Below the pieces are notes generated by a model, which was not told the DNA's origin, did no database searches, and saw nothing but the letters and a program-made list of their open reading frames with translations. A program made the translations under genes and the position numbers. From NCBI GenBank assembly GCA_004369045.1, contig ML213508.1, positions 649,748 to 713,747 on the forward strand: 64,000 nucleotides of DNA. The letters are read 5' to 3'. Positions 1 to 64,000 of the stretch are shown piece by piece (the stretch's first letter is position 1; each line of letters starts with the position of its first letter). The stretch is from Heliocybe sulcata (taxonomy: Eukaryota > Basidiomycota > Agaricomycetes > Gloeophyllales > Gloeophyllaceae).

Positions 1-1396
1 TGAAAGTATTTAGATGCAAAAGTAGCAAGCATACCAGTGATCGCACGACGCGAGGGAGACATTGTCGATAGCTGAGGAGCATGCAGACATATCGCATGTC
101 CTGGACGTATGGAAGTGAGTCACGAAATCGTTTGTATATAGCGATTTACGGATTCGTTTTCGCCCTAAAGGCAAGCTTGCGGTATGTTGGACTACTTCTG
201 GGACCGATAAATAGGAGCCCTCGGTTCATCTGCGCACCGGACGTCACACCCTCGTCAAGATGGCTCCCGGACCTCTTGACTCAGTGGATCTCGCTGTCCT
301 TCTTCATGCGTCTCTGCTTATGAAGTACAATCCAGAATACCGTCCAGCGCGAAATACGGTCCGCATATCTTCCAGTATTACCTACGGTAAACTCTTGGTA
401 TGCATTGTATAGATGTTAGCTGGAAACTAACCCGCCGTACGGGGTATGTTAATCCGAAGGTTAAGGATGATACTTACGGCTGATCTCAACTCTGCCGTAG
501 CCACTGCTGCGTGCGAGCGCTTGGAGAGACACGGCCAAGTAGGTAGTTCCCAATTCAAGTGTAAATCACGGTAGTATAAGAGGATAGTGTATCAGCTATC
601 AGCCACTCCAGCATTTCTGTCGCTGAGATGCTGAGTGCTGAGTGACCATGAATAACGTGACGGCGTCACACGAACACGCGTCTGTGGCTTGGCATGATGC
701 CACTGCCAGGCAGCTCATTATCCAGGTGTGTCCTTCCATCGCGTATATTCTATGCAGCTCTCTGAGCAACTCTGTGCGACTTTAGCAGGCTTCAAGATGA
801 ACCGTGCTATTTGATCCATCCAGCCGAAAATCGCTCATCATTAAATCACTCAGCTTCCGGACTGAGCTTCATTCTCCGGTATTGGGTACAACCATGTACA
901 AGCTTTTCATATTGGATGGCCGAAGATTTTGACCTGGCGCGTGAAACACTGGGCAATCAGGAGCTTGCTTAAGCGCATCTGATATCTATGTTCTACCATC
1001 TTCACCGAGCGACCGTAAGCGCTCGTGCTAACTTAAGGCTAGAGCGGATGTGGCAAGCTCTTCCCTCTATGCAAGCAAATATTTGAGCCAAATTCTCACA
1101 AGATTAGTGGGACATGCTATTGCGCATACAAAGCCGCTCGTCGTTTATGTACTTGAGTGGTCAACCAAGGCGACCAAGGATCCGCATCTTCCCTAAGGAA
1201 CAGGGGTCCAAAACGAGTAGACTCCGGGACACTCGGCCACGATAGTCGTGTGAGAATGACGCCATACGTGGACCGGTCAATGCCGATTAAATATCCGACC
1301 ATACGAACTCCTTAGAAACGGCCACGACGTTCCCGACGCCCCCTACTCCCCTCTCCTCCCTCCGGCCACGGCGACGGCGCTGCTTTGCATACCGCC
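1..1396. other. Intergenic, no gene recognised
   Basis: No reading frame here has family resemblance or credible splicing. The longest open stretches are short and lack low-complexity or domain signatures. The last ~90 bases are C-rich and lead into a good start context (ccgccATGG) at 1397, so they are probably the leader and proximal promoter of the next gene. Confidence 0.5.
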
Positions 1397-1906
1397 ATGG
1401 GCGATCTCCTCTCGCTCTCCGTCGTTCTCATCTCCGTCCTCTCCTTCGTCACCTCCATCCTCGCCATCGTCGTCCGCGTCGGGTTCACTCACGCGGTCCC
1501 GTTCTCTCTACCATCCGAGGCGGTCCAGCAACACCATGAGGGTCACATGTCGCAGGCAATGGCCCAAGTTGACAAACTATGGCACTGGAGTGCGTCGCTA
1601 GGTTTGCCGTTCAACGTCAACGGCGGCAGCGGGGGCCCTGGTATGAGCGAGGCGGGTATGGGTATGGGCTACACGGGCGGGGCACAGTTGGTGCGCATGA
1701 ACGTGAACTGGCATGTACCGCGGAAGTTTGGCGAAAAGCCTCGTGAGTGCCTGTCGGTCGTGTGCTGACATGCCGCCCCCTAATCATCCACCTGCAGCAC
1801 CTCCGCCGCCTTATGTTGATCCGCAGGCTCCTCTATCAATGGCGAAGATAATCATGTCAAGACATGTAAGTCCGGTTTTAATTTCAGAGCATCTTCTCTG
1901 TAGTGA
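1397..1906 (+). CDS. Small single-pass membrane protein, hypothetical
   Basis: I do not recognise the family. The start at 1397 is chosen because it is the first ATG with a strong context (GCCATGG) and sits directly before a hydrophobic segment (about residues 4-27, beginning MGDLLSLSVVLIS) that should be a membrane anchor or uncleaved signal. A glycine/methionine-rich stretch follows (GGSGGPG, MGMGYTGG). Exon 1 ends at 1742 before GTGAGT; exon 2 is 1798-1865 and adds a proline run and YVDPQAPLSM. The end is uncertain. Splicing out 1866-1903 puts TGA straight after the junction (end 1906), while read-through ends at 1994 with a less protein-like tail. It converges with the dehydrogenase gene on the other strand. 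Function is unknown; a membrane location is inferred only from hydrophobicity. Confidence 0.6.
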
Positions 1907-2413
1907 CCGCATTGTAGCACCGGCGACCAAATCGTCCTCCACGTCGCTTCCAGGGCACGCCTGCTCAGCAATCACGGCACTCTCGCCTGGTTGAATCTTT
2001 CGTATAACTTTCTTCAGATCACCCGCGCTGCGTTGCGTGCGCAGTGCTATTTCAATCGACGCTCCATTAAACGACACGTCAATGCTGAACGCTACACGTT
2101 ACGGCTGAACTAACACCCGGTTCACGGGCCTCACACGATACGGATACCACTCGGACACTTCTTCCTATTGCTTTCGTGACTTCATTCCTATATTTATTCT
2201 TATTCTGGACTCCAGCATCTATGTTTACTCACTATTTTGCTTCGCTTTCGTGGTTCCCGTGTTTGGTTTAGAAAGCGATGATGCTAATGCTCTCAGAGGA
2301 TTCGGTCCGAGAAATGACGCTGATGGTGTGCGCGGATGTGTTGTTCGCAGTAGTGTAGTTTTTTATTGTACGACCCGCTCCCTCGAGAGAAATAGAGAAA
2401 CAAATAACCCGCG

Positions 2414-3829
2414 CTAGGACATCTTAGCCAAGATTTCATCTGTTGTGTGCCAGAGTTCCCGTGCCAGATCATCGCGGTTCGCATCCTCGCTTGGCTCTTC
2501 GACATGTCCATATGGTACGAGGTACTTGCCTTTGTACAAGTCCGCGTTTGCCCGCAGCTTTGGCGATGCAGCGGCAAAAACGCTGGTATATGCACCATAA
2601 AAGGGTGTATCGTTGAACGTGCACATGAAGCTGTGGTAATATGCGCCCATTGGCCAAGATGAGGACCGCCGCATCCCGTGTTCTGTCCCGGGAATGCATG
2701 AGCACGCATAGTACAGTGAAGGGATGGGACGGACCGGAGAGGACGCGCCCCGGATGCACCGCTGTCACGATAATGGGCATACCTTCCTTGTCGAGTCGGC
2801 GCTGTAGTTCCTTACTCCATAGGATATTGGCCAGCTTCGAGTACGCTGTCAAAGAAGGTAACATAACACCGCGGTAACGAGGAGTTGCTGGTCCTTACCG
2901 TATAGCATGATCTTCGGGAACCAAGAGTCGGAAAAGTCGCGGTTGAAGCTCGCAAGACTGTTGAATCGCGGGTTGCTCACCCACCGGTGCGCCATAGAGG
3001 TTAGCTGTGACGCAGTAAGATGGGATTAGGGTCAATGATACGAAGGGCAAGGGGTGTGGCGTACGTTCACTATTCGAACGTCTGCTTCAGGTAGCTCAGC
3101 TGTCTTCTTCATCAAAGGTAGGAGTTTGTACGTGAATGCAGCGGGCGAGATGTGGCTGGATTGTCAGGTAAGGTTCAGCAATGATTGACAAAGAAGAATA
3201 CTCGAGAAAGAGAGCGTACTTGATAACCATGCTATCGGAGATACCGTCCGGTGTAAGGGCGTAAGGGCCGATAATCCTATTCAATTACCTTCCAGCTCAT
3301 TTCACGTGCAGCGCGGACGCAACTTTACGTACTTGCCCGCATTGTTGACTGAGGAAAATCCGGATCAGCCTGGTCAATACAAGTCCGAAGTACAGACGTC
3401 CAACTCACTGAGAATATCCAGTCGACTTTCTTGCTCGAGGAACCATTCCGCAGCTTTCCTCGCATCGCGCGGATCGCTCAAGTTCAGGTCCAGCCAGACG
3501 ACTTCTCCATGCAAGGGCCCTAGACCTTCCTGATGTAGCCTGGCCAGAGCGGCTTTGGCTTTCTCCGCACTTCGAGCGCCTAGATAGACTTTTGCTCCTC
3601 TACGTGCGAGGTGGAGGACCGTGAAAAATCCGATGCCGGAGCTGATATCCCGCAGTCAATCCCCGTGAATTGTGCATGAAGGATTTCATAAGAACGAGAG
3701 CACTGAGATCAAGAAGATTAAAACTGACTTAGCGCCGGTCACGATTGCCACCCGTCCCGTGAGGTCAGGTACGTCTGTACTCGGATCGAATCCGCGAGAA
3801 TTACTAGGCTCAGAGCTAAAGAGACCCAT
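2414..3829 (-). CDS. Short-chain dehydrogenase/reductase (retinol dehydrogenase-like)
   Basis: Eight exons join without a break into 327 residues: 3729-3829, 3409-3641, 3333-3348, 3220-3276, 3065-3155, 2899-3004, 2735-2845 and 2414-2682. The product has the complete classical SDR core: TGANSGIG for dinucleotide binding near residue 34, INNAG in a 16-nt microexon, NHISPAAFTYK, a serine in VNLTSMAH, and YAYSK carrying the catalytic Tyr and Lys across an intron, then VHPG. The family uses NAD(P)H to reduce or oxidise carbonyls and alcohols; the spacing and C-terminal region look like the retinol dehydrogenase/WWOX-like group common in fungi. The substrate cannot be told. The ATG at 3829 gives a 30-residue lead (starts MGLFSSEPS) typical of the group. 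Length is normal. It lies on the same strand as the thaumatin-like gene, about 700 bases downstream of it. Confidence 0.94.
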
Positions 3830-4524
3830 TACTTTCAGTAGGGGTGCTGCCGTGGAGCAGGTAGAAGATGGCGCTAGAAGTATAGGCGGTCGAGGGCTTG
3901 TCAGTCGGCGTTTTATGCCCTCTATTCATGGGGACAAGACACAGCGTGATCATCGATGTCGTGCCAGGCCGCCTGCAGTCTGGTTGGGCTCCAGTGAGGC
4001 ATGGAACACCTCCATTACAGGGTCCCGAGTCAGGGCGTATTCTCAGGCTGTCCGTGCACAAACTTTAGAGCAAGCTTTAGAGGATGGCATTGAAGCCCCA
4101 GCCGTTCTAGTTATCACCGGAGTTTGTAGAGGCATCCTGACTTCATGTGATCACAGGTAAGCAAAAAAGAGATAGTGTTGCCAGCGAAAGGACTAGTTGT
4201 GAAGCAAGGTTGACACCTAACTGTAAGTAGCTCCGTGATTCAAACTTCTTACATCGGAGATACCGGAAGAACTTCGCACCTGTCGGACTAGTCCGGGACC
4301 AAGTGTGACATCCCAAAGTCGTCCCTCGTTGAAGAAGGTAGACGGCATGCATCCGTATTCAAACCTGGAGATGTGAACGCATATACTCGACCATCTAAAG
4401 CCTCCGTATTCCCTAAAGCAAAATGATGCGACAACAGCATACGTAAAAGTACAGCACACTCCCTACCGGTCAAGAAACTTTCTAAATGTCTAGAGAACCT
4501 CCAGTCATGACATATCGTATCACT

Positions 4525-5723
4525 TCATGGGCAGAACGTGAGCGTATAGTCGGTCTGCTTCGAGGAATCGCAAGTCCAAAGGGCAGAGCCGCTGTCTTCA
4601 TCGTACGCATAGACGTACGAGTTGGGGCAATTACTCTCTACAGATGGCACTCAGGTGAGCAGATAAATCAGACGGGGGGAATGTGTAGACGCACTGAAGT
4701 AGTTATAGTACTGGACGCCACTGGCGGGGCATGTCCCGGGAGTGCCGTGGCTCCCTGTGCAGCAATTGGAGGAGTCGGCTATTTAGGCGCAGAGAAAGCA
4801 TTAGCGCTCAGCTATATTCCTTGCAATGCAGCTAAAATGAGGTTTACCTTGATTCTTGTCAAGGCCTGCGCTACATGCAGACTTGCAGCCGACAGCAGTA
4901 CCTGTGGAGTCGAACGGACCTTTCAAGGGGCCAGGGCCTAAGATGAGGAAAGTTATGATCCATCTCGTCGAGTAACCGAGGAACATCGCACAATTGATGT
5001 TGAGGTCCACAGGACAGTCAGCAACGTGGCATCCTTCATTGGAGCTGATCCTCATGGGGATATTGAAGCCGTCGACAATGGAGACTGCACGGACCGATCA
5101 AGGTGCGTATTGACATACGACAGAGAGGCAGAACTTACCATCGTAAAAATCTGGTTGACCGTTGGTACCCAGAGTCCACTCCGCCAGAGTAGCAGGCGTT
5201 TGTCCCTGAAATCAGTGAGAAGGCGTTCAAAAGACTCTAAACAAGACGACACGTACGATGCCGTTGTGCTCATCGCACACCAATGCACCGCACCCGCCAT
5301 CCGTGCAGGAGCCTTGCCCGTTGGAATCAAACGAGCAGTTCCGACGACCCTTAGAAAGTGTCATGACGGATATATAGATGCAAGCCAGAACGCCCTTCAT
5401 TCACGACCTACCCAGATACGACCGGAGGCCCAATCGTACGGTACCGGGAAGGTGACACTGGTGTTTGGCGCCGCTTCCCATCTGCATTCGTAATCAGGCA
5501 ACGGACGCTGGAGAAGGAGTGACCTGCTTACCCTCTCGGGTGGTCCGGGACAGCGGAGCCGACGTTCAAGTCAGTAAAGATGGCAGGCCTGGCTTCGAGA
5601 TGAGTGGAGCTCTCGCAACGCATGGTATGGTACAGACCAGACGGTGTACGGACAGTTGTTCGCCACGGTGAACGTCCGCGCAGCGGTAGCGGAGGTCAGA
5701 GAGGCGGGGCTGCAAGCGGGCAT
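4525..5723 (-). CDS. Thaumatin-like protein (GH64/TLP fold)
   Basis: Spliced minus-strand exons give a full thaumatin domain: TFTVANNCPYTVW, PAIFTDLNVGSAVP, WEAAPNTSVTFPVPYDW, GRRNCSFDSNGQGSC, PATLAEWTLGTNGQPDFYD, VSIVDGFNIPM, VADCPVDLNINC, VGCKSACSAGLD, CCTGSHGTPGTC, YYNYFKSNCPNSYVYAYD and a TLTFCP end. I count 16 cysteines, the usual number for eight disulfides. The family is extracellular, and some members bind or cut beta-1,3-glucan; in mushrooms they have been linked to cell-wall remodelling, which is knowledge of the family rather than of this gene. The odd point is the N-terminus: the only in-frame ATG close upstream (5723) gives about 15 weakly hydrophobic residues before TFTV, a poor signal peptide. 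A further 5' exon may exist that I could not place. About eight exons; domain complete. Confidence 0.93.
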
Positions 5724-7044
5724 CGTTCTGCTTGTTGGGAGCTGTAGGAGGACCTGGCCTGGAGTTCGACGGTACAGCACAATGAGCTCTTATACCCCCA
5801 GGAATATGAATGGACCTACCTCCTGAGTACCCTGCACTGCATGCCGCGTTCTGGCATGCCATCCATTAGGCCTTCGGCAGGCGGGCTTGTTGAGACGAAC
5901 TGCACTTGGAGAATGAGAAGTACCAGATACATATCGCGGGATGATTAGCAGTATCAGCACAACCTAACATGCTCGCACAAAGGGAGCAATACGATGTCCT
6001 TTGACAGGACTTGTGCCATGCATCCAACCCTGCCCAGCCAAGTCCTAACCCGAAGGACACTCATCCAGGGCTGGATTGCTGCACTTTGACTGCAGATAAT
6101 ACAAACACTGCTTCGTTCCTCAGGCAGCTGGATTGTGGCGGCGTGAATCACAGCCTGGGTCATCGCTAACCGCAACATGAAGCGTCGGACTCCGAGGAGT
6201 TAGCCTAATGAACACTCAGTACAACATCAATATGAGCCTCGAGGAGTTAAGGCCGTACCGTCCTGTCAAGCAGTGTTAAGGCCAGACCCGCCAGTGCTCG
6301 GTACCGCACTCTCCAGTATCTGCGTTATTGAGATAAGAACGATTGCGGAGATGCCAGTGTCACTGGCAGTGGAGAACGATCTCTGTTATGGAAACGGATG
6401 TCTGCGCGACAGTGCTGAGGCTATAGCGAGGTAAGGATGGACGCAAAATCCCAAGAACGACCTCATTCCTGAAGGAACTTCTCAGACGCTGTTGAGAGGT
6501 CTCGCGCCGCAGAGTATCGCTTATCTTGCAAGACCTTGACGAATCAGCAGATCCGCGGACGGACTGCCAAAGAGAAAACCCGGACCAACTGGAGAGCTCG
6601 AGCGTTGACATGCCTCAGGGATGCATATCGATCCACTTCAATGCAATGGCCAGGAGCACTCGAGGCGAGGCGTATGCTGCACCATACTAAGGACTCTCCA
6701 AGCATCTCACAGCAAGACATGCCATCGGAGCAAAGGTGGATCAGTCAACTTACCAAGGCTATATGCGTATCAGAACGCACCCATCTCCCAAATTGTAGAC
6801 TTCTGCGACAGCTGCGGTGTTCAGCATGGTCCATGGCTATAGCATGATGATGCATAGAGATACAAGCGAAGCAGAAAAAGGATAACATAAGAAAGCACCG
6901 ATGTGGTCAACCCTCGCCTCCTGCTGCTGCTGCGAATCTGATAACCAGCACGCCCCGCTCCTCCATTACTTCCGCGATCCTCCTACATCGGACGTGCTGG
7001 TGCATAGGCGGGCGCACCGCCCGGAAGAAGTGCCCGCAGGCAGT
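5724..7044. other. Intergenic stretch without a recognisable gene
   Basis: Only short open frames occur. One on the minus strand (5866-6060) is rich in cysteine and could be part of a small secreted protein, but it has no family signature, no signal peptide and no convincing splice partners. A related word (gaggagtta) appears at about 6196 and 6242. The part next to 7045 is the 3' flank of the ribosomal gene. Confidence 0.4.
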
Positions 7045-7505
7045 TTACTTCTCGGGGTTGGGGTTCCTACAGAAATCGAGTCAGCCTCGGTCACGAATTC
7101 GAGAGGCATGGGGGAATGCGAAGGGAATCAGATAGGAGCGAAAGACATTAGATGCATATTTGTCAACATGAATGTTCAGTGTGAACTATGCTTGATTTTG
7201 CTGGATTCATCACAAAGCGGGGCGGAGAGTCGAAACGAAGGGGCGTCATGGCTCAAGTCGAAATCACACTCACATTCTCCGCTTGCCACCAGGGAGCGTC
7301 GTGACGTTCACGAATCTAAAGCACACAACCCGCATGAGCAACACTTCCTCCATATCGTACAAACCACCGTAGCGTACCTGCGATTGTAGACAATCCGCTT
7401 CTTAGCACGCCCCTTGGGGGTCTTCTTCTTCTCCTGCTTCTCTACTTTGGGCGTCTGCGACTTGACTTTACCCGCACGGGCGAGGGATCCGTGGACTTTT
7501 CCCAT
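7045..7505 (-). CDS. RPS30: 40S ribosomal protein eS30
   Basis: Three exons (7378-7505, 7274-7315 and 7045-7066) make exactly 63 residues. The protein starts [19 protein letters not shown], continues [26 protein letters not shown], and ends NPNPEK. This is the highly basic small-subunit protein eS30, located in the 40S shoulder region. Both junctions keep frame (AG+A gives Arg, AT+G gives Met), and the last exon codes only for the final few residues. As in other fungi, the protein stands alone and is not fused to a ubiquitin-like domain as it is in animals. The ATG at 7505 is the only sensible start. About 450 bases separate it from the 3' end of the upstream membrane-protein gene on the same strand, and they should hold the promoter. 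Confidence 0.97.
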
Positions 7506-7955
7506 GTTTGCTTGAGGAGGTTGGCGGGGGGGACGGCGACGACGGCGGTGAGAGTGACGATGACTGACTGTACAGTTACGGCAAATTTCCGGCTCGCTGC
7601 TATGTAAGCGGGCGTCTCTTATTCCGGTGGCACTGTGTTATGGCTTATTTGTGGCCGCTCGGGCGATGGTGTGTAGCAGGATTTCTCCAACATCATCGCA
7701 ACCACATATATCGAGTTATTTACCACTATCCGCCTTGCATGTTCCATAATGAAGTCTATTCATGATACACATAGCTAGTAATTAGAGCGAATTGTTACAA
7801 TAAGGATACAGTTCCAAGTCGTTAGGAAAGCAAAGGACAGGTAATGCTACAACGGAGGGTTATTATCCAGGGTCATCAACGAGTTATCTTGGTTTAAGAG
7901 AAGTGGAGAAGATTGTCCTCGACTCGAGGGCATCTAGGGAGAAGCAATTAGAATC

Positions 7956-9177
7956 TCAAACGCTCCGCGCTGTCGCCTTCTCCCCACGTCCTGCACGCTG
8001 AGCCCACCACTTCTCCTCGCTCTTGAGGCCCCAGGAGTAAAGCATTACGCCGATCAACCCCCAGACCAATAGCCAGACGAAGAACTGGCCCAACACGAAG
8101 CCGAAAGCGAACCCAAAGGGCGTCGTCCATGTAACGGCGGCAGTGATGCCGACATAAATCATGCATCCGACAGCCCAGAAGAGAGTCTGGTTCCACATCA
8201 ACTTTCGGAACGGCGGGGAGGCGTTATAGCTATGAGGAATAAGAAGTTACAGGAGAAGACATCTCTGACGGGGATGCAGCTTACCGCTCGTGGAGGGCAA
8301 TGCGATAGGGCCTTCCATGACGGGCATCGACGGCGCCGACATCCTCAATGATGTAGAAGATTGCAGGTTTGATCTGCGTACCCGCCATGTCGGACGAGAT
8401 GCGGAATGGCAGGCGCCATGGATATAGGGAGAAGAAGAACCAAACGCCTAGAGGCCCGACAAGCATAGGCGTGGTCATAAGGAAGAAGTCCTCAAGTGGC
8501 GGGTTCAACGCCGATGCAACGGCCAGTGGGATGGCCATGACTGTCAGCGCAATGGAGTAAATCCACATGAACGAGTCCATATGCCACTTGACATTGTCGT
8601 TGAGAGGGGCGTAGTCGTCCCAATGCTTCCATACTATTGCAGGGGTTAGATTATGAGGGGAAAGCGTTGATGGATAACACGTACACTTCCAGATGCGGAA
8701 TGGAGAGTCAAAACATGATGAGAGACCCATAGCGGCGGATGATATGCCGATTAGGTTTTGCATGCTGAGGCCGGTATCTAATGTACGGTTAGTACTGCGC
8801 GGTACTGGATGAATATGATTACTCACAATCTCGCAAGACATAGAAAAGAATACATGGTAGCGCAAGATTGCAGAGCAGCACGAAGAAAATATAGGCTAGG
8901 ATCTGACATGTGTCCATCAGAACCGTTGTTTGTTCCACCTTCAGAATCAAAATGCGTCACTAACCGAATTTCGATGGTGGGCGAAACCATATGAGATTGG
9001 TGGAGGACCCTGCCCATCTGCAGGAATCATGGGTGCAGCAGTATTCTGCGACTCTGCTGAGGAAAATCTTCGCTCCTCGCTCTTGTTGTGGTCATTAGTT
9101 GGCCCAGGGTGAACGGCCTTTTCGTTGACGGTGGTGGCAGCGGACGACATGGGGGGGTATGGATGCAAACGCGACAT
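7956..9177 (-). CDS. Conserved fungal multi-pass membrane protein, function unknown
   Basis: Five exons (8965-9177, 8827-8902, 8685-8777, 8285-8633 and 7956-8229) sum to 334 residues with all phases in register. The first ~70 residues are polar, start MSRLHPYPPMSS, and are probably cytosolic. Hydrophobic segments follow: ILAYIFFVLLCNLALPCILF, a segment around IALTVMAIPLAVASAL, one around PMLVGPLGVWFFFSLYPW, and two near the end (LFWAVGCMIYVGITAAV and FVWLLVWGLIGVML). Between them is a soluble stretch with RLPFRISSDMAG, IIEDVGAVD and RYNASPPFRK, which I have seen in uncharacterised fungal membrane proteins. No enzyme motif or transporter signature is visible, so no function is assigned. The TM count is a by-eye estimate. 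The C-terminus is short and polar. Confidence 0.85.
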
Positions 9178-9939
9178 GATGATCTTGGAGGTTATAGGGA
9201 GCGTGCTGTGTGCGCTGACGTCGGTGGTGCAGCTCGCCAAGAATAGTCTACCGCCGGGACAATGGAGACTGTGGGAATCGACCCGGTGCGCCCGTAATCC
9301 GCCCGTGGCGAGCATGACGCGTTCGCTTGCGTTGCGACTTGGCTCAAGCTTGGCCACAAGAGAAAATTGGAGCAGCTGCGCATGGAAGCGCGACTCGAGG
9401 AGGGTGGCTATAGAAGTCTTGGAATAGGTTGCGGAGTGGCCCGGGCTTGCGTCGGAGGTCACGAACATGACGCGAATTGATACGATACTCATATATTGTC
9501 TTCAAATGCTACGGATAGAGATCGTAAGAGAATATCTTTGGATATCTCTTCTTCAAAGTTCATATCCTCTACATGTGGATACGCGACTGCATTGCTCGTG
9601 GTCGTGCTCATCTTCCATCTCGAACTGATTAGCCATAAGTACTTTGACATTTGTAGCATATAAATCATTGAGAACATTTTACCTTATGTTGTCGAAAGCA
9701 ACTCTGCACCATTTGGCTGAGCCACACAAATGGCTTGGTTAGAACTCGGTTCCATGAAAGGCATGCTGACTACCAGATATGGGAGACGCGTTATTTACGC
9801 GTATTTTCAACGCCACATGTGGGTGCCGCGGGCATTGATATTACACATTCCGCCCTTCATACTGCCCTTGTCCTTGAGTCTTGCTGTATGTAAGAATTCA
9901 TCCAAATTTGCAGGAGCCGGCTACACTAGGTAGCGACCC
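9178..9939. other. Intergenic region upstream of the retropepsin-like gene
   Basis: No gene recognised. The first part is the presumed promoter of the minus-strand membrane-protein gene; the rest leads to the ATG at 9940. Short open frames on both strands show no family resemblance. Confidence 0.4.
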
Positions 9940-10839
9940 ATGGCCAGAGGTAGAGGAAGAGGTCAAAGTGGCTCGCGGGCAAGAGTAAGAGGAAGAGGAG
10001 GTGCGGCGCGTACGGGTACTTTAAACGTCGACGAACACGCACCGGGAGTCTTCGAATCTACCGGTAATGCACAAATACATTAAGTAATGCGAATGCTCAC
10101 GAAACTATCGCCGTGGAAAGGTCTCGCAATAGCACTGGATGATATCCTGCAAACTGGTCTGCGCTTAGGCTCAGACGCTGACGATGGTAGCACGACCGCT
10201 GTCGACTCTGATCCGGACGTTGAGCCTGAGTTTCTGCGCGCTTCCGGAGGCACCCGTGCAAGACCGCGACCTCAAGAAAGTCGTGACGAAGAAATAGCAC
10301 GATCTTATTACGGTCCCGAGGTAACATTGGCCCAACCTACCGGGCCTCCTCTCGACGTCGAAGAGGAGATAGGCGGCCTGATTGTGGACGACCCCACTCG
10401 CGACGTACGAATCAACGTCCTCCTCCCTGACGTCCCGTCTTTCACCATCTCAGTCCACCCGCTGCATCTGCCAAACACGCGGGCTATGTTCGGCTCGGCC
10501 TCCTCGACCTCTCTCGTGGACTGGCGCTTCGTCAGACTGGCTGGACTGCTGCCAACCATGGTGCCCATCCGCCTGGGCGTCGACCGAGTCGACATAAGAT
10601 CCCTGTACGGTGGAGGACCCATGCGCATATACGGACGAGTCAACCTGCTTTTCGACGCCCAGGGATACGAATTCGAGCTACCGTGCTGGGTAACGGACAT
10701 TGCCTTTCCCGTCGAAGTCATGTTGGGCGTTGACTGGGCACGGGGTTCTGGCCTATCGACGCGGCTTTTTCCATTCGAGATCACCAGAGCCGATGCTAGG
10801 AAGACTAGGGCCGTAGACGATGTGTACCGGATGAGATAG
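9940..10839 (+). CDS. RG-rich protein with a retropepsin-like domain (retroelement-derived?)
   Basis: An ATG at 9940 opens an arginine/glycine-rich start (MARGRGRGQ...RVRGRGG). A short intron (10064-10120) then leads into a long exon ending at 10839, 280 residues in all. The middle is acidic. The last ~130 residues have the pattern of a retroviral-type aspartic peptidase fold: strand, turn and helix around SLVDWRFVRLAGL, then IYGRVNLLFDAQG, WVTDIAFPVEVMLGVDW. The ending resembles the LG-DW element of retropepsins of LTR elements. This is inference from pattern only, and I cannot say it is catalytically active. No reverse transcriptase, integrase or terminal repeat was found nearby, so this is either a lone relic or a host gene built from such a domain. 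A broken second copy lies at 16.8-17.3 kb. Confidence 0.55.
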
Positions 10840-11077
10840 GAGGACCGACCAATAGCCGGTATCCAATCGGATGAGCTTTTGCTTTTGCCCAATCTGTCAG
10901 AACCACCACACGGAGTTTTCAGTAAGCCGTCATCTAGAGTCAGTCTTTTCGCTAGTCCTCCAGCTATCCTATGCTTTACGAGATACTCGGGAGTCCACTC
11001 CTATTGATTTATATCATTTCTCATCTGCGCCCTCTCTGCCCTATTTCATATGATGAACGTTTCAGCGCCTGCTCTCA
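10840..11077. other. Spacer between retropepsin-like gene and PNP pseudogene
   Basis: No gene is seen. Similarity with the second duplicated segment is lost here: the matching spacer there is longer and has unrelated sequence, including the true last exon of PNP. Confidence 0.5.
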
Positions 11078-11745
11078 CAACACCTCTTCCCTCACGCTCC
11101 TATATCCATCGGGAATGACAACGAAATTTGTTACCAAACTCAGCACGCAAACCTCGATACCCTCTTCCTTGGCTGCAAGTACTTCAGGTACAGTACTCAT
11201 GCCTACCACGCTCGCGCCAGCGGCTCTGAGGAACCGGCCCTCTGCCGGACTCTCGTACGTGGGCCCGGAGACCCAGGCGTACGTGCCTTCGCCTAGGGCT
11301 GAGGAAGGCAGACCGAGCTCGTGTGCCGCGAGGAAGACGGTGCGGCGGAGGGAGTGGGAGTATGCGGTGGAGAGCGGGAGGAACCTGGGGTATTGTGGTT
11401 TGGCGGGGCCCAGGAGGGGGTGGAAGCCGGTCAAGTAGACATACTGGTTCCGACCGGGAGAGCTGGGTCAAGAGATCCAGCCGCGTTTGTGACTAGCGAG
11501 TAGAAACGTGGGTGAGTCGGCGTACACTAGCTATGGACTTTGATATGCTCACTGATAATGTCCTTAAGTGACGTCGAGACTGGCCATCACACGCACCGGG
11601 TAGACGACAGTGGAGAGCGAACGTCCTTTCATACGCATGGAATAAGCTGGGCCATTCTGAAGTGAGCTGATACAAGCAGAGCAGCGCATTGTATTTACTT
11701 ACCCGTATAAGCATGGCTGGGATCGTGGTCCCTTTCTGTGAAGTA
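11078..11745 (-). pseudogene. Truncated purine nucleoside phosphorylase copy
   Basis: This closely matches the 3' two thirds of the intact PNP gene at 17.4-18.7 kb. It keeps the large exon with LGEGTYAWVSGPTYESPAEG, VVGMSTVPEVLAAKEEG and SLVTNFVV, and degraded versions of the upstream exons (HAYE remains; the next part is out of frame). It lacks the two most N-terminal exons with the GSG phosphate loop. It also lacks about 75 bases that in the intact gene hold the acceptor side of an intron and the exon for SIRDHLALPNL, and the last exon (about 40 residues). No continuous PNP can be produced. It was created by duplication with the neighbouring retropepsin-like sequence and then decayed. The similarity of the big exon suggests a recent event or gene conversion. 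Confidence 0.9.
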
Positions 11746-12196
11746 ATATCAAGTGCTGGCGTACGTAGCTCAACGAGTATGTGAGTCGCTCACAGCAAAA
11801 ATAGCGCTCGCAAAGTTCGGACGTGAGGCGAAGGCAATATTGGGAGATATATAATTCATGCCTAGGCGTCGAGTCACAACTTGTAGCGCTGGCAGCAGTA
11901 CTTAAGAATGTTGTCTCTGAGCGGCCGCTGGCATGGTGAAAACAACCTTAGGAAGATACGCATCACTCCAGCACTAATACCGTCAAGCCTGCTGATGAGC
12001 ATAAGATGCACGGCCGCGGTGCGCCAAAGGAGCCTTCAACCAATCCTGGCATCCTAAATGCACTGCCACCGTGGATACGGCGCGGCAACGTTGTCTGAAC
12101 TACTAGAGTCCTATCCATGCTCTTGCCATGCTCTTGACAAGGAGGCGACCGGTGACCTTTGACCTTTGCGCGGAGACTATCATCGTGGATGGATGA
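11746..12196. other. Region with a partial repeat of the next gene's exon
   Basis: Around 11963-12020 a stretch starting catcactccag and continuing through a 'agcctgctgatg' word resembles 12312-12385, inside the next gene. It therefore looks like an old partial duplicate of that exon about 350 bases upstream. No open gene is seen. Confidence 0.5.
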
Positions 12197-13797
12197 GTGG
12201 CCAATCGTCGGAAGGACTGCCAACAGGTGTGTGAAAGCGTTGGAGAGCGTGTTGAACGACGTCAACTCGTCTGCGAGAAGGAGCGGTCTACAGATGTCGA
12301 AGAGAACCAGCATCACTCCAGGCAGTCTAGCATTGATACCAGCAAGCCTACTGATGGGCCTGTGAAGCATAAGAAGCAGCGGTCGCTGCTCATGTCTTTA
12401 GTCGCGTACGTGTCTTCCTGAATCGCGCGTTATGACCACTAACGTTCGCATAGGTCTCTCGTTCCACCTCTGCCCACCATCATGCGCCTTCCCGCAATCC
12501 TCCCGCTTCGCCTACCATTGTCCGGGCACCTGCTACCGATCGCCTCTTTGTCCTGCCTGAGCTTCTATCCCATCTCAGCCCTGGCGGATACTATACATGG
12601 ATCCTGCAGACCATCATCGGCGGGGCGCAGCGCCGTACGCGCGAGCTCGCCGAGGAGTGCGGTCTCAGGGAGATGCGGACGTCGGATGAGTAGATTGGGT
12701 GGACGTGTGGCAGGCAGATCGTCGGTGGGAGCGTAGTCGAGGGAGAGGGCGCCATGTTCTGGGACGAGGACGAGGATGGATCGGGAGACGGTGAGAACTT
12801 GGAGATGGAGACGGATGGTAGCTTTGTCCATGTGCCAACAGACAGCATGCACGAGAGCCTGCCCTCCTCCCCGAGCTTGCTCTCGTCGTCTTCGCCTAAG
12901 CAGCAGCAAGACTCGTCTTCCCGCCTCCCTCTCTCCCCTTACCGTTCCCCGTCTCCTGTGGCAAGCGAGCCCACAAACGCTCGTACACCTCGGCGGGGCC
13001 GCATCCACCCCTCTCCCGCCTTGCGCACCTGCTGCATCTGCACATGAACGTCCAGCAGTCCACCACGAGCGAGCAGGACCACGTTCTCAGCTTGCTGGAG
13101 ATCAAGTCTCGGCGGCGCTCGCGTCGGCACTCACGGAGCATCCGCCTCGACCTGAGCATGCCCGCGCGGATTAGCCCGCTCGCGCGGTGCGTACCCATCA
13201 GCGCCGGCGAGGAGTGGGTGGCGGTGCGGGGCGACGACGACGACGATGAGAGCTGGGACGAGCGCGAGATGCCGAGCAGGCCGCTGAGCTCGACGTTTGG
13301 GGACAGTGGGAAGCTGGAGATTGTGAGCCGCGAGAGCGATATGGCGTGCCATCAGGGTTTGCCGCCTGCGTATTCGGCGCACAACCCGGACGCTCCGAAA
13401 GGCCATCCGCTCGGTGCGGACGATGGTCGATATGCAGGCTCGACGGTCGTCCAGTCCACCACCCCCGCATGTGCAGTGGAGAAGGAAGAGCATGCGCGCC
13501 TCGCTGCATCCTCATCCTGATCCTCTAGACTCTCTTAGCCCTCTATCGCCTTCGATATATGCCCCGGACCCCTTGGACATGCTTGGCCACGACCGACCGG
13601 TACTCCACCGTCTTCCGCAACTGTCTCCGGATTCGCTCCTGTGTCAGCCTCTCTCCAAGAAACACCCGGTGATTGTGGACGGAGAGTGTACTCTCGCGAT
13701 GGACTTGCCTCGAAAGGTGGAGGTCCGGGGCGCAGGAGGGTATGACGATGAAGACTGGTTGACTATGAGATCGAGCGAAGCGCTCTCGCGCTGCTGA
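12197..13797 (+). pseudogene. Serine/proline-rich hypothetical gene, apparently interrupted
   Basis: Protein-like sequence runs along the plus strand but does not stay in one frame. The first piece (to about 12410) ends KQRSLLMSLVA before a short intron. The next gives LFVLPELLSHLSPGGYYTW and ELAEECGLREMRTSDE, then a TAG near 12691. The same frame continues beyond the stop with IVGGSVVEGEGAMFWDEDED and a serine-rich tract. The frame then changes into HPPLSRLAHLLHLHMNVQQ and IKSRRRSRRHSR, and again near 13390 into TMVDMQARRSSSPPPP, which runs to a stop at 13797. The pieces are coherent and acidic or Ser/Pro-rich, as in regulatory proteins. I do not recognise the family. The gene is either a decaying copy or carries introns I failed to see. 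A homologous protein would decide. Confidence 0.5.
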
Positions 13798-14574
13798 TCC
13801 CTTGGACTATTTATCGCCGCGCGTTCACCTCTGGCGGCCGTTCTCTTGCTCCCTCCACGAGATCTCATTGGCATTTATTCGGATCAAGCTCATCATGAAA
13901 ATGCATACATTCGATTCATAAGTCGGTACGGCACGTTATGCTTTTTTGCAAGTCTTTGATACCCCCCTTGCATCTTTTACCCCGCATTCTAGTCAACGTC
14001 ACGACGCTTCACGTTCATTGTTTGTATATCTTGGATATCCTGTTCTTATACATATCTATCGAATTTCCCTTTCTAATGGACTTGTTAGCCTCACTTTATC
14101 GTTTCTGGCGACGCGCCTTGTTTGCACTGCCTACTTTTCTGCTTCTCTATAGGCGTGGTTTGTTGTTTGATTGCGGGCGTTGCTGGTGGTCACGGGGGGA
14201 AGGATATGAACGAGTCTCAGTTATTTGTTCTTGTAGTCATCGCGGTGACTCCCGCATTTGACAGGCAGTCACTTACCAAAGTAGTAATCCCGCCGCTGTC
14301 TATTTGGACAAAACCCGAGCTACCGTCGAAGGCCATTGATCTTCTTCCTCCACTGGGGAAGCTCTTGAAGAACTTGGAGTATAAAGGTATGTGCCGTCGT
14401 TCTGTTCTATGCCCGAATTTTCTGCCCTCTTTGTTCTGTCCTCCCCCGAGTTGCCAACTCCAGTGCGTCTTGTTTTGCCTTTGCCCTTTCCCCACTCTGT
14501 CTTTGCTCCTTCACTGTCCTAATTGCTTTCTTCCAGTGTCTTACACAACCACGTCTACCAAGATCTCTTTCGAC
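13798..14574. other. Upstream region of the trypsin-like gene
   Basis: The reading frame of the following gene stays open back to about 14122 (with an ATG at 14206), but this extension is cysteine/leucine-rich, pyrimidine-biased and unlike protein. I read it as leader or promoter, with a C/T-rich tract at 14430-14540 just before the chosen ATG. Confidence 0.5.
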
Positions 14575-16227
14575 ATGGTACCATCTTCCGGATGTCCGCC
14601 CCCTTTTCGCGCCGACTCTGCCTATGAAGTCCCACACTCGCCCACGCAAGGACCCATTGTCCCCTGTCCTGAGGAAGCGGCTCTAAGGTACCATGGCCTT
14701 CCTTCGCGGCCTCGCTTCGTCGCTCGCTCCAGTAGCGACGAATGGGTACCGCCTGGCTTTGAAGGGTACCCCGAAGTCCGAGAGCTACGTCCTGTCGGAA
14801 TACACCCCCTCTGCAGTGTCTGGGAGGACATGGTCGATGTTGCCATGCATATCTACCTGACTGAGCAGAACGTGCGCTATACAAGCCTCGACCCCGTCCG
14901 GATCGGGCTAGTTGACGAGCCTGCTGCTCCCGTCATTGTTTGGGTTGGAGTTGAGCCCAGCTGCCTCTATGCCGAGCAAGGCATCCTAGTCGCTGTTGGC
15001 CTCAGGGATATCCTCATTCGACACGGTATCGACGATGTCCATGTCGAAATACGCGAGTCCGTGGTCACTACATCTGCGAAAATGTACAAGCCCGCTCTTT
15101 CCTCCAGCCCCATCGTCCAGGTCTCCGAACCCTTTTCCACATCTCTGGGAATCTCGGTCTGCTCCGATGCGACCCCTGATGTTCAGGGGACTGCCACCCT
15201 GTTCTTCGTCGACTCTTCGAAGCCGGGCAGACTATTCCTGCTTGCACCCAGGCATGTTCTGTTTCACCCGCATGAGATTGACCGGTACGAGTACCGTGGG
15301 ACCGGACCCCGCAGGAATATCTTGCTGCTGGGTAAAAGCGGCATGTTTGCTCGTATCAAGGACATCGAGAAAGAAATTTGGGGGACTGAGTATCTCATCG
15401 CACATTATAAGGATCTATTGGAGTCTGCTGACAAGATGGAGGACCCGCAGGCTGCTCAGGCCCGTCGCGAAAGCACCCATTCTGATCTACTCAAGGCGGA
15501 GGGAGATCTTGAACATCTCCGGCAGTTCCTCGCCGATGTCAGAAGAGACTGGGAGAATGCGAGGGATCGCATCATCGGTCATGTCATCCTTTCTCCGCCT
15601 CTCACTCTCAATGCCGGTAAGGGCGGTTTCACCCGAGACTTTGCAGTTATCGAGGTCAACACCACCAAGATCGACAGCAGTAACTTCATTGGAAACGCTA
15701 TCGATCTTGGGACCAAGATTCCCATCCAGACTCTTGCTTGCTGGATGCATCCAAGTCACACCAACCAGCCTTCATTCAAATACCCTTCTAATCGCCTTCT
15801 TCACTTCCGCGGCACCCTCTCCACTGACGAGATGCATAGCCCAAATGCCAAGAATGTTGATGATAGGGGTGACCCTACAATCATGGTTCTGAAGCATGGC
15901 AGCAGCTCCGGACTGACCATCGGATGCCTCAACAGCATTCGTGCTGTCGTACGTAGGCCTTTCACAGATGGGCCCACAGGATTCTCAAGGGAAGTTATTG
16001 TACTCCCTCGCTCTTCTAAATCTGGCGCATTCTCTGAATGTGGGGACTCAGGTGCTGTCATGATAAATGGCCTAGGCGCCGTTGCAGGCATGCTCACTGC
16101 CGGCAATGGAGCCACCAAGGTATCCGATTGCAGTTATGTAACCCCCATCACTTGCCTCTTGGAGTGCTTGAAGGAGTGTGATTTTTCTGCCAACATTTTC
16201 CCTGTAGCTGTGGATGTTCGTGATTAA
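14575..16227 (+). CDS. Trypsin-like peptidase-fold protein, intronless, basidiomycete family
   Basis: The ATG at 14575 opens 550 codons without introns, unusual here. The N-terminal half contains SGCPPPFRAD, GLPSRPRFVARSS and VREL-PVGIHPLC, typical of a poorly studied protein family widespread in mushrooms. The C-terminal half has a trypsin-like triad by position: His227 in APRHVLF, Asp355 in FTRDFAVIEV and Ser492 in CGDSGAVM. Between His and Asp sits a charged, heptad-like stretch (about 259-332, IKDIEKEIWG ... RDWENARDRIIG) predicted to be a coiled coil. No signal peptide is visible, so a cytosolic or nuclear place is more likely than secretion. The substrate is unknown. The gene lies between the two halves of a segmental duplication, which fits a mobile or amplifying family, but I see no transposon ends. 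Confidence 0.8.
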   Translation: MVPSSGCPPPFRADSAYEVPHSPTQGPIVPCPEEAALRYHGLPSRPRFVARSSSDEWVPPGFEGYPEVRELRPVGIHPLCSVWEDMVDVAMHIYLTEQNVRYTSLDPVRIGLVDEPAAPVIVWVGVEPSCLYAEQGILVAVGLRDILIRHGIDDVHVEIRESVVTTSAKMYKPALSSSPIVQVSEPFSTSLGISVCSDATPDVQGTATLFFVDSSKPGRLFLLAPRHVLFHPHEIDRYEYRGTGPRRNILLLGKSGMFARIKDIEKEIWGTEYLIAHYKDLLESADKMEDPQAAQARRESTHSDLLKAEGDLEHLRQFLADVRRDWENARDRIIGHVILSPPLTLNAGKGGFTRDFAVIEVNTTKIDSSNFIGNAIDLGTKIPIQTLACWMHPSHTNQPSFKYPSNRLLHFRGTLSTDEMHSPNAKNVDDRGDPTIMVLKHGSSSGLTIGCLNSIRAVVRRPFTDGPTGFSREVIVLPRSSKSGAFSECGDSGAVMINGLGAVAGMLTAGNGATKVSDCSYVTPITCLLECLKECDFSANIFPVAVDVRD

Positions 16228-16838
16228 ATGGCTGTTACTCTCCACATCCAGATCCCCACTTGATCCTTTCTTGATGTTCACTGGCTTCCTGTTCACCTTC
16301 TTTCTGTGCATTTGTTCCTTTCACATCCTCGTGTTTGTTGACTCCTCTCCCATGGACTCACCGTCAATATTGAGTAGATTAGGTACGAGATACTTACTAC
16401 TTCGTAGGCGCTTGGCCTCGTGCTGGGCATGATGTAGGTTCTTACATACTGCGTACAGTATTGTTGCCTTCTGTCTTCATTCCGCGTGTTGTTCTTATAA
16501 TTCCAATTGGTTCTATGTTACCCTCATGGAAGCCTGATGAATAGGCAGAAGGATGCTGGTGCGTCCCTTATCTTTTTTAACTATCGGTATCATCTTGGAT
16601 GCCGGGTCTGAAAGGAGCCCTAGAGAGATGTCCTAGGTATCTATCCTGCTCGACCGCAGCTGCCCGACACTGGTGCAGAGCGCCCGTCCGTGGTTATCTC
16701 AAATTAACACTAGAGAGTACTGTATATGCAGGAGCAAGCTAGTCGTCTTCAAGTAAGTACTTATGGGCTAGTGAATTACCGCTGGATCTGACATTCGGAA
16801 TATAACCTAGATATCCTAGTTATACGTGACGACGCGTA
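16228..16838. other. Intergenic, 3' flank of the trypsin-like gene
   Basis: No gene recognised. It ends where similarity to the first duplicated segment begins (near 16839). Confidence 0.4.
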
Positions 16839-17361
16839 GTCTACCGGGTCTCCTCTCAATGTCGAAGAGGAGATACAAGTATGCGGCCTGATTAATTGTG
16901 GACGATCGTCCTCCCCTCTGACATCGCGTCCTTCACCGGCTCAATCCACCCGCTGCATCTGCCAAACACGCGGGCTATGTTTGGCACGGCCTCCTCAACC
17001 TCTTCGTGGACTGGCGCTTCGTCAGACTGGCTGGACTACTGCCAACATGGTGTCCATCCGCCCGGGTGTGGACCGAGTCGACATAAGATCCCTTTACGGT
17101 GGAGGACCCATGCGCATATACGGACGAGTCGACGTGCTTTTCGACGCCCAGGGATACGAATTCGAGCAGGCGTGTTGGGTGACGGATATTGCGTTTCCCG
17201 TCGAGATTATGCTGGGTGTTGACTGGAGTATCTGTGCACCAATCTCATCGATGGACGTCTTGGTGTCTGCTTTCACAACAGACAATTTCATGGAGAAATC
17301 TGTCTTCAAACTGCACTTGGTCGCCTGTCTAAGAGTTCCGTGGCTGAGCAACGCAGCCTAA
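16839..17361 (+). pseudogene. Broken second copy of the retropepsin-like sequence
   Basis: From about 16839 to 17225 the sequence matches 10337-10740 of the intact-looking copy in the same orientation. It keeps recognisable pieces such as HPLHLPNTRAMFG and WVTDIAFPVE, but the frame is broken in several places. After the LGVDW position the two copies become unrelated. It is followed, as in the first copy, by PNP sequence on the minus strand. I treat it as a fossil and cannot date it beyond noting that similarity is still high at base level. Confidence 0.7.
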
Positions 17362-17450
17362 ATTCGTTCCCAGACTCGGAAGGAGTGTCGGGGTAGCATG
17401 GCTTCTCTAGGTTGAACAATATTTAAGTTTAATAATACCGACATCAGCGC

Positions 17451-18749
17451 TCAGCCACTCTTGCCAAGGAGCTCTATCATCTTCTCCACGAGAGACCGCA
17501 TAACTTCGCCTTTCTCCTTTCCAATGGCGAGAACTTCCTCGTGCGAGACTTCCACTTGTGGCACTGGCGGTAATGGCCGACCAGCCAACTAATATGCTGA
17601 TTAGAGCTTATTTCACTTTGATGCACAAGCTTTAGAGAAGGCTCACCTCAGCTTCTACCTCTTCCCTCACGCTCCTATACCCATCGGGAACGACAACGAA
17701 ATTTGTTACCAAACTCAACACGCAAACCTCAATACCCTCTTCCTTGGCTGCAAGTACTTCAGGTACAGTACTCATCCCCACCACGCTCGCGCCAGCAGCT
17801 CTGAGGAACCGGCCCTCTGCCGGACTCTCGTACGTGGGCCCGGAGACCCAGGCGTACGTGCCTTCGCCTAGGGTTGAGGAAGGAAGACCGAGCTCGTGCG
17901 CCGCGAGGAAGACGGTGCGGCGGAGGGAGTGGGAGTATGCGGTGGAGAGCGGGAGGAACCTGGGGTATTGGGGTTTGGCGGGGCCCAGGAGGGGGTTAAA
18001 GCCGGTCAAGTTCGGAAGAGCAAGGTGGTCACGGATTGATACGACTATTTCATGTCAGCGCCTATTAGTGTACTTCTGGGTTGGACATACTGGTTCCGAC
18101 CGGGAGAGCTGGATCAAGAGATCCAGCCGCGTTTGTGACTAACAGGTAGAAAACGCGGGTGAGTCGGCGTACACTATGACCTCTTGATATGCTTACTGAT
18201 AATGTCCTTGACGCCGAGTCTGGCCATCACGCGCACGGGGTAGACGACGGTGGAGAGCGAATGTCCTTCATAAGCATGGAACTAGCTGGGCCATTCTGAA
18301 GTGAGCTGGCACAAGCGTAGCAGCGCACTGTATTTACTTACCCGTCCAAGCATGGCTACTACTGGTACGCCATCGCCAGGGCCCACCAAGCCGAACGCGA
18401 GAGCACTCTTGTGTCCGTGGACTGTGAGGAGTCGGAAGGGTCTCAGTATATCAGCACTCCGGAAGTAAACGCAGTAACACATACCAGTACTGATACCAAA
18501 GCCCTTCAGTGAAGAATAGGGAACTTCGATACGTTCTCTGAAGCTTGCCGCGAGTGTGCTCAACCCGGATCCACATACGATGCCTACTTGTGGCTTGAGC
18601 AGGCGCTCTGGTAGGATAGTGGCGAGGATATCAAGGTTCGAAGCGATGAATTCTAGAGAAGTATCTTCGTGAACGGTACTCATTGCGGCCAGCTGATATG
18701 CGAGTAAGAGGTTGCCGAGTGAAGTTAGCCCGCGATCTACAGGAAGCAT
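17451..18749 (-). CDS. PNP1: Purine nucleoside phosphorylase
   Basis: This complete minus-strand gene has about seven exons. The protein shows the trimeric PNP signature set: GIVCGSGLSTLA (phosphate loop), VHGHKSALAFG, MLGRFHAYEGHS, RVMARLGVKDIIITNAAGS, IRDHLALPNLTGFNPLLG, WVSGPTYESPAEGRF, VVGMSTVPEV and SLVTNFVV, and a basic, amphipathic C-terminal exon ending LLGKSG. The family splits inosine and guanosine with phosphate to base and ribose-1-phosphate in purine salvage, in the cytosol. Two starts are possible: 18749 (MLPVDRGLTS) and 18683 (MSTVHEDTSLEF). The second gives a normal PNP length and is favoured by family length. The gene is divergent from the ABC transporter, with about 380-440 bases between. 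A truncated duplicate lies 6.5 kb away. Confidence 0.94.
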
Positions 18750-19127
18750 GCCGGTGGCTGTGCAGAAACAGGACTACATATCCGCCATTATAATTATTAT
18801 TAAATGTGCATTATGACCCATGCTTTCGCTGCCATCTACGCATCAAGTTTCTCCGGAAATCCAGGCAGTTCCCTGCCATGGAGCATTCTGAGTTCGCTAG
18901 ACGGGAATAATTGACCGCACATACCTCGGGAATCGGGAAATGGGCATGACGGGCCGTGTCTGCGCGATAACAAGGATCTCGTATGATACTTATATCTCCG
19001 CAGCTAGGTTCAACGTGAAGTGCAGCACAACAATCCCGCATTTTCGGTATACGGCAGGCCTTATAATCTTGTTTGGTATCCACAGCGTGTCTTCATAGAC
19101 GGTCGAACCTGTCCCTTGCTTTCCAAA
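18750..19127. promoter_or_regulatory. Shared upstream region of PNP and ABC transporter
   Basis: PNP (minus) and the ABC transporter (plus) start on opposite sides of this ~380-base gap, so it should contain both promoters. An A/T-rich tract lies at about 18785-18805. No specific operator was recognised. Confidence 0.5.
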
Positions 19128-22100
19128 ATGTCAAAGAAGTGAGTCTACGCCTTTCAAAATGGGCGTATTTCACTGAAGGCACTTTCTGCAGTCTATGGGC
19201 GGATTCACTGGCGTACCCTGCTTATGCAGCCTGCGTCTCTTCCATCTCACTACTTGGCGAAGTCGCAAGACCATATATCCGAAAGTCCCAATCGTACCAG
19301 AAAAGTTCTTCTCCGCCCAGTGTAGCAGATGTGGATTCTACCGAAGAGTCTTTCTCTCTCCCACTCCTGACACATGCTGGCGCACTCGGAGGCTACTCGA
19401 TTTGTGGAGGCCGCATACTTCAGCTTTTAGCATCGCTCGCACTTCTAGGGTTATCTATCGCGTCCTATGTTGCGGGAAACGGGAATAGCACAGGCCTCGA
19501 TGCTCCGAACGAATCAGCCAAAAGCTGGCTGCAATTCGTGTCTTGCTTAACCTATGTGAGTGATGTTCAGATTATGCATATACGTTTATTCAACGTCAGC
19601 ATTACCATGCAGGGATACACGACTATACTGGCGCTTCTATCTGTCTCTATGACCACTGGCTGGAGCAAAGTAGCAGCACAACACTTTGTGGTCGTAATGC
19701 TACTCAGTTTCGCCGTCTACGCGTGTCGGGACATTTATCCGCTAACGACATATACCCGCACACCTATCGACATAGGCGAGGGTTGGATCCTGTGGGCCAG
19801 AATTGCTCTTCTAGGTCTGGCTTCCGTGGTCATTCCTTTGGCAATGCCGCGACTATATGATCCCTTCGATCCTGAGGTATATACCATAGTTTTGTCGTGT
19901 TTGATAGCACGGTCCTCAGAAACTCGGACTCTCAGGACCTGCGACAGCCGATTCCAGAGCAAACGGCGTCCCTGCTGTCATTTTTCACCTTCTCGTTTAT
20001 GAACCCCGTAATCACTGCTGCTGGGAAAGTCCGTCATCTACCCTATACGCAGCTACCGGCTCTGGCAGACGACGATGAAGTCGAGAACCTCATCAAAGAC
20101 ACTCTTCCCGTAAGCTCAGCCACCTGATAACCATGTTCCTCCACTTCATCAGTCTTGGATAGTTGCTCGATCCCTTGTCTCCCACCAGGAGCGGCAAGGT
20201 GTTTTGGGGTCTCCTGCGAATATTCTGTATGGTGTCTTCTTGCTCATCGTCGTACTCGTGTCTTTTTTGAATTATTACATGTTCAGATTGGGAGCACATT
20301 CTCGAATGTGTGATGCTCATCGTCAAGGTGCGCACCCGGACATGCGGCTCGATGTAGCGTTGAATTCATGTCCTCTAGTGTCTGACGCTCTATGTTAGCC
20401 CATATGCGATCGGCCAGTTGCTGAAGTACGTACTCTCGCATCGTCCGACTCGTGCAAGCAAACTGATCATTCCAAAGCTATCTGGAAGATGGTGGCGCCA
20501 ATGCTACAGTAAAGCCCTGGTTCTGGATAGCAGCACTCTTCTGCGGTCCCGCAATTGGTTCTGTTGCTGTACAGTGGTTCGGGTATATCACTGTACGTGT
20601 CTTGGTGCTTCTCGAATCCTGGTACAACAGAGAACTCAACGCCCCTCGCATGAAGACTGTGATCGCTGTGCGCACGGAGGCTATCATCACGGCACTGGTC
20701 TTCGAGCACTCGCTGCGTATCCGAGTGAAGGCCGAGTCCAACTCCGGCCCAGGATCTACTAACAACCCAGCGTCTTCCGACAATGGCCATCTCCTTGGAA
20801 ATATCAACAACCTCGTTACCTCTGACCTGAGCAACATCACGGATGGTCGCAACTTTCTGCTCTTGGGGTTGTACAGCCCGCTACAGGTTGTTCTGTCTAT
20901 TTGGTTCTTATACAACATATTGGAATGGAGGTAAGCCTGAGACGTTCAAAAGGCGACAGAGTATGAACCTCTGCACGATAGCGCCTTTGTTGGTATGGCG
21001 ATTATGATCATCCTCTTCCCTTTGCCCGGATACATTGCCAAGAAGCTGCACGCAGTTCAAGTCGAGGCCATGAAAAGGGTAGAGTGCTGATTCTTCTAGA
21101 GATGATTGGCAGATTGATATACTGACATTGTCTCTTCGCATTCTTAGAGTGATGCTCGAATAGAAACTGTGACCGAGAGTGAGTCCGATTACCAACAGGC
21201 AACTGCGGTGCACTCGCTGATGGTCGATGCATGGCAGTCCTCAACGTCTTGCGTATGATCAAACTTTTCGGCTGGGAAGGCAAGATGGGGGAGAAACTAG
21301 CCGCGAAACGTGAAGAAGAACTGAAGTGGATACTCCGGCGACAAATACTCTGGCTTTTGAATGGAATCATCAAGTAAGCGGTACATCCTAGCTTCCAATG
21401 GTCGTATACTTATCCGGCGACAGCTATCTGATACCTCTTTTCTACATGATGGCTACTTATGCTACCTATGTAAGATCGCGATATGACAAACTTTCCGCAT
21501 TCTTACAACGTATATTCCTTTTATTAGACGGTGGTCATGCACAGGAGCTTAAGCGGTAAGCTTTAGCGACTACTCGCACCGTCTTCGTCTGCTCATTGCG
21601 TCTGTAGCTTCTATTGTCTTTCCCTCCATGACAGGTGCGTGCGAACATATCCAAGTGTTGTCTTTTGCTGCAACACAGTTCATTAGTTTTCGAAATGCTT
21701 CGACTACAGCTCTATACCGTCTTCCACTGGACTCCCGTATTTATCCAAGGTACGACCACTCGTATAACAGTATCGCAATCAGGCTTGACCCTCGATCCTA
21801 GCCAAGATCTCGTTGGACCGTATAGACAACTACTTGCACACGGTATTTATCTGCCGGGATGTCTATGAATTCGCACCCTCATACATCATGTTAGGCAGAG
21901 CTCCTCGACATGTTTTCGCCTACCATAGCAGCGTCGACAGAGACGTCTATACTGACGCCCGCGTCAGGTGTGATTGGATTCCATGACGCAAAGTTCACGT
22001 GGACAGGACCCTCTATTGGCGGCCCAGCTTCTCCTGCGGAAAGGCGTTTTGAACTGGCGATAGACGATCTACGCTTCGAGAAGGGGCAAATTAATTTGAT

Positions 22101-25100
22101 ATCGGGTCCTACTGGCTCTGGGAAGACCTCCATGTTGATGGCGCTGCTAGGTTAGCAGTCTTCCCTTGTCCCGCCGTCTACTCGCGACGTAACCACCTGG
22201 CAGGCGAGATGCACTTCACACCGGCGACCTCTCAAGGGTGGTTCAATCTTCCCCGAGATAAGGCAATCGCCTACGTGCCTCAGGAGTCTTGGGTTCTGAA
22301 CGACACGATCAAGGTAAGTGTCTATGGGTGACATTAATTGAACTTCTCTAACGATTGAGCAGAATAATATCTTGTTCGGGTCCCCATATGATGAGGAGCG
22401 CTATAACCAAGGTATGACTTCACCAATTATCGTAATGCTTGCGGAAATATTAAGCTATTGCGCTCAGTCATCTATCAATGCTGTCTCGAGCGGGACCTGG
22501 GGCTCTTCGATGCAGCGGATGAGACGGAGGTCGGAGAGAAAGGCGTCACCTTGAGGTAAGCATACCCATAGCTCATATCATAACGGCAAATCGCTCATCC
22601 TCGTCGCGATGTGTCAAGTGGTGGACAGAAGGTATACGACCTTTAGATAAGGTTGAAATCCCTAACGCAGAACATTAGGCACGCATCACTCTGGCACGAG
22701 CCGTTTACTCTGTTGCAGACATACTTTTATTGGATGATGTGAGCTGCTGTATACTCGGTGCGGGTAAGTGCTGCGATCCTGATGGTATTGGGTTTAGGTC
22801 CTGGCAGCCCTCGATGTGCACACGTCGAAGTGGATAGTCGGGAAATGTTTCCAAGGATCCCTAATGCGAGGAAGAACAATACTGCTCGTGGTATGTGTAC
22901 AGATTATACCCGCGGACTGGTCCCTTGACATGCGAATTATTTTCTAGACGCACAACGTACCCCTAGCTGCTCCAGCAGCGAAGTTCGCTGTATCATTAGG
23001 GGCAGGAGGTCGCATTCTTTCTCAAGGTCCCGCTTCAGACCTAGTAGGTCAAGTTTCCGTGACGAATCCCCAGGCGCTGGCACCGGAGAAACATGAAGAT
23101 ATGTCTACAAAGACTGCAGAAGCCAGCGGCCAGCTGACTGCCGATGAGGAACTTGTAGAAGGACGGATTGCATGGTCATCGCGTATGATTCATCTGCTGT
23201 TCGCTTGAATGCTGATTAAGGCGGCGCAGTCAAGATGTACCTATCGGGGTTCTCTGGAAGTTGGCCCGTGATCTTCTGGATTATGGTCCTAGGATCGTTG
23301 CTGGCGCGCCATACTTTGAATACCGCGCAGACATGGTTCCTCGGATATTGGGCTCAGCAATACGATACACGTCCTGCCAAAGACGTGGCTGTGTCTTGGT
23401 ATGTCGTGGCTCTTCTCTATGCTCTCGTCTTCCTTCAATTTGGTCTGCCTCAGGTATCTGGCCATATATTGCATTATTGTGGCGTTAACGGCGGTGTCAG
23501 CCTATATCACCCGCAGCACCTATTTCCGAGGATCCATCCGGGCCTCACGTCGCATTCATCATCATCTGATGCAGTCTGTCCTCCATACCACTCTAAGGTT
23601 GGTGTGTACGAATAAAACAATTTCTTGTTCCTCAGAAATGGCGGCTTTAGATGGCTTGACGAGACTCCAACATCTCGCATCATGACACGGTGCACTCAGG
23701 ATATCAGAACTAGTGAGATCTACGTTACACCTATGGAACTGGTTACAGCCTAACTTCAGCACAGTTGATGGGCCAATGGTCATGGTGACATCAGACTTTG
23801 CAGAGAACGCTGTCTCTATGCTGCTGAAATTTCTGGCTATCTCATTCTTGATTCCTGCATTTATGGTACCTGGTCTTCTGGCCGCTATTCTTGGATCGAA
23901 ACTCGGCCAAACGTTTCTGAAGGTGCAGTTGGCCATCAAACGTGAACTGAGCGCCGCTCGTTCACCAGTGGTGGGCCACTTTACTGCGGCAACCGCAGGC
24001 GTTGGTACGTAAAAGGATGACCGGATGATGCATGATACCCAACCCACAGCCAATAGTTTCCATACGAGCGTACAAGGCACAAGCGATGTATCAACGCCAA
24101 CTTTTCAATCGTATCAACCGCTACACCAGAGTTGCAAGGTCTTTCAACAATCTGAGTCTGTGCGTGCAACATCATATCCGCATGCATCGTCACTAATTAT
24201 CGGATACAAGCTGGGTTTCACTCCGGATGGACCTCCTGGGCGCCTTGCTGACATCGGCTCTTGCTGCATATCTTGTGTACGGGAAGCAGACAGAAACCGC
24301 ATCGAATGCTGGATTCTCTCTCAATATGGCGGGTAATATCATCCTATATGCGGCAGTGATAATCACTCAGGGCGTTACTACATAGTATCGTTCAGCGAGC
24401 TTATCCTATGGACAATTACTCAGTTCAATCAATTCCTGGTTCAGGGTGAGCGGAGGCAAATAGCATATTATTGATGCAACTCAATAACCCGCCTTGTTAC
24501 TCATATCCAGGAAACAGCATAGAACGTATACAACAGTACCTCCAAATTGAGCAGGAACCCCAACCCGTGCAGTCAAGGACACCTCCTGCATATTGGCCGT
24601 CCAGCGGCGAGCTGAAAGTAGAGAATCTGCATGCTCGTTACTCTCCGGTAAGTTAGTTACTCCTGTACAAGTCAGACGTCGGCTGTATCAATCATTCAGG
24701 AAGGACCTGATGTTCTTCATGGTATCTCATTCCATGTCAGGCCAGGAGAACGGATCGGTATCGGTATGTCCAATATCTTGCTCATTTGGAGTCAACGGTC
24801 GGTTAACACGAGCCTCAGTCGGTCGTACGGGAAGTGGGAAAGTGGGTTGTCGTATGTCAGATCTCCAGGGATCGTAACTGATGTCCCACACAGAGTTCTT
24901 TGATGCTATCCATCTTGCGATGCATTATCACGACGGGAGACGTCTACTACGACGGCATCCGGATAGACTCCATTAATCTGGACAATCTGCGCTCAAACAT
25001 GACCATCATTCCACAAGTCGTGAGTGATCGTACTCTACGCCTCGTCTTCACCGTATTGATCCTGCGCAGCCCGAACTCCTGAGCGGAAGTCTTCGAGAAA

Positions 25101-25744
25101 ATCTGGACCCATTTTCCGAACATGATGATGCGACTCTGAACGACGCTCTACGCGATGCCGGATTGTTTAATATCCAAAGGGGAGACGGAAAGAATGATAT
25201 TACTCTTGACACCCAGATCCTCAGCGGAGGTACCAATTTATCCACAGGCCAGAGACAGATTGTGGCCTTGGCCAGGGCGATTATCCGTCGGAGCAAATTG
25301 CTGTTCCTTGACGAAGGTGGGTTGAGAAACTTGATTGACCCGTGGACGATACTTAGAAACGTTCTTCCTAGCGACTTCCGCCGTTGGTGCGTGCGCTAGA
25401 GTGGATAGCTGTTCTGCGCGGCTGACTTTCGATAAGATTATGATACAGAGGCGGTGATACAGTCCTCGTTGCGGACTAAGCTCCGCAGTGATGTGACTGT
25501 TATCACGATTGCACACCGACTGCAGACGGTTATGGACGCGGACATGATTGTAAGTCGTGTTGCTTTCGCTTCGCGCGACGCCCTGCAACTTAAGATCCAC
25601 CTCTTAGATCGTGTTAGATGCTGGACACATCGTGAGTGCACCAACCCTGTCTCAGGCTCTCAATCTAAGCCATCGCGTACGTAGGTCGAGAGTGGGCCGC
25701 CAGTGCTTCTGGTGCAGAACGAGGAAGCGTATTTCGCGCGCTAG
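19128..25744 (+). CDS. ABC transporter, ABCC/MRP subfamily
   Basis: This is a full-length transporter over many short exons. The chosen start (19128) is an 11-nt first exon spliced at 19139/19192 to NLWADSLAYPAYAAC. An N-terminal TMD0 of about five helices precedes TMD1 (from EQTASLLSFFTFSFMNPV; MIKLFGWEGKMGEKLA in the coupling region). NBD1 has GPTGSGKTSM, the signature SGGQK carried on a 13-nt exon, and ILLLDDVLAALD. TMD2 follows (WPVIFWIMVLGSLLAR). NBD2 has GRTGSGK|SS with an intron inside Walker A, NLSTGQRQIVALARA, LLFLDE|ATSAVD and TIAHRL. Aspartate in place of the NBD1 catalytic glutamate is usual for ABCC proteins. Members export conjugates, drugs or lipids across plasma or vacuolar membranes. 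The C-terminal frame closes at 25744, while the usual continuation (FRALVDGSHD) lies in another frame. Confidence 0.93.
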
Positions 25745-25934
25745 TGGATGGGAGCCACGACAGAGCCGCACTGTATGAACTCTTGGGTCATGGAAGCTCT
25801 CGCTGAGCATTCAGACTCGGCCACGCGGGTTATCTCCCAACTCAGGCGTTGTGATGCGCGAGAAGATCAGGCTCGTGCTACGCAGCTGTCCACAATTTGA
25901 ATTTATTAAATAGTATGGTCGGTGGTGAGGAAAA

Positions 25935-27497
25935 TCAAGCCTCGACGACGGAGAAAGTGACTCTGCCGTCCTTGTTGAGCTCTTCAATCAAGGCAGTCTC
26001 CCCAAATGCAACGGCTGGCGTCAGCACGCCACGGCGTACGCGACCTCTGTCCTGCAAAAGCACCTTTGCGCAAGACATGAATAGGATCGGCGTGGCCACA
26101 TATCCCACTTCAGGGCCAGTTACCCTCGTTATGAGCTCCACGTCCGGCTTCGCGCCATTATTGGGGTTTGCGGACGCAGAGTATCCTTTCGCTACAAAGG
26201 TCTCTTGGAACGCTGTATACTTGAGCGCCTCGAGCGGTGGCCCATTTTTGTATACTGTGCCATGACTGAACAGCTTTGGATACCGTAGTAGCAAGTCCCG
26301 ACCCCACTTCCTCGTCGCGAGAAAATTGAAGATCATAAAGTAGAACATCATAAGCAGGAGAACGCGCAGGGAAGGGATCACCAGATATGCTCCGAATTGG
26401 ATAGCCTGGAGGTCGGCGGATTGCATGACCTCGAGGATCTGGGTTTGGCGCACAATGGCGGGGTCGGCGAAGAAATAGGGGATGAGGTAGCCGCCCGCGC
26501 GGGGAACGTAGGGAGGGAATTTTCCGAGGAAGCCGCTGGGTGCTTTGGGCCGCGGGCCAACTGTAGGCGGGCGAGGTTGTTTGACAGAGAGAGCTTTGCG
26601 GATTTTGCGCAGCTCGCCGACGGAGCCAAAGCCTTCCACGGCTAGGGTTTGCTGTAGTGAGCACGTATTCAGAGGTAGAAATTGGTACATGCCTGCTTGG
26701 TATGTAGCAAAATTGATTCCTGGCGATATATCACCCGAGATGATTATTTTGAAATACATCTCGACAGAGCTGGGAGTGGCACCCTTTTCAATCAACTTCT
26801 TCTTGGCGAAGAGAGCGCCAAGGTCCGCCGGTACGGAGTCAAATGCGGTAGCATGGACGATGCTGATACCTTTCTCAAGCGCGGCATCGTAGTATTTGAG
26901 GATCATCTTTTCTCTGTACGATGACTGCTTTTAGTATGCAGTTGTATGCGCCATGCTTATGGGAGAGCATACGGGGTAAAGCAATATACTCACATGAACT
27001 CTGGTTCTCCACAGAGGTCAAGGTAGTCGGTATTGGCTTCCAAGCAGGCCAGAACAACCTTCTCGCCGGTGAATCTGTAGGGTCCCACGCAGTTCAGAAC
27101 AATTTTGGCAGCCTTCGCCATGTCAATCAGGGCCTGTGGAGGGTGTTCACGGTCCCCATCGCCTGCATCGGCTATAACAAGAGCTGGCGCAGGGATGGAT
27201 GGATACTCCTGGGAGATCTCGGATGATACACTCTCCAGTCTAGCCTTAGAGCGTCCCGCAATGGCCTATATTGTCCTCAGTCCATTCAAATGATGGAAGT
27301 TCGGGATCGGATGCAGAGAAGAAGGTTTGATGGTGATTAGCAGCTGAATGCGCCCAACAAAACTGAATTGAGCGTACCCATTTCAGATCACTGGCAGAAA
27401 ATGATCCCTTCGCCGCGAAAGAACATAGTTCTTTCACGACGAACTTCCCTGTAAACCCAGTCGCGCCATATACGACTATGTCGTACTCGTGCGCCAT
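25935..27497 (-). CDS. Saccharopine dehydrogenase-like oxidoreductase (SCCPDH family)
   Basis: The ATG at 27497 begins MAHEYDIVVYGATGFTGKFV, a Rossmann fold with GATGFTG typical of the SCCPDH/trans-acting enoyl reductase group. Spliced exons continue WAIAGRSKARLE, VLNCVGPYRFTGEKVV, DYLDLCGEPEF, HATAFDSVPADLGALF, then a hydrophobic membrane-associated segment (VLLLMMFYFMIFNFLA) and a C-terminal half ending VTFSVVEA. About four exons and roughly 440 residues, normal for the family. The animal homologue sits on lipid droplets, and bacterial relatives reduce lipid intermediates. The substrate here is unknown, and true saccharopine dehydrogenase activity should not be assumed. It is divergent from VWA8, with only about 270 bases between the starts. 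Confidence 0.92.
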
Positions 27498-27764
27498 TTG
27501 CTGAAGGAAATAGCTGCGCACAATCCTCGAATATACGCCTGAACGGTGCTGCAGCCTCTGTGTTTAGCAAGGCAGCTGTACCGCTGCTCAGCGCTTAGTG
27601 CTCAGAAGTGGAACGCTCCCACTGGTCTTAATTTCCAGTTCAATAATCGTAGAGTCGCCTGGAAAGCGGGATCGACCTCTGTGTGACTCCAGAGATGTGG
27701 CACCGGTAACCAGTTCACCCGATAGCCGGTGTAGTTCCCCGCAATAAACAGCCCGGCCATTCTG
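27498..27764. promoter_or_regulatory. Divergent promoter region, SCCPDH-like / VWA8
   Basis: This 267-base gap separates two oppositely directed starts and must hold both promoters or a bidirectional one. No defined motif was recognised. Confidence 0.5.
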
Positions 27765-30700
27765 ATGCGGGGTTTGTGGCCAACTGCCAGCCTCAGGTCT
27801 GGCTGCATGGCTCCTCAGCGCCGTCTGAAACGGATTCTGAGCGAGCTTGCTCCTTCTCGTCCACCAATTGGGACTCTAAAGCTAGGGAATATCTCCTATG
27901 AGGTGCCTGCAGCACGATGCCCATCGCGGCTTCCACGTCTTGCCAATGTGCTCGACGTCACGGACCCAGTCAATATCGACAATCTGCACTTTATGCTGCA
28001 GAAGTATCTGTTGGGACAGGACATCTTTCTACTGTCCCAACCTGGGCCGTATGCACGCCGTCTTGCCATGACATTTTGTAGGTGAATAGCACGGGCTCCT
28101 CTATCACAAGCCACTTAAATCTCAAGACAGCCTCATAAACTCAGAATACGAGTACATTGCGTTACACCGCGATATAGGAGAGACCGAGCTTAAGCAAGGT
28201 AGGGAGATCCGGTCAGGAGGTAACCTAGTCTACGTGGATAGCCCTGCTGTCCAGGCTGTCAAGCTCGGCCGTGTCTTAATCATCGAAGGCATAGAGAAGG
28301 CGGAACGAGGAATTATGCCAGTGAGCTATCACTCTACGTGGCTATGTCCTGACCGTCTGATGAGGTGTGCGCCTGCAGGTTTTGAATAACTTGTTGGAGA
28401 ATCGAGAAATGTGAAAATGCAATGCGTTAAACGCTAGTGCCGTGCTCACTGTTTCTTGACGTAGGAATCTTGACGATGGGGCACACATCATACACCCACA
28501 TCGCTACGCCTTACTAGAGGATTCCGTTCTGAAGCAAGACCGAGATATGTTCATCCCGGCTCATAGAGATTTCCGCGTGGTGGCAATTGCAGCGCCTGTA
28601 CCTCCTTACAAAGGATACCCGCTAGATCCTCCATTCAGGAGCCGTTTCCAAGCTCGATTCGTAGATCCACTCGGGTCCATGCTCGCCTTGACAGCACCAT
28701 CCTCCGACTTCCTCTTCGATAAGCTCCGGACCATCATACTTTCTACGCAGTACGCTAGCGAGTCTCGGCATTCTCTAGAGGCTATAAGCACATCATCTCT
28801 TGCACCATTCCCACAGACTGCGCTATCGAAGCTGTCGGCTCTCGTCCAGGCATTCCCTCCACCGGAATCGCTCACCCCAAGGCAACTTAGTAGACTATTC
28901 TTGAGTCTCCACCCAGCTCTCGTGTATGCACCGTTCCAGGCTTGGGCGCTCCTTAGTCAGCAGACAGAAGAAGCTGGACTTGGACCGTTGGGCAGCATAT
29001 CTGCTACGGACGAGGGCGGAAGCGAAGATGGGCTCGGATTCTTTGGCTACCGAGCTGTCGGCATCAGCAAGTCTGATGTTGACGGTCAGGCCGATATTGT
29101 ATTCCAAAGATCAGGAGGAAACTTGGTGACGCACCAGGTACCCTGCGGTCCCAAGCCATTTCCAGAGTTTCCCCCTCCTAGTTCGGCTGGATTCCTGGTA
29201 ACAGAGCGCTTCACGGGTCTACTCACGTCTTTACTGCAAGTCCATGCGCTAGGCTACGACATCTCTTACATTCCTCCTGCAATGCCGTCTACTGCTTCGT
29301 GTTCCACGTCGCTCCTCGTGAAAGTATTTGGTGAGAGTCTGGGATACGACAGCGATACTATACATATGTACAAGGAGCTGGGTGGACGGGAACTCGTCAT
29401 GAGGAGGAAGATTGAGGCAGGCGGAGCCACCAGCTGGGAGCCTAGGTAAACGCGTTGTCCGTTTCTTGATCCCTTCATCTGAATGTTGAGTCCGCAGTCC
29501 CTTGATAGAGGGATCGCTGCAGGGCCGCCTGGTGCACCTCTCTGGTATGGATGTTATCGGGTCTACCGCAGGCTCCTTGGCACGTTTTGTGCAGGATCGT
29601 GAGATTGAACTCTGGGAAGGTAGACGCATCGTAGTGCAAACCTCAAGCGACGAAGTACGTTTTTCTGGCATCCTCTGTCCTGACGAATAACAAGCCGTGA
29701 TTTCTGCAGGAGGACAAGGACAGTCTTTCATCGTGCCATCCGAGCTTCCGAATGGTTGTCACTGCCTCCAAGTCCCAAGCTCTGCGAGACTGGCTCTTGG
29801 ACGAATTTGCAAACATGTTCTTCCCAATCGCAGCCGAACCAATGAGCCGGGAGGAGGAAGCCACACTTCTTCTACGCACTGACTGTCCTGCGCATATTGT
29901 GAAAATGTTACTGGACTTCTCATCGAGATATAGGAAGTCATTGTCTTCGGACAATGTCCAGAAGAACAGGCGGCTCGGGACCTCATCCGTGCTCAGGATC
30001 GCGAAGCGCGTAGCGAAGTTCCCATGGGACCAGGACTTGCGCGCCATGATCGATAGGTCATTACTGGCGGAGTTCTTGCCTGCAGCGGAGAGAATCAATC
30101 TGAAAATGTTGTACGACGAATGTAGAATACCTCGATCCCGGATTCTAGTGCGTTTGATCTGTCTTCTTCAGTCAACGTATGTCCTGACAATCCTTCATCG
30201 GGTAGTTCAATCCGCCACCATCAGTGGAGAATGGACGTCTAGTATTTCCTGAAGTTAGCGATGCTACCCAAGAGACTCACTCCACAGTCATACCTCAATT
30301 CGATGCCACGCATGATCCCGAAGGGGCGGCGTCCCATATCCCCTACATGGAACATTTCTACGATAACAGCCTCCAGACTGGATTGATGCGCGACGTGGCT
30401 ATTGACATTGAAGTGCTAAAGGAGCACGTCGTTCTTCTTGGTAACCAGGTTTGTATACTTCCTGTCGACGGTGGCATGTAGCGCTGAATACCTGCTTGTT
30501 TGTAGGGTGTCGGGAAGAACAAAATTGTCGATAGGTCGGTCGTCCAGTTACCCATTTCTCCTGTGCTCATCGAATTGTAGGCTATGCCAAGTAAGACTCG
30601 TGAAAGGCGCTGTTACAGTTTGTGATGTTGACTATCCCCGCTCAGCTCCTGGGAAGGCCGCGGGAATATATCCAACTCCATCGCGATACCACTGTTAATC

Positions 30701-33164
30701 AACTGATGTTTCAAACGTCACTAGAAGGTGGGGTCCTCAAGTTTACGGACTCGCCGCTTCTACGCGCTATTATACACGGACGTGTCATCATTGTCGATGA
30801 AGCAGACAAAGCGCCGGAACATGTTGTTGCGATCTTTAAGAGCCTGGCCGCTCACGGAGAGTTGACACTGTCTGACGGTCGTAGGGTACGACTGGCTAAG
30901 GATCGGGATACGGACATTGTAGTACATCCTAACTTCAGGTTGATTCTACTAGCCAACCGGCCCGGATATCGTAAGTGGCACGTCATCTATTGGCTGAAGG
31001 TCTTACGATGGTGCAACCAGCGTTCTTGGGTAATCATTTCCTACAGGTTCTTGGAGACAGTTTCAGCTGGTAAGTCCCCATATGATCTACGTAATGTTCG
31101 ACAACTCGACAATACCCTCAGTCACTCCCTCGCGAATCCGGATGTCGAATCCGAGAGGAAGCTACTGTCCGACCTTGCACCGGAGCTGGATGGCGATGTC
31201 CTTAAGCGCCTGGTATATGCCTTCCATGACTTGCGTAGAGGATACGAGGAGGGTTCCTTGAATTATCCTTATTCCCTCCGAGGTACGTGGTGATACTATT
31301 CACCGTATCAACCAAGACCGAATGCTTCTCAGAGCTCATTAATATCGTGCGCCATATGCGCGCATATCCCGAAGATTCCCTCGAAGTTATACTGCGCAAC
31401 ATTTTCGACTTCGATGTGTACAAGCGAGAGACTATTGACAAGCTCGCCGATATCCTTGAACATCATGGGTAGGTCCTCCAATTGTTCTGGGAGCTTGCCT
31501 CAGACTGAGGTCCCGCAGGCTCGGTGTGAAACATCTTGGTCTGGAAGCTGCTCGAGAGGCGACGAAGAAAGTTATGGAGATCAAGTTCGAGCCCAAAGGT
31601 TCCACTGACCTCAGCAGCCCAAAGTTCGGAAAGGAGGATGAAAAGAACGAGCCGCACACCGGAGGAAATACGTGGGCGGGCGGTGTGAGTATTGTTCAGA
31701 GCAAATGCGAACACTCGCTCAATCATTCTCCCTCGATCAGACTGGCGGTAGGGACACTGCTGGCCTTGGCGGGCGGGGCGGATACATGCGGCTTTATAAG
31801 GGTCACAACATCAATCAAATTTGCGACAAGCTGAAGAATGACGTTCCCGATCATATCAAAGAGAAAGCTCGTGAGATGGCGAGGGAGGAACTGGCAAGGA
31901 AGCTGGAGGCGTTGAACATGACTGCTGGTGATGCGAAAGGGTACGGGAGCTTGCTCAGCGCTGTGCAGGCGCATATTGCACAGTTGCACGACCTGCTGGA
32001 AAGTACGTATCTACCGCTGTCGGTCGAGACTGAGATGGGCTGACGTGTGTTCGTAGATTTGACGGCAAAAGAGGAAGAGAGGGTTTGGGTGAAGCGGCAA
32101 ACCGATGGAGAGCTTGATGATAGCCGGCTGACGGAGGGATTGACTGGCGAGACTACTGTATACAAGCGACGAGGAATGGAGAAGCCTGAGATGGGTCGTC
32201 CGCAGATCAAGTGAGTTTTTGTCTCTATTCATCTTCTTGGGGTGTCTCATTCTTTTCTTTAAGGCCAAAGCGGATACGGTTCCTCTTCGACATCAGTGGT
32301 TCAATGTATCGATTCCAATATGATGGCCGCCTGCAGAGGAGCTTGGAGACAGGTAGTCGTATTGATGTCGGAAAATATATCGTCCGCTGACGACCAGCGC
32401 CGCTACAGCGGTCATGCTTATGGAAACTTTCGATCGTCTGACGCGGAAGGATAAATACGTTTGGGATGTAAGTGAACCTCTCTCTTCTGGCGGACTGTCC
32501 ACTGATATGTCTGATAGATATACGGCCATGTAAGTAATTTATGCTGGAGAGCGAACTGAGTCTTACTGTCCGCTGCTATGGTAGTCTGGTGATTCTCCAG
32601 TCATACCATTGGTGGAGTCGGACAAGCCTCCGAAGGAGATGCATGAACGATGGAAAGTCATCCAGAAGATGGACATGACCACGCAATACAGCTTCGCTGG
32701 CGACTATACTGGTGAGCCCGGTCGGTGCGGTGTTACGCCATCTTTTGCTTAAGGCCTTCTCAGTTGAAGCTATCGAGAATTCCATGCTGGCAGTCGGAAA
32801 GTTTGATGCAGGTCAAGTGTTTCCGCTCGCATGCTATTCCTGCTCATATTGACGTCGAGCAGATGACTGGGTTGTGATCGCTATCACGGATGCAAATTTT
32901 GAGAGATACGGCATCAAACCAGAGGATCTCAAGCGTGCCATGAATCGCAACACGAAAGTTCACTCCGCTCTCATCTGCATAGGCGAGGGCGCCGAAGCCA
33001 CATGGTTCGTACAGCTTTGTCCATACAGACTAATCAGCGATTTACGCCACGTCATTTCTCCCAGGATTCCGAAACTCTTGCCCGGGCGTGCCTTCCGCGT
33101 GTCGAACACTGGAGATATTCCAAGCGTTTTGCGAAGCATCTTATCAAGTATGGTGGACCGGTGA
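27765..33164 (+). CDS. VWA8: VWA8-like AAA+ ATPase with C-terminal von Willebrand A domain
   Basis: Many short exons form one long protein with VWA8 order. The N-terminus is arginine-rich (MRGLWPTASLRSGCMAPQRR) and could be a mitochondrial presequence. The first AAA module has YLLGQDIFLLSQPGP (degenerate P-loop, normal for VWA8), GIEKAERGIMPVLNN and RFRVV-type DFRVVAIAAPVP, DPPFRSRFQAR. The second has a proper P-loop GNQGVGKNK, DTTVNQLMFQTSLEGG and VIIVDEADKAPEHV. A charged linker follows (LYKGHNINQI, KEKAREMAREEL), then a VWA domain with the metal-site motif FDISGSMYRF and ITDANFERYGI, ending SILSSMVDR. VWA8 is a mitochondrial matrix-side ATPase in animals with poorly known function. About 1,400 codons by rough sum; the animal protein is longer, so parts between modules are shorter here. 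Not every junction was checked. Confidence 0.92.
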
Positions 33165-33540
33165 CGTGGTCACTCTTCCTCGTCGTCCTGATTGTATCTG
33201 TCTACCATTTACCTTGCTATCCGCATGCCATCTCCCAGACTGCAGTTTCAAGGTTGATTTCACAATATGCGTATCGTACGAGGAAATATATGTTACCATT
33301 GCTCCCCTTTCAAAGTTCCGAATTCTCTAGCGGACCCGGTTACTCAGGCTGGTACTTAAAAGCATCGGCGACGAGGATCTCGGTGTCTGTACACTCGGGT
33401 GATGCCGACTCACGTGGTCGTGTGATTGCCTCGCGGGGCGTCATTCAGACACTGTTTGTTATTCTGGCCACTATAATCAGCGCCAGCGTTGCCGACAGCA
33501 TCCACGGGCCACGGCACAATTCTCGACGTCGCCACCGACG
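33165..33540. promoter_or_regulatory. Spacer between VWA8 and the Sds3-like gene
   Basis: About 375 bases between two plus-strand genes, with a 3' flank first and then the promoter of the Sds3-like gene. No other gene is seen. Confidence 0.45.
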
Positions 33541-36500
33541 ATGCCTGACTCTATTGCATCGTCTGAGCCACTCAGCTCACCTTCTCCGTCTCCGCCGCCT
33601 CCAGCAGCGCCCCGGCCCGCGGGCGCGGGCCTGGACACCGACGGCTCTGAACTCTCAGAGCTGACGGACGAGGAGCAGGACAGCGAAGAACGCGAAGACA
33701 GTGCGCAGGATGAGGAGGCCAGGGCTCCCCGCCGATCTGGCAAGAAGAAGCGCGGCTCGCTTGTACCTGCTCCGATGTGGGACTGGGCCTACAAGCAGAA
33801 GAAGGGAGAAGACCGGGGCGAAATGGTTGAGGAAGAGGAGGAGGAAGACGAAGACCTCGGCCACAATAGTAATAGTTATCCAAGAGCGATGGAGGAGGAG
33901 GAGGACGAGGAGGACTCGCTCAAGAGTGGCAGCGCGGAGGGACGCCACTGGGACACGAAACGCAGCGCGAGTACCCTAGACATGCAAGTAGACGCGCCAA
34001 ATGCTACTATACGACGTTCTAGGGAGCGCTCAGGTGCTGCCTCCAGCTCGGAAGGCCGCAACAGCGATCACGGGCACAACGAGGATGGCGAGTCCGACGT
34101 AGAAGACGAGCACGACTCGATCAAGTCTTCGCGACCGAGCACAAAAGAGAATACTCCCGAGCTGACGGATGACGATCAAGAAGGGGGTGGTAATCACGCG
34201 GAAGAAGAGGAAGAGGAGGACGATGCTCGCCCTGCTGCAGTCACCGCGCGCGTTGAGGAGGAGGAAGAGGTCGAATCCGAAGATACAGAATCTGAAGAGG
34301 AGCCTGAGCCTAGAGATGCTGTGCACCCAGAGGATCTTGTCGTGGAGGGGCACCAGGATGCTGATGCCCCACCTATCCCTGTCAAGCGCGTTACACCGCC
34401 CATAACGGCCTCCATGGATCCCGACGAAGACATCACCGCACCAGACCCGGAAAGTGTAGCTCCTCTGCAAGAGAAGGCAGCAGCGTCATCCATTATGGCG
34501 GGTTCCTTCGTCATTAAAGCCTCATCCCCTGCCTCTTCCGATTCTGGAGGGTCATCGGCCGAGTCTTCGCCTTCCTCGTCTCGTTCCGCATCACCCATAC
34601 CTGGGAAGAGCCACAAGAAGCGGAAGAGACCCTCTCGCGATGTCTTTGTTGACAAGACTAAGAGCATGGCCGGCACGCCAGCGGATCTTGATGCCAAAGT
34701 AGATGATATGGACGTCGAAGAGGCTGACAAGGAGGCTGTTGATGCTGATCATGACGCAGACGTCGAGGCCGACGTGGACGACGATGAAGTTGACGAGCAC
34801 GAGTTGGAGTCAGAGGTGCAACCTGCTCATCGCGCAGAGGCATTGGATGTCCTTGCCAAGATAGAGATTAGGTTCGCGTTGCTTCGGGAGAGGCTGTATA
34901 TGGAGAAGATGGAGGGGCTTGCCTGGGAGGAGGCCTTGATTACTGAAGGTAAACCGTACACATGGTCTCGCACTACGATCTCTTATTAATGCCAGAAACT
35001 GTAACAGATAATCATCCGGAACTTTTATGCCTTCAGGCTGAGTTATCGAAACGACGTGACCAGCGTCTGGATCTCGCAGCGAAGAGAAGAACGTATGAAA
35101 TCGCACTGGTGGCCCGGAAGCGGAAGGCGGATGAGGACTCTGTCTGGAGTTGGTGGAAAGTAGGTTTTCTGGTTGCAGAAATACTGCATGGATTGGCTCA
35201 TAGATACATTTTCACAGTTCTCAAGAGACGAGTTGCAAACAGAGATGATATCTGATACAAACCGGAAACGACGGCGGTTGGAAAGGGCGAGAAGAGCATC
35301 TGAGAGGCCTCAGCCGAGTAAGTTGCCTGCTCACACATCCATCTTAATGATATCTTATATTATTGTCACTTCTATCTACCTCTACGGCGACAGTGCGACG
35401 GATACCTGAGCCCCCCGTCAACGTGCCCCCCGCGCCTACCTTACGCGAAATCGTGAAGGCCACGCCTTTTGCAAGCTTCACTGACCCGTCTCGCGGCAAG
35501 TCCAAACGGGATATAGCCAACGCACGACCGCTCGTGTACCCACAACTCTCATCCCTTAGCTCGGCTGAAGTTGGCAACGATCTCGAGCTCATCTGGCAAC
35601 AGCGTCGGCGACATGCGGATCCTCGCGCCATGAATCCATCCATGGGTCCTCCACTAGTCCATGCATATGATCCTGGGTATGGAGCCATGGATAGTGGGCA
35701 TTTTAATGCTCCTGGGTCAAATCGGGTACAGCCTCCCTTTCCTCAGCTTATGCAGGGTTACCCAGGGCCAAGTGGCTCGTCGCGCATACAGCACCACCAT
35801 GCGGGCCCATCTGGCCTACACCAGTCCCATCTCCCGATAGACCAAGATATGGCCATGGCTTCCGCTGGACCGCCGCCCTCAGGCCCGTATGCGCAGAACC
35901 CGCCGCTTGGGATGAGGCGATCCCTGAGTCCGGTACCCGTGACCTCGAATGGGGCGCCTTCCCAGAATGGGTGGAGAGGCAAACCGCCGGTTCACGGCGA
36001 TTGGATGAAAGACTCGAGAAGGCCGGGCGGGAGCAAAGATGAGTACACGGACCGGGATAGAGACCGGGATAAGGCTCGCGAGAGAAATGAGAGAGAACGC
36101 GTTGAGTGGGAGCGGGAACAGCGTGAAAGGGATAGGTATCAGATGCCGATGCTGCAGTCGCAGCCCATGCGACCTTCCCATACAATGCATGGCGGCCCTG
36201 GGTCTATGTCTCATACAGCACCTCCCAATCATCATCACCACCACCACCATATTCACCATCATCACCATCCAGCAGCCGTCAGTCACTCGTCTTCCGTGGG
36301 CGGCACCCCTGGGCCAACTCCTGGTGTTCCAGTAAACGCTCCCAGTCCTCGCGTCTCTGTGTTGGGTCGCGACTTCGACGGTGGTCGGCCGCACTCAGGC
36401 CCGCCCACGACGGAAATCATCAACCTGCAGTCCTCCTCCAAGAGGTCTCCCAGTACTTACTGGAAGGCGGACGATATGGATCCTAGTCGAGACCGGGTTC

Positions 36501-37318
36501 GGCCGCAGACCAATTATAATCCATCGGACGATCGGTCTGCTCAGCATCTTATGAATCCTGTGCAATTGGCGATCGGTCATGGACCTTCAAGCCATGCTCC
36601 CTCTGCTCCTGCTTCAATGGCACCTTCGCCACGTGGTCCTTGGAGTGCAGCAGATGATATCGGGATGCGACGGCCGCCGTCAGCGACGATGGGTCATCAA
36701 CCCTCCATGTCTGGTCGCAGCTCGCCTGGTCCTTTGCACGGATCTATGCACAGTATGCGTGGACCTCCCCCGCCACCGGCGCCTAGACAAGGCTCCATGA
36801 ATGTCTCTTCGCCTCGCACCAAGCCTCCCCCACCTACCAGCCCTGTGTCCTCGTCGGGCTTCCCTGGACCCCTCAGGTCGCCCAGTCGTTCATCGCACGC
36901 TCTCCCACCACCTCCGCCTTCCGGACCTGCTTCAATATCATCTTCTGCGTCGCAGCTATCCACTCACCCATCGGGCGTCTCCGGAAGTCCTGTGATGAGA
37001 CCTACCAGACCCTCTTCGCCGCCCACACTTTCTAAGATAGTCCATCCAGGTGGTCCTGGCGGACCGCCGACTTCTCTGGCTGGCCCAGCACATCCCATGA
37101 GTCCGTCTTCTCGCGCTGCCAATGCCGACCCCCATTCTCATGGCTTAGGCCTGTCCCCTCCCTTCAACGGCAGCAATAGAACGGCCACTCCACTCTCACT
37201 ATTCCCTGGACACTCAGCGCCTCCCTCCCGGCCGTTAGGGTCCGATCAGCCCGCTCCCAAGGCCAGTAATGCCCCGTCTGCCAAAATGAATGTTGTTCAA
37301 TTAGTAGATGGACCATAA
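33541..37318 (+). CDS. Sds3-like domain protein (Sin3/Rpd3 histone deacetylase complex subunit)
   Basis: Four exons (33541-34948, 35008-35159, 35218-35317 and 35394-37318) add to exactly 1,194 residues. Residues ~1-430 are very acidic and Ser-rich with runs of Glu. The conserved part, split by introns 1-3, is the Sds3-like domain: ALDVLAKIEIRFALLRERLY, GLAWEEALI, HPELLCLQAELSKRRDQRL, SVWSWWKFSRDELQTEM, NRKRRRLERARRA. It is a helical scaffold that binds Sin3 and the deacetylase in yeast Sds3/Dep1. The last ~640 residues are disordered, Pro/Ser/His-rich, with a histidine run near 36230-36275 and repeated PPPP. The likely role is nuclear co-repression. The long disordered tail is much longer than in yeast. 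I leave the symbol blank because Sds3 and Dep1 share this domain. Confidence 0.9.
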
Positions 37319-37600
37319 CGGGACCGAATTGTCTTCTATTATTTCATCAGACCGTATCTTACCTTGCCGCTATCGTGATTTATCGGAATGTATTTGACGG
37401 GCTTAGTGTTTCTCTTACATGCAATATACTAGCTGCGGAACATATGCGACAGTGTATCCATCGTGTATCTAAGGCTGGGGAAAGGGACATACATTCCAGT
37501 CAGAAATTAGAATGGGTGAATAACGTAGCATGGAAAAATGCCCCGGTGTATGTATGTTTGAGGGACTTTCCCATCGCGCGACCTCATCACCTATCGTTCG
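37319..37600. other. Intergenic
   Basis: 3' flank of the Sds3-like gene and 5' flank of the next plus-strand gene; nothing else recognised. Confidence 0.4.
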
Positions 37601-38473
37601 ATGTCACACGTCCGTGACAAACACTGTCGGATTGAAAAATCCTTCTACGCTGGTAGGCTATCGTCTAATATAAGGCTGGACTCCCGAGTCTCATTATCTG
37701 ACTGCAGATTCCATGACACGACGGCGTCTATGAAAGGGCGGGACTTGCAGCTGCCAGACGGCGGGACCTGGAATATATCGCTCTTCGATATTGCTCGCCA
37801 GTCAAAATACTCTGGTCTCCGCGCGCACCTTATCTCCGAGAAGTTAGTAACCGCAGAGGTCGTGTATACTGCCCTGAGCATTTCTGCCCCGTGGGGGCCA
37901 AGCAGAATCCATCCAGGCACCGGCAGCCTTCTCATTTGGAAGTTCGGACAGGGATTCCTTGTGGATTTTCGAAGCATCAATGTGTACCTTTGGGTCATAG
38001 GAAGCTCAGTGGGAGAACGGCTTCGCTTGCGACGTCCATTCTCGGCCACGATGAATGATTCGGGAAGCACCGGTATAATCAGGTGCGTCGAGTACACGCC
38101 ATTCACAGGTGCGTCGGTACAACTGTCTTTCTGCTGATACTCACGAGCAGCCCTATAATTGTTAGGGCGAGCTCTGGTTCAGTTCGAACGCTCGACACTA
38201 CCACAGCACAAGGGCACCCGAACCGTCGTCCTCCGTATCGTCAAGCTCATCCATTTGACAAAGTCAGAGGGCTTTGATGCCTCCCGCATGCCGGAACCCA
38301 AGGACGGCGACTTGCTTATGACGCGTTCAGTCGGTCGTCATTGGATTCCGTGGTCGGTGGATGTAGATCGGCCTCAGCCAGGAAGCGAATCACGGGGCCC
38401 CTCATCGAGAGCGCTGTCCATTCTGTTCGATAATGAGGCTGAGCACACAAGTGGATCTCGCGGAAGGGGTTGA
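37601..38473 (+). CDS. Hypothetical fungal protein, two exons
   Basis: The ATG at 37601 (MSHVRDKHC) opens an exon to about 38109. The junction FTG|R keeps frame across a short intron (GTGCGT ... TTAG), and the second exon ends at 38473. Visible pieces are LQLPDGGTWNISLFDIARQS, FGQGFLVDFRSINVYLWVIG, TVVLRIVKLIHLTKSEGFD and PEPKDGDLLMTRSVGRHWIP, then a polar tail. I recall similar PEPxDGDL-type stretches in unnamed basidiomycete proteins but know no function. No signal peptide or membrane segment is clear. The start could be further upstream if a 5' exon was missed. A competing minus-strand frame overlaps it but has no splice support. Confidence 0.6.
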
Positions 38474-38692
38474 AACATGAGATGATATGCCGTCCCGCGC
38501 GTATGACCAGAATAAATCGACTATTGAATCAATGACGCGTAGCCAAAAACATTTTTGCAAATTGAGGACAGGAAGAGCTATCAAACCATATGGAGTCTGT
38601 GAGTTAGGCGTAAGGAGACGACTGAAAACAATTGTCACCCCGATGACCGAGCGCAATGAAATACACCACCGTTAAATGCCGAACGTCACAGG

Positions 38693-40365
38693 TCAGTGCT
38701 CTCGTATAACTTCCTGCATATCAGGCCTTTCCTGGGGGTCTTCCGCCCAGCATTGCTGAACAATCTGCCAAAGATTGGCGTCCATGGCTCTACCGGCGTA
38801 CGTATCTTTCGTGGGCAAAGGCGGCCGCTCGAGCTTCATGAGGCGCTCGATGACCGCGAATTTCCTTTGCGTCTCGGGAAACGGCGGTTGTAGCGTGTAC
38901 ATCTACCAGGAGGATCAGTCTGCGGATATATATATCGCGTGAATGGAGTTACCTCCCATACTGTGCAGGCGAACGAGTAGACGTCTGCCTTCTTTGTCCG
39001 AACGGGTGGGGCGCCGTCGAAACCGAATATAAGTTCTGGAGCCATCCATTGTATGGAGCCGGAGCCTTCGAGAGGGTCCGTGACGTGCGTATCGACGAAG
39101 GTACTCAAGCCGAAATCAGTTACCCGAGCGTGACCTTCGTCGTCAACGAGAATATTCGACTGTCAAGTGCGATGTTAGTCGTGGTGAACATAACAAGTGC
39201 TTCTGAATATACTCACCCCTTTGAGATCACCGTGCACGATGCCTTGCGAATGTAAATACTCCAGCCCTGTGGCTACTTCGCAGATCTGGACGAGACGGTG
39301 TTAGGAGTACGAGGTTGGAAGAGGTATTAGGACTCGCCAGTCGTTTCATTGCTTTGTCCGGGAGCCGGCGTCGCTCAAGCAGCTGTATGACATTACCGCA
39401 ACGCATCCAAGGCAAGACCATAGAGACCGCGCCGTTACTATCCTCCACAGATATACCTATCATTGGCAAAATGAACGGATGATGAAGTTGGCGCCACAGT
39501 AGAGCTTCGCGAAGGAATAACTAACGACGGGTGAGCGGATTTGTTCTGCCTGTGCAAATATTGGGCGACTGACCTGGCGCAACTTCTTCCGCTGCTGGAG
39601 ACTACTGGACAGAAAGAACCTTAATCGTTTCAGAGCGACGACTCTGCTGTGGATTCGCGCTTGAAAGATGTCCGATAATTCTGAACCGGCAATGATGTCG
39701 TACGAGTCTTGTTGTATATCGTTAACAAACAGTTGGGAAGGAAATCGTTCGGACGTCTCAGAGAGGTCTTGCAGTATATTAATGGCCAGTCTTCGCAACT
39801 GGCGGTCCTCTGGCATATTCGCCTCATGCTGGTTTGGAGCAGATACCAGTTCTGCCGCGGTCATTGACTGTACATCCAAAAACCGAAAAGTATATGATGT
39901 CAGTACAACTTTTCGTACCTAATAAGGGCGGATAGACGGACCACCTGCAGCTCATCGAGAGCTTCCTGTGCCTCATCGCCCCTCAACCGGCGAATGCGAT
40001 CTCGTTGCACGGCACTAGAGAGGATGGATCCTAGTGTGGCGCGTTCACGAGAATGCAGGCGATGCAGTGAGGCGTTCCGTGAGGGATCAAGTCTGCTTGC
40101 ATCATACTCAAAGAGCGTATTCAATGCATCAAACGTGTCCGAAACTTGGTCGGGATCATGGCGGATGGACGCAGGTGGAGTGACTTTCGTGTGGCGTTCT
40201 TGCAGTTGACGCCACAGGACACAGCTACATATCGAGTGGCAAAAATGAACGGTCCTAAGTCAAGAATACTGTAAGTAGAATTTAGAACACCGTACCTGGT
40301 AGGAGATTGTTCATCGCAAAACCGACGGTCGTGCGCCGCACAAGATGAACCTGTTGGTCGGCCAT
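38693..40365 (-). CDS. TKL-type protein kinase 1 (HGDL catalytic loop)
   Basis: Minus-strand exons encode an N-terminal helical region (FDALNTLFEYDASR, GDEAQEALDELQ), a linker (LQDLSETSERFPSQLFVNDI) and a kinase domain. The domain has GSELSDIFQ in the place of the glycine loop, VALKRL with the ATP-site Lys, ATGLEYLHSQGIVHGDLKG for the catalytic loop, SNILVDDEGHARVTDFGLS with an intact DFG, GSIQWMAPELIF, DVYSFACTVWE and ERPDMQEVI close to the stop. Gly replaces the Arg of HRD, common in the expanded TKL kinases of mushrooms. The core catalytic residues are present, so it may be active. The ATG at 40365 (MADQQVHLV) is the best start I see, but the N-terminal splicing is unsure. It is divergent from kinase 2. 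Confidence 0.85.
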
Positions 40366-41220
40366 AATATTAGACCGGTCAGAACTGAGATTGCTGCAGT
40401 ATCATTAAGATTTTACTCACAACAGGACATAGGTGCGCCGACTGGAAGATTATTCCATAGAGGATCTGTGGACATAGGAGAGGCTCTCGGTGAGGTTAGC
40501 TGGAAGCGACGCTGAAGTACTCTCGGCTCGTAGGGGTAGAAGCAGTGCCCATATTGAAGGTAGAATATTTATGAGGTGGCATAATGAGATCGATCACGAT
40601 CTGAATAACAGTATGTTTCAGGACTGTTGAGCATAAGGACCTTCGCCACGGATGAAGGAGCACAGGGCTCGGCAATTCCCGGCTTGGACCTCTTGTTCCC
40701 AACGTCAGGTGAGGTTTGGGACTATACTTCGTTCACTGGCCATGGGTTTGAGCATTTGGCAAAAAAGTGCGTTGTGGTCGAAGAACACAGCGAAGAACAC
40801 AACGAGCAGCAATCTGGCGTTGTCGCCGCATGAGTTGTGTGGTTGTATTTGGTTCTATGGGTGCCAAAATCTCAGGTGTGTCGATCCGTGATTCTGACCA
40901 TCACTTCTCGTCGGCATATCATCCATATCTGCTAGCCGCACAATCTCGTCAGGGATAGTATGTTCTGGTCATTGACAGTATTTGCGACGCCATGGAGGCT
41001 GTGGCAAAAGACTGGCTTGACGTGCTCATGGGATCTTGCAAATGTGCCACCACTTTGACCAGCAAAGTGTTTATCTGAAATGGAGCGATCGAACTTTTTG
41101 TTCCGTGGGTACTCTTGGTCGTCCTCGAGGCATCAAAGTGCTCCGGCTGGACATATATATAAGCTCGTCCTCCTCAATCCTTTTCTTCATCCTCGCTGCC
41201 ACTCGAGAAGGCCCGCTGCG
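40366..41220. promoter_or_regulatory. Region between divergent kinases 1 and 2
   Basis: 855 bases between oppositely directed kinase starts. Short open frames exist on both strands but none has an ATG in a convincing place or any family signature. Presumed to hold two promoters. Confidence 0.45.
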
Positions 41221-43398
41221 ATGTCTGGCGACAATCCTACCGTCGCACTTGGCCTAGACCACATGGAGAAACCTGCTGAGTTTACTCAAGTGCTGCTAGA
41301 GATCTCGAGAGCTGCTGATGGAAGCCGCCTTTCCGGCTCTGAAGTGGCCGATGCCACCCATACGGCACATGCCATGGCTCTGGCATTGAAGGTCCCTATT
41401 TACACAGTCCCATCGTTCAATGACTCATGCTAATTGATCAGGAGCACCCGGACGAAGAGCATCTCGCCATTACTAGTGTCGCTCTCGATCTCACACATCT
41501 AGTGCTTGAGAAGACTGTAGATCCAGCCTTGGATTGGGAAAGCGACCTCGCGAAGATCGTTCGGCATACCTTAGTGTGGGTCTGTTGAGTTACGCAGTGC
41601 TTGGAAAGTCATTAAATTTCCGCGTCTCCCAGCGAACTTCGAAGCCTTCACGACTCTCTGTTGAAGGAACCAGATGGAACGGACCCCAGCGCTAATGCCA
41701 ATCAAATTCTCGAATATCGCGAGATGCTTGACGCAATGCGCCAGTCGTTCATGGTACGTGGCCTAGAATCTCGGACGAGGACGTTTCATTTATATATCAA
41801 CCTGGTCAGAGAGCCCTTGAGATAGATGAGGCGAGGTTGCGGAGTTCGGGAACCAATGGTAAGAAACATTGGATTCAGATGTGTATTAGCTGGCGCTGAC
41901 TGCGCTGCTCGTGCAATAGAGTTGAGTGGCCCCCGAGGAGACCGCATTCCCCGTCCTGCGTCATTAAGACGTCTCTCAGGTAAGCATGGTTCTGTTGTCA
42001 ATGGCAGTTCCTCTCAACCAAGATTATCAGATGCTCAGGAGCGAGACCGTATACTCAGCCTGCGAAATGGAGAGGCCCTCCAATATATCAATGACCTATA
42101 CTCGGTGCGTGTCGTGGTATGCGAACGCCCGTGGTCAATCTTACGAAGAGACTGTCCTTCAGTTTCTTCAGCAGCCTGTGGCAGCTTCGTCGGAAGACAG
42201 AGAAGATCGGAATTCTGCCCGTCTACTCCTGAAAGAGCTCTGCTCCGCCTCTGATCAGATGCCAACCGACTTGTTGATTACAGATGATGTCCATGTTCCA
42301 GTTCATCCGACGTTTGTTGGAGGATTCGGTCATATTTACCGGGGTAAATGTGGCAAGATGGATGCCGCGCTGAAGAGGATGACGTTCTTGCTCTCAGCCG
42401 GCCTTCCTGATCGAAAGAGGAGATGCAAAGTAAGCTCTACTGGTATACCTACGGAATCTTGTATTCAGTGCTTCACGCAGTTGTTCCTCCGACAAGCTCT
42501 CGTATGGGGCCAACTTCGGCATCCATTTATCGAGCCCTTTTTGGGTGTCCACTTGGCAGGTGAAGATATCATGTACGGCGTGACACGTTGGAGGGCAAAC
42601 GGGAATATCCGGGGCTACATAGAGGCCTTCAAGCCGCCTATCGAGAAAATTAATCAGTTGGTGGGTGCCATAGCTCAACAATAAAGCCAAACCTGACATT
42701 TGAACAATCTAGATCTTCGAAGTAGCCTGTGGATTAGCGTATCTGCATGAGGACGGAATCGTTCACGGTGACGTACAAGCGGTATGAGCCTCCATTATTT
42801 GATTCGTCATCATACCCAATACCGGTGGACAGGCCAATGTCCTCGTGGATGAAGAAGGGCATGCACGCTTATCCGACTTCGACTTGGTAACGTTCGTGGT
42901 GGAGGTCACCGAGAATATGGGATCAGCGACGCGACACTTCCGGTCGGCGGGCGGCCCAAATCACATGGCCCCTGAGGTCATGCTCGACGACGCGAAACGG
43001 ACGGAGGCCACTGACATATACGCCTTTGCCTGCACTGCCTGGGAGGTTAGTATCGTGGTAGCCTACCCAACTTTCCTGTTCATTGAAGAAACCCTGACTC
43101 ACAGATGTACACCGAGACCGTTCCTTTCGCATGGTCGTTCATCATCGAGCTGCACCTTGACAAGCGCAGAAGACCGCCGAGACCCACCAAGGGTAACTAT
43201 AAAGGAAGACACATGAGCTGGCCTCTTTGGCTCACTGTGCAACGCTGCTGGGCTCATGAACCTGCCATGAGACTGCGGATGCGACAAGTAACGGAAATGC
43301 ATGCTCCCGAGCTGCTCAATCAGACGTCTGATGTCAATGACGTCCAACTTCAAGGTTTGTTCTTCACTGCTGTCAGGTGCTTGGCGCTCAACTTATAA
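41221..43398 (+). CDS. TKL-type protein kinase 2 with altered DFG motif
   Basis: The ATG at 41221 begins MSGDNPTVALGLDHMEKPA. Helical exons follow (FTQVLLEISRAADG, HLAITSVALDLTHLVLEKTV, LEYREMLDAMRQSFM), then GEALQYINDLYS, which ends at the same intron position as in kinases 3 and 4. The kinase domain has GGFGHIYRGKCG, AALKRM with the ATP-site Lys, LRHPFIEPFLGVHL, FEVACGLAYLHEDGIVHGDV-A, NVLVDEEGHARLSDFDLV, MAPEVM, DIYAFACTAWE and PLWLTVQRCW. The DFG glycine is replaced by Asp (DFD), although the metal-binding Asp itself remains. The stop at 43398 assumes the last exon is read through; a late intron is possible. The N-terminal region is longer than in the other three. Activity is uncertain. 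Confidence 0.83.
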
Positions 43399-43907
43399 GC
43401 AGTCGAGAAATGTGACGTGTAGTACGCAAGAGCGTACGCTGGGGGCGGCAAGTCAGTATCATGCGCCTCTCACCTATACGCTGACGAATTATACAGTTGT
43501 ATGAATATCGGTATCTGGATGGTTCTTTGGGACCTGGGAAGGGCGTGATATCTTCTTTCGGTGGTGTGCTGAGGCTTCTGTGGAATCCATAGCCATGGTC
43601 TGTAGGCTACACAGCATCCGCAGACGACTATGACATGTAGAATTGGTGACATGAGATATTGAACGTATGGGATTGCAATTTACTGGAGTGGCGTCCGGCT
43701 CGCGATATCTTGATCCTTTCGTAGGGTGTTCCCGAAGGCCTGCTCGCATTCGAAGTAATTCGGTATCCCTTTTACATACGCCTTCTGCATGTATAGCCGG
43801 CGGTAACAGCCATGTCTTGGCCAATCCAACCACGGCGTCCCTGTCGACCGCACCCGCCAAGCCACATTTTTGCCACCTTCGAGGCAAGTACTAGGCGTCG
43901 CATAGCA
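43399..43907. other. Intergenic
   Basis: No gene recognised; a short minus-strand frame here is not supported by splice sites or family features. Confidence 0.4.
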
Positions 43908-44600
43908 CTAATAGAATCTTGCGCAGCTGCCCAGCTCTTCGCGAAGCTTAAGCATTGCGATCAATCTTGACTTCTGGGATGCTGTATCCTTGTCCAAGAA
44001 AGTCTTTGCAATGATACATGGATCCAAGTGTTCCTGGCATATAACAAGGACTTCGGACAAGCAACGCCAGCACGCCAAGTCGAGTACAGCTGCCGCCCCA
44101 GTCGTCTTGACGCGGCCTCCGCCACCGTTATGCGCATTGCTCTCTGATAGTAATACGAGCTCCAGCCGGTGAATTGTGACAGCTTCTTGCAGAAAACACG
44201 TTGGGTATCTCCGTTTACCGGTATGTACCAATGATGTTGCTCGAGGCAAACGTTCTCTATGACCCGCGTATCATATTATCAAGTTCCAGCCGGCATGAAG
44301 ATACGTACGGTGTCAATGCGGCAATTGCCTGTAACTCTATTCTCATTCAATCTTGACCCTGTACTTCGTGTAGATGTCACTAAACTGAGAGTCTTCCACA
44401 AGTACACGCTCCCTCATGGGTGACGTTGGTGAACGGCCTTTGTGCATCTGGCATTCCAACGACAAGGCCAGAATGCAAACCTTCAGCCACAGCGGGCTCG
44501 AGTGCAGCCTGGAATCCCAAATACGGTAGACTCGGCCGGCCTCAGTGGCATCGGCTAGCAGTGCGAAGCTCTCCCTGACCCCATGATTCTTTTCTTAGCA
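43908..44600 (-). pseudogene. Remnant of a repeated gene family (copies at 55.4 and 60.2-61.0 kb)
   Basis: The minus strand reads as fragments of a protein. From about 44600 comes SFALLADATEAGRVYRIWDS, LWLKVCILALSLECQMHKG and RERVLVEDSQFSDIYTKYRV, then a stop. After a gap comes EAVTIHRLELVLLSESNAH, VLDLACWRCLSEVLVIC and SRLIAMLKLREELGSCARF to a stop near 43908. The same DNA recurs on the plus strand at about 60,540-61,060, and part of it at 55,355-55,500. The first fragment looks well preserved and may still be an exon, but I could not find its start or link all pieces. I do not recognise the family. A dispersed gene-fragment family spread by duplication or by an element is the simplest reading. 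Confidence 0.5.
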
Positions 44601-44722
44601 CATGATATCCGCGTCTGGGCAGGCCATGTCACGAATAAACGAATGTGTCTGCGAGATCTCGAAGATGCAGTATAAAGGTCCACCCACTCTAACGGTCGAG
44701 TCAGCCCAGCCACACCACACCT

Positions 44723-45228
44723 ATGTCCTCCGCCATGGCATCACACGTCCGCCAGAGCTCTCTCCGCGTTCGCGGCCACATACGCCCAAGCTACGGCAAC
44801 CCGCGAATGCACTCGCCTGAAGGCCCCACTGCCACCATGTCCGTACCATCGACTTCCACACCAATTTCGACGACGCCACAGAGTCCATCACTCACAGAAT
44901 TCCGGACGTCGTACTTCTTCGACGGGCCTACCGCAGACAGAGAGCTCTCGTCGCCGTCGTCCGTGACGGGAGACGTCGCACCACCATCCCGTGCTCTTCG
45001 CAATCCGCAGGAGTTGACCCGGACGCTCTTCGAGGGTCCGTCGAGACCGCGCTATATCATACCGCTGGCGCAGTTGTACCTTGGCGAGATCAAGTCGGCG
45101 AAGGCCAAGTCTGCATCTAGAGCGGCCGAGTCTTCAAATCCGGAGGGTAGTAACCTTATCCTGGGGAAGGTGAGGATTGTCGTCGTTACCATTTGGGCCT
45201 TTCCCTGACATCTGTCCCCAAACAGTAA
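44723..45228 (+). CDS. Small Ser/Pro-rich hypothetical protein
   Basis: The ATG at 44723 opens MSSAMASHVRQSSLRVRGHI. The protein is rich in Ser, Pro and Thr (SVPSTSTPISTTPQSPS) and ends with a more ordered part: TSYFFDGPTADREL, ALRNPQELTRTLFEGPSRP, YIIPLAQLYLGEIKSAKAKS, GSNLILGK. A good intron (GTGAGG ... AAACAG, about 45169-45225) follows GK and lands directly on TAA at 45226; without splicing the frame ends at 45208. Either way the protein is about 150-160 residues. The family is not recognised and there is no membrane segment. The region downstream has two strong hairpins. Confidence 0.55.
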
Positions 45229-45957
45229 GGATCCGAGATCTCTGCTCGGATATGTCGGCATTTGTCGACCTGCAGCCCCGCAGGCAGACCTTGTGACTGA
45301 GGCATTGCGTCCTTATAGAGGGGGCGGCGTCACGGAGACCCGTAGCAGATCTCCGTGAGACTTTGCGATTAGGGGAGAGGGAGATCCGATGAGTGTCTAT
45401 GTTGTACGATGGAATATGCGGGCAGTGGTTCGTATTGCAGAAACACGTATAATGGGGTAAAGGAGCCTACCAGGGTAGTCGTGACAGTGTATCATCAGTG
45501 TAACACCATGTATAACATGCAAGCTATCTTGAAACCGTCGGTGTGCAGGTGATGATGTCTGGGATGTCCACTGGCAAATGCGCACTAATAACCAAGCGTC
45601 GAGACCCGAGACCAAGGTCAATGAAGAGTCGGCAGCGCTTTATCAAAGCGTCTCCTTCGCGCGTCTCAAGCTTGGAAAACGCCTGCAAAGGCAACCTGAT
45701 TAAAACGTATGAAGTGGCCTGCGACATACTGCTTACCTCTTGAACTTATGTACTCAGGTTAAGACGAAGTGATATTTCCTTGACACGGCCAAGTGTGGCT
45801 CTAGTAACCTTCCGGCAGCTGCCGACCAATAAACATCACGCTGTGCTGCAGGAACCGGCGCAGTGGACGCTTGTATACAACTTCCTTCTAATTTCCTACC
45901 TTTCGAGACAACAGCGTCCTTGGGCTGCGCTGATTGTACCGAGGAGCGCTCCGAGCC
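45229..45957. other. Intergenic with two strong inverted repeats
   Basis: Just after the hypothetical gene lie ATCCGAG...CTCGGAT (45227-45247) and CACGGAGA...TCTCCGTG (about 45331-45358). No gene is seen in the rest, which ends at the VPS26 start. Confidence 0.5.
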
Positions 45958-47227
45958 ATGGCAGCCTACTTCTTCGCCACACCGGTCGACATCGAGGTCC
46001 GTCTTGATGGAGAGGAGGTGCGCAAGAAGGTCGACATGAAGGTGGAGAAGGAGAAGAGCATTTCATGTCCGGTATACTACGACGGGGAAAGTGTTGCTGG
46101 CCAGGTGCGTGAATTCTTAGGGATAGTTATTAGGCATCGGCTCATAGGCAGAGTTAGGTTGTGATACGCGTACGGGACGGCAAGAAGCTCGCACACGACG
46201 GTATTAACGTCCAGTTTATCGGGAGCATTGGTACGCCCAGCCTGTACCGGAGCGAGTGCAAGAGGGATTGATTTTTCAAGAGCTCTTCTATGACAGAGGT
46301 CACCACCACGAATTCCTATCGCTCTCGCAGGAGCTGGCTGCGCCGGGAGAAATGCGGCAGGCGCAGACGTTTGACTTTTCGTTCAAGAATGTGGAGAAGC
46401 AGTACGAGAGCTATCAGGGGATAAATGTCAAGCTAAGGTGTGCTCTTTTCTTACTCGCTGAACGTAGCGAATGGATGTTTGATGGATGCATGCTGCCAGA
46501 TATTTCGTGCGCGTCACTGTCGCCAGACGGATAGCAGACATCACGAAAGAGCGCGATATCTGGGTACACTCTTTCCGAATGCCTCCAGACAGCAATAATT
46601 CCATCAAGATGGAAGTTGGTATCGAGGATTGCTTGCACATAGAATTCGAGTATAACAAGTCGAAGTACGCGAGACTATTCGTCGTGCTCTTCGTGTTCTT
46701 ACAGGACTCGGATAGATATCATTTAAAGGACGTCATCGTTGGCAAGATCTACTTTTTGCTCGTACGGATAAAGATCAAGCATATGGAACTCTCGATTATC
46801 CGACGAGAAACTACAGGCGCCCCTCCTAATCAGTACAACGAGAGTGAAACGATCACGAAGTTCGAGATTATGGATGGTGCTCCTATCCGAGGTGAGCGGT
46901 GGGATCATTTCATGCATGGACTGAACTCACCGTCATCACAGGAGAGACCATACCTATTCGCTTATTCCTTGGCGGTTTCGAGCTCACACCGACATTCCGA
47001 GACGTGAACAAGAAGTTCAGCACGCGGTATTATCTCAACTTAGTCCTCATTGACGAGGAGAATCGACGTTACTTCAAGCAACAGGTGAGCCCTCTACCAC
47101 TGAGCTCGATGCATACACCCGGCTAATTGTGCATATCGCAGGAAATTACGATCTTCAGGATACCAGAAGTAAGCCTCCAGCTACCTATTCTTCATCCTGC
47201 AGCTAACCCGCTGTTGTCTAGAATTGA
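45958..47227 (+). CDS. VPS26: Retromer subunit VPS26
   Basis: Spliced exons give a clear VPS26: [20 protein letters not shown] at the start, [187 protein letters not shown] and FRIPE. It is the arrestin-like member of the retromer (VPS26-VPS29-VPS35), which recycles receptors from endosomes to the Golgi. The start at 45958 lies in a good context (GCCATGG). The last intron leaves only Asn plus TGA in the final exon. About 300 residues, close to the family norm. It converges with the 7TM-like gene. Confidence 0.96.
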
Positions 47228-47420
47228 CCCGAGCGTGGAATTCTCTTTTGTATCACTATGTTCTACTATTTATGATGTCCATCTCATTGTCCGAATACTC
47301 TAAAACACTCAGCGGAATGTGCACGCCGTGAAGCAAGGGGCCATCCAATATTACTACATAAAGTTATTCACAGAGGTAAGTAAGAATACGAAGTGAGTGC
47401 AACTACGTCGGTCGAAACCC

Positions 47421-50226
47421 CTATACAGCGCGCGCTTCATTACCAACCCATACGATGCCCTCCTCGTCCCGCTCGTACATGCTATTCCTCAGCCGCGCCT
47501 GATCCTCCCGAGACAGCACATGCGAATCATATCTGCTCACAGGCTTTCCGCGGAGACTCGCTGATGAAGGCGACGCAGTCGACGGCGTTGAACTGCTGTA
47601 CGCCTCCCACGACGGCATCACCTCGAGATCGTGCCCGATCTCGCCCTGATCCCTCACGTACGGGCTCTCCAATGGAGTTGGTGTCTCCTTCCTCGGTGCG
47701 TTTCCGACGCTCTTAAGCCGCACCAAGTCTGGGCGGGGTGAGCGCTCAGCGCCGTCGGTCAGCCGCGCATTGACGTGCTGCGGGTACTCAGAGATTTGGG
47801 TGTCGGTACTTGGCCGGGGCCTGCTGGAGCCCTCGTTCTCGAGGATAGAAGAGGCGCGGCTGCTCGCACGATCGTACATGTCGATTTCCTGTGCGGTAAC
47901 CGCCCGGTAGGAGCTCGGCATACGCCGCGAGACCCAAGGCGAGGACGCTTGGCTGCGCTGAGCGATGATGTTGGAGAGGTTCAGGCGGGATTGTGGGGAC
48001 GCGGCGCCTTCGCGACTTAGACTGGAGGTGCTGGCGAGAGACGAAAGGGAGTAATGGCTGTTGGAGTTGTATGATTTCCAGCGGCTTTCCTTGCCCTTCC
48101 CGTGTTCGTGAGCGGACTCGTCCTCGCTTTCTGAGGCATCAGCGGGCATAGGCGACATGCGCTGTTTATCAACGGAAGCAGCGCCCTTGTACGTCTTTTG
48201 ACTGACGCCGCGACTAAGGTCGGCACCTAGAGATTTCTCTGAGGCGAGGTCATCCTGCTCATCAAAAGAGTTGACAGAGGAACGCGAACGCGAACGATCT
48301 TCATCCTCCTGCACCATTGCAGGCAGTGTGAACGATCGTCTAGGTCCAAAGCCATGGAGACCTTCCAAGGTAGTGACGCTGTTCCCGGATATGCCACTGT
48401 CCCTCGCGTTCCCTAGCTCCATCTTATCGGAATACATCCAGCTCTTCGTCCGAGCCCTAGCAGGTTTCTCCAACTCGGGAATATCAGGCATGGGCATGGG
48501 CGATGCAGGCGGGATGGAAGCCGCATCGAAGAAGCTCGACCGAGTATCGAAGACGTCGCCAGTGTGCAGGAGGAGATGCGACGTTCCCTGACTGCGTGAG
48601 CGCGAGCGGTGCGATGCTGCGAACAGCTGCACCGTGCCTAGAGACTGGGGTCGGGACTGAGAGGGCGACTGCATTTGGGATTGTGTCTCCTGCTCGAGGA
48701 TCTCTTGAATTTCGCACGGGCTGGGCATGTCGAGCGCGGAGAAGCGCAGGTCGAGCGTGGGTGCTGTGCCCGGCGTCATCAGGACAGTCACACGGGACGT
48801 CGGGCGGGGCTTATACGTCAGGACGGGAGAGGGTGCAACGACGCCGTTGAAAGAGCGGGGAAACGGGACGGGTTGAGAGTTGCTATTGCCAAGCGTCCCA
48901 TAGGTCTTCTCGTTTGTCCGCTCGATGCCGAGGTTTGCGAGGGCCTGTGCTAGTCGCGGGTCGAGAGGTTCAGACATGCGGCGGAAAGTACTCTGCCGTG
49001 GGTTAGAGATGAGCAGGCGGAGGGTTGACTTTCGCTTGCTTCGCGATCGGGTATGTAATGGATCGATGACGTCGAAGTCCTCCCTGCTATCAATTCTGCA
49101 AAGAACCGTTAAAAAGGGCGTATCGTATGATCAATGCAATTTCATACCCCTTGACCACACCAATGGTGAGACATGCACGACTCAGGAAGCGAAGAATCCG
49201 CCTGGTTATCGGGCCGCCAAACCCATCAAGCGCGAACCCCACGACAGTCTCGATTGCACCAAGCTTAAGACCGATTGCGAGCCACCCCAAGCCTTTGAAC
49301 AACACGACTGAGTGATCCGAATCTCCGGAGAGTTCAATACGCCGCTGGTCAACGAAAGACTTGATGAGCCTGTAGAACACGATACAAAAGTTCAGCGCCT
49401 GGTACGCTGTCAGGAGAGCGAGCGCGAGGCTGCTGAAGAACGTCCAGAGCATCTGGTTAGCGTCGTTTGCGAAGCCGATGGCGAGAAGTCTCAAGTTCGG
49501 GTTGGCAGGGTTTGGGAGGTAGGCTATATGAGGGCGAGCGGTGAGAACTGATGAAAGCGGTAGAGCGAGAGGGGCTTACTGTATGAGATGCCGATGAATG
49601 AACCAACGAGATCAGCTGCGATGATTGAAGGGATGAAGAGCATCAGCGTGAACTGGGCGATGCGCTGGAAACGACGGGGTAGGCTCGGCAGGAAGTCTCT
49701 GCGGAGGAAGAAGAAAAGAAAGAGGACATAGCAGAGGATGGGTATGAAAGATGCTGCACCTATAGGAAACGGGGCGGTCTACAGGAGTTCACATAGGGAA
49801 TGACTGCTGACATACCAATAAAGATATCGAGAATCCGAAAAACATCGAGGGAATTGCGCGTGGCAGGGAAAATGTGCGCGAGAAGATCGATCAACGCTAG
49901 AGAGAAGAAGACCAGTCCTTCGGCTGCAAGGAGAAAAGATGTCCTGGAGGATAGGTCAGCGTTTGCTGCAGGAACTGATTCACTTCAGGATCACAACCAC
50001 AATCCTTTGTCTCCAACTGATTTCCCAAGCAATTCCCACATGGCCTGGAAGACATGCGACATTTCGTGAACATGACTGCTTACCTGCTTTTACCCCAGTT
50101 CATGAACACCAAGCTGACAGAGAACATAAGTTCCAGCGCCGGCGGGATAATAAGGACCTCAGACTCGATTCTCGTGAGCGATTCGCAGCGAAGGATCGGC
50201 GCAAGGGAAAGACAGAAACCAGTCAT
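47421..50226 (-). CDS. Putative seven-TM membrane protein with long serine-rich cytoplasmic tail
   Basis: The membrane exons and the large 3' exon are one gene. VVKG is joined to IDSREDFDVIDPLHTRSRSK over an intron (GTATGA ... TTGCAG) and runs in frame into SEPLDPRLAQALANLGIE and a ~510-residue Ser/Arg/Pro-rich tail ending NEARAV. Hydrophobic segments upstream: VLIIPPALELMFSVSLVFMN, FLLAAEGLVFFSLALIDLLA, AASFIPILCYVLFLFFFL, FTLMLFIPSIIAADLVGSFI, MLWTFFSSLALALLTAYQAL, LGWLAIGLKLGAIETVVGFA, and possibly a seventh near FLSRACLTIGVV. The shape is like a fungal GPCR with a tail for phosphorylation, but no known receptor motif is seen, so receptor function is inference. The start is unsure; the ATG at 50226 (MTGFCLSLAP) is the best I found. 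Confidence 0.8.
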
Positions 50227-50786
50227 TTAATGAAAGCCCGAGCGAGACGTGTGTATTCCGTGCAGTTTGAATCAACCAGGTAGAACAAGCATATGCATCT
50301 GGGCGAGCGACCTGCCAGAGATCCAAAACGAAAGACCAAGACTAAGGAATGGACAGCAGACTGGCTGCAAAGGCGACTGACCAGGTCTGGAGGAGTTTAC
50401 GGAAGAACAGAGGTGGGCCAGCCAAAGAAGATAGCCTGTTACCGCCTGCCGCGCGCGTTGCTATACAACGTCTCTATATCAGAATTCCCCGAACGCGCGG
50501 ATTATTGATGCCCTTGATGTTGCGTATTAATGGCCGTCATATCGTTCGCAACCAGCAGAGCTCAGACATAAGTAATTACTAGGAGGTCCTTATAACTTAA
50601 GCTCAAAGTGCTTATAAGAGTGCTTCTTGTAAGTTGGGCGGCACAATAATTTGCCGGCCGCCGGCAGGAAAGTAACGAAAATTCTTTGTGGGCGCCTGCG
50701 TCCTTTCTTTGAAGCTTGGGGAACCTATATACCCTCGTTTGGAATTATAAACGTTATCCATTTTACTGGGGCTAAGAGGCTTGAAC
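50227..50786. promoter_or_regulatory. Divergent region, 7TM-like gene / SOF1
   Basis: About 560 bases between opposite starts; presumed to hold both promoters and possibly a 5' exon of the 7TM-like gene that I could not place. Contains the short direct word agtgcttataagagtgcttcttgtaa near 50605-50630. No other gene is seen. Confidence 0.4.
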
Positions 50787-52528
50787 ATGGTGGTGCGCAT
50801 ACTGCTGGACATGAATGATCATGCTCGTCTAAATAGCCCAAAAACAGAAAATCTCAGTGCTACAACATGCACCCTCCTCTCACTTGCCAATGCGACGAGG
50901 AGACCCGACACCTACTTCTCGAAACCTGGATCCATCGATGCATCCGTTCGCAAAAGCACGAGAACGCAAGCGAGCTCTGAATGCAGCCAAGATGGAGCGG
51001 ATGTTCGCGCAGCCGTTCGTAGCCGCGTTCGAAGGTCATACAGATGCGGTTGAAGTGCTGGCGAAGCAGCCAGAAAGCTTGACAACCATTGCTAGTGCAA
51101 GCTGGGATGGAGGTGTGTGCGTGCTGATCGCTTTATCTCGCTTGGCATCGAGTCTAACGCGCTGCAGAGATCATTCTGCATGATCTCGGCCGGAGAGAGC
51201 AGATAGCACGGTTCAGTGGGGCGCATAGAGGAAAGATCTCAGGGTTATGCTTCGCAGATGAGGAGAGACTCTTGAGTTGTGGTGTCGATCGGACAGTGAA
51301 GCTGTGGCGGGTTGCGGAGCAGGGAGAGTCGACTCCCGAGCCAATATCCGTGTTTCCAGGAAAAACGGTCTTCAAGTGCGTCTTGCTATCAAAGCATCTG
51401 GCTGGGACTTATCATTCCCCCACAGCTCAATAGACCACCATCGAACAGATCCTTTATTTGCAACCGCATCTAATACTGTGCAAGTATGGGACGAGACCAA
51501 GTACGGCTTGTCACGATTCTTTGGTTAGGGCATGCTGATCTCGCAAATAGGAGTGCACCAATATCCGACCTCACATTCCCCACTTCTACCGAGACCATCA
51601 CATCTGTTCGGTTCAACCTCTCAGAATCCTCGGTCCTAGCCAGTATAGGCACAGATCGAACGTTCACCCTTTACGACATCCGGACAGGCAAAGCAGAACG
51701 GAGAACGGTCATGCGGGTCCGTCATTCATTCTTCCTGCGTTACTCCTTCGCTTATTACTCATCAAATTCAATTGCAGATGCGTAACAACGCACTGTCATG
51801 GTCACCGACATTCCCGACCTCTATTCTCCTCGCATCAGAAGATCATAACCTCTACACATTCGACATCCGATCACTGTCTACGCCTACGCAAATTTACAAG
51901 GCGCACGTCGCTGCTGTCATGTCGTGCGATTGGAGTCCGACGGGACTCGATTTCGTCAGCGGTGGCTGGGACCGAACGGTACGAGTTTGGAAGGAGGGCG
52001 TAGGGAGGGCTCCAGAGGTCTACCACACAAAACGAATGCAGAGGTATGTCTACCTGGTACATTGTCTCTTGGTAACTGCGAAGGCTAAATGCAATTCTGC
52101 AAACGCAGAGTGTTATCAACTGCGTTCACACAAGACGCCCGCTTCGTCGTGTCCGGATCAGATGATGGCAACGTCCGGCTCTGGAAGGCCAAAGCACACG
52201 AGAAGCTTGGTATCATCACTGCGCGCGAGCGTGCAGCCATCGAGTATCGCGACACCCTCAAAGACCGCTGGAAGCATGATCAGGAGGTTGGGAAGGTGCA
52301 CCGGTGTGTCTTGCCCTGTATCTACCACGTTCGTTCGTTATGGATTCTGACGGGCGCGGAATTAGGAGTCGCCATGTACCGAAGCCGGTGTACAAGGCTG
52401 CGGAGCTCAAGCGGACGATGTTGGATGCAGAGCGGGTCAAGGAGGAGAGAAGGAGGAAGCATACTCGGGCGGGGGCGAGTGTGCCCAAGGCGGAAAGGAA
52501 GAAGGTGGTTCTGGCCGAGCAGGGGTAG
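50787..52528 (+). CDS. SOF1: SOF1/DCAF13, WD40 U3 snoRNP-associated protein
   Basis: The conserved start fits if ATG (50787-50789) is directly followed by an intron (50790-50847) and continues KISVLQHAPSSH. Then come RNLDPSMHPFAKARERKRAL, AAKMERMFAQPFVAAFEGHT and WD40 blades: LLSCGVDRTVKLWRV, PLFATASNTVQVWDE, VLASIGTDRTFTLYDIRTGK, LLASEDHNLYTFDIR, FVSGGWDRTVRVWKEGVGRA and FVVSGSDDGNVRLWKAKAHE. The C-terminal Sof1 domain has ITARERAAIEYRDTLKDRW, SRHVPKPVYKAAELKRTM and KAERKKVVLAEQ. SOF1 is an essential nucleolar factor for early 18S rRNA processing. Length is normal at about 440 residues. An internal start at MRRGDP is possible but would lose conserved sequence. Confidence 0.94.
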
Positions 52529-52888
52529 TTTTGATATGTATTTTGTAAGCGATTTTCATCGCTACCCGCGAGTGTCCGTTTCTTATGAATTAATACCAGG
52601 TTGCTGTATTTCATGCACCTTTTGTCATTGGCAACGCTCAGCGCGCAACGTTGGCTGGAATGATGAACTATATATTTACACAGCAGGTGAGAATTGGCGA
52701 TGATTAATTTGACAGTGATCATGAGGATTCGAACGGGCGACAGTGCCGGCACATGCCGAGCAGTTCCCAGGACCCGCCGGCAAGTTGCATTAACAAATCT
52801 GCTGTTGCACCGCATTCTACTCTCCTCCCGTCACCGCCACCCCTGCGCAGACCGTCACTCGCAAACAACAAACAAAAGAAACAGTACA
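52529..52888. promoter_or_regulatory. Spacer between SOF1 and RTF1
   Basis: 360 bases between two plus-strand genes. A C/A-rich tract precedes the RTF1 ATG. A T-loop-like word (gattcgaac) near 52725 was tested as tRNA and rejected. Confidence 0.5.
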
Positions 52889-54995
52889 ATGTCAGACTCA
52901 GGTGGCGACTTCTCGGACGAATTGCTCGAGCTCGCAGGTGCCACAGAGAAAAAGCGCAAGAGAAAGCACGGACGCATGTCAGCGGGCAGCGGGACAGGGA
53001 GTAAGAGGCGCAGGCCAGAGTACGTCGTTGATGTTCCTCTGATGCGTTTCCTTTGGTTCAAGAGCGCGTTTATGCGCTGATAGTGCGGAGACCGATGAGG
53101 ACCCTGAGAGCGAAGAGGACGAGGCGCAGGTTAACCCGTATCCTCTGGACGGCAAGTACAAGGATGATTATGATCGAGAACAGTGCGTGTTCATCGCTGC
53201 TCTACACGCCTCTGCGCTCAGCACCAGAACCACTTCTACAGATTGCTATCGATGCCGGAGATCGAGCGTGAAGAAATCCTTGCCCAGCGCCTGGAGGAGA
53301 TGCAGAGAATCCAGGACAAACGGAATCTCGATCAGATGCTGCGGGCTCAACGAAATGGAGGCATCGAATCTGACAGCGTTGCCAAGGCTGCAAAACGTGC
53401 GTGCTGTTCAATTATGTCGTCACGCGTCATTGTCGGACGCGTCTGCCTGCAGGCCAGCACACAGGCAGAGGGTCTACGAAGGAGAAGAGCCGGAAGCTCG
53501 ATGAGCTCAAAGCCCGTCGGAAAGCGAAAGACGAGAGGAAACGGGTACGCCTGCTTTCTGGTCTGTGTCCAACCTTCTGCCAAACGTGCCGCCCCAGACG
53601 AATGGCTCGCCCAAGCGCCATCGCTCTTCTTCGCCGACAGATATGGAGATGTCGTCGGAAGAAGATGAGGAGGGTATCATCACCAAGGAGGAGCAGCAGG
53701 AAGAGCGGGATCGCAAGTACTTCGACCAGAAGCATCCCGACGACGAACCGATCACTCTCGAGGACTTGGAGAAGTGCAGGCTCTCGAGGGATCTTCTAGC
53801 CAAGCATTATCTTGCTCCCTGGTTTGAGGATTATGTCAAAGGTGGGCTTTCTAGATTTCCAAGCGAAGGAATGCTGAGGATCCCATATAGGCGCCTGGGT
53901 ACGCTACCTGATTGGTGACCAAGGCGGCCAGCCAATATATCGTATATGCGAGATAATCAGTACGTGTTTGCACAGTAGTCTCCCTCCTTTATGGCTCTGA
54001 CCTCGCGAAGACTTGGGCACGAACTTGGTAAAGCCCTATCAAATGAACAACCAAATGTGCAACCAGGTGTTTGAGCTCCGACACTCGAAGGCTAGCAGGG
54101 AATGGCCCATGGACAGAACGTCTAATTCACCTTTCATGCCGGTTAGTGCTCCGATGTTTCCTTTAAACTCATGTGTTTAACCGTGCTGCAGCACGAATTC
54201 GAGCGCTTACTCAGCGCATGCGAGGCTGAGAAGTGGAAGCTGCCGACGAAGCGGCAACTGCAGAAGAAAGCGGAGCAACTACAGAAGCTAGCTGCGCAAC
54301 CGATGACTGAGGTGCGTTTAAATGTAATACGCCTTCACATGGGACCATACCGACAGAGATCCACTATTAGAGCGACATCAGTGCCATGCTCGCTCGCAAG
54401 AACCAGCTCAATGCGAATAGACCGTCCGCAGCTGCGTTAACCATGGAACGTTCCCGACTCACGCAAGCGCGGACCCTTGCGTTGCGGCGTCAAGATTACA
54501 ACGAGGTCACTGAGATTGACGCGCAGCTCAAGGCACTGGCTGTCACGCCCGACGCACGCCAGCGTGACGAGGGCACGCAAAACGATATACTGGCCAAGGT
54601 GAATGAACGGAATCGCAAGGCGAACATGGATGCCGTACGCAAGGCAGAAATTGCGGAAGCCGAACGGAAGCGGCGGGAGCGCAAGCTGGCTCTGCAATCG
54701 AAATCTGGAACGTCAACGCCGGTACTTGGGGCCAAGCCTAGGTTTGTAACTTATTTCTGCTGCATCTTGCTTTTGACTTCATGGTCTCCCGTATCTCTGT
54801 GCTTTGTCGGCGGTCGACAGCCAAGGAACACCGCTTGCTGTGAGCTCCCTTGCAAGTGCGGACCCTTCTTCTCGGGACGTCTCTCCTCTTCCACCCTCGG
54901 CCCTCGCAGGACAAGAGCAGGCACCTGGTACCAAGTCCAAGAGTTTTGCTGCGCAAGTGTTGAACAATATAGACATCGATCTCGGGGATTTCTAG
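52889..54995 (+). CDS. RTF1: RTF1, Paf1 complex subunit (Plus3 domain)
   Basis: The ATG at 52889 begins MSDSGGDFSDELLELAGATE, followed by basic RKRKHGRMS, acidic EDPESEEDEAQVNPYPLDGK, YRLLSMPEIEREEILAQRLE and MQRIQDKRNLDQMLRAQ. The Plus3 domain covers ITLEDLEKCRLSRDLLAKHY, APWFEDYVKG, AWVRYLIGDQGGQPIYRICE, TNLVKPYQMNNQMCNQVFEL and PFMPHEFERLLSACEAE. A helical C-terminal part has SAMLARKNQLNANRPSA, ALRRQDYNEVTEIDAQLKAL and NERNRKANMDAVRKAE, and the protein ends LNNIDIDLGDF. RTF1 works in the nucleus with Pol II elongation and H2B ubiquitylation. All junctions checked keep frame. About nine exons and near 590 residues; complete. Confidence 0.96.
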
Positions 54996-56522
54996 GTGGG
55001 CCCGGCTGGCGTTCCATGCTTGTGGCATACACCATCCCTTGTTCACGCTTTACCATGTATCGGGATCATTTTACACAATACACCACATGTTTCCTTCGTT
55101 ACGACAGAGAACATTCTGGAGAGTCTGTGTCACAAGTCCATTGGGTCACAATCACGTGACCATGCCACACTCCAGTCTTTACGCGATGGCCATTCATGTA
55201 CATGGACGGCACGGCTGTACAGAACGAGCTACTACAGCTGAAACGATGGTGAGTGTGACGAGAGTGGATATTTTGTGTGTATCTGAATTCTCTGGATATG
55301 ACAGTGACTGGTCAAGATGAAGCGAAGAGTCACACCGCACGATGAAAGACGCTTGCCGATGCCACTCAGGCCGGCCGCGCCGACCGTTTCTGTTATTATA
55401 GACTGGATTCGAGCTCGCTGTGGCTAATGGTTTGCATTCCAGCCTGGCCACTGGAATGCCAGATGCACAAAGGCCGTTCATCAAAGTCGCCCATGAGCGA
55501 GCGTAGACCTTGTTCGAGTCTAAGTCAAGTCGGTCGAGGTGCAGTGACGGGGATCGTACCTTCCAAAGCCCGTAGCTTCACCCAGCCGTACCGAAGCGCG
55601 CAGTCCGGCTACTCGTGGCATGTGGCATGCGACAAGTTACGCTGGTCGGAATCTCATTCTAGCCGATACAGGCGGCTACCATATCAGCAACCTATGAAAC
55701 CATGAATTCGCTCTGAAAAAAGCAGCTTGTCTACCTGTGGCATACCATACGTGACACAGGTGGCGGAACTACGATACTGCGACTATGGCCATGCGGAGGG
55801 TATAATACCGGAGAAGACACCCTAGATCGATACCTCGCACCCTATTCCAGCGGCGCCGAGACACGCAGCTTCATAGCCATCGGCATCATGACCATGCCAC
55901 AAGGAACGGAGCTGCTGGGGCGGTCGGGAGAAGACGCTTCTTTGAAGGTAGAGCTGATCAACTCCTGTTTCATATACAGCGAACAATAGAACGGCACGCA
56001 CGCTGAGCCGAGTGGCATTCGCGCGATTAGCGGAATGCCACCGAGACCGTGACGGCGAACCAATCGCGAACGTCGCTAGGAGCTACAGTAGGAGCGCCCT
56101 CAAGGCGAGGTCAATGGCACAGCCATACAGGGTCCGGCGGAGAATGAATCGCGCTAGAGACAATGGCCTCGAGGACGCGCCGAAGTGCCACAAATCATCG
56201 ATCAGAGAAGCGACCATGCGTATCAGAAACACGTGTGGGGTAGCCGAAATTCCGATGCGGATCCATGCACAGTACAAAGGGCAACCGTGCCTGTGGCACG
56301 CACGGAAGCGGAATATCTGCGCCTGGACAGAGACAAAGGGCTGGCAAGGCGGATGCCACAGGATGCGCAGGAAATCATATATAAAGGCCTGCACCTGGGG
56401 TCTAATCGTCCACCAAGCTCCCTGCCGACCCGCACTCCGCACTTAAGGGCCTTTGCTTTAGCCCTGCCTCTTGTCCAAAACTCTCTCCTCGCTCCTCCTA
56501 GTTTTAGTCTCTGCCATTCAAA
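54996..56522. repeat. Repeat-rich spacer with copies of window repeats
   Basis: There is no intact gene. 55355-55500 matches part of the gene remnant at 44.4-44.55 kb (opposite strand). 55510-55640 resembles the unit of the hairpin array at 61.4-63.7 kb, including a gcatgcgacaagttac arm. 55975-56140 closely matches 63860-64000 (acagcgaacaatagaacggc ... cacagccatacaggg) in the same direction. The last ~100 bases hold the leader and promoter of kinase 3. Confidence 0.7.
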
Positions 56523-57850
56523 ATGGCCGACTTGCTGACGCCTGAGAGCATCGAACACTATAGTCTCGACAAGAATCTGTGGCCGACCTTGATGGAGCGT
56601 CTGCAGACAGAGGATAACGGTACGAAGTACTTGGAGTACTTATACGACGTGCGTTCCCTCGTCCCACATTGGATTACGCCCGGTGCACTAACCCTTTTGC
56701 TCGCCTTCAGTATATAAAGAAAGAGCTGGCGTCCGACCTCAGGCTCCGCGCCGCAGCTCTGGTGCTCATGAAGGAAGTAGGACAACATTTCGACATATAT
56801 CCCCCGCAGATCATGATTCAAGGTGCCGACATCGATCCAAACCCGTGTGGTGATGGCGGCTTCGCCGTAGTCTACAAAGGACTCTACCAGGGTAAAGCAG
56901 TTGCAGGCAAACGACCGAAAGCCGACGGGCCGACGTTCGCCGAGCCACATCGCATGGCTAAGGTCCGCTCTCTCCCTCTTCAACGTCGAGTCAACGCTTA
57001 CGGTTGCCATTCACGACTCAGATGTTTCGCCGAGAAGTGGCGATATGGTGCCTACTCGAGCATCCGTACATACAGCCCTTCATAGGCGCATACGCTCTCG
57101 ATGGCACCCCTGCGGTCTATGCTGTCAGTCCTTGGTGCGAACGCGGTACTATCAAGGCCTCGGAGCATGTGAAGACGTTGTCACAGACTCACGTCAACCG
57201 ATGGGTCAGTATCTGTTTTTCTCATTTGTTCCGCAACTGATCCTGGTACTACAAGATCTTCGAGATCGCGCAAGGTTTGAAGTACCTCCATTCGTGCGGA
57301 ATCATCCACGGCGACCTTCGCGGGGTGAGTTACATTGTCTTCCGTCATGTCGCAAGGCTCACACTTTTACAGGACAACATTCTGATCTCTGACGACGGTA
57401 AGGTGCAGATCGCCGACTTCGGCCTCGTGACGTACTCGGAGGCAGTTCTGGGCACTACTTCCAAAGAACTCCAAGCGGCTGGCGCTAGACCGTGGATGGC
57501 ACCGGAAATCCTCGATGAGCTGGATATAGATTTGAGGCGGACCGAATCGTCTGATATCTATGCGTTCGCTTGCACGATATGGGAGGTAGGCAGAATCTCA
57601 CTCATCGAACGCACATTTGCTCTGATCCGGCTACTATTGCTAGCTATACATGAAAGGCGCTCAGCCGTGGCCGGGCGTATTCTATCCTCTTCCTTACAAA
57701 GAAGTCATGAACGGCAACAGGCCCCTGCGACCGAGTGCCATGCCCGACGGCCTCTGGGACATTGTACAGAAGTGCTGGGACCAAGACCCAGCGGCAAGGC
57801 CGCACATAGATGATGTGATAATCAGCCTTGATGCTGCCCATATCAATTAG
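56523..57850 (+). CDS. TKL-type protein kinase 3 (tandem pair, first)
   Basis: The ATG at 56523 starts MADLLTPESIEHYSLDKNLW. The N-terminal helix ends KYLEYLYD at an intron, and the next exon has YIKKELASDLRLRAAALVLM and FDIYPPQIMIQGADIDPNP. The kinase domain has GDGGFAVVYKGLYQGKAVAG, FRREVAIWCLLEHPYIQPFI, FEIAQGLKYLHSCGIIHGDL, DNILISDDGKVQIADFGLVT, RPWMAPEILDELDI, DIYAFACTIWE, DGLWDIVQKCWDQDPAARPH and stops at 57850. DFG and the catalytic Asp are intact; Arg of HRD is Gly. Lys in the ATP site is probably that of AVAGK. About seven exons. It is very similar in plan and intron positions to kinase 4, 500 bases downstream, so the two are a tandem duplicate. Confidence 0.88.
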
Positions 57851-58351
57851 CTACACTTGTCCCTTCGTAGGATATTCCAAGGAAGCCTCAAATTCCTTCA
57901 AGTAGTCTTGTCAAGTCGCTCGAACGCCGTTTGCGAAAGATGTTCCCTTATGTTTCCATTTGTATTGTCACTATTAGAGAGAATAGAGAATAAATCGTTT
58001 TGTTTTACCTTCATTGGCGTCGTAGTCCATGGTATTCAGTTCATGTTTGCCCCGTCTGGCCTCAACCCCCAAGTATACCCACTCAAGCACTGGTCGCATG
58101 CAGGCCTTGTAGACGCCCCGGCCCAAGGTTGTGCGGAATACTATCCCCTAGACAGCGACCTGGCTTGACTTAAACGTTCAAGTGCTTTGTAGTCTATCGT
58201 GAATTAGTCGGTCGTCGACTAGACAGGATAAATGCACGAACAGGTCATGTAACTCTGTATTAATTGCTCATGCTGTCAATAGACAAGGTAAGCTCAACTA
58301 CTCACGCTGCGCATAGGGGTCCGCAGCACGTGATTGTTCTCTCTCGTTACA
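57851..58351. other. Spacer between kinases 3 and 4
   Basis: The 3' flank of kinase 3 contains words such as gagagaatagagaataaa. The flank after kinase 4 (59.8 kb) has closely similar words (agagagaatgaattgttttg), so the 3' flank was part of the duplicated unit. The promoter of kinase 4 lies toward 58351. Confidence 0.55.
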
Positions 58352-59723
58352 ATGACGACCGACTTGCTGTCGCCTCAGAGCTTGCAGCACTATATCACTG
58401 ACGCTGGGCTATGGCCGGGTCTACTGCATCTTCTGGAAGGTGGTGAGGCTCAAGAATACCTGAACAATTTGTACAATGTTCGCGTCCTCCTGCACATCGG
58501 ACTAGACCTAGTGCATTGACACAATCATCAATCGATCGTCTTTAGTACGTAGACGAGCAATTGGTGTCCGACGCCATCCCTCGCCCCGCAGCTCTTGAGC
58601 TCCTGAAAAAGATAGCACAGCAATTCGAAATATTTCCCCAACAGATCATGCTCGAAGATGTCGTCTTCGACTACAACCCGGTGACTGCCAGTAGCTTCGC
58701 CATAATCTACAAGGGGCAACACGAGGGTAAAGCGATTGCTTTAAAGTACCCTAACATCCTCGGCCTAGCATCGCCTACAAATTACACCACACACCAGCTT
58801 ACCAGGGTTCGCTCCTTTCCTCATTCACGTCGAACACTGGAGACTTACACTCGCATTTACGAGCCAGATTTTTCGCCGAGAAGTAGCAATATGGTGTCTA
58901 CTCAGGAACCCGTACATACAACCCTTTATCGGCGGGATATATGTCCCTAACACCAATCTGGTGTACGCCGTCAGTCATTGGTGCGACAACGGTACTGTTA
59001 ACGACTTTATCAAGAGCACACAACCGTCGCTTCCTCGAGTCAATTCATTTGTCAGTATATTTGCTTCTCACCTATTCAGCATCTTATTCTGGTACCCCAA
59101 GATCTTTGAGATCGCGCTCGGTTTGAAATACCTTCACTTCCACGCAGTCACTCACGGCGACCTCCGCGGGGTCAGTTACATGGCCTTTCTTCATGTCACA
59201 ATGCTGACACGCTCACAGGCCAACGTCCTGGTCTCTGACGACGGTAAGGCACTGCTCACCGACTTTGGTCTCGCGACATACACGGAGGAGGCGGCTGAGA
59301 CTGGTCGAAACCTGGGGCTCACCACCAAAGCGCTCCAAAAGGATGGCGCAAAGCCATGGATGGCGCCAGAACTAGTGGACGACAGTATGGATGGACTGAG
59401 GCGGACTGTGGCGACAGACGTCTATGCGTTCGCTTGCACAGTATGGGAGGTAGGCCAGATCCTACTTGTCGAACGCACACCTGCTCTGACCAGATTATCA
59501 TTGCTAGCTAGACATGGGAGGCGCTCATCCCTGGAGTCCGTGGGCGGGTAAAGCCATGTATAAGCTTACAATGGACGTCATAGCCGGCAAGAGGCCCCCG
59601 CGACCCACGAACATGTGTGACGGCCTTTGGGCGATTGTAGAGGAGTGCTGGGCCCAGGACGCAGCGGCAAGGCCGGGTATGGATGCTGTGATAACCAGCC
59701 TTAGTTCTGCCAGTATCATGTAG
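58352..59723 (+). CDS. TKL-type protein kinase 4 (tandem pair, second)
   Basis: The ATG at 58352 starts MTTDLLSPQSLQHYITDAGL, parallel to kinase 3. Then come EAQEYLNNLYN at an intron, YVDEQLVSDAIPRPAALELL, FEIFPQQIMLEDVVFDYNP, TASSFAIIYKGQHEGKAIAL with the ATP-site Lys, FRREVAIWCLLRNPYIQPFI, VYAVSHWCDNGTVNDFI, FEIALGLKYLHFHAVTHGDL, ANVLVSDDGKALLTDFGLAT, AKPWMAPELVDDSMDG, DVYAFACTVWE and DGLWAIVEECWAQDAAARPG, stopping at 59723. The glycine loop has lost its glycines (TASSF in place of a GxGxF pattern), while kinase 3 keeps GDGGF. DFG is intact. Whether it still binds ATP well is open. The 3' flank resembles that of kinase 3. Confidence 0.87.
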
Positions 59724-60229
59724 ATACACTTGTCCCGTCGTGGGATGCTCTAGTGAAGCCTCGGATTTCTTGAAGTAGTCTGGCCAAGTCGCATTTGTAT
59801 CACCACTACTAGAGAGAATGAATTGTTTTGTTTTACCTACATTGGTCTTGTATTTCACAGCAATCGTGTTTGCCGCATGTGGCTTTCCGGGGCGACGAGT
59901 ACTAAGAATGATACATCAGACTTATATACAACACAAGGTTCCTCGCTCACTCACCTGCGTGGCTACCTAAGAATGAATACCTTGTGGACGGGTATGATGA
60001 TCCGTAGACAATTCCGTGCGTCTAAGAGGATTATATCTAAAAGACTCGCAGAACATTGCTACGTACCAAATAATCGAAGTCGTCCATTGTGGAGGCCTCG
60101 GTTGTCGAGCGTCTTAGGAAAATCGAGTGAGTGCACTGTCTGGCGCCGATCGAGTTATCGTCGCCAAGTTTTGGGTCCGTCTGAGCAGAATTGTGGGGAC
60201 CCTCAGAAGAGGCAGCGAGAGCTTTGACC
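59724..60229. other. 3' flank of kinase 4 and unassigned sequence
   Basis: The first ~120 bases resemble the flank of kinase 3; the remainder shows no gene. Confidence 0.4.
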
Positions 60230-61060
60230 TGACATACTGAGCGCCTGCGAGAAGGGCATTCTGTGCCTTCCTCCCGGCGAGCCGTCTCTGCGAGTCTTGG
60301 ACGAAGAGACAGTGGCCATAATTGCCTTCTTGAGAGTCGTGCTCGATGCATCGGTTAGTTCTGATCCCGCGCCGCTAAATACGGCTCCACGGACGTCGTA
60401 TGGTTCCCCAGAATCGGAATTTGGAAGAAAGCATCTACGGCATATGATCCGGTGCATATAATAGTGCCCGACTACGCAGCGCCCGTGCAAGTCACGACGT
60501 CCGGCGGAGTTGGTGAACGTAGACGCTTCATCGAGTATGTGCGCAGTCTGTAAGACGCGCGCTGCTGATCTTGCCTCCATTACCGGTTGTTCCCGATGTT
60601 CCTCTGATCTTGCCCTCGGCATGCCAGATGCACATATGCGTTCGTCCAAGTCACCCATATGGCCGGAGCGTACTACACCTCATGAAAGACTCTCAGTTGA
60701 GTGTTGTCTGCAGAACGTACAAGGTCAAGCTTGAACGAGACTAGAGCTACAGGCACTTGCCGCACCGTATATCTTCGTGCCGGCTGGAACTTGATAGATG
60801 ATACGTAGGTCATAAGAGAGCCTGAGAACGTTTGCGTCGAGCAAGAGCATGACTTTTAAACGATGATGCCCAGCGCATTTTCTGCAAGAGACTGTCACAA
60901 TCCACCGGCTGGAGCTCAGAAACCGGAGTACATAACGGTTGCCGAGGCAGTCAAGACGACTCCTTCTCATATACCGAGACGACTACACTTACGAGGTGGA
61001 ACACAGATCGAAGATCTAAGAACGTTAATTGCCGACAAAGCACATCAGCACATATACTGA
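60230..61060 (+). pseudogene. Second copy of the repeated gene-family remnant
   Basis: A protein-like stretch runs from about 60230 (LSACEKGILCLPPGEPSLRV, DEETVAIIAFLRVVLDAS) to a likely intron donor. From about 60540 to 61060 the DNA matches the minus strand of 44.6-43.9 kb, including the atgccagatgcaca and gccggctggaacttgat words and a later caccggctggagctc word. Frames do not connect into one protein here. It may supply the N-terminal part of the same unknown family, which would place LSACEKG... before the part seen at 44 kb; that link is inference. Confidence 0.45.
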
Positions 61061-61399
61061 CCTTCCCGGTCTATCTTGCGGCGCTCCTGCAGCCTTGCAC
61101 CGTTACAATCGCGTCAATCTACCGGACTATTTCTTGCGGACCTAGTCGAAAGCAACTGATGGTCTTCCGCGGATACTGTGCAGAGAGTCTCTACTGATAT
61201 TAAGACAAGCCTAGAAGATCAACAGAGGGGATATCGCTAACCGCACGTCCTCCCTACAGAAGCTGCCAGATGTACGACTGGCGACGGCTGTGAGACTCAG
61301 CCTACAAGCGAGGAATACACGTCGATGACTGACGTTCACTAGCGGCCATGGCATTGGCCCGGGTTCATACATATCTAGTAATGGCAACCTTCTAATTGC
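61061..61399. other. Unassigned sequence before the repeat array
   Basis: No gene or clear repeat recognised. Confidence 0.35.
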
Positions 61400-63700
61400 G
61401 CATAAGCTGAATATGAGTATAGTAATTAGGGCGCACCTCGCAGATTAATAGCCCAGCATATACATTCCAGCAACTCCCAAGTAACGGAACTGCGATGGTC
61501 TGATTGAGGCTGCGACATGGAAATAACCAGCTGTATAGTAGTCTGTTAGTGTACATGCGACGGATTTGAGAGGGTGTTATAGTCTCACCTATGGCTCCTA
61601 CCTTAACTGCCTGTAAGCTGACCACCAGTATAGTAGCGGATCGCGCTACGTACAGATACTGATGTAATCCGGTAGCGCCAAAATCACGCTGTTCCAGTTC
61701 CACCACTTGTGGCATAGCATATGCGACAAGTAACGGAACTGGGAAGCGTAGTCTGAAAGCAGGTGCAGCAGCTATTCGCACGAATCTAGAGAACTGTAGA
61801 GTTTATCAGCTTCTGGACGACTAAACGATGATGCTGATGGGTTTGCGGACCTTGCAGACGAGTAATGCCGTCACGTATGATCCAGCAAGCTCCGAAGCAC
61901 GCAGTCCCAGTTACGGTATGCAACAAGTAACGGGACTGCGATGCGTGATCTGAGTGTAGGTTCAGCACACAGTCGTTTGAGCATAGATAACTGTAGGAGC
62001 TGGGAGAATACAATGGACAGACCTGTTAGGCTAGCCGGTACGAGCCTATAGTCGGTGGCAGAAAAGATCAGTAGGCTCGGCATGCGCAATTCATGAGCTC
62101 TGAAGAGCGCAATTCGGCTACTAGTAGCATGCGCTATGCGACAAGCAACGGAACTGCGATACGTTGGGTTTATAGTAGCAGAAATGGCGCTAACCTCAGA
62201 ACGTATGAGTCATCAGCTCCGAAGGACACAGTTCCTATACTTGTTACATGCCACATGCGACAAGTAACGGAACTGCAGATACTTCGATGACGATTCTGAC
62301 CAGGTCCCCAGTAGATGATCGTAGTACGTACCTCGCACACCGCTCGCCGTTCCACTACTCGTGACATGCTGTATGCGACAAGCAACGGAACTGCAGTATC
62401 CTGAATTTTACTTCAGCAGTCCCGGCGGCCAGTAAAGTAGCCCAAAGACTCACCTGCAGACCCGTGAATTTGAGGCCTAATGTCTAACAGCGCCGAAGCA
62501 TGCAGTTCCGCCACTCATGGCACGCCGTATGCGACAAGTAACGGAACTGCAATACTTCGAGTCTGCTTCTAGCCAGTCAGAGTATAGTAGCGAAGAAGGT
62601 ACCCTGTGAAATACCAGCCCAAACATGTACGATCCGGCCGCACAATTCGACTTGTATGCAAAAAGCGACGGAAATACGATGCTCAAATACGATGCCGATC
62701 GGTGGAGGCGGTCGGTGCAGGAGGGGACGATGACCTGTTGGTGAAGGCGCGCTCAATGACCGGCAGGGAACGCCGACCTGGCAGATCTGGAGCAGTATGC
62801 GCGAGGTATACGCGTAGCCAGCTCCCATGATCAATGCTCAGTCGCAGAAACCGAGCCTAAATACGCGCCGACCACAACGGAGATCAGATTGAGTAACGTC
62901 CAAGCTACACGTCACAGAAGGCTCGTACCGTTTCGGCAAAACAACAGGGAGGACAGTCGCCATGCGAAATCAAGACGCTTGAGTCCCACGTAAGAAGTGG
63001 CCCAGTCCTAAGGTTTAACAATAAGTGATGCCTCAGTATCAAGAGGCTCTTACCGTCTGTCAAAGCTATGACGGCGGTATGTGACCAAAGAGCACGGACC
63101 ATGACGAGGGCATCAGTGATTATGGGGCTGATAAGAGCTAGTGAGCCAAGCACTAGTATAGTTGCGGACAACACACCTTGCAGATAGGCAGGCACCCTCC
63201 ACCGGCTCCGCAGCGGGCAGTTCGGCTACATGGTGCACAACTTATGCGACAAGTAACGGAACTGCCATACTTCGAATCCGACTCTGATCAGCCGAGGGCG
63301 AGTACGGTAGCAGAGAATGCATTGCACGCATCGGAACCTCAGCCACCAGCGCGGAGAGCACAGTTCGGCTAATCGTAGCATGCTGTATGCGACAAGTAAC
63401 GGAACTGCGACACTTCGAGTCTGATTCAAGTCAGTCGCGGTGCAGTGACAGAAACTTATTGTGTCCAGCAGCTTCACCCAGCAGCACTGAAGCGCGCAGT
63501 TCGGCTACTCGTCGATGTGACATGCGACAAGTAACGGAACTGCGATCGTCCAGACGGCAAGTCCGATGGCGTAGCAGGCAGGTATAGACACTGGCCTCGA
63601 GATGGACTATCCATAAGCTCCGGAGTACACAGTTCGAGTACTTGTGGCATACTACATGCGACAAGTAACGGAACTGCGCTAGTTAGAATCTGACTCTGGC
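61400..63700. repeat. Array of hairpin-forming repeats
   Basis: About ten copies of a ~50-base imperfect palindrome recur at 115-255-base spacing. The right arm (gcgacaagtaacggaactgc) is the most constant, at about 61735, 61935, 62150, 62275, 62390, 62545, 63265, 63405, 63540 and 63675; a right arm without partner lies near 61480 and a degraded copy near 62660. The left arm is its reverse complement with a few mismatches (for example GCAGTTCCG 62502-62510 against CGGAACTGC 62542-62550). Between palindromes runs a looser unit with atacttcgagtctgactctg and a gctccgaagc word before the next left arm. No open reading frame follows the period. A related partial unit lies at 55.5-55.75 kb. Confidence 0.85.
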
Positions 63701-64000
63701 CGATAGACGCACCCCTAGATCAATAACTTCACACGCGCAATGCCGCTGCGTCGGTGGCCCATGGCATTATGTTGCGAGAAGTAAGTGGACAGCCAGGATA
63801 GATGGGTGAAGACGCTGAAGGTAGAGTGGGGGCCCAATCTGAAGCCCGACTTGATATATGCAGCAGCGAACAATAGAACGGCACGGACACTGAGCCGGAA
63901 AGTGCCACCGGGACGGCGGACCAATCGCAAGCATCGCTCGGACCTAGAGCGGGCGGTCCATCAAGGCGAGGCAATGGCACAGCCATACAGGGTCTGGCGG
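63701..64000. repeat. Direct repeat of 55.97-56.14 kb at the window end
   Basis: From about 63860 to the end the sequence closely follows 55975-56140 in the same direction, with small internal length differences (acagcgaacaatagaacggc near 55.98 kb, gcagcgaacaatagaacggc here; both end cacagccatacaggg). It is probably continued beyond the window. Confidence 0.75.

Follow-up and report, generated by a model that had tools for sequence, protein, structure and literature searches.

Introduction

The MIRNA genes of plants are said, on the account given by Allen et al. in 2004, to have arisen from inverted duplication of the sequences that they target. An inverted-duplication origin model for plant miRNA genes is set out in a published paper (PMC3237417). 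In Drosophila, hp-CG4068 is described as a tandem hpRNA cluster, with its hairpins on a single transcript and a rapidly changing copy number, 20 in D. melanogaster and 9 in D. simulans; according to the same source, the progenitors of hpRNAs are mRNAs, and the small RNAs of hp-CG4068 act on a cellular gene, mus308 (PMC10317233). For fungi, a re-analysis of mi/milRNA loci uses read support, intergenic position and conservation as its ranking criteria, takes a conserved duplex region to indicate selection, and deals with loci that rest on sequenced small RNAs, nearly all of the top ones being called lineage-specific (PMC9757828). In Ceratobasidium, thirteen candidate milRNAs have been described, with kinase-like proteins among the predicted targets (PMC9610886).

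Here we describe a locus of the basidiomycete Heliocybe sulcata that resembles each of these systems in part. It lies in the window, that is, the whole stretch of 64,000 nucleotides that was analysed (contig ML213508.1 of assembly GCA_004369045.1, positions 649,748 to 713,747), and is called array A. Like hp-CG4068 and some other hpRNAs, array A bears a tandem row of hairpins on one strand, and, as in hpRNAs, its arms are related to a coding gene in both orientations. It differs from hpRNAs in that the hairpin measures only ~49 nt (~80 nt with the flanks, which often pair) and in that a single 22-nt stretch is kept. Moreover, hp-CG4068 belongs to an animal, and its expression and dcr-2 dependence are reported as measured. 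As in plant MIRNA genes, both arms resemble the coding sequence of the presumed target, and one of them is kept while the other drifts; unlike those genes, array A is a fungal tandem array in which the extended similarity to the gene covers a short span and has been partly eroded. With the fungal mi/milRNA loci it shares short hairpins and a 22-nt candidate, but array A is tandem, and the word 'tandem' occurs 0 times in the main text of the re-analysis (PMC9757828). Among the literature matches listed, as judged from titles and abstract openings, no comparable tandem array of hairpins from a fungus was seen. We propose that the array may be a minus-strand cluster of miRNA-like hairpin precursors that derives from an inverted kinase duplication and would give a candidate 22-nt RNA antisense to kinase mRNA, and we consider the chances of this reading to be about even.

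Results

The window contains apparently intron-split genes, with WD40 and protein-kinase domains, at 49-59% G+C, and a minus-strand C/D snoRNA of the snR60/Z15 family (51.1 bits) at 7128-7216. Four of the genes are tyrosine-kinase-like (K1 to K4, Table 1). K1 reads D-F-D where K2, K3 and K4 have D-F-G, and R-L-R-M where the others have R-P-x-(M/I); from these residues we presume that K1 may be a degenerate kinase. A young repeat is present in two copies (10337-11718 and 16841-18357), with 96% identity between the cores 11082-11436 and 17657-18011 and 83-88% in the adjoining parts. The ORF at 10087-10839 appears retropepsin-like by eye, and Pfam gave no match for it.

Array A is a decayed tandem array, and the core of its unit is a hairpin. 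The earlier note had described about ten palindromes at 61400-63700, and ten hairpins, ~49 nt long in the intact units, could indeed be confirmed there (61694-63677), all of them folding better on the minus strand than shuffled sequences; three further hairpins form a second array, array B (55600-55915). With a covariance model trained on 12 copies (ten of array A and two of array B), the array-A hairpins, nine full and one shortened, scored 44-71 bits, and those of array B 52, 48 and 33 bits, the weakest of these being the one hairpin that had not been used for training. The 3' arms of 12 consecutive array-A units follow one another at distances of 249, 197, 218, 119, 118, 156, 127, 588, 143, 135 and 134 bases. 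The bulk of the 588-base gap, at 62680-63230, shows no recognisable hairpin, and a possible further unit of array A lies at about 63737-63796. When up to 3 mismatches were allowed, the 17-mer ACAAGTAACGGAACTGC had 15 occurrences on both strands of the window vs 0.08 in shuffles.

Table 1. Positions of the arrays, their units and flanks, and the kinase genes in the window
Feature	Positions	Strand	Score or basis
Array A, decayed tandem array; neighbouring units mostly 118-156 bases apart	61400-63800	- (proposed precursor strand)	
Broken unit A1, without 5' arm; 3' arm with 5/22 differences	61462-61493	-	14.9 bits
Hairpin A2, with C-G replacing G-C as outer pair	61694-61742	-	covariance model and folding
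Hairpin A3, shortened, with a two-sided change at pair 6 and a one-base bulge	61901-61939	-	covariance model and folding
Hairpin A4	62109-62157	-	covariance model and folding
Hairpin A5	62228-62276	-	covariance model and folding
Hairpin A6	62346-62394	-	covariance model and folding
Hairpin A7, lower stem pairs too; -46.7 kcal/mol with 16-base flanks	62502-62550	-	covariance model and folding
Broken unit A8, with decayed arms; 6/22 differences in 3' arm	62642-62677	-	16.8 bits
Hairpin A9	63217-63265	-	covariance model and folding
Hairpin A10	63360-63408	-	covariance model and folding
Hairpin A11	63496-63543	-	covariance model and folding
Hairpin A12	63629-63677	-	covariance model and folding
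Array B, older and more diverged; hairpins 55600-55645, 55722-55772, 55865-55915	55504-55930	-	
Left flank of array A	60603-60961	+	72% identity (389 columns) to reverse complement of 44100-44472, downstream of K1
Left flank of array B	55351-55530	+	79% identity (181 columns) to reverse complement of 44379-44559
Region downstream of K1, inverted counterpart of the left flanks of arrays A and B	44100-44559	-	
Right flank of array A; truncated by window edge	63763-64000	+	66% identity (gapped) to 55882-56140 beside array B
K1, tyrosine-kinase-like, apparent introns	41986-43323	+	Pfam PF07714 up to profile position 256/258
K1 coding site ATGCGACAAGTAACGGAAATGC (M-R-Q-V-T-E-M), predicted target	43279-43300	+	21/22 bases as in conserved arm
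K2, tyrosine-kinase-like, without close arm match	56727-57919	+	
K3, tyrosine-kinase-like, without close arm match	58562-59792	+	
K4, tyrosine-kinase-like (3' part)	38690-39162	-	

The left flanks of both arrays match, in inverted orientation, a region 0.8-1.2 kb downstream of K1, and the right flanks of the two arrays match each other. Since these flanks are common to both arrays and partly found near K1, a larger unit has been copied. This would suit an old non-coding transposable element, of which the hairpins would be internal or subterminal repeats, their motif pairs binding a transposase or drifting. We regard such an origin as improbable, since five translated stretches of the array regions yielded no transposase family, and blastn with E up to 1 detected no inverted repeats in 55001-56700 and only the array's own in 60001-64000. 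Moreover, the intact hairpins share a single register and a single orientation, and the match to a kinase exon would need capture by the element. The left flanks lie in the order that an array locus copied, inverted, from the K1 3' region would show; judging by these alignments, the stretch shared with the region downstream of K1 may be either part of the kinase duplication or a separate repeat.

The two arms of the array-A hairpins are conserved to very different degrees. The 3' arm (22 nt; ATGCGACAAGTAACGGAACTGC on the plus strand, GCAGUUCCGUUACUUGUCGCAU on the minus strand) has 97.2% pairwise identity among the nine full copies, and the edges of this block are sharp. Pairwise identity in the nine copies is 60.1% for the 5' arm (one copy being one base off register), 38.9% for the loop and 26.5-37.9% for three flank stretches, all compared without gaps. 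The order of conservation among these copies of one array in one window, candidate guide arm above opposite arm above loop and flanks, is as for a miRNA-like locus. Differences in the 3' arm amount to 3/198 in the nine full hairpins and 2/22 in the shortened copy, and to 5/22 and 6/22 in the two units without hairpin; thus, the arm is intact where the hairpin is intact. The array-B counterpart of the frozen arm is also decayed.

In alpha satellite, the 17-bp CENP-B box is a protein site within long centromeric arrays and does not take part in hairpin pairing. Array A resembles it as a set of diverged tandem monomers with a short conserved box, and it may be asked whether array A is satellite-like, the 22-bp box being a DNA-binding site and the palindrome a relic of the inverted origin. 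We consider this unlikely, though worth serious attention: diverged monomers that have retained one short box are exactly what array A shows, and the 3' arm of A1 is still recognisable with its 5/22 differences where the 5' arm is missing. Nevertheless, the box has decayed in the two hairpin-less units (5 and 6 of 22), and array A is of small size, with genes around it. A DNA-binding site would leave unexplained the two-sided changes and the minus-strand G.U bias of the 5'-arm transitions described below; pairing and wobble bias exceed their controls, which speaks against a box kept regardless of pairing.

Conservation of the block could also be ascribed to recent amplification followed by neutral decay, or to a peptide repeat under protein selection, and we give very little weight to either. 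A sharp block at 97% identity amid flanks at 26-38% is not neutral. The frozen arm translates as M-R-Q-V-T-E-L and the 22-mer is in frame in K1, as a peptide repeat would have it, but stops number 48, 35 and 39 in the plus frames of the array, and the motif is found in each of these three stop-filled frames, so that the arm is not kept as protein. The nine good copies have 0 changes at third codon positions of the arm and 2 at first or second positions. A coding array was rejected, the plus frames being full of stops.

Folding was compared between the strands. On the minus strand, all ten array-A hairpins are more stable than shuffled sequences (z -3.4 to -7.6); on the plus strand, seven of ten have z < -3, the other three showing 0.4, -0.5 and -1.1. 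The mean RNA energy of the ten hairpins is -23.2 kcal/mol on the minus strand vs -18.5 kcal/mol on the plus strand (Wilcoxon p 0.014). The minus-strand RNA folds better in eight of the ten, and the plus-strand RNA is favoured for A3 (by 0.8 kcal/mol) and A12 (by 3.0 kcal/mol). With DNA parameters the strands are alike (-10.6 vs -10.5). A lower stem is present in several array-A hairpins. In long minus-strand folds (62080-62600 and 63190-63720), A5 pairs with A4 and A12 with A10 instead of each folding alone. Tandem palindromes could form longer duplexes by pairing with each other.

The non-Watson-Crick cells of the stems separate the strands as well: in array A, the minus strand has G.U in 27 of these cells, the plus strand in 2. 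This count covers nine array-A and two array-B hairpins, A1, A3, A8, the unit at about 63737-63796 and B1 being excluded as broken, shortened or truncated. The earlier note had supposed that either a structured RNA or a DNA hairpin is under selection; the G.U counts and the RNA energies speak for the RNA form, and the DNA energies differ little between strands. Within single copies, Watson-Crick pairing between the arms fails at 4-7 of the 22 positions. In the nine array-A copies, 5'-arm transitions that give G.U on the minus strand were counted in 25 cases, at 9 of 13 eligible positions, and those that give A.C on the minus strand in 2 cases, at 1 of 9 positions; the contrast of positions has a Fisher p of 0.011, for a pattern that was noticed first and tested afterwards. 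The starting state in this count is the perfect complement of the frozen arm, for which K1 serves as a supporting outside reference. No such bias was found for 5'-arm transversions (6 positions with 7 cases vs 4 positions with 13 cases). Flank transitions of the array-A units number 27 vs 30 in the two directions, and this near equality argues against a mutation bias. When drift was simulated on a flank-built tree with four settings, equal lopsidedness appeared in 0.05, 0.38, 0.05 and 0.07% of the runs with similar transition numbers. Over the same 22 pairs in 12 copies, the paired share is 87.0% for the minus strand and 75.9% for the plus strand. Array B is without strand bias, two of its hairpins having 5 minus-type vs 4 plus-type mismatches and each strand being favoured by one fold. 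Judging by these substitutions, the stems of array A look as if they pair as minus-strand RNA. The drifting arm lacks pairing at stem position 8 in 5/10 array-A copies and at position 18 in 8/10, as if two small internal loops were kept.

Covariation between the arms was also detected. Two-sided changes occur at 2/22 pairs in array A alone vs 0.2 expected (ten copies), and at 5/22 pairs in arrays A and B together vs 1.7 expected (12 copies, with A3 included and B1 left out), values that 0/500 shuffles reach in both cases; related copies can, however, beat shuffles without any structure. The arms had been said in the earlier note to change in compensating pairs, and such pairs are real, but they are few. 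Its two examples were found in place, the outer C-G pair at 61694-61701/61735-61742 (ccagttcc/ggaactgg) and the paired inner change at 61901-61908/61932-61939 (gcagtccc/gggactgc). The 'extra GTTAC/GTAAC stem' that it saw in the latter copy is no addition, the 5' arm having a one-base bulge and having lost about ten bases. Within-copy pairing is 87.0% vs 84.9% with shuffled arms for both arrays, and 89.5 vs 88.2% for array A alone. The near-constancy of one arm keeps the effect small. On the minus strand, the paired percentage, the two-sided changes and the covariation score are each reached in 0/500 shuffles, with both arrays as well as with array A alone. The plus strand of the copies from both arrays is also above shuffles (two-sided changes at 6/22 pairs vs 2.4 expected; 2/500 shuffles reach this), and therefore covariation backs the pairing and not the choice of strand. 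The strand-specific wobble is stronger evidence than the covariation.

The two array-A copies in which both sides of a pair are changed would fit arms homogenised through gene conversion in cruciforms, the other explanation offered in the earlier note, or through template switching there. We consider this very improbable. The arms of one copy mismatch at 4-7 of 22 positions while the 3' arms hardly differ between copies; the rates of the two arms are very different, the mismatches at positions 8 and 18 are common to many copies, and gene conversion would give no strand bias.

The best match to the frozen arm outside the arrays is the K1 site, 21/22 bases alike, in frame, within the C-terminal coding exon and at the end of the kinase domain. 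By tblastn, the alignment of the K1 end with K4 runs through the motif and that with K3 reaches into it, and K2 was aligned by eye. Longer alignments link the array to K1 in both orientations: 62516-62567 with 43266-43316 (79%, E 3e-5), 63244-63294 with 43279-43326 (76%, E 0.002) and, inverted, 62193-62249 with 43334-43279 (72%, E 2e-4). These matches span 51-57 columns including the 22-mer, and they are strong for the 22-mer and weaker beyond it. The consensus flank beyond the 5' half agrees with K1 at 11/16 bases (in shuffles that keep dinucleotides, p is 0.004 for identity and 0.09 for the gapped score), that beyond the 3' half at only 3/16 bases, and flank tests of single copies against K1, with single-base composition kept in the shuffles, were mostly non-significant. 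At the protein level, the array flanks gave no convincing kinase remnants, the best candidate having E 0.003 in a frame that differs from the kinase frame. We infer the direction from kinase to hairpin on the grounds that the coding context is common to the kinases. A duplex of the 22-nt RNA with K1 is predicted at -33.3 kcal/mol, and for K2, K3 and K4 terminal stretches of 50 bases give -14 to -18 kcal/mol.

The search of the array in Rfam returned nothing at the gathering score, the only hit being MIR1024 at chance level (18.2 bits vs a cut-off of 70, E 4.8), in agreement with the statement in the earlier note that no named repeat of this kind was known; a new RNA family need not have such a match. 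No tRNA was predicted by ARAGORN; pol III box-like words are visible by eye. Exact 17-mer scans led to 12 viral-contig and 27 genome-contig stretches, and none of these 39 holds the full 22-mer; the 27 genome-contig matches are about what chance would give (an estimated 30 or so in 257 billion bases on two strands). Considered as relatives, these external loci reached at best 20.8 and 20.6 bits with the hairpin model (E 0.003), scores that were taken as chance because the loci had been picked for holding the 17-mer. A text search with four spellings of the arm 17-mer gave no occurrence in the papers searched.

Discussion

The near-frozen arm, the strand-specific pairing, array B at 55.6-55.9 kb and the kinase match were all absent from the earlier note, and it is with these features that the proposed miRNA-like cluster can be given a history. 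An inverted duplicate of a kinase 3' end would have given the first hairpin, and tandem amplification the others, array B being possibly an older sister of array A. Such a descent agrees with the inverted-duplication model for plant miRNA genes, and in its mode of action the cluster would resemble hp-CG4068 and the mRNA-derived hpRNAs of Drosophila. A long minus-strand transcript might fold into a row of hairpins, from which Dicer would cut and release a duplex; the guide would be the conserved 22-nt arm, GCAGUUCCGUUACUUGUCGCAU, as the 5' strand. Pairing of this guide with the K1 mRNA (21/22 bases, one mismatch) may lower kinase expression, and kinase genes elsewhere in the genome might represent further targets. 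Fungal small RNAs often start with U. The first base of the candidate guide is G, and we count this against the guide reading.

A broader reading, to which we give somewhat less than an even chance, would be that of a fungal small-RNA gene with a readable birth. An inverted kinase 3' end would have led to tandem hairpins, and these to a 22-nt guide against the surrounding family of parent kinases, which might act as a feedback brake on an expanding family.

The origin of fungal miRNA-like loci and the selection acting on them are an open question. If the proposed reading is true, the origin from the target, the selection on pairing and the acting strand would all be legible in one stretch of DNA, and the question would become directly testable. 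Moreover, the action of hpRNAs on new gene families, known from flies, would be extended to fungi.
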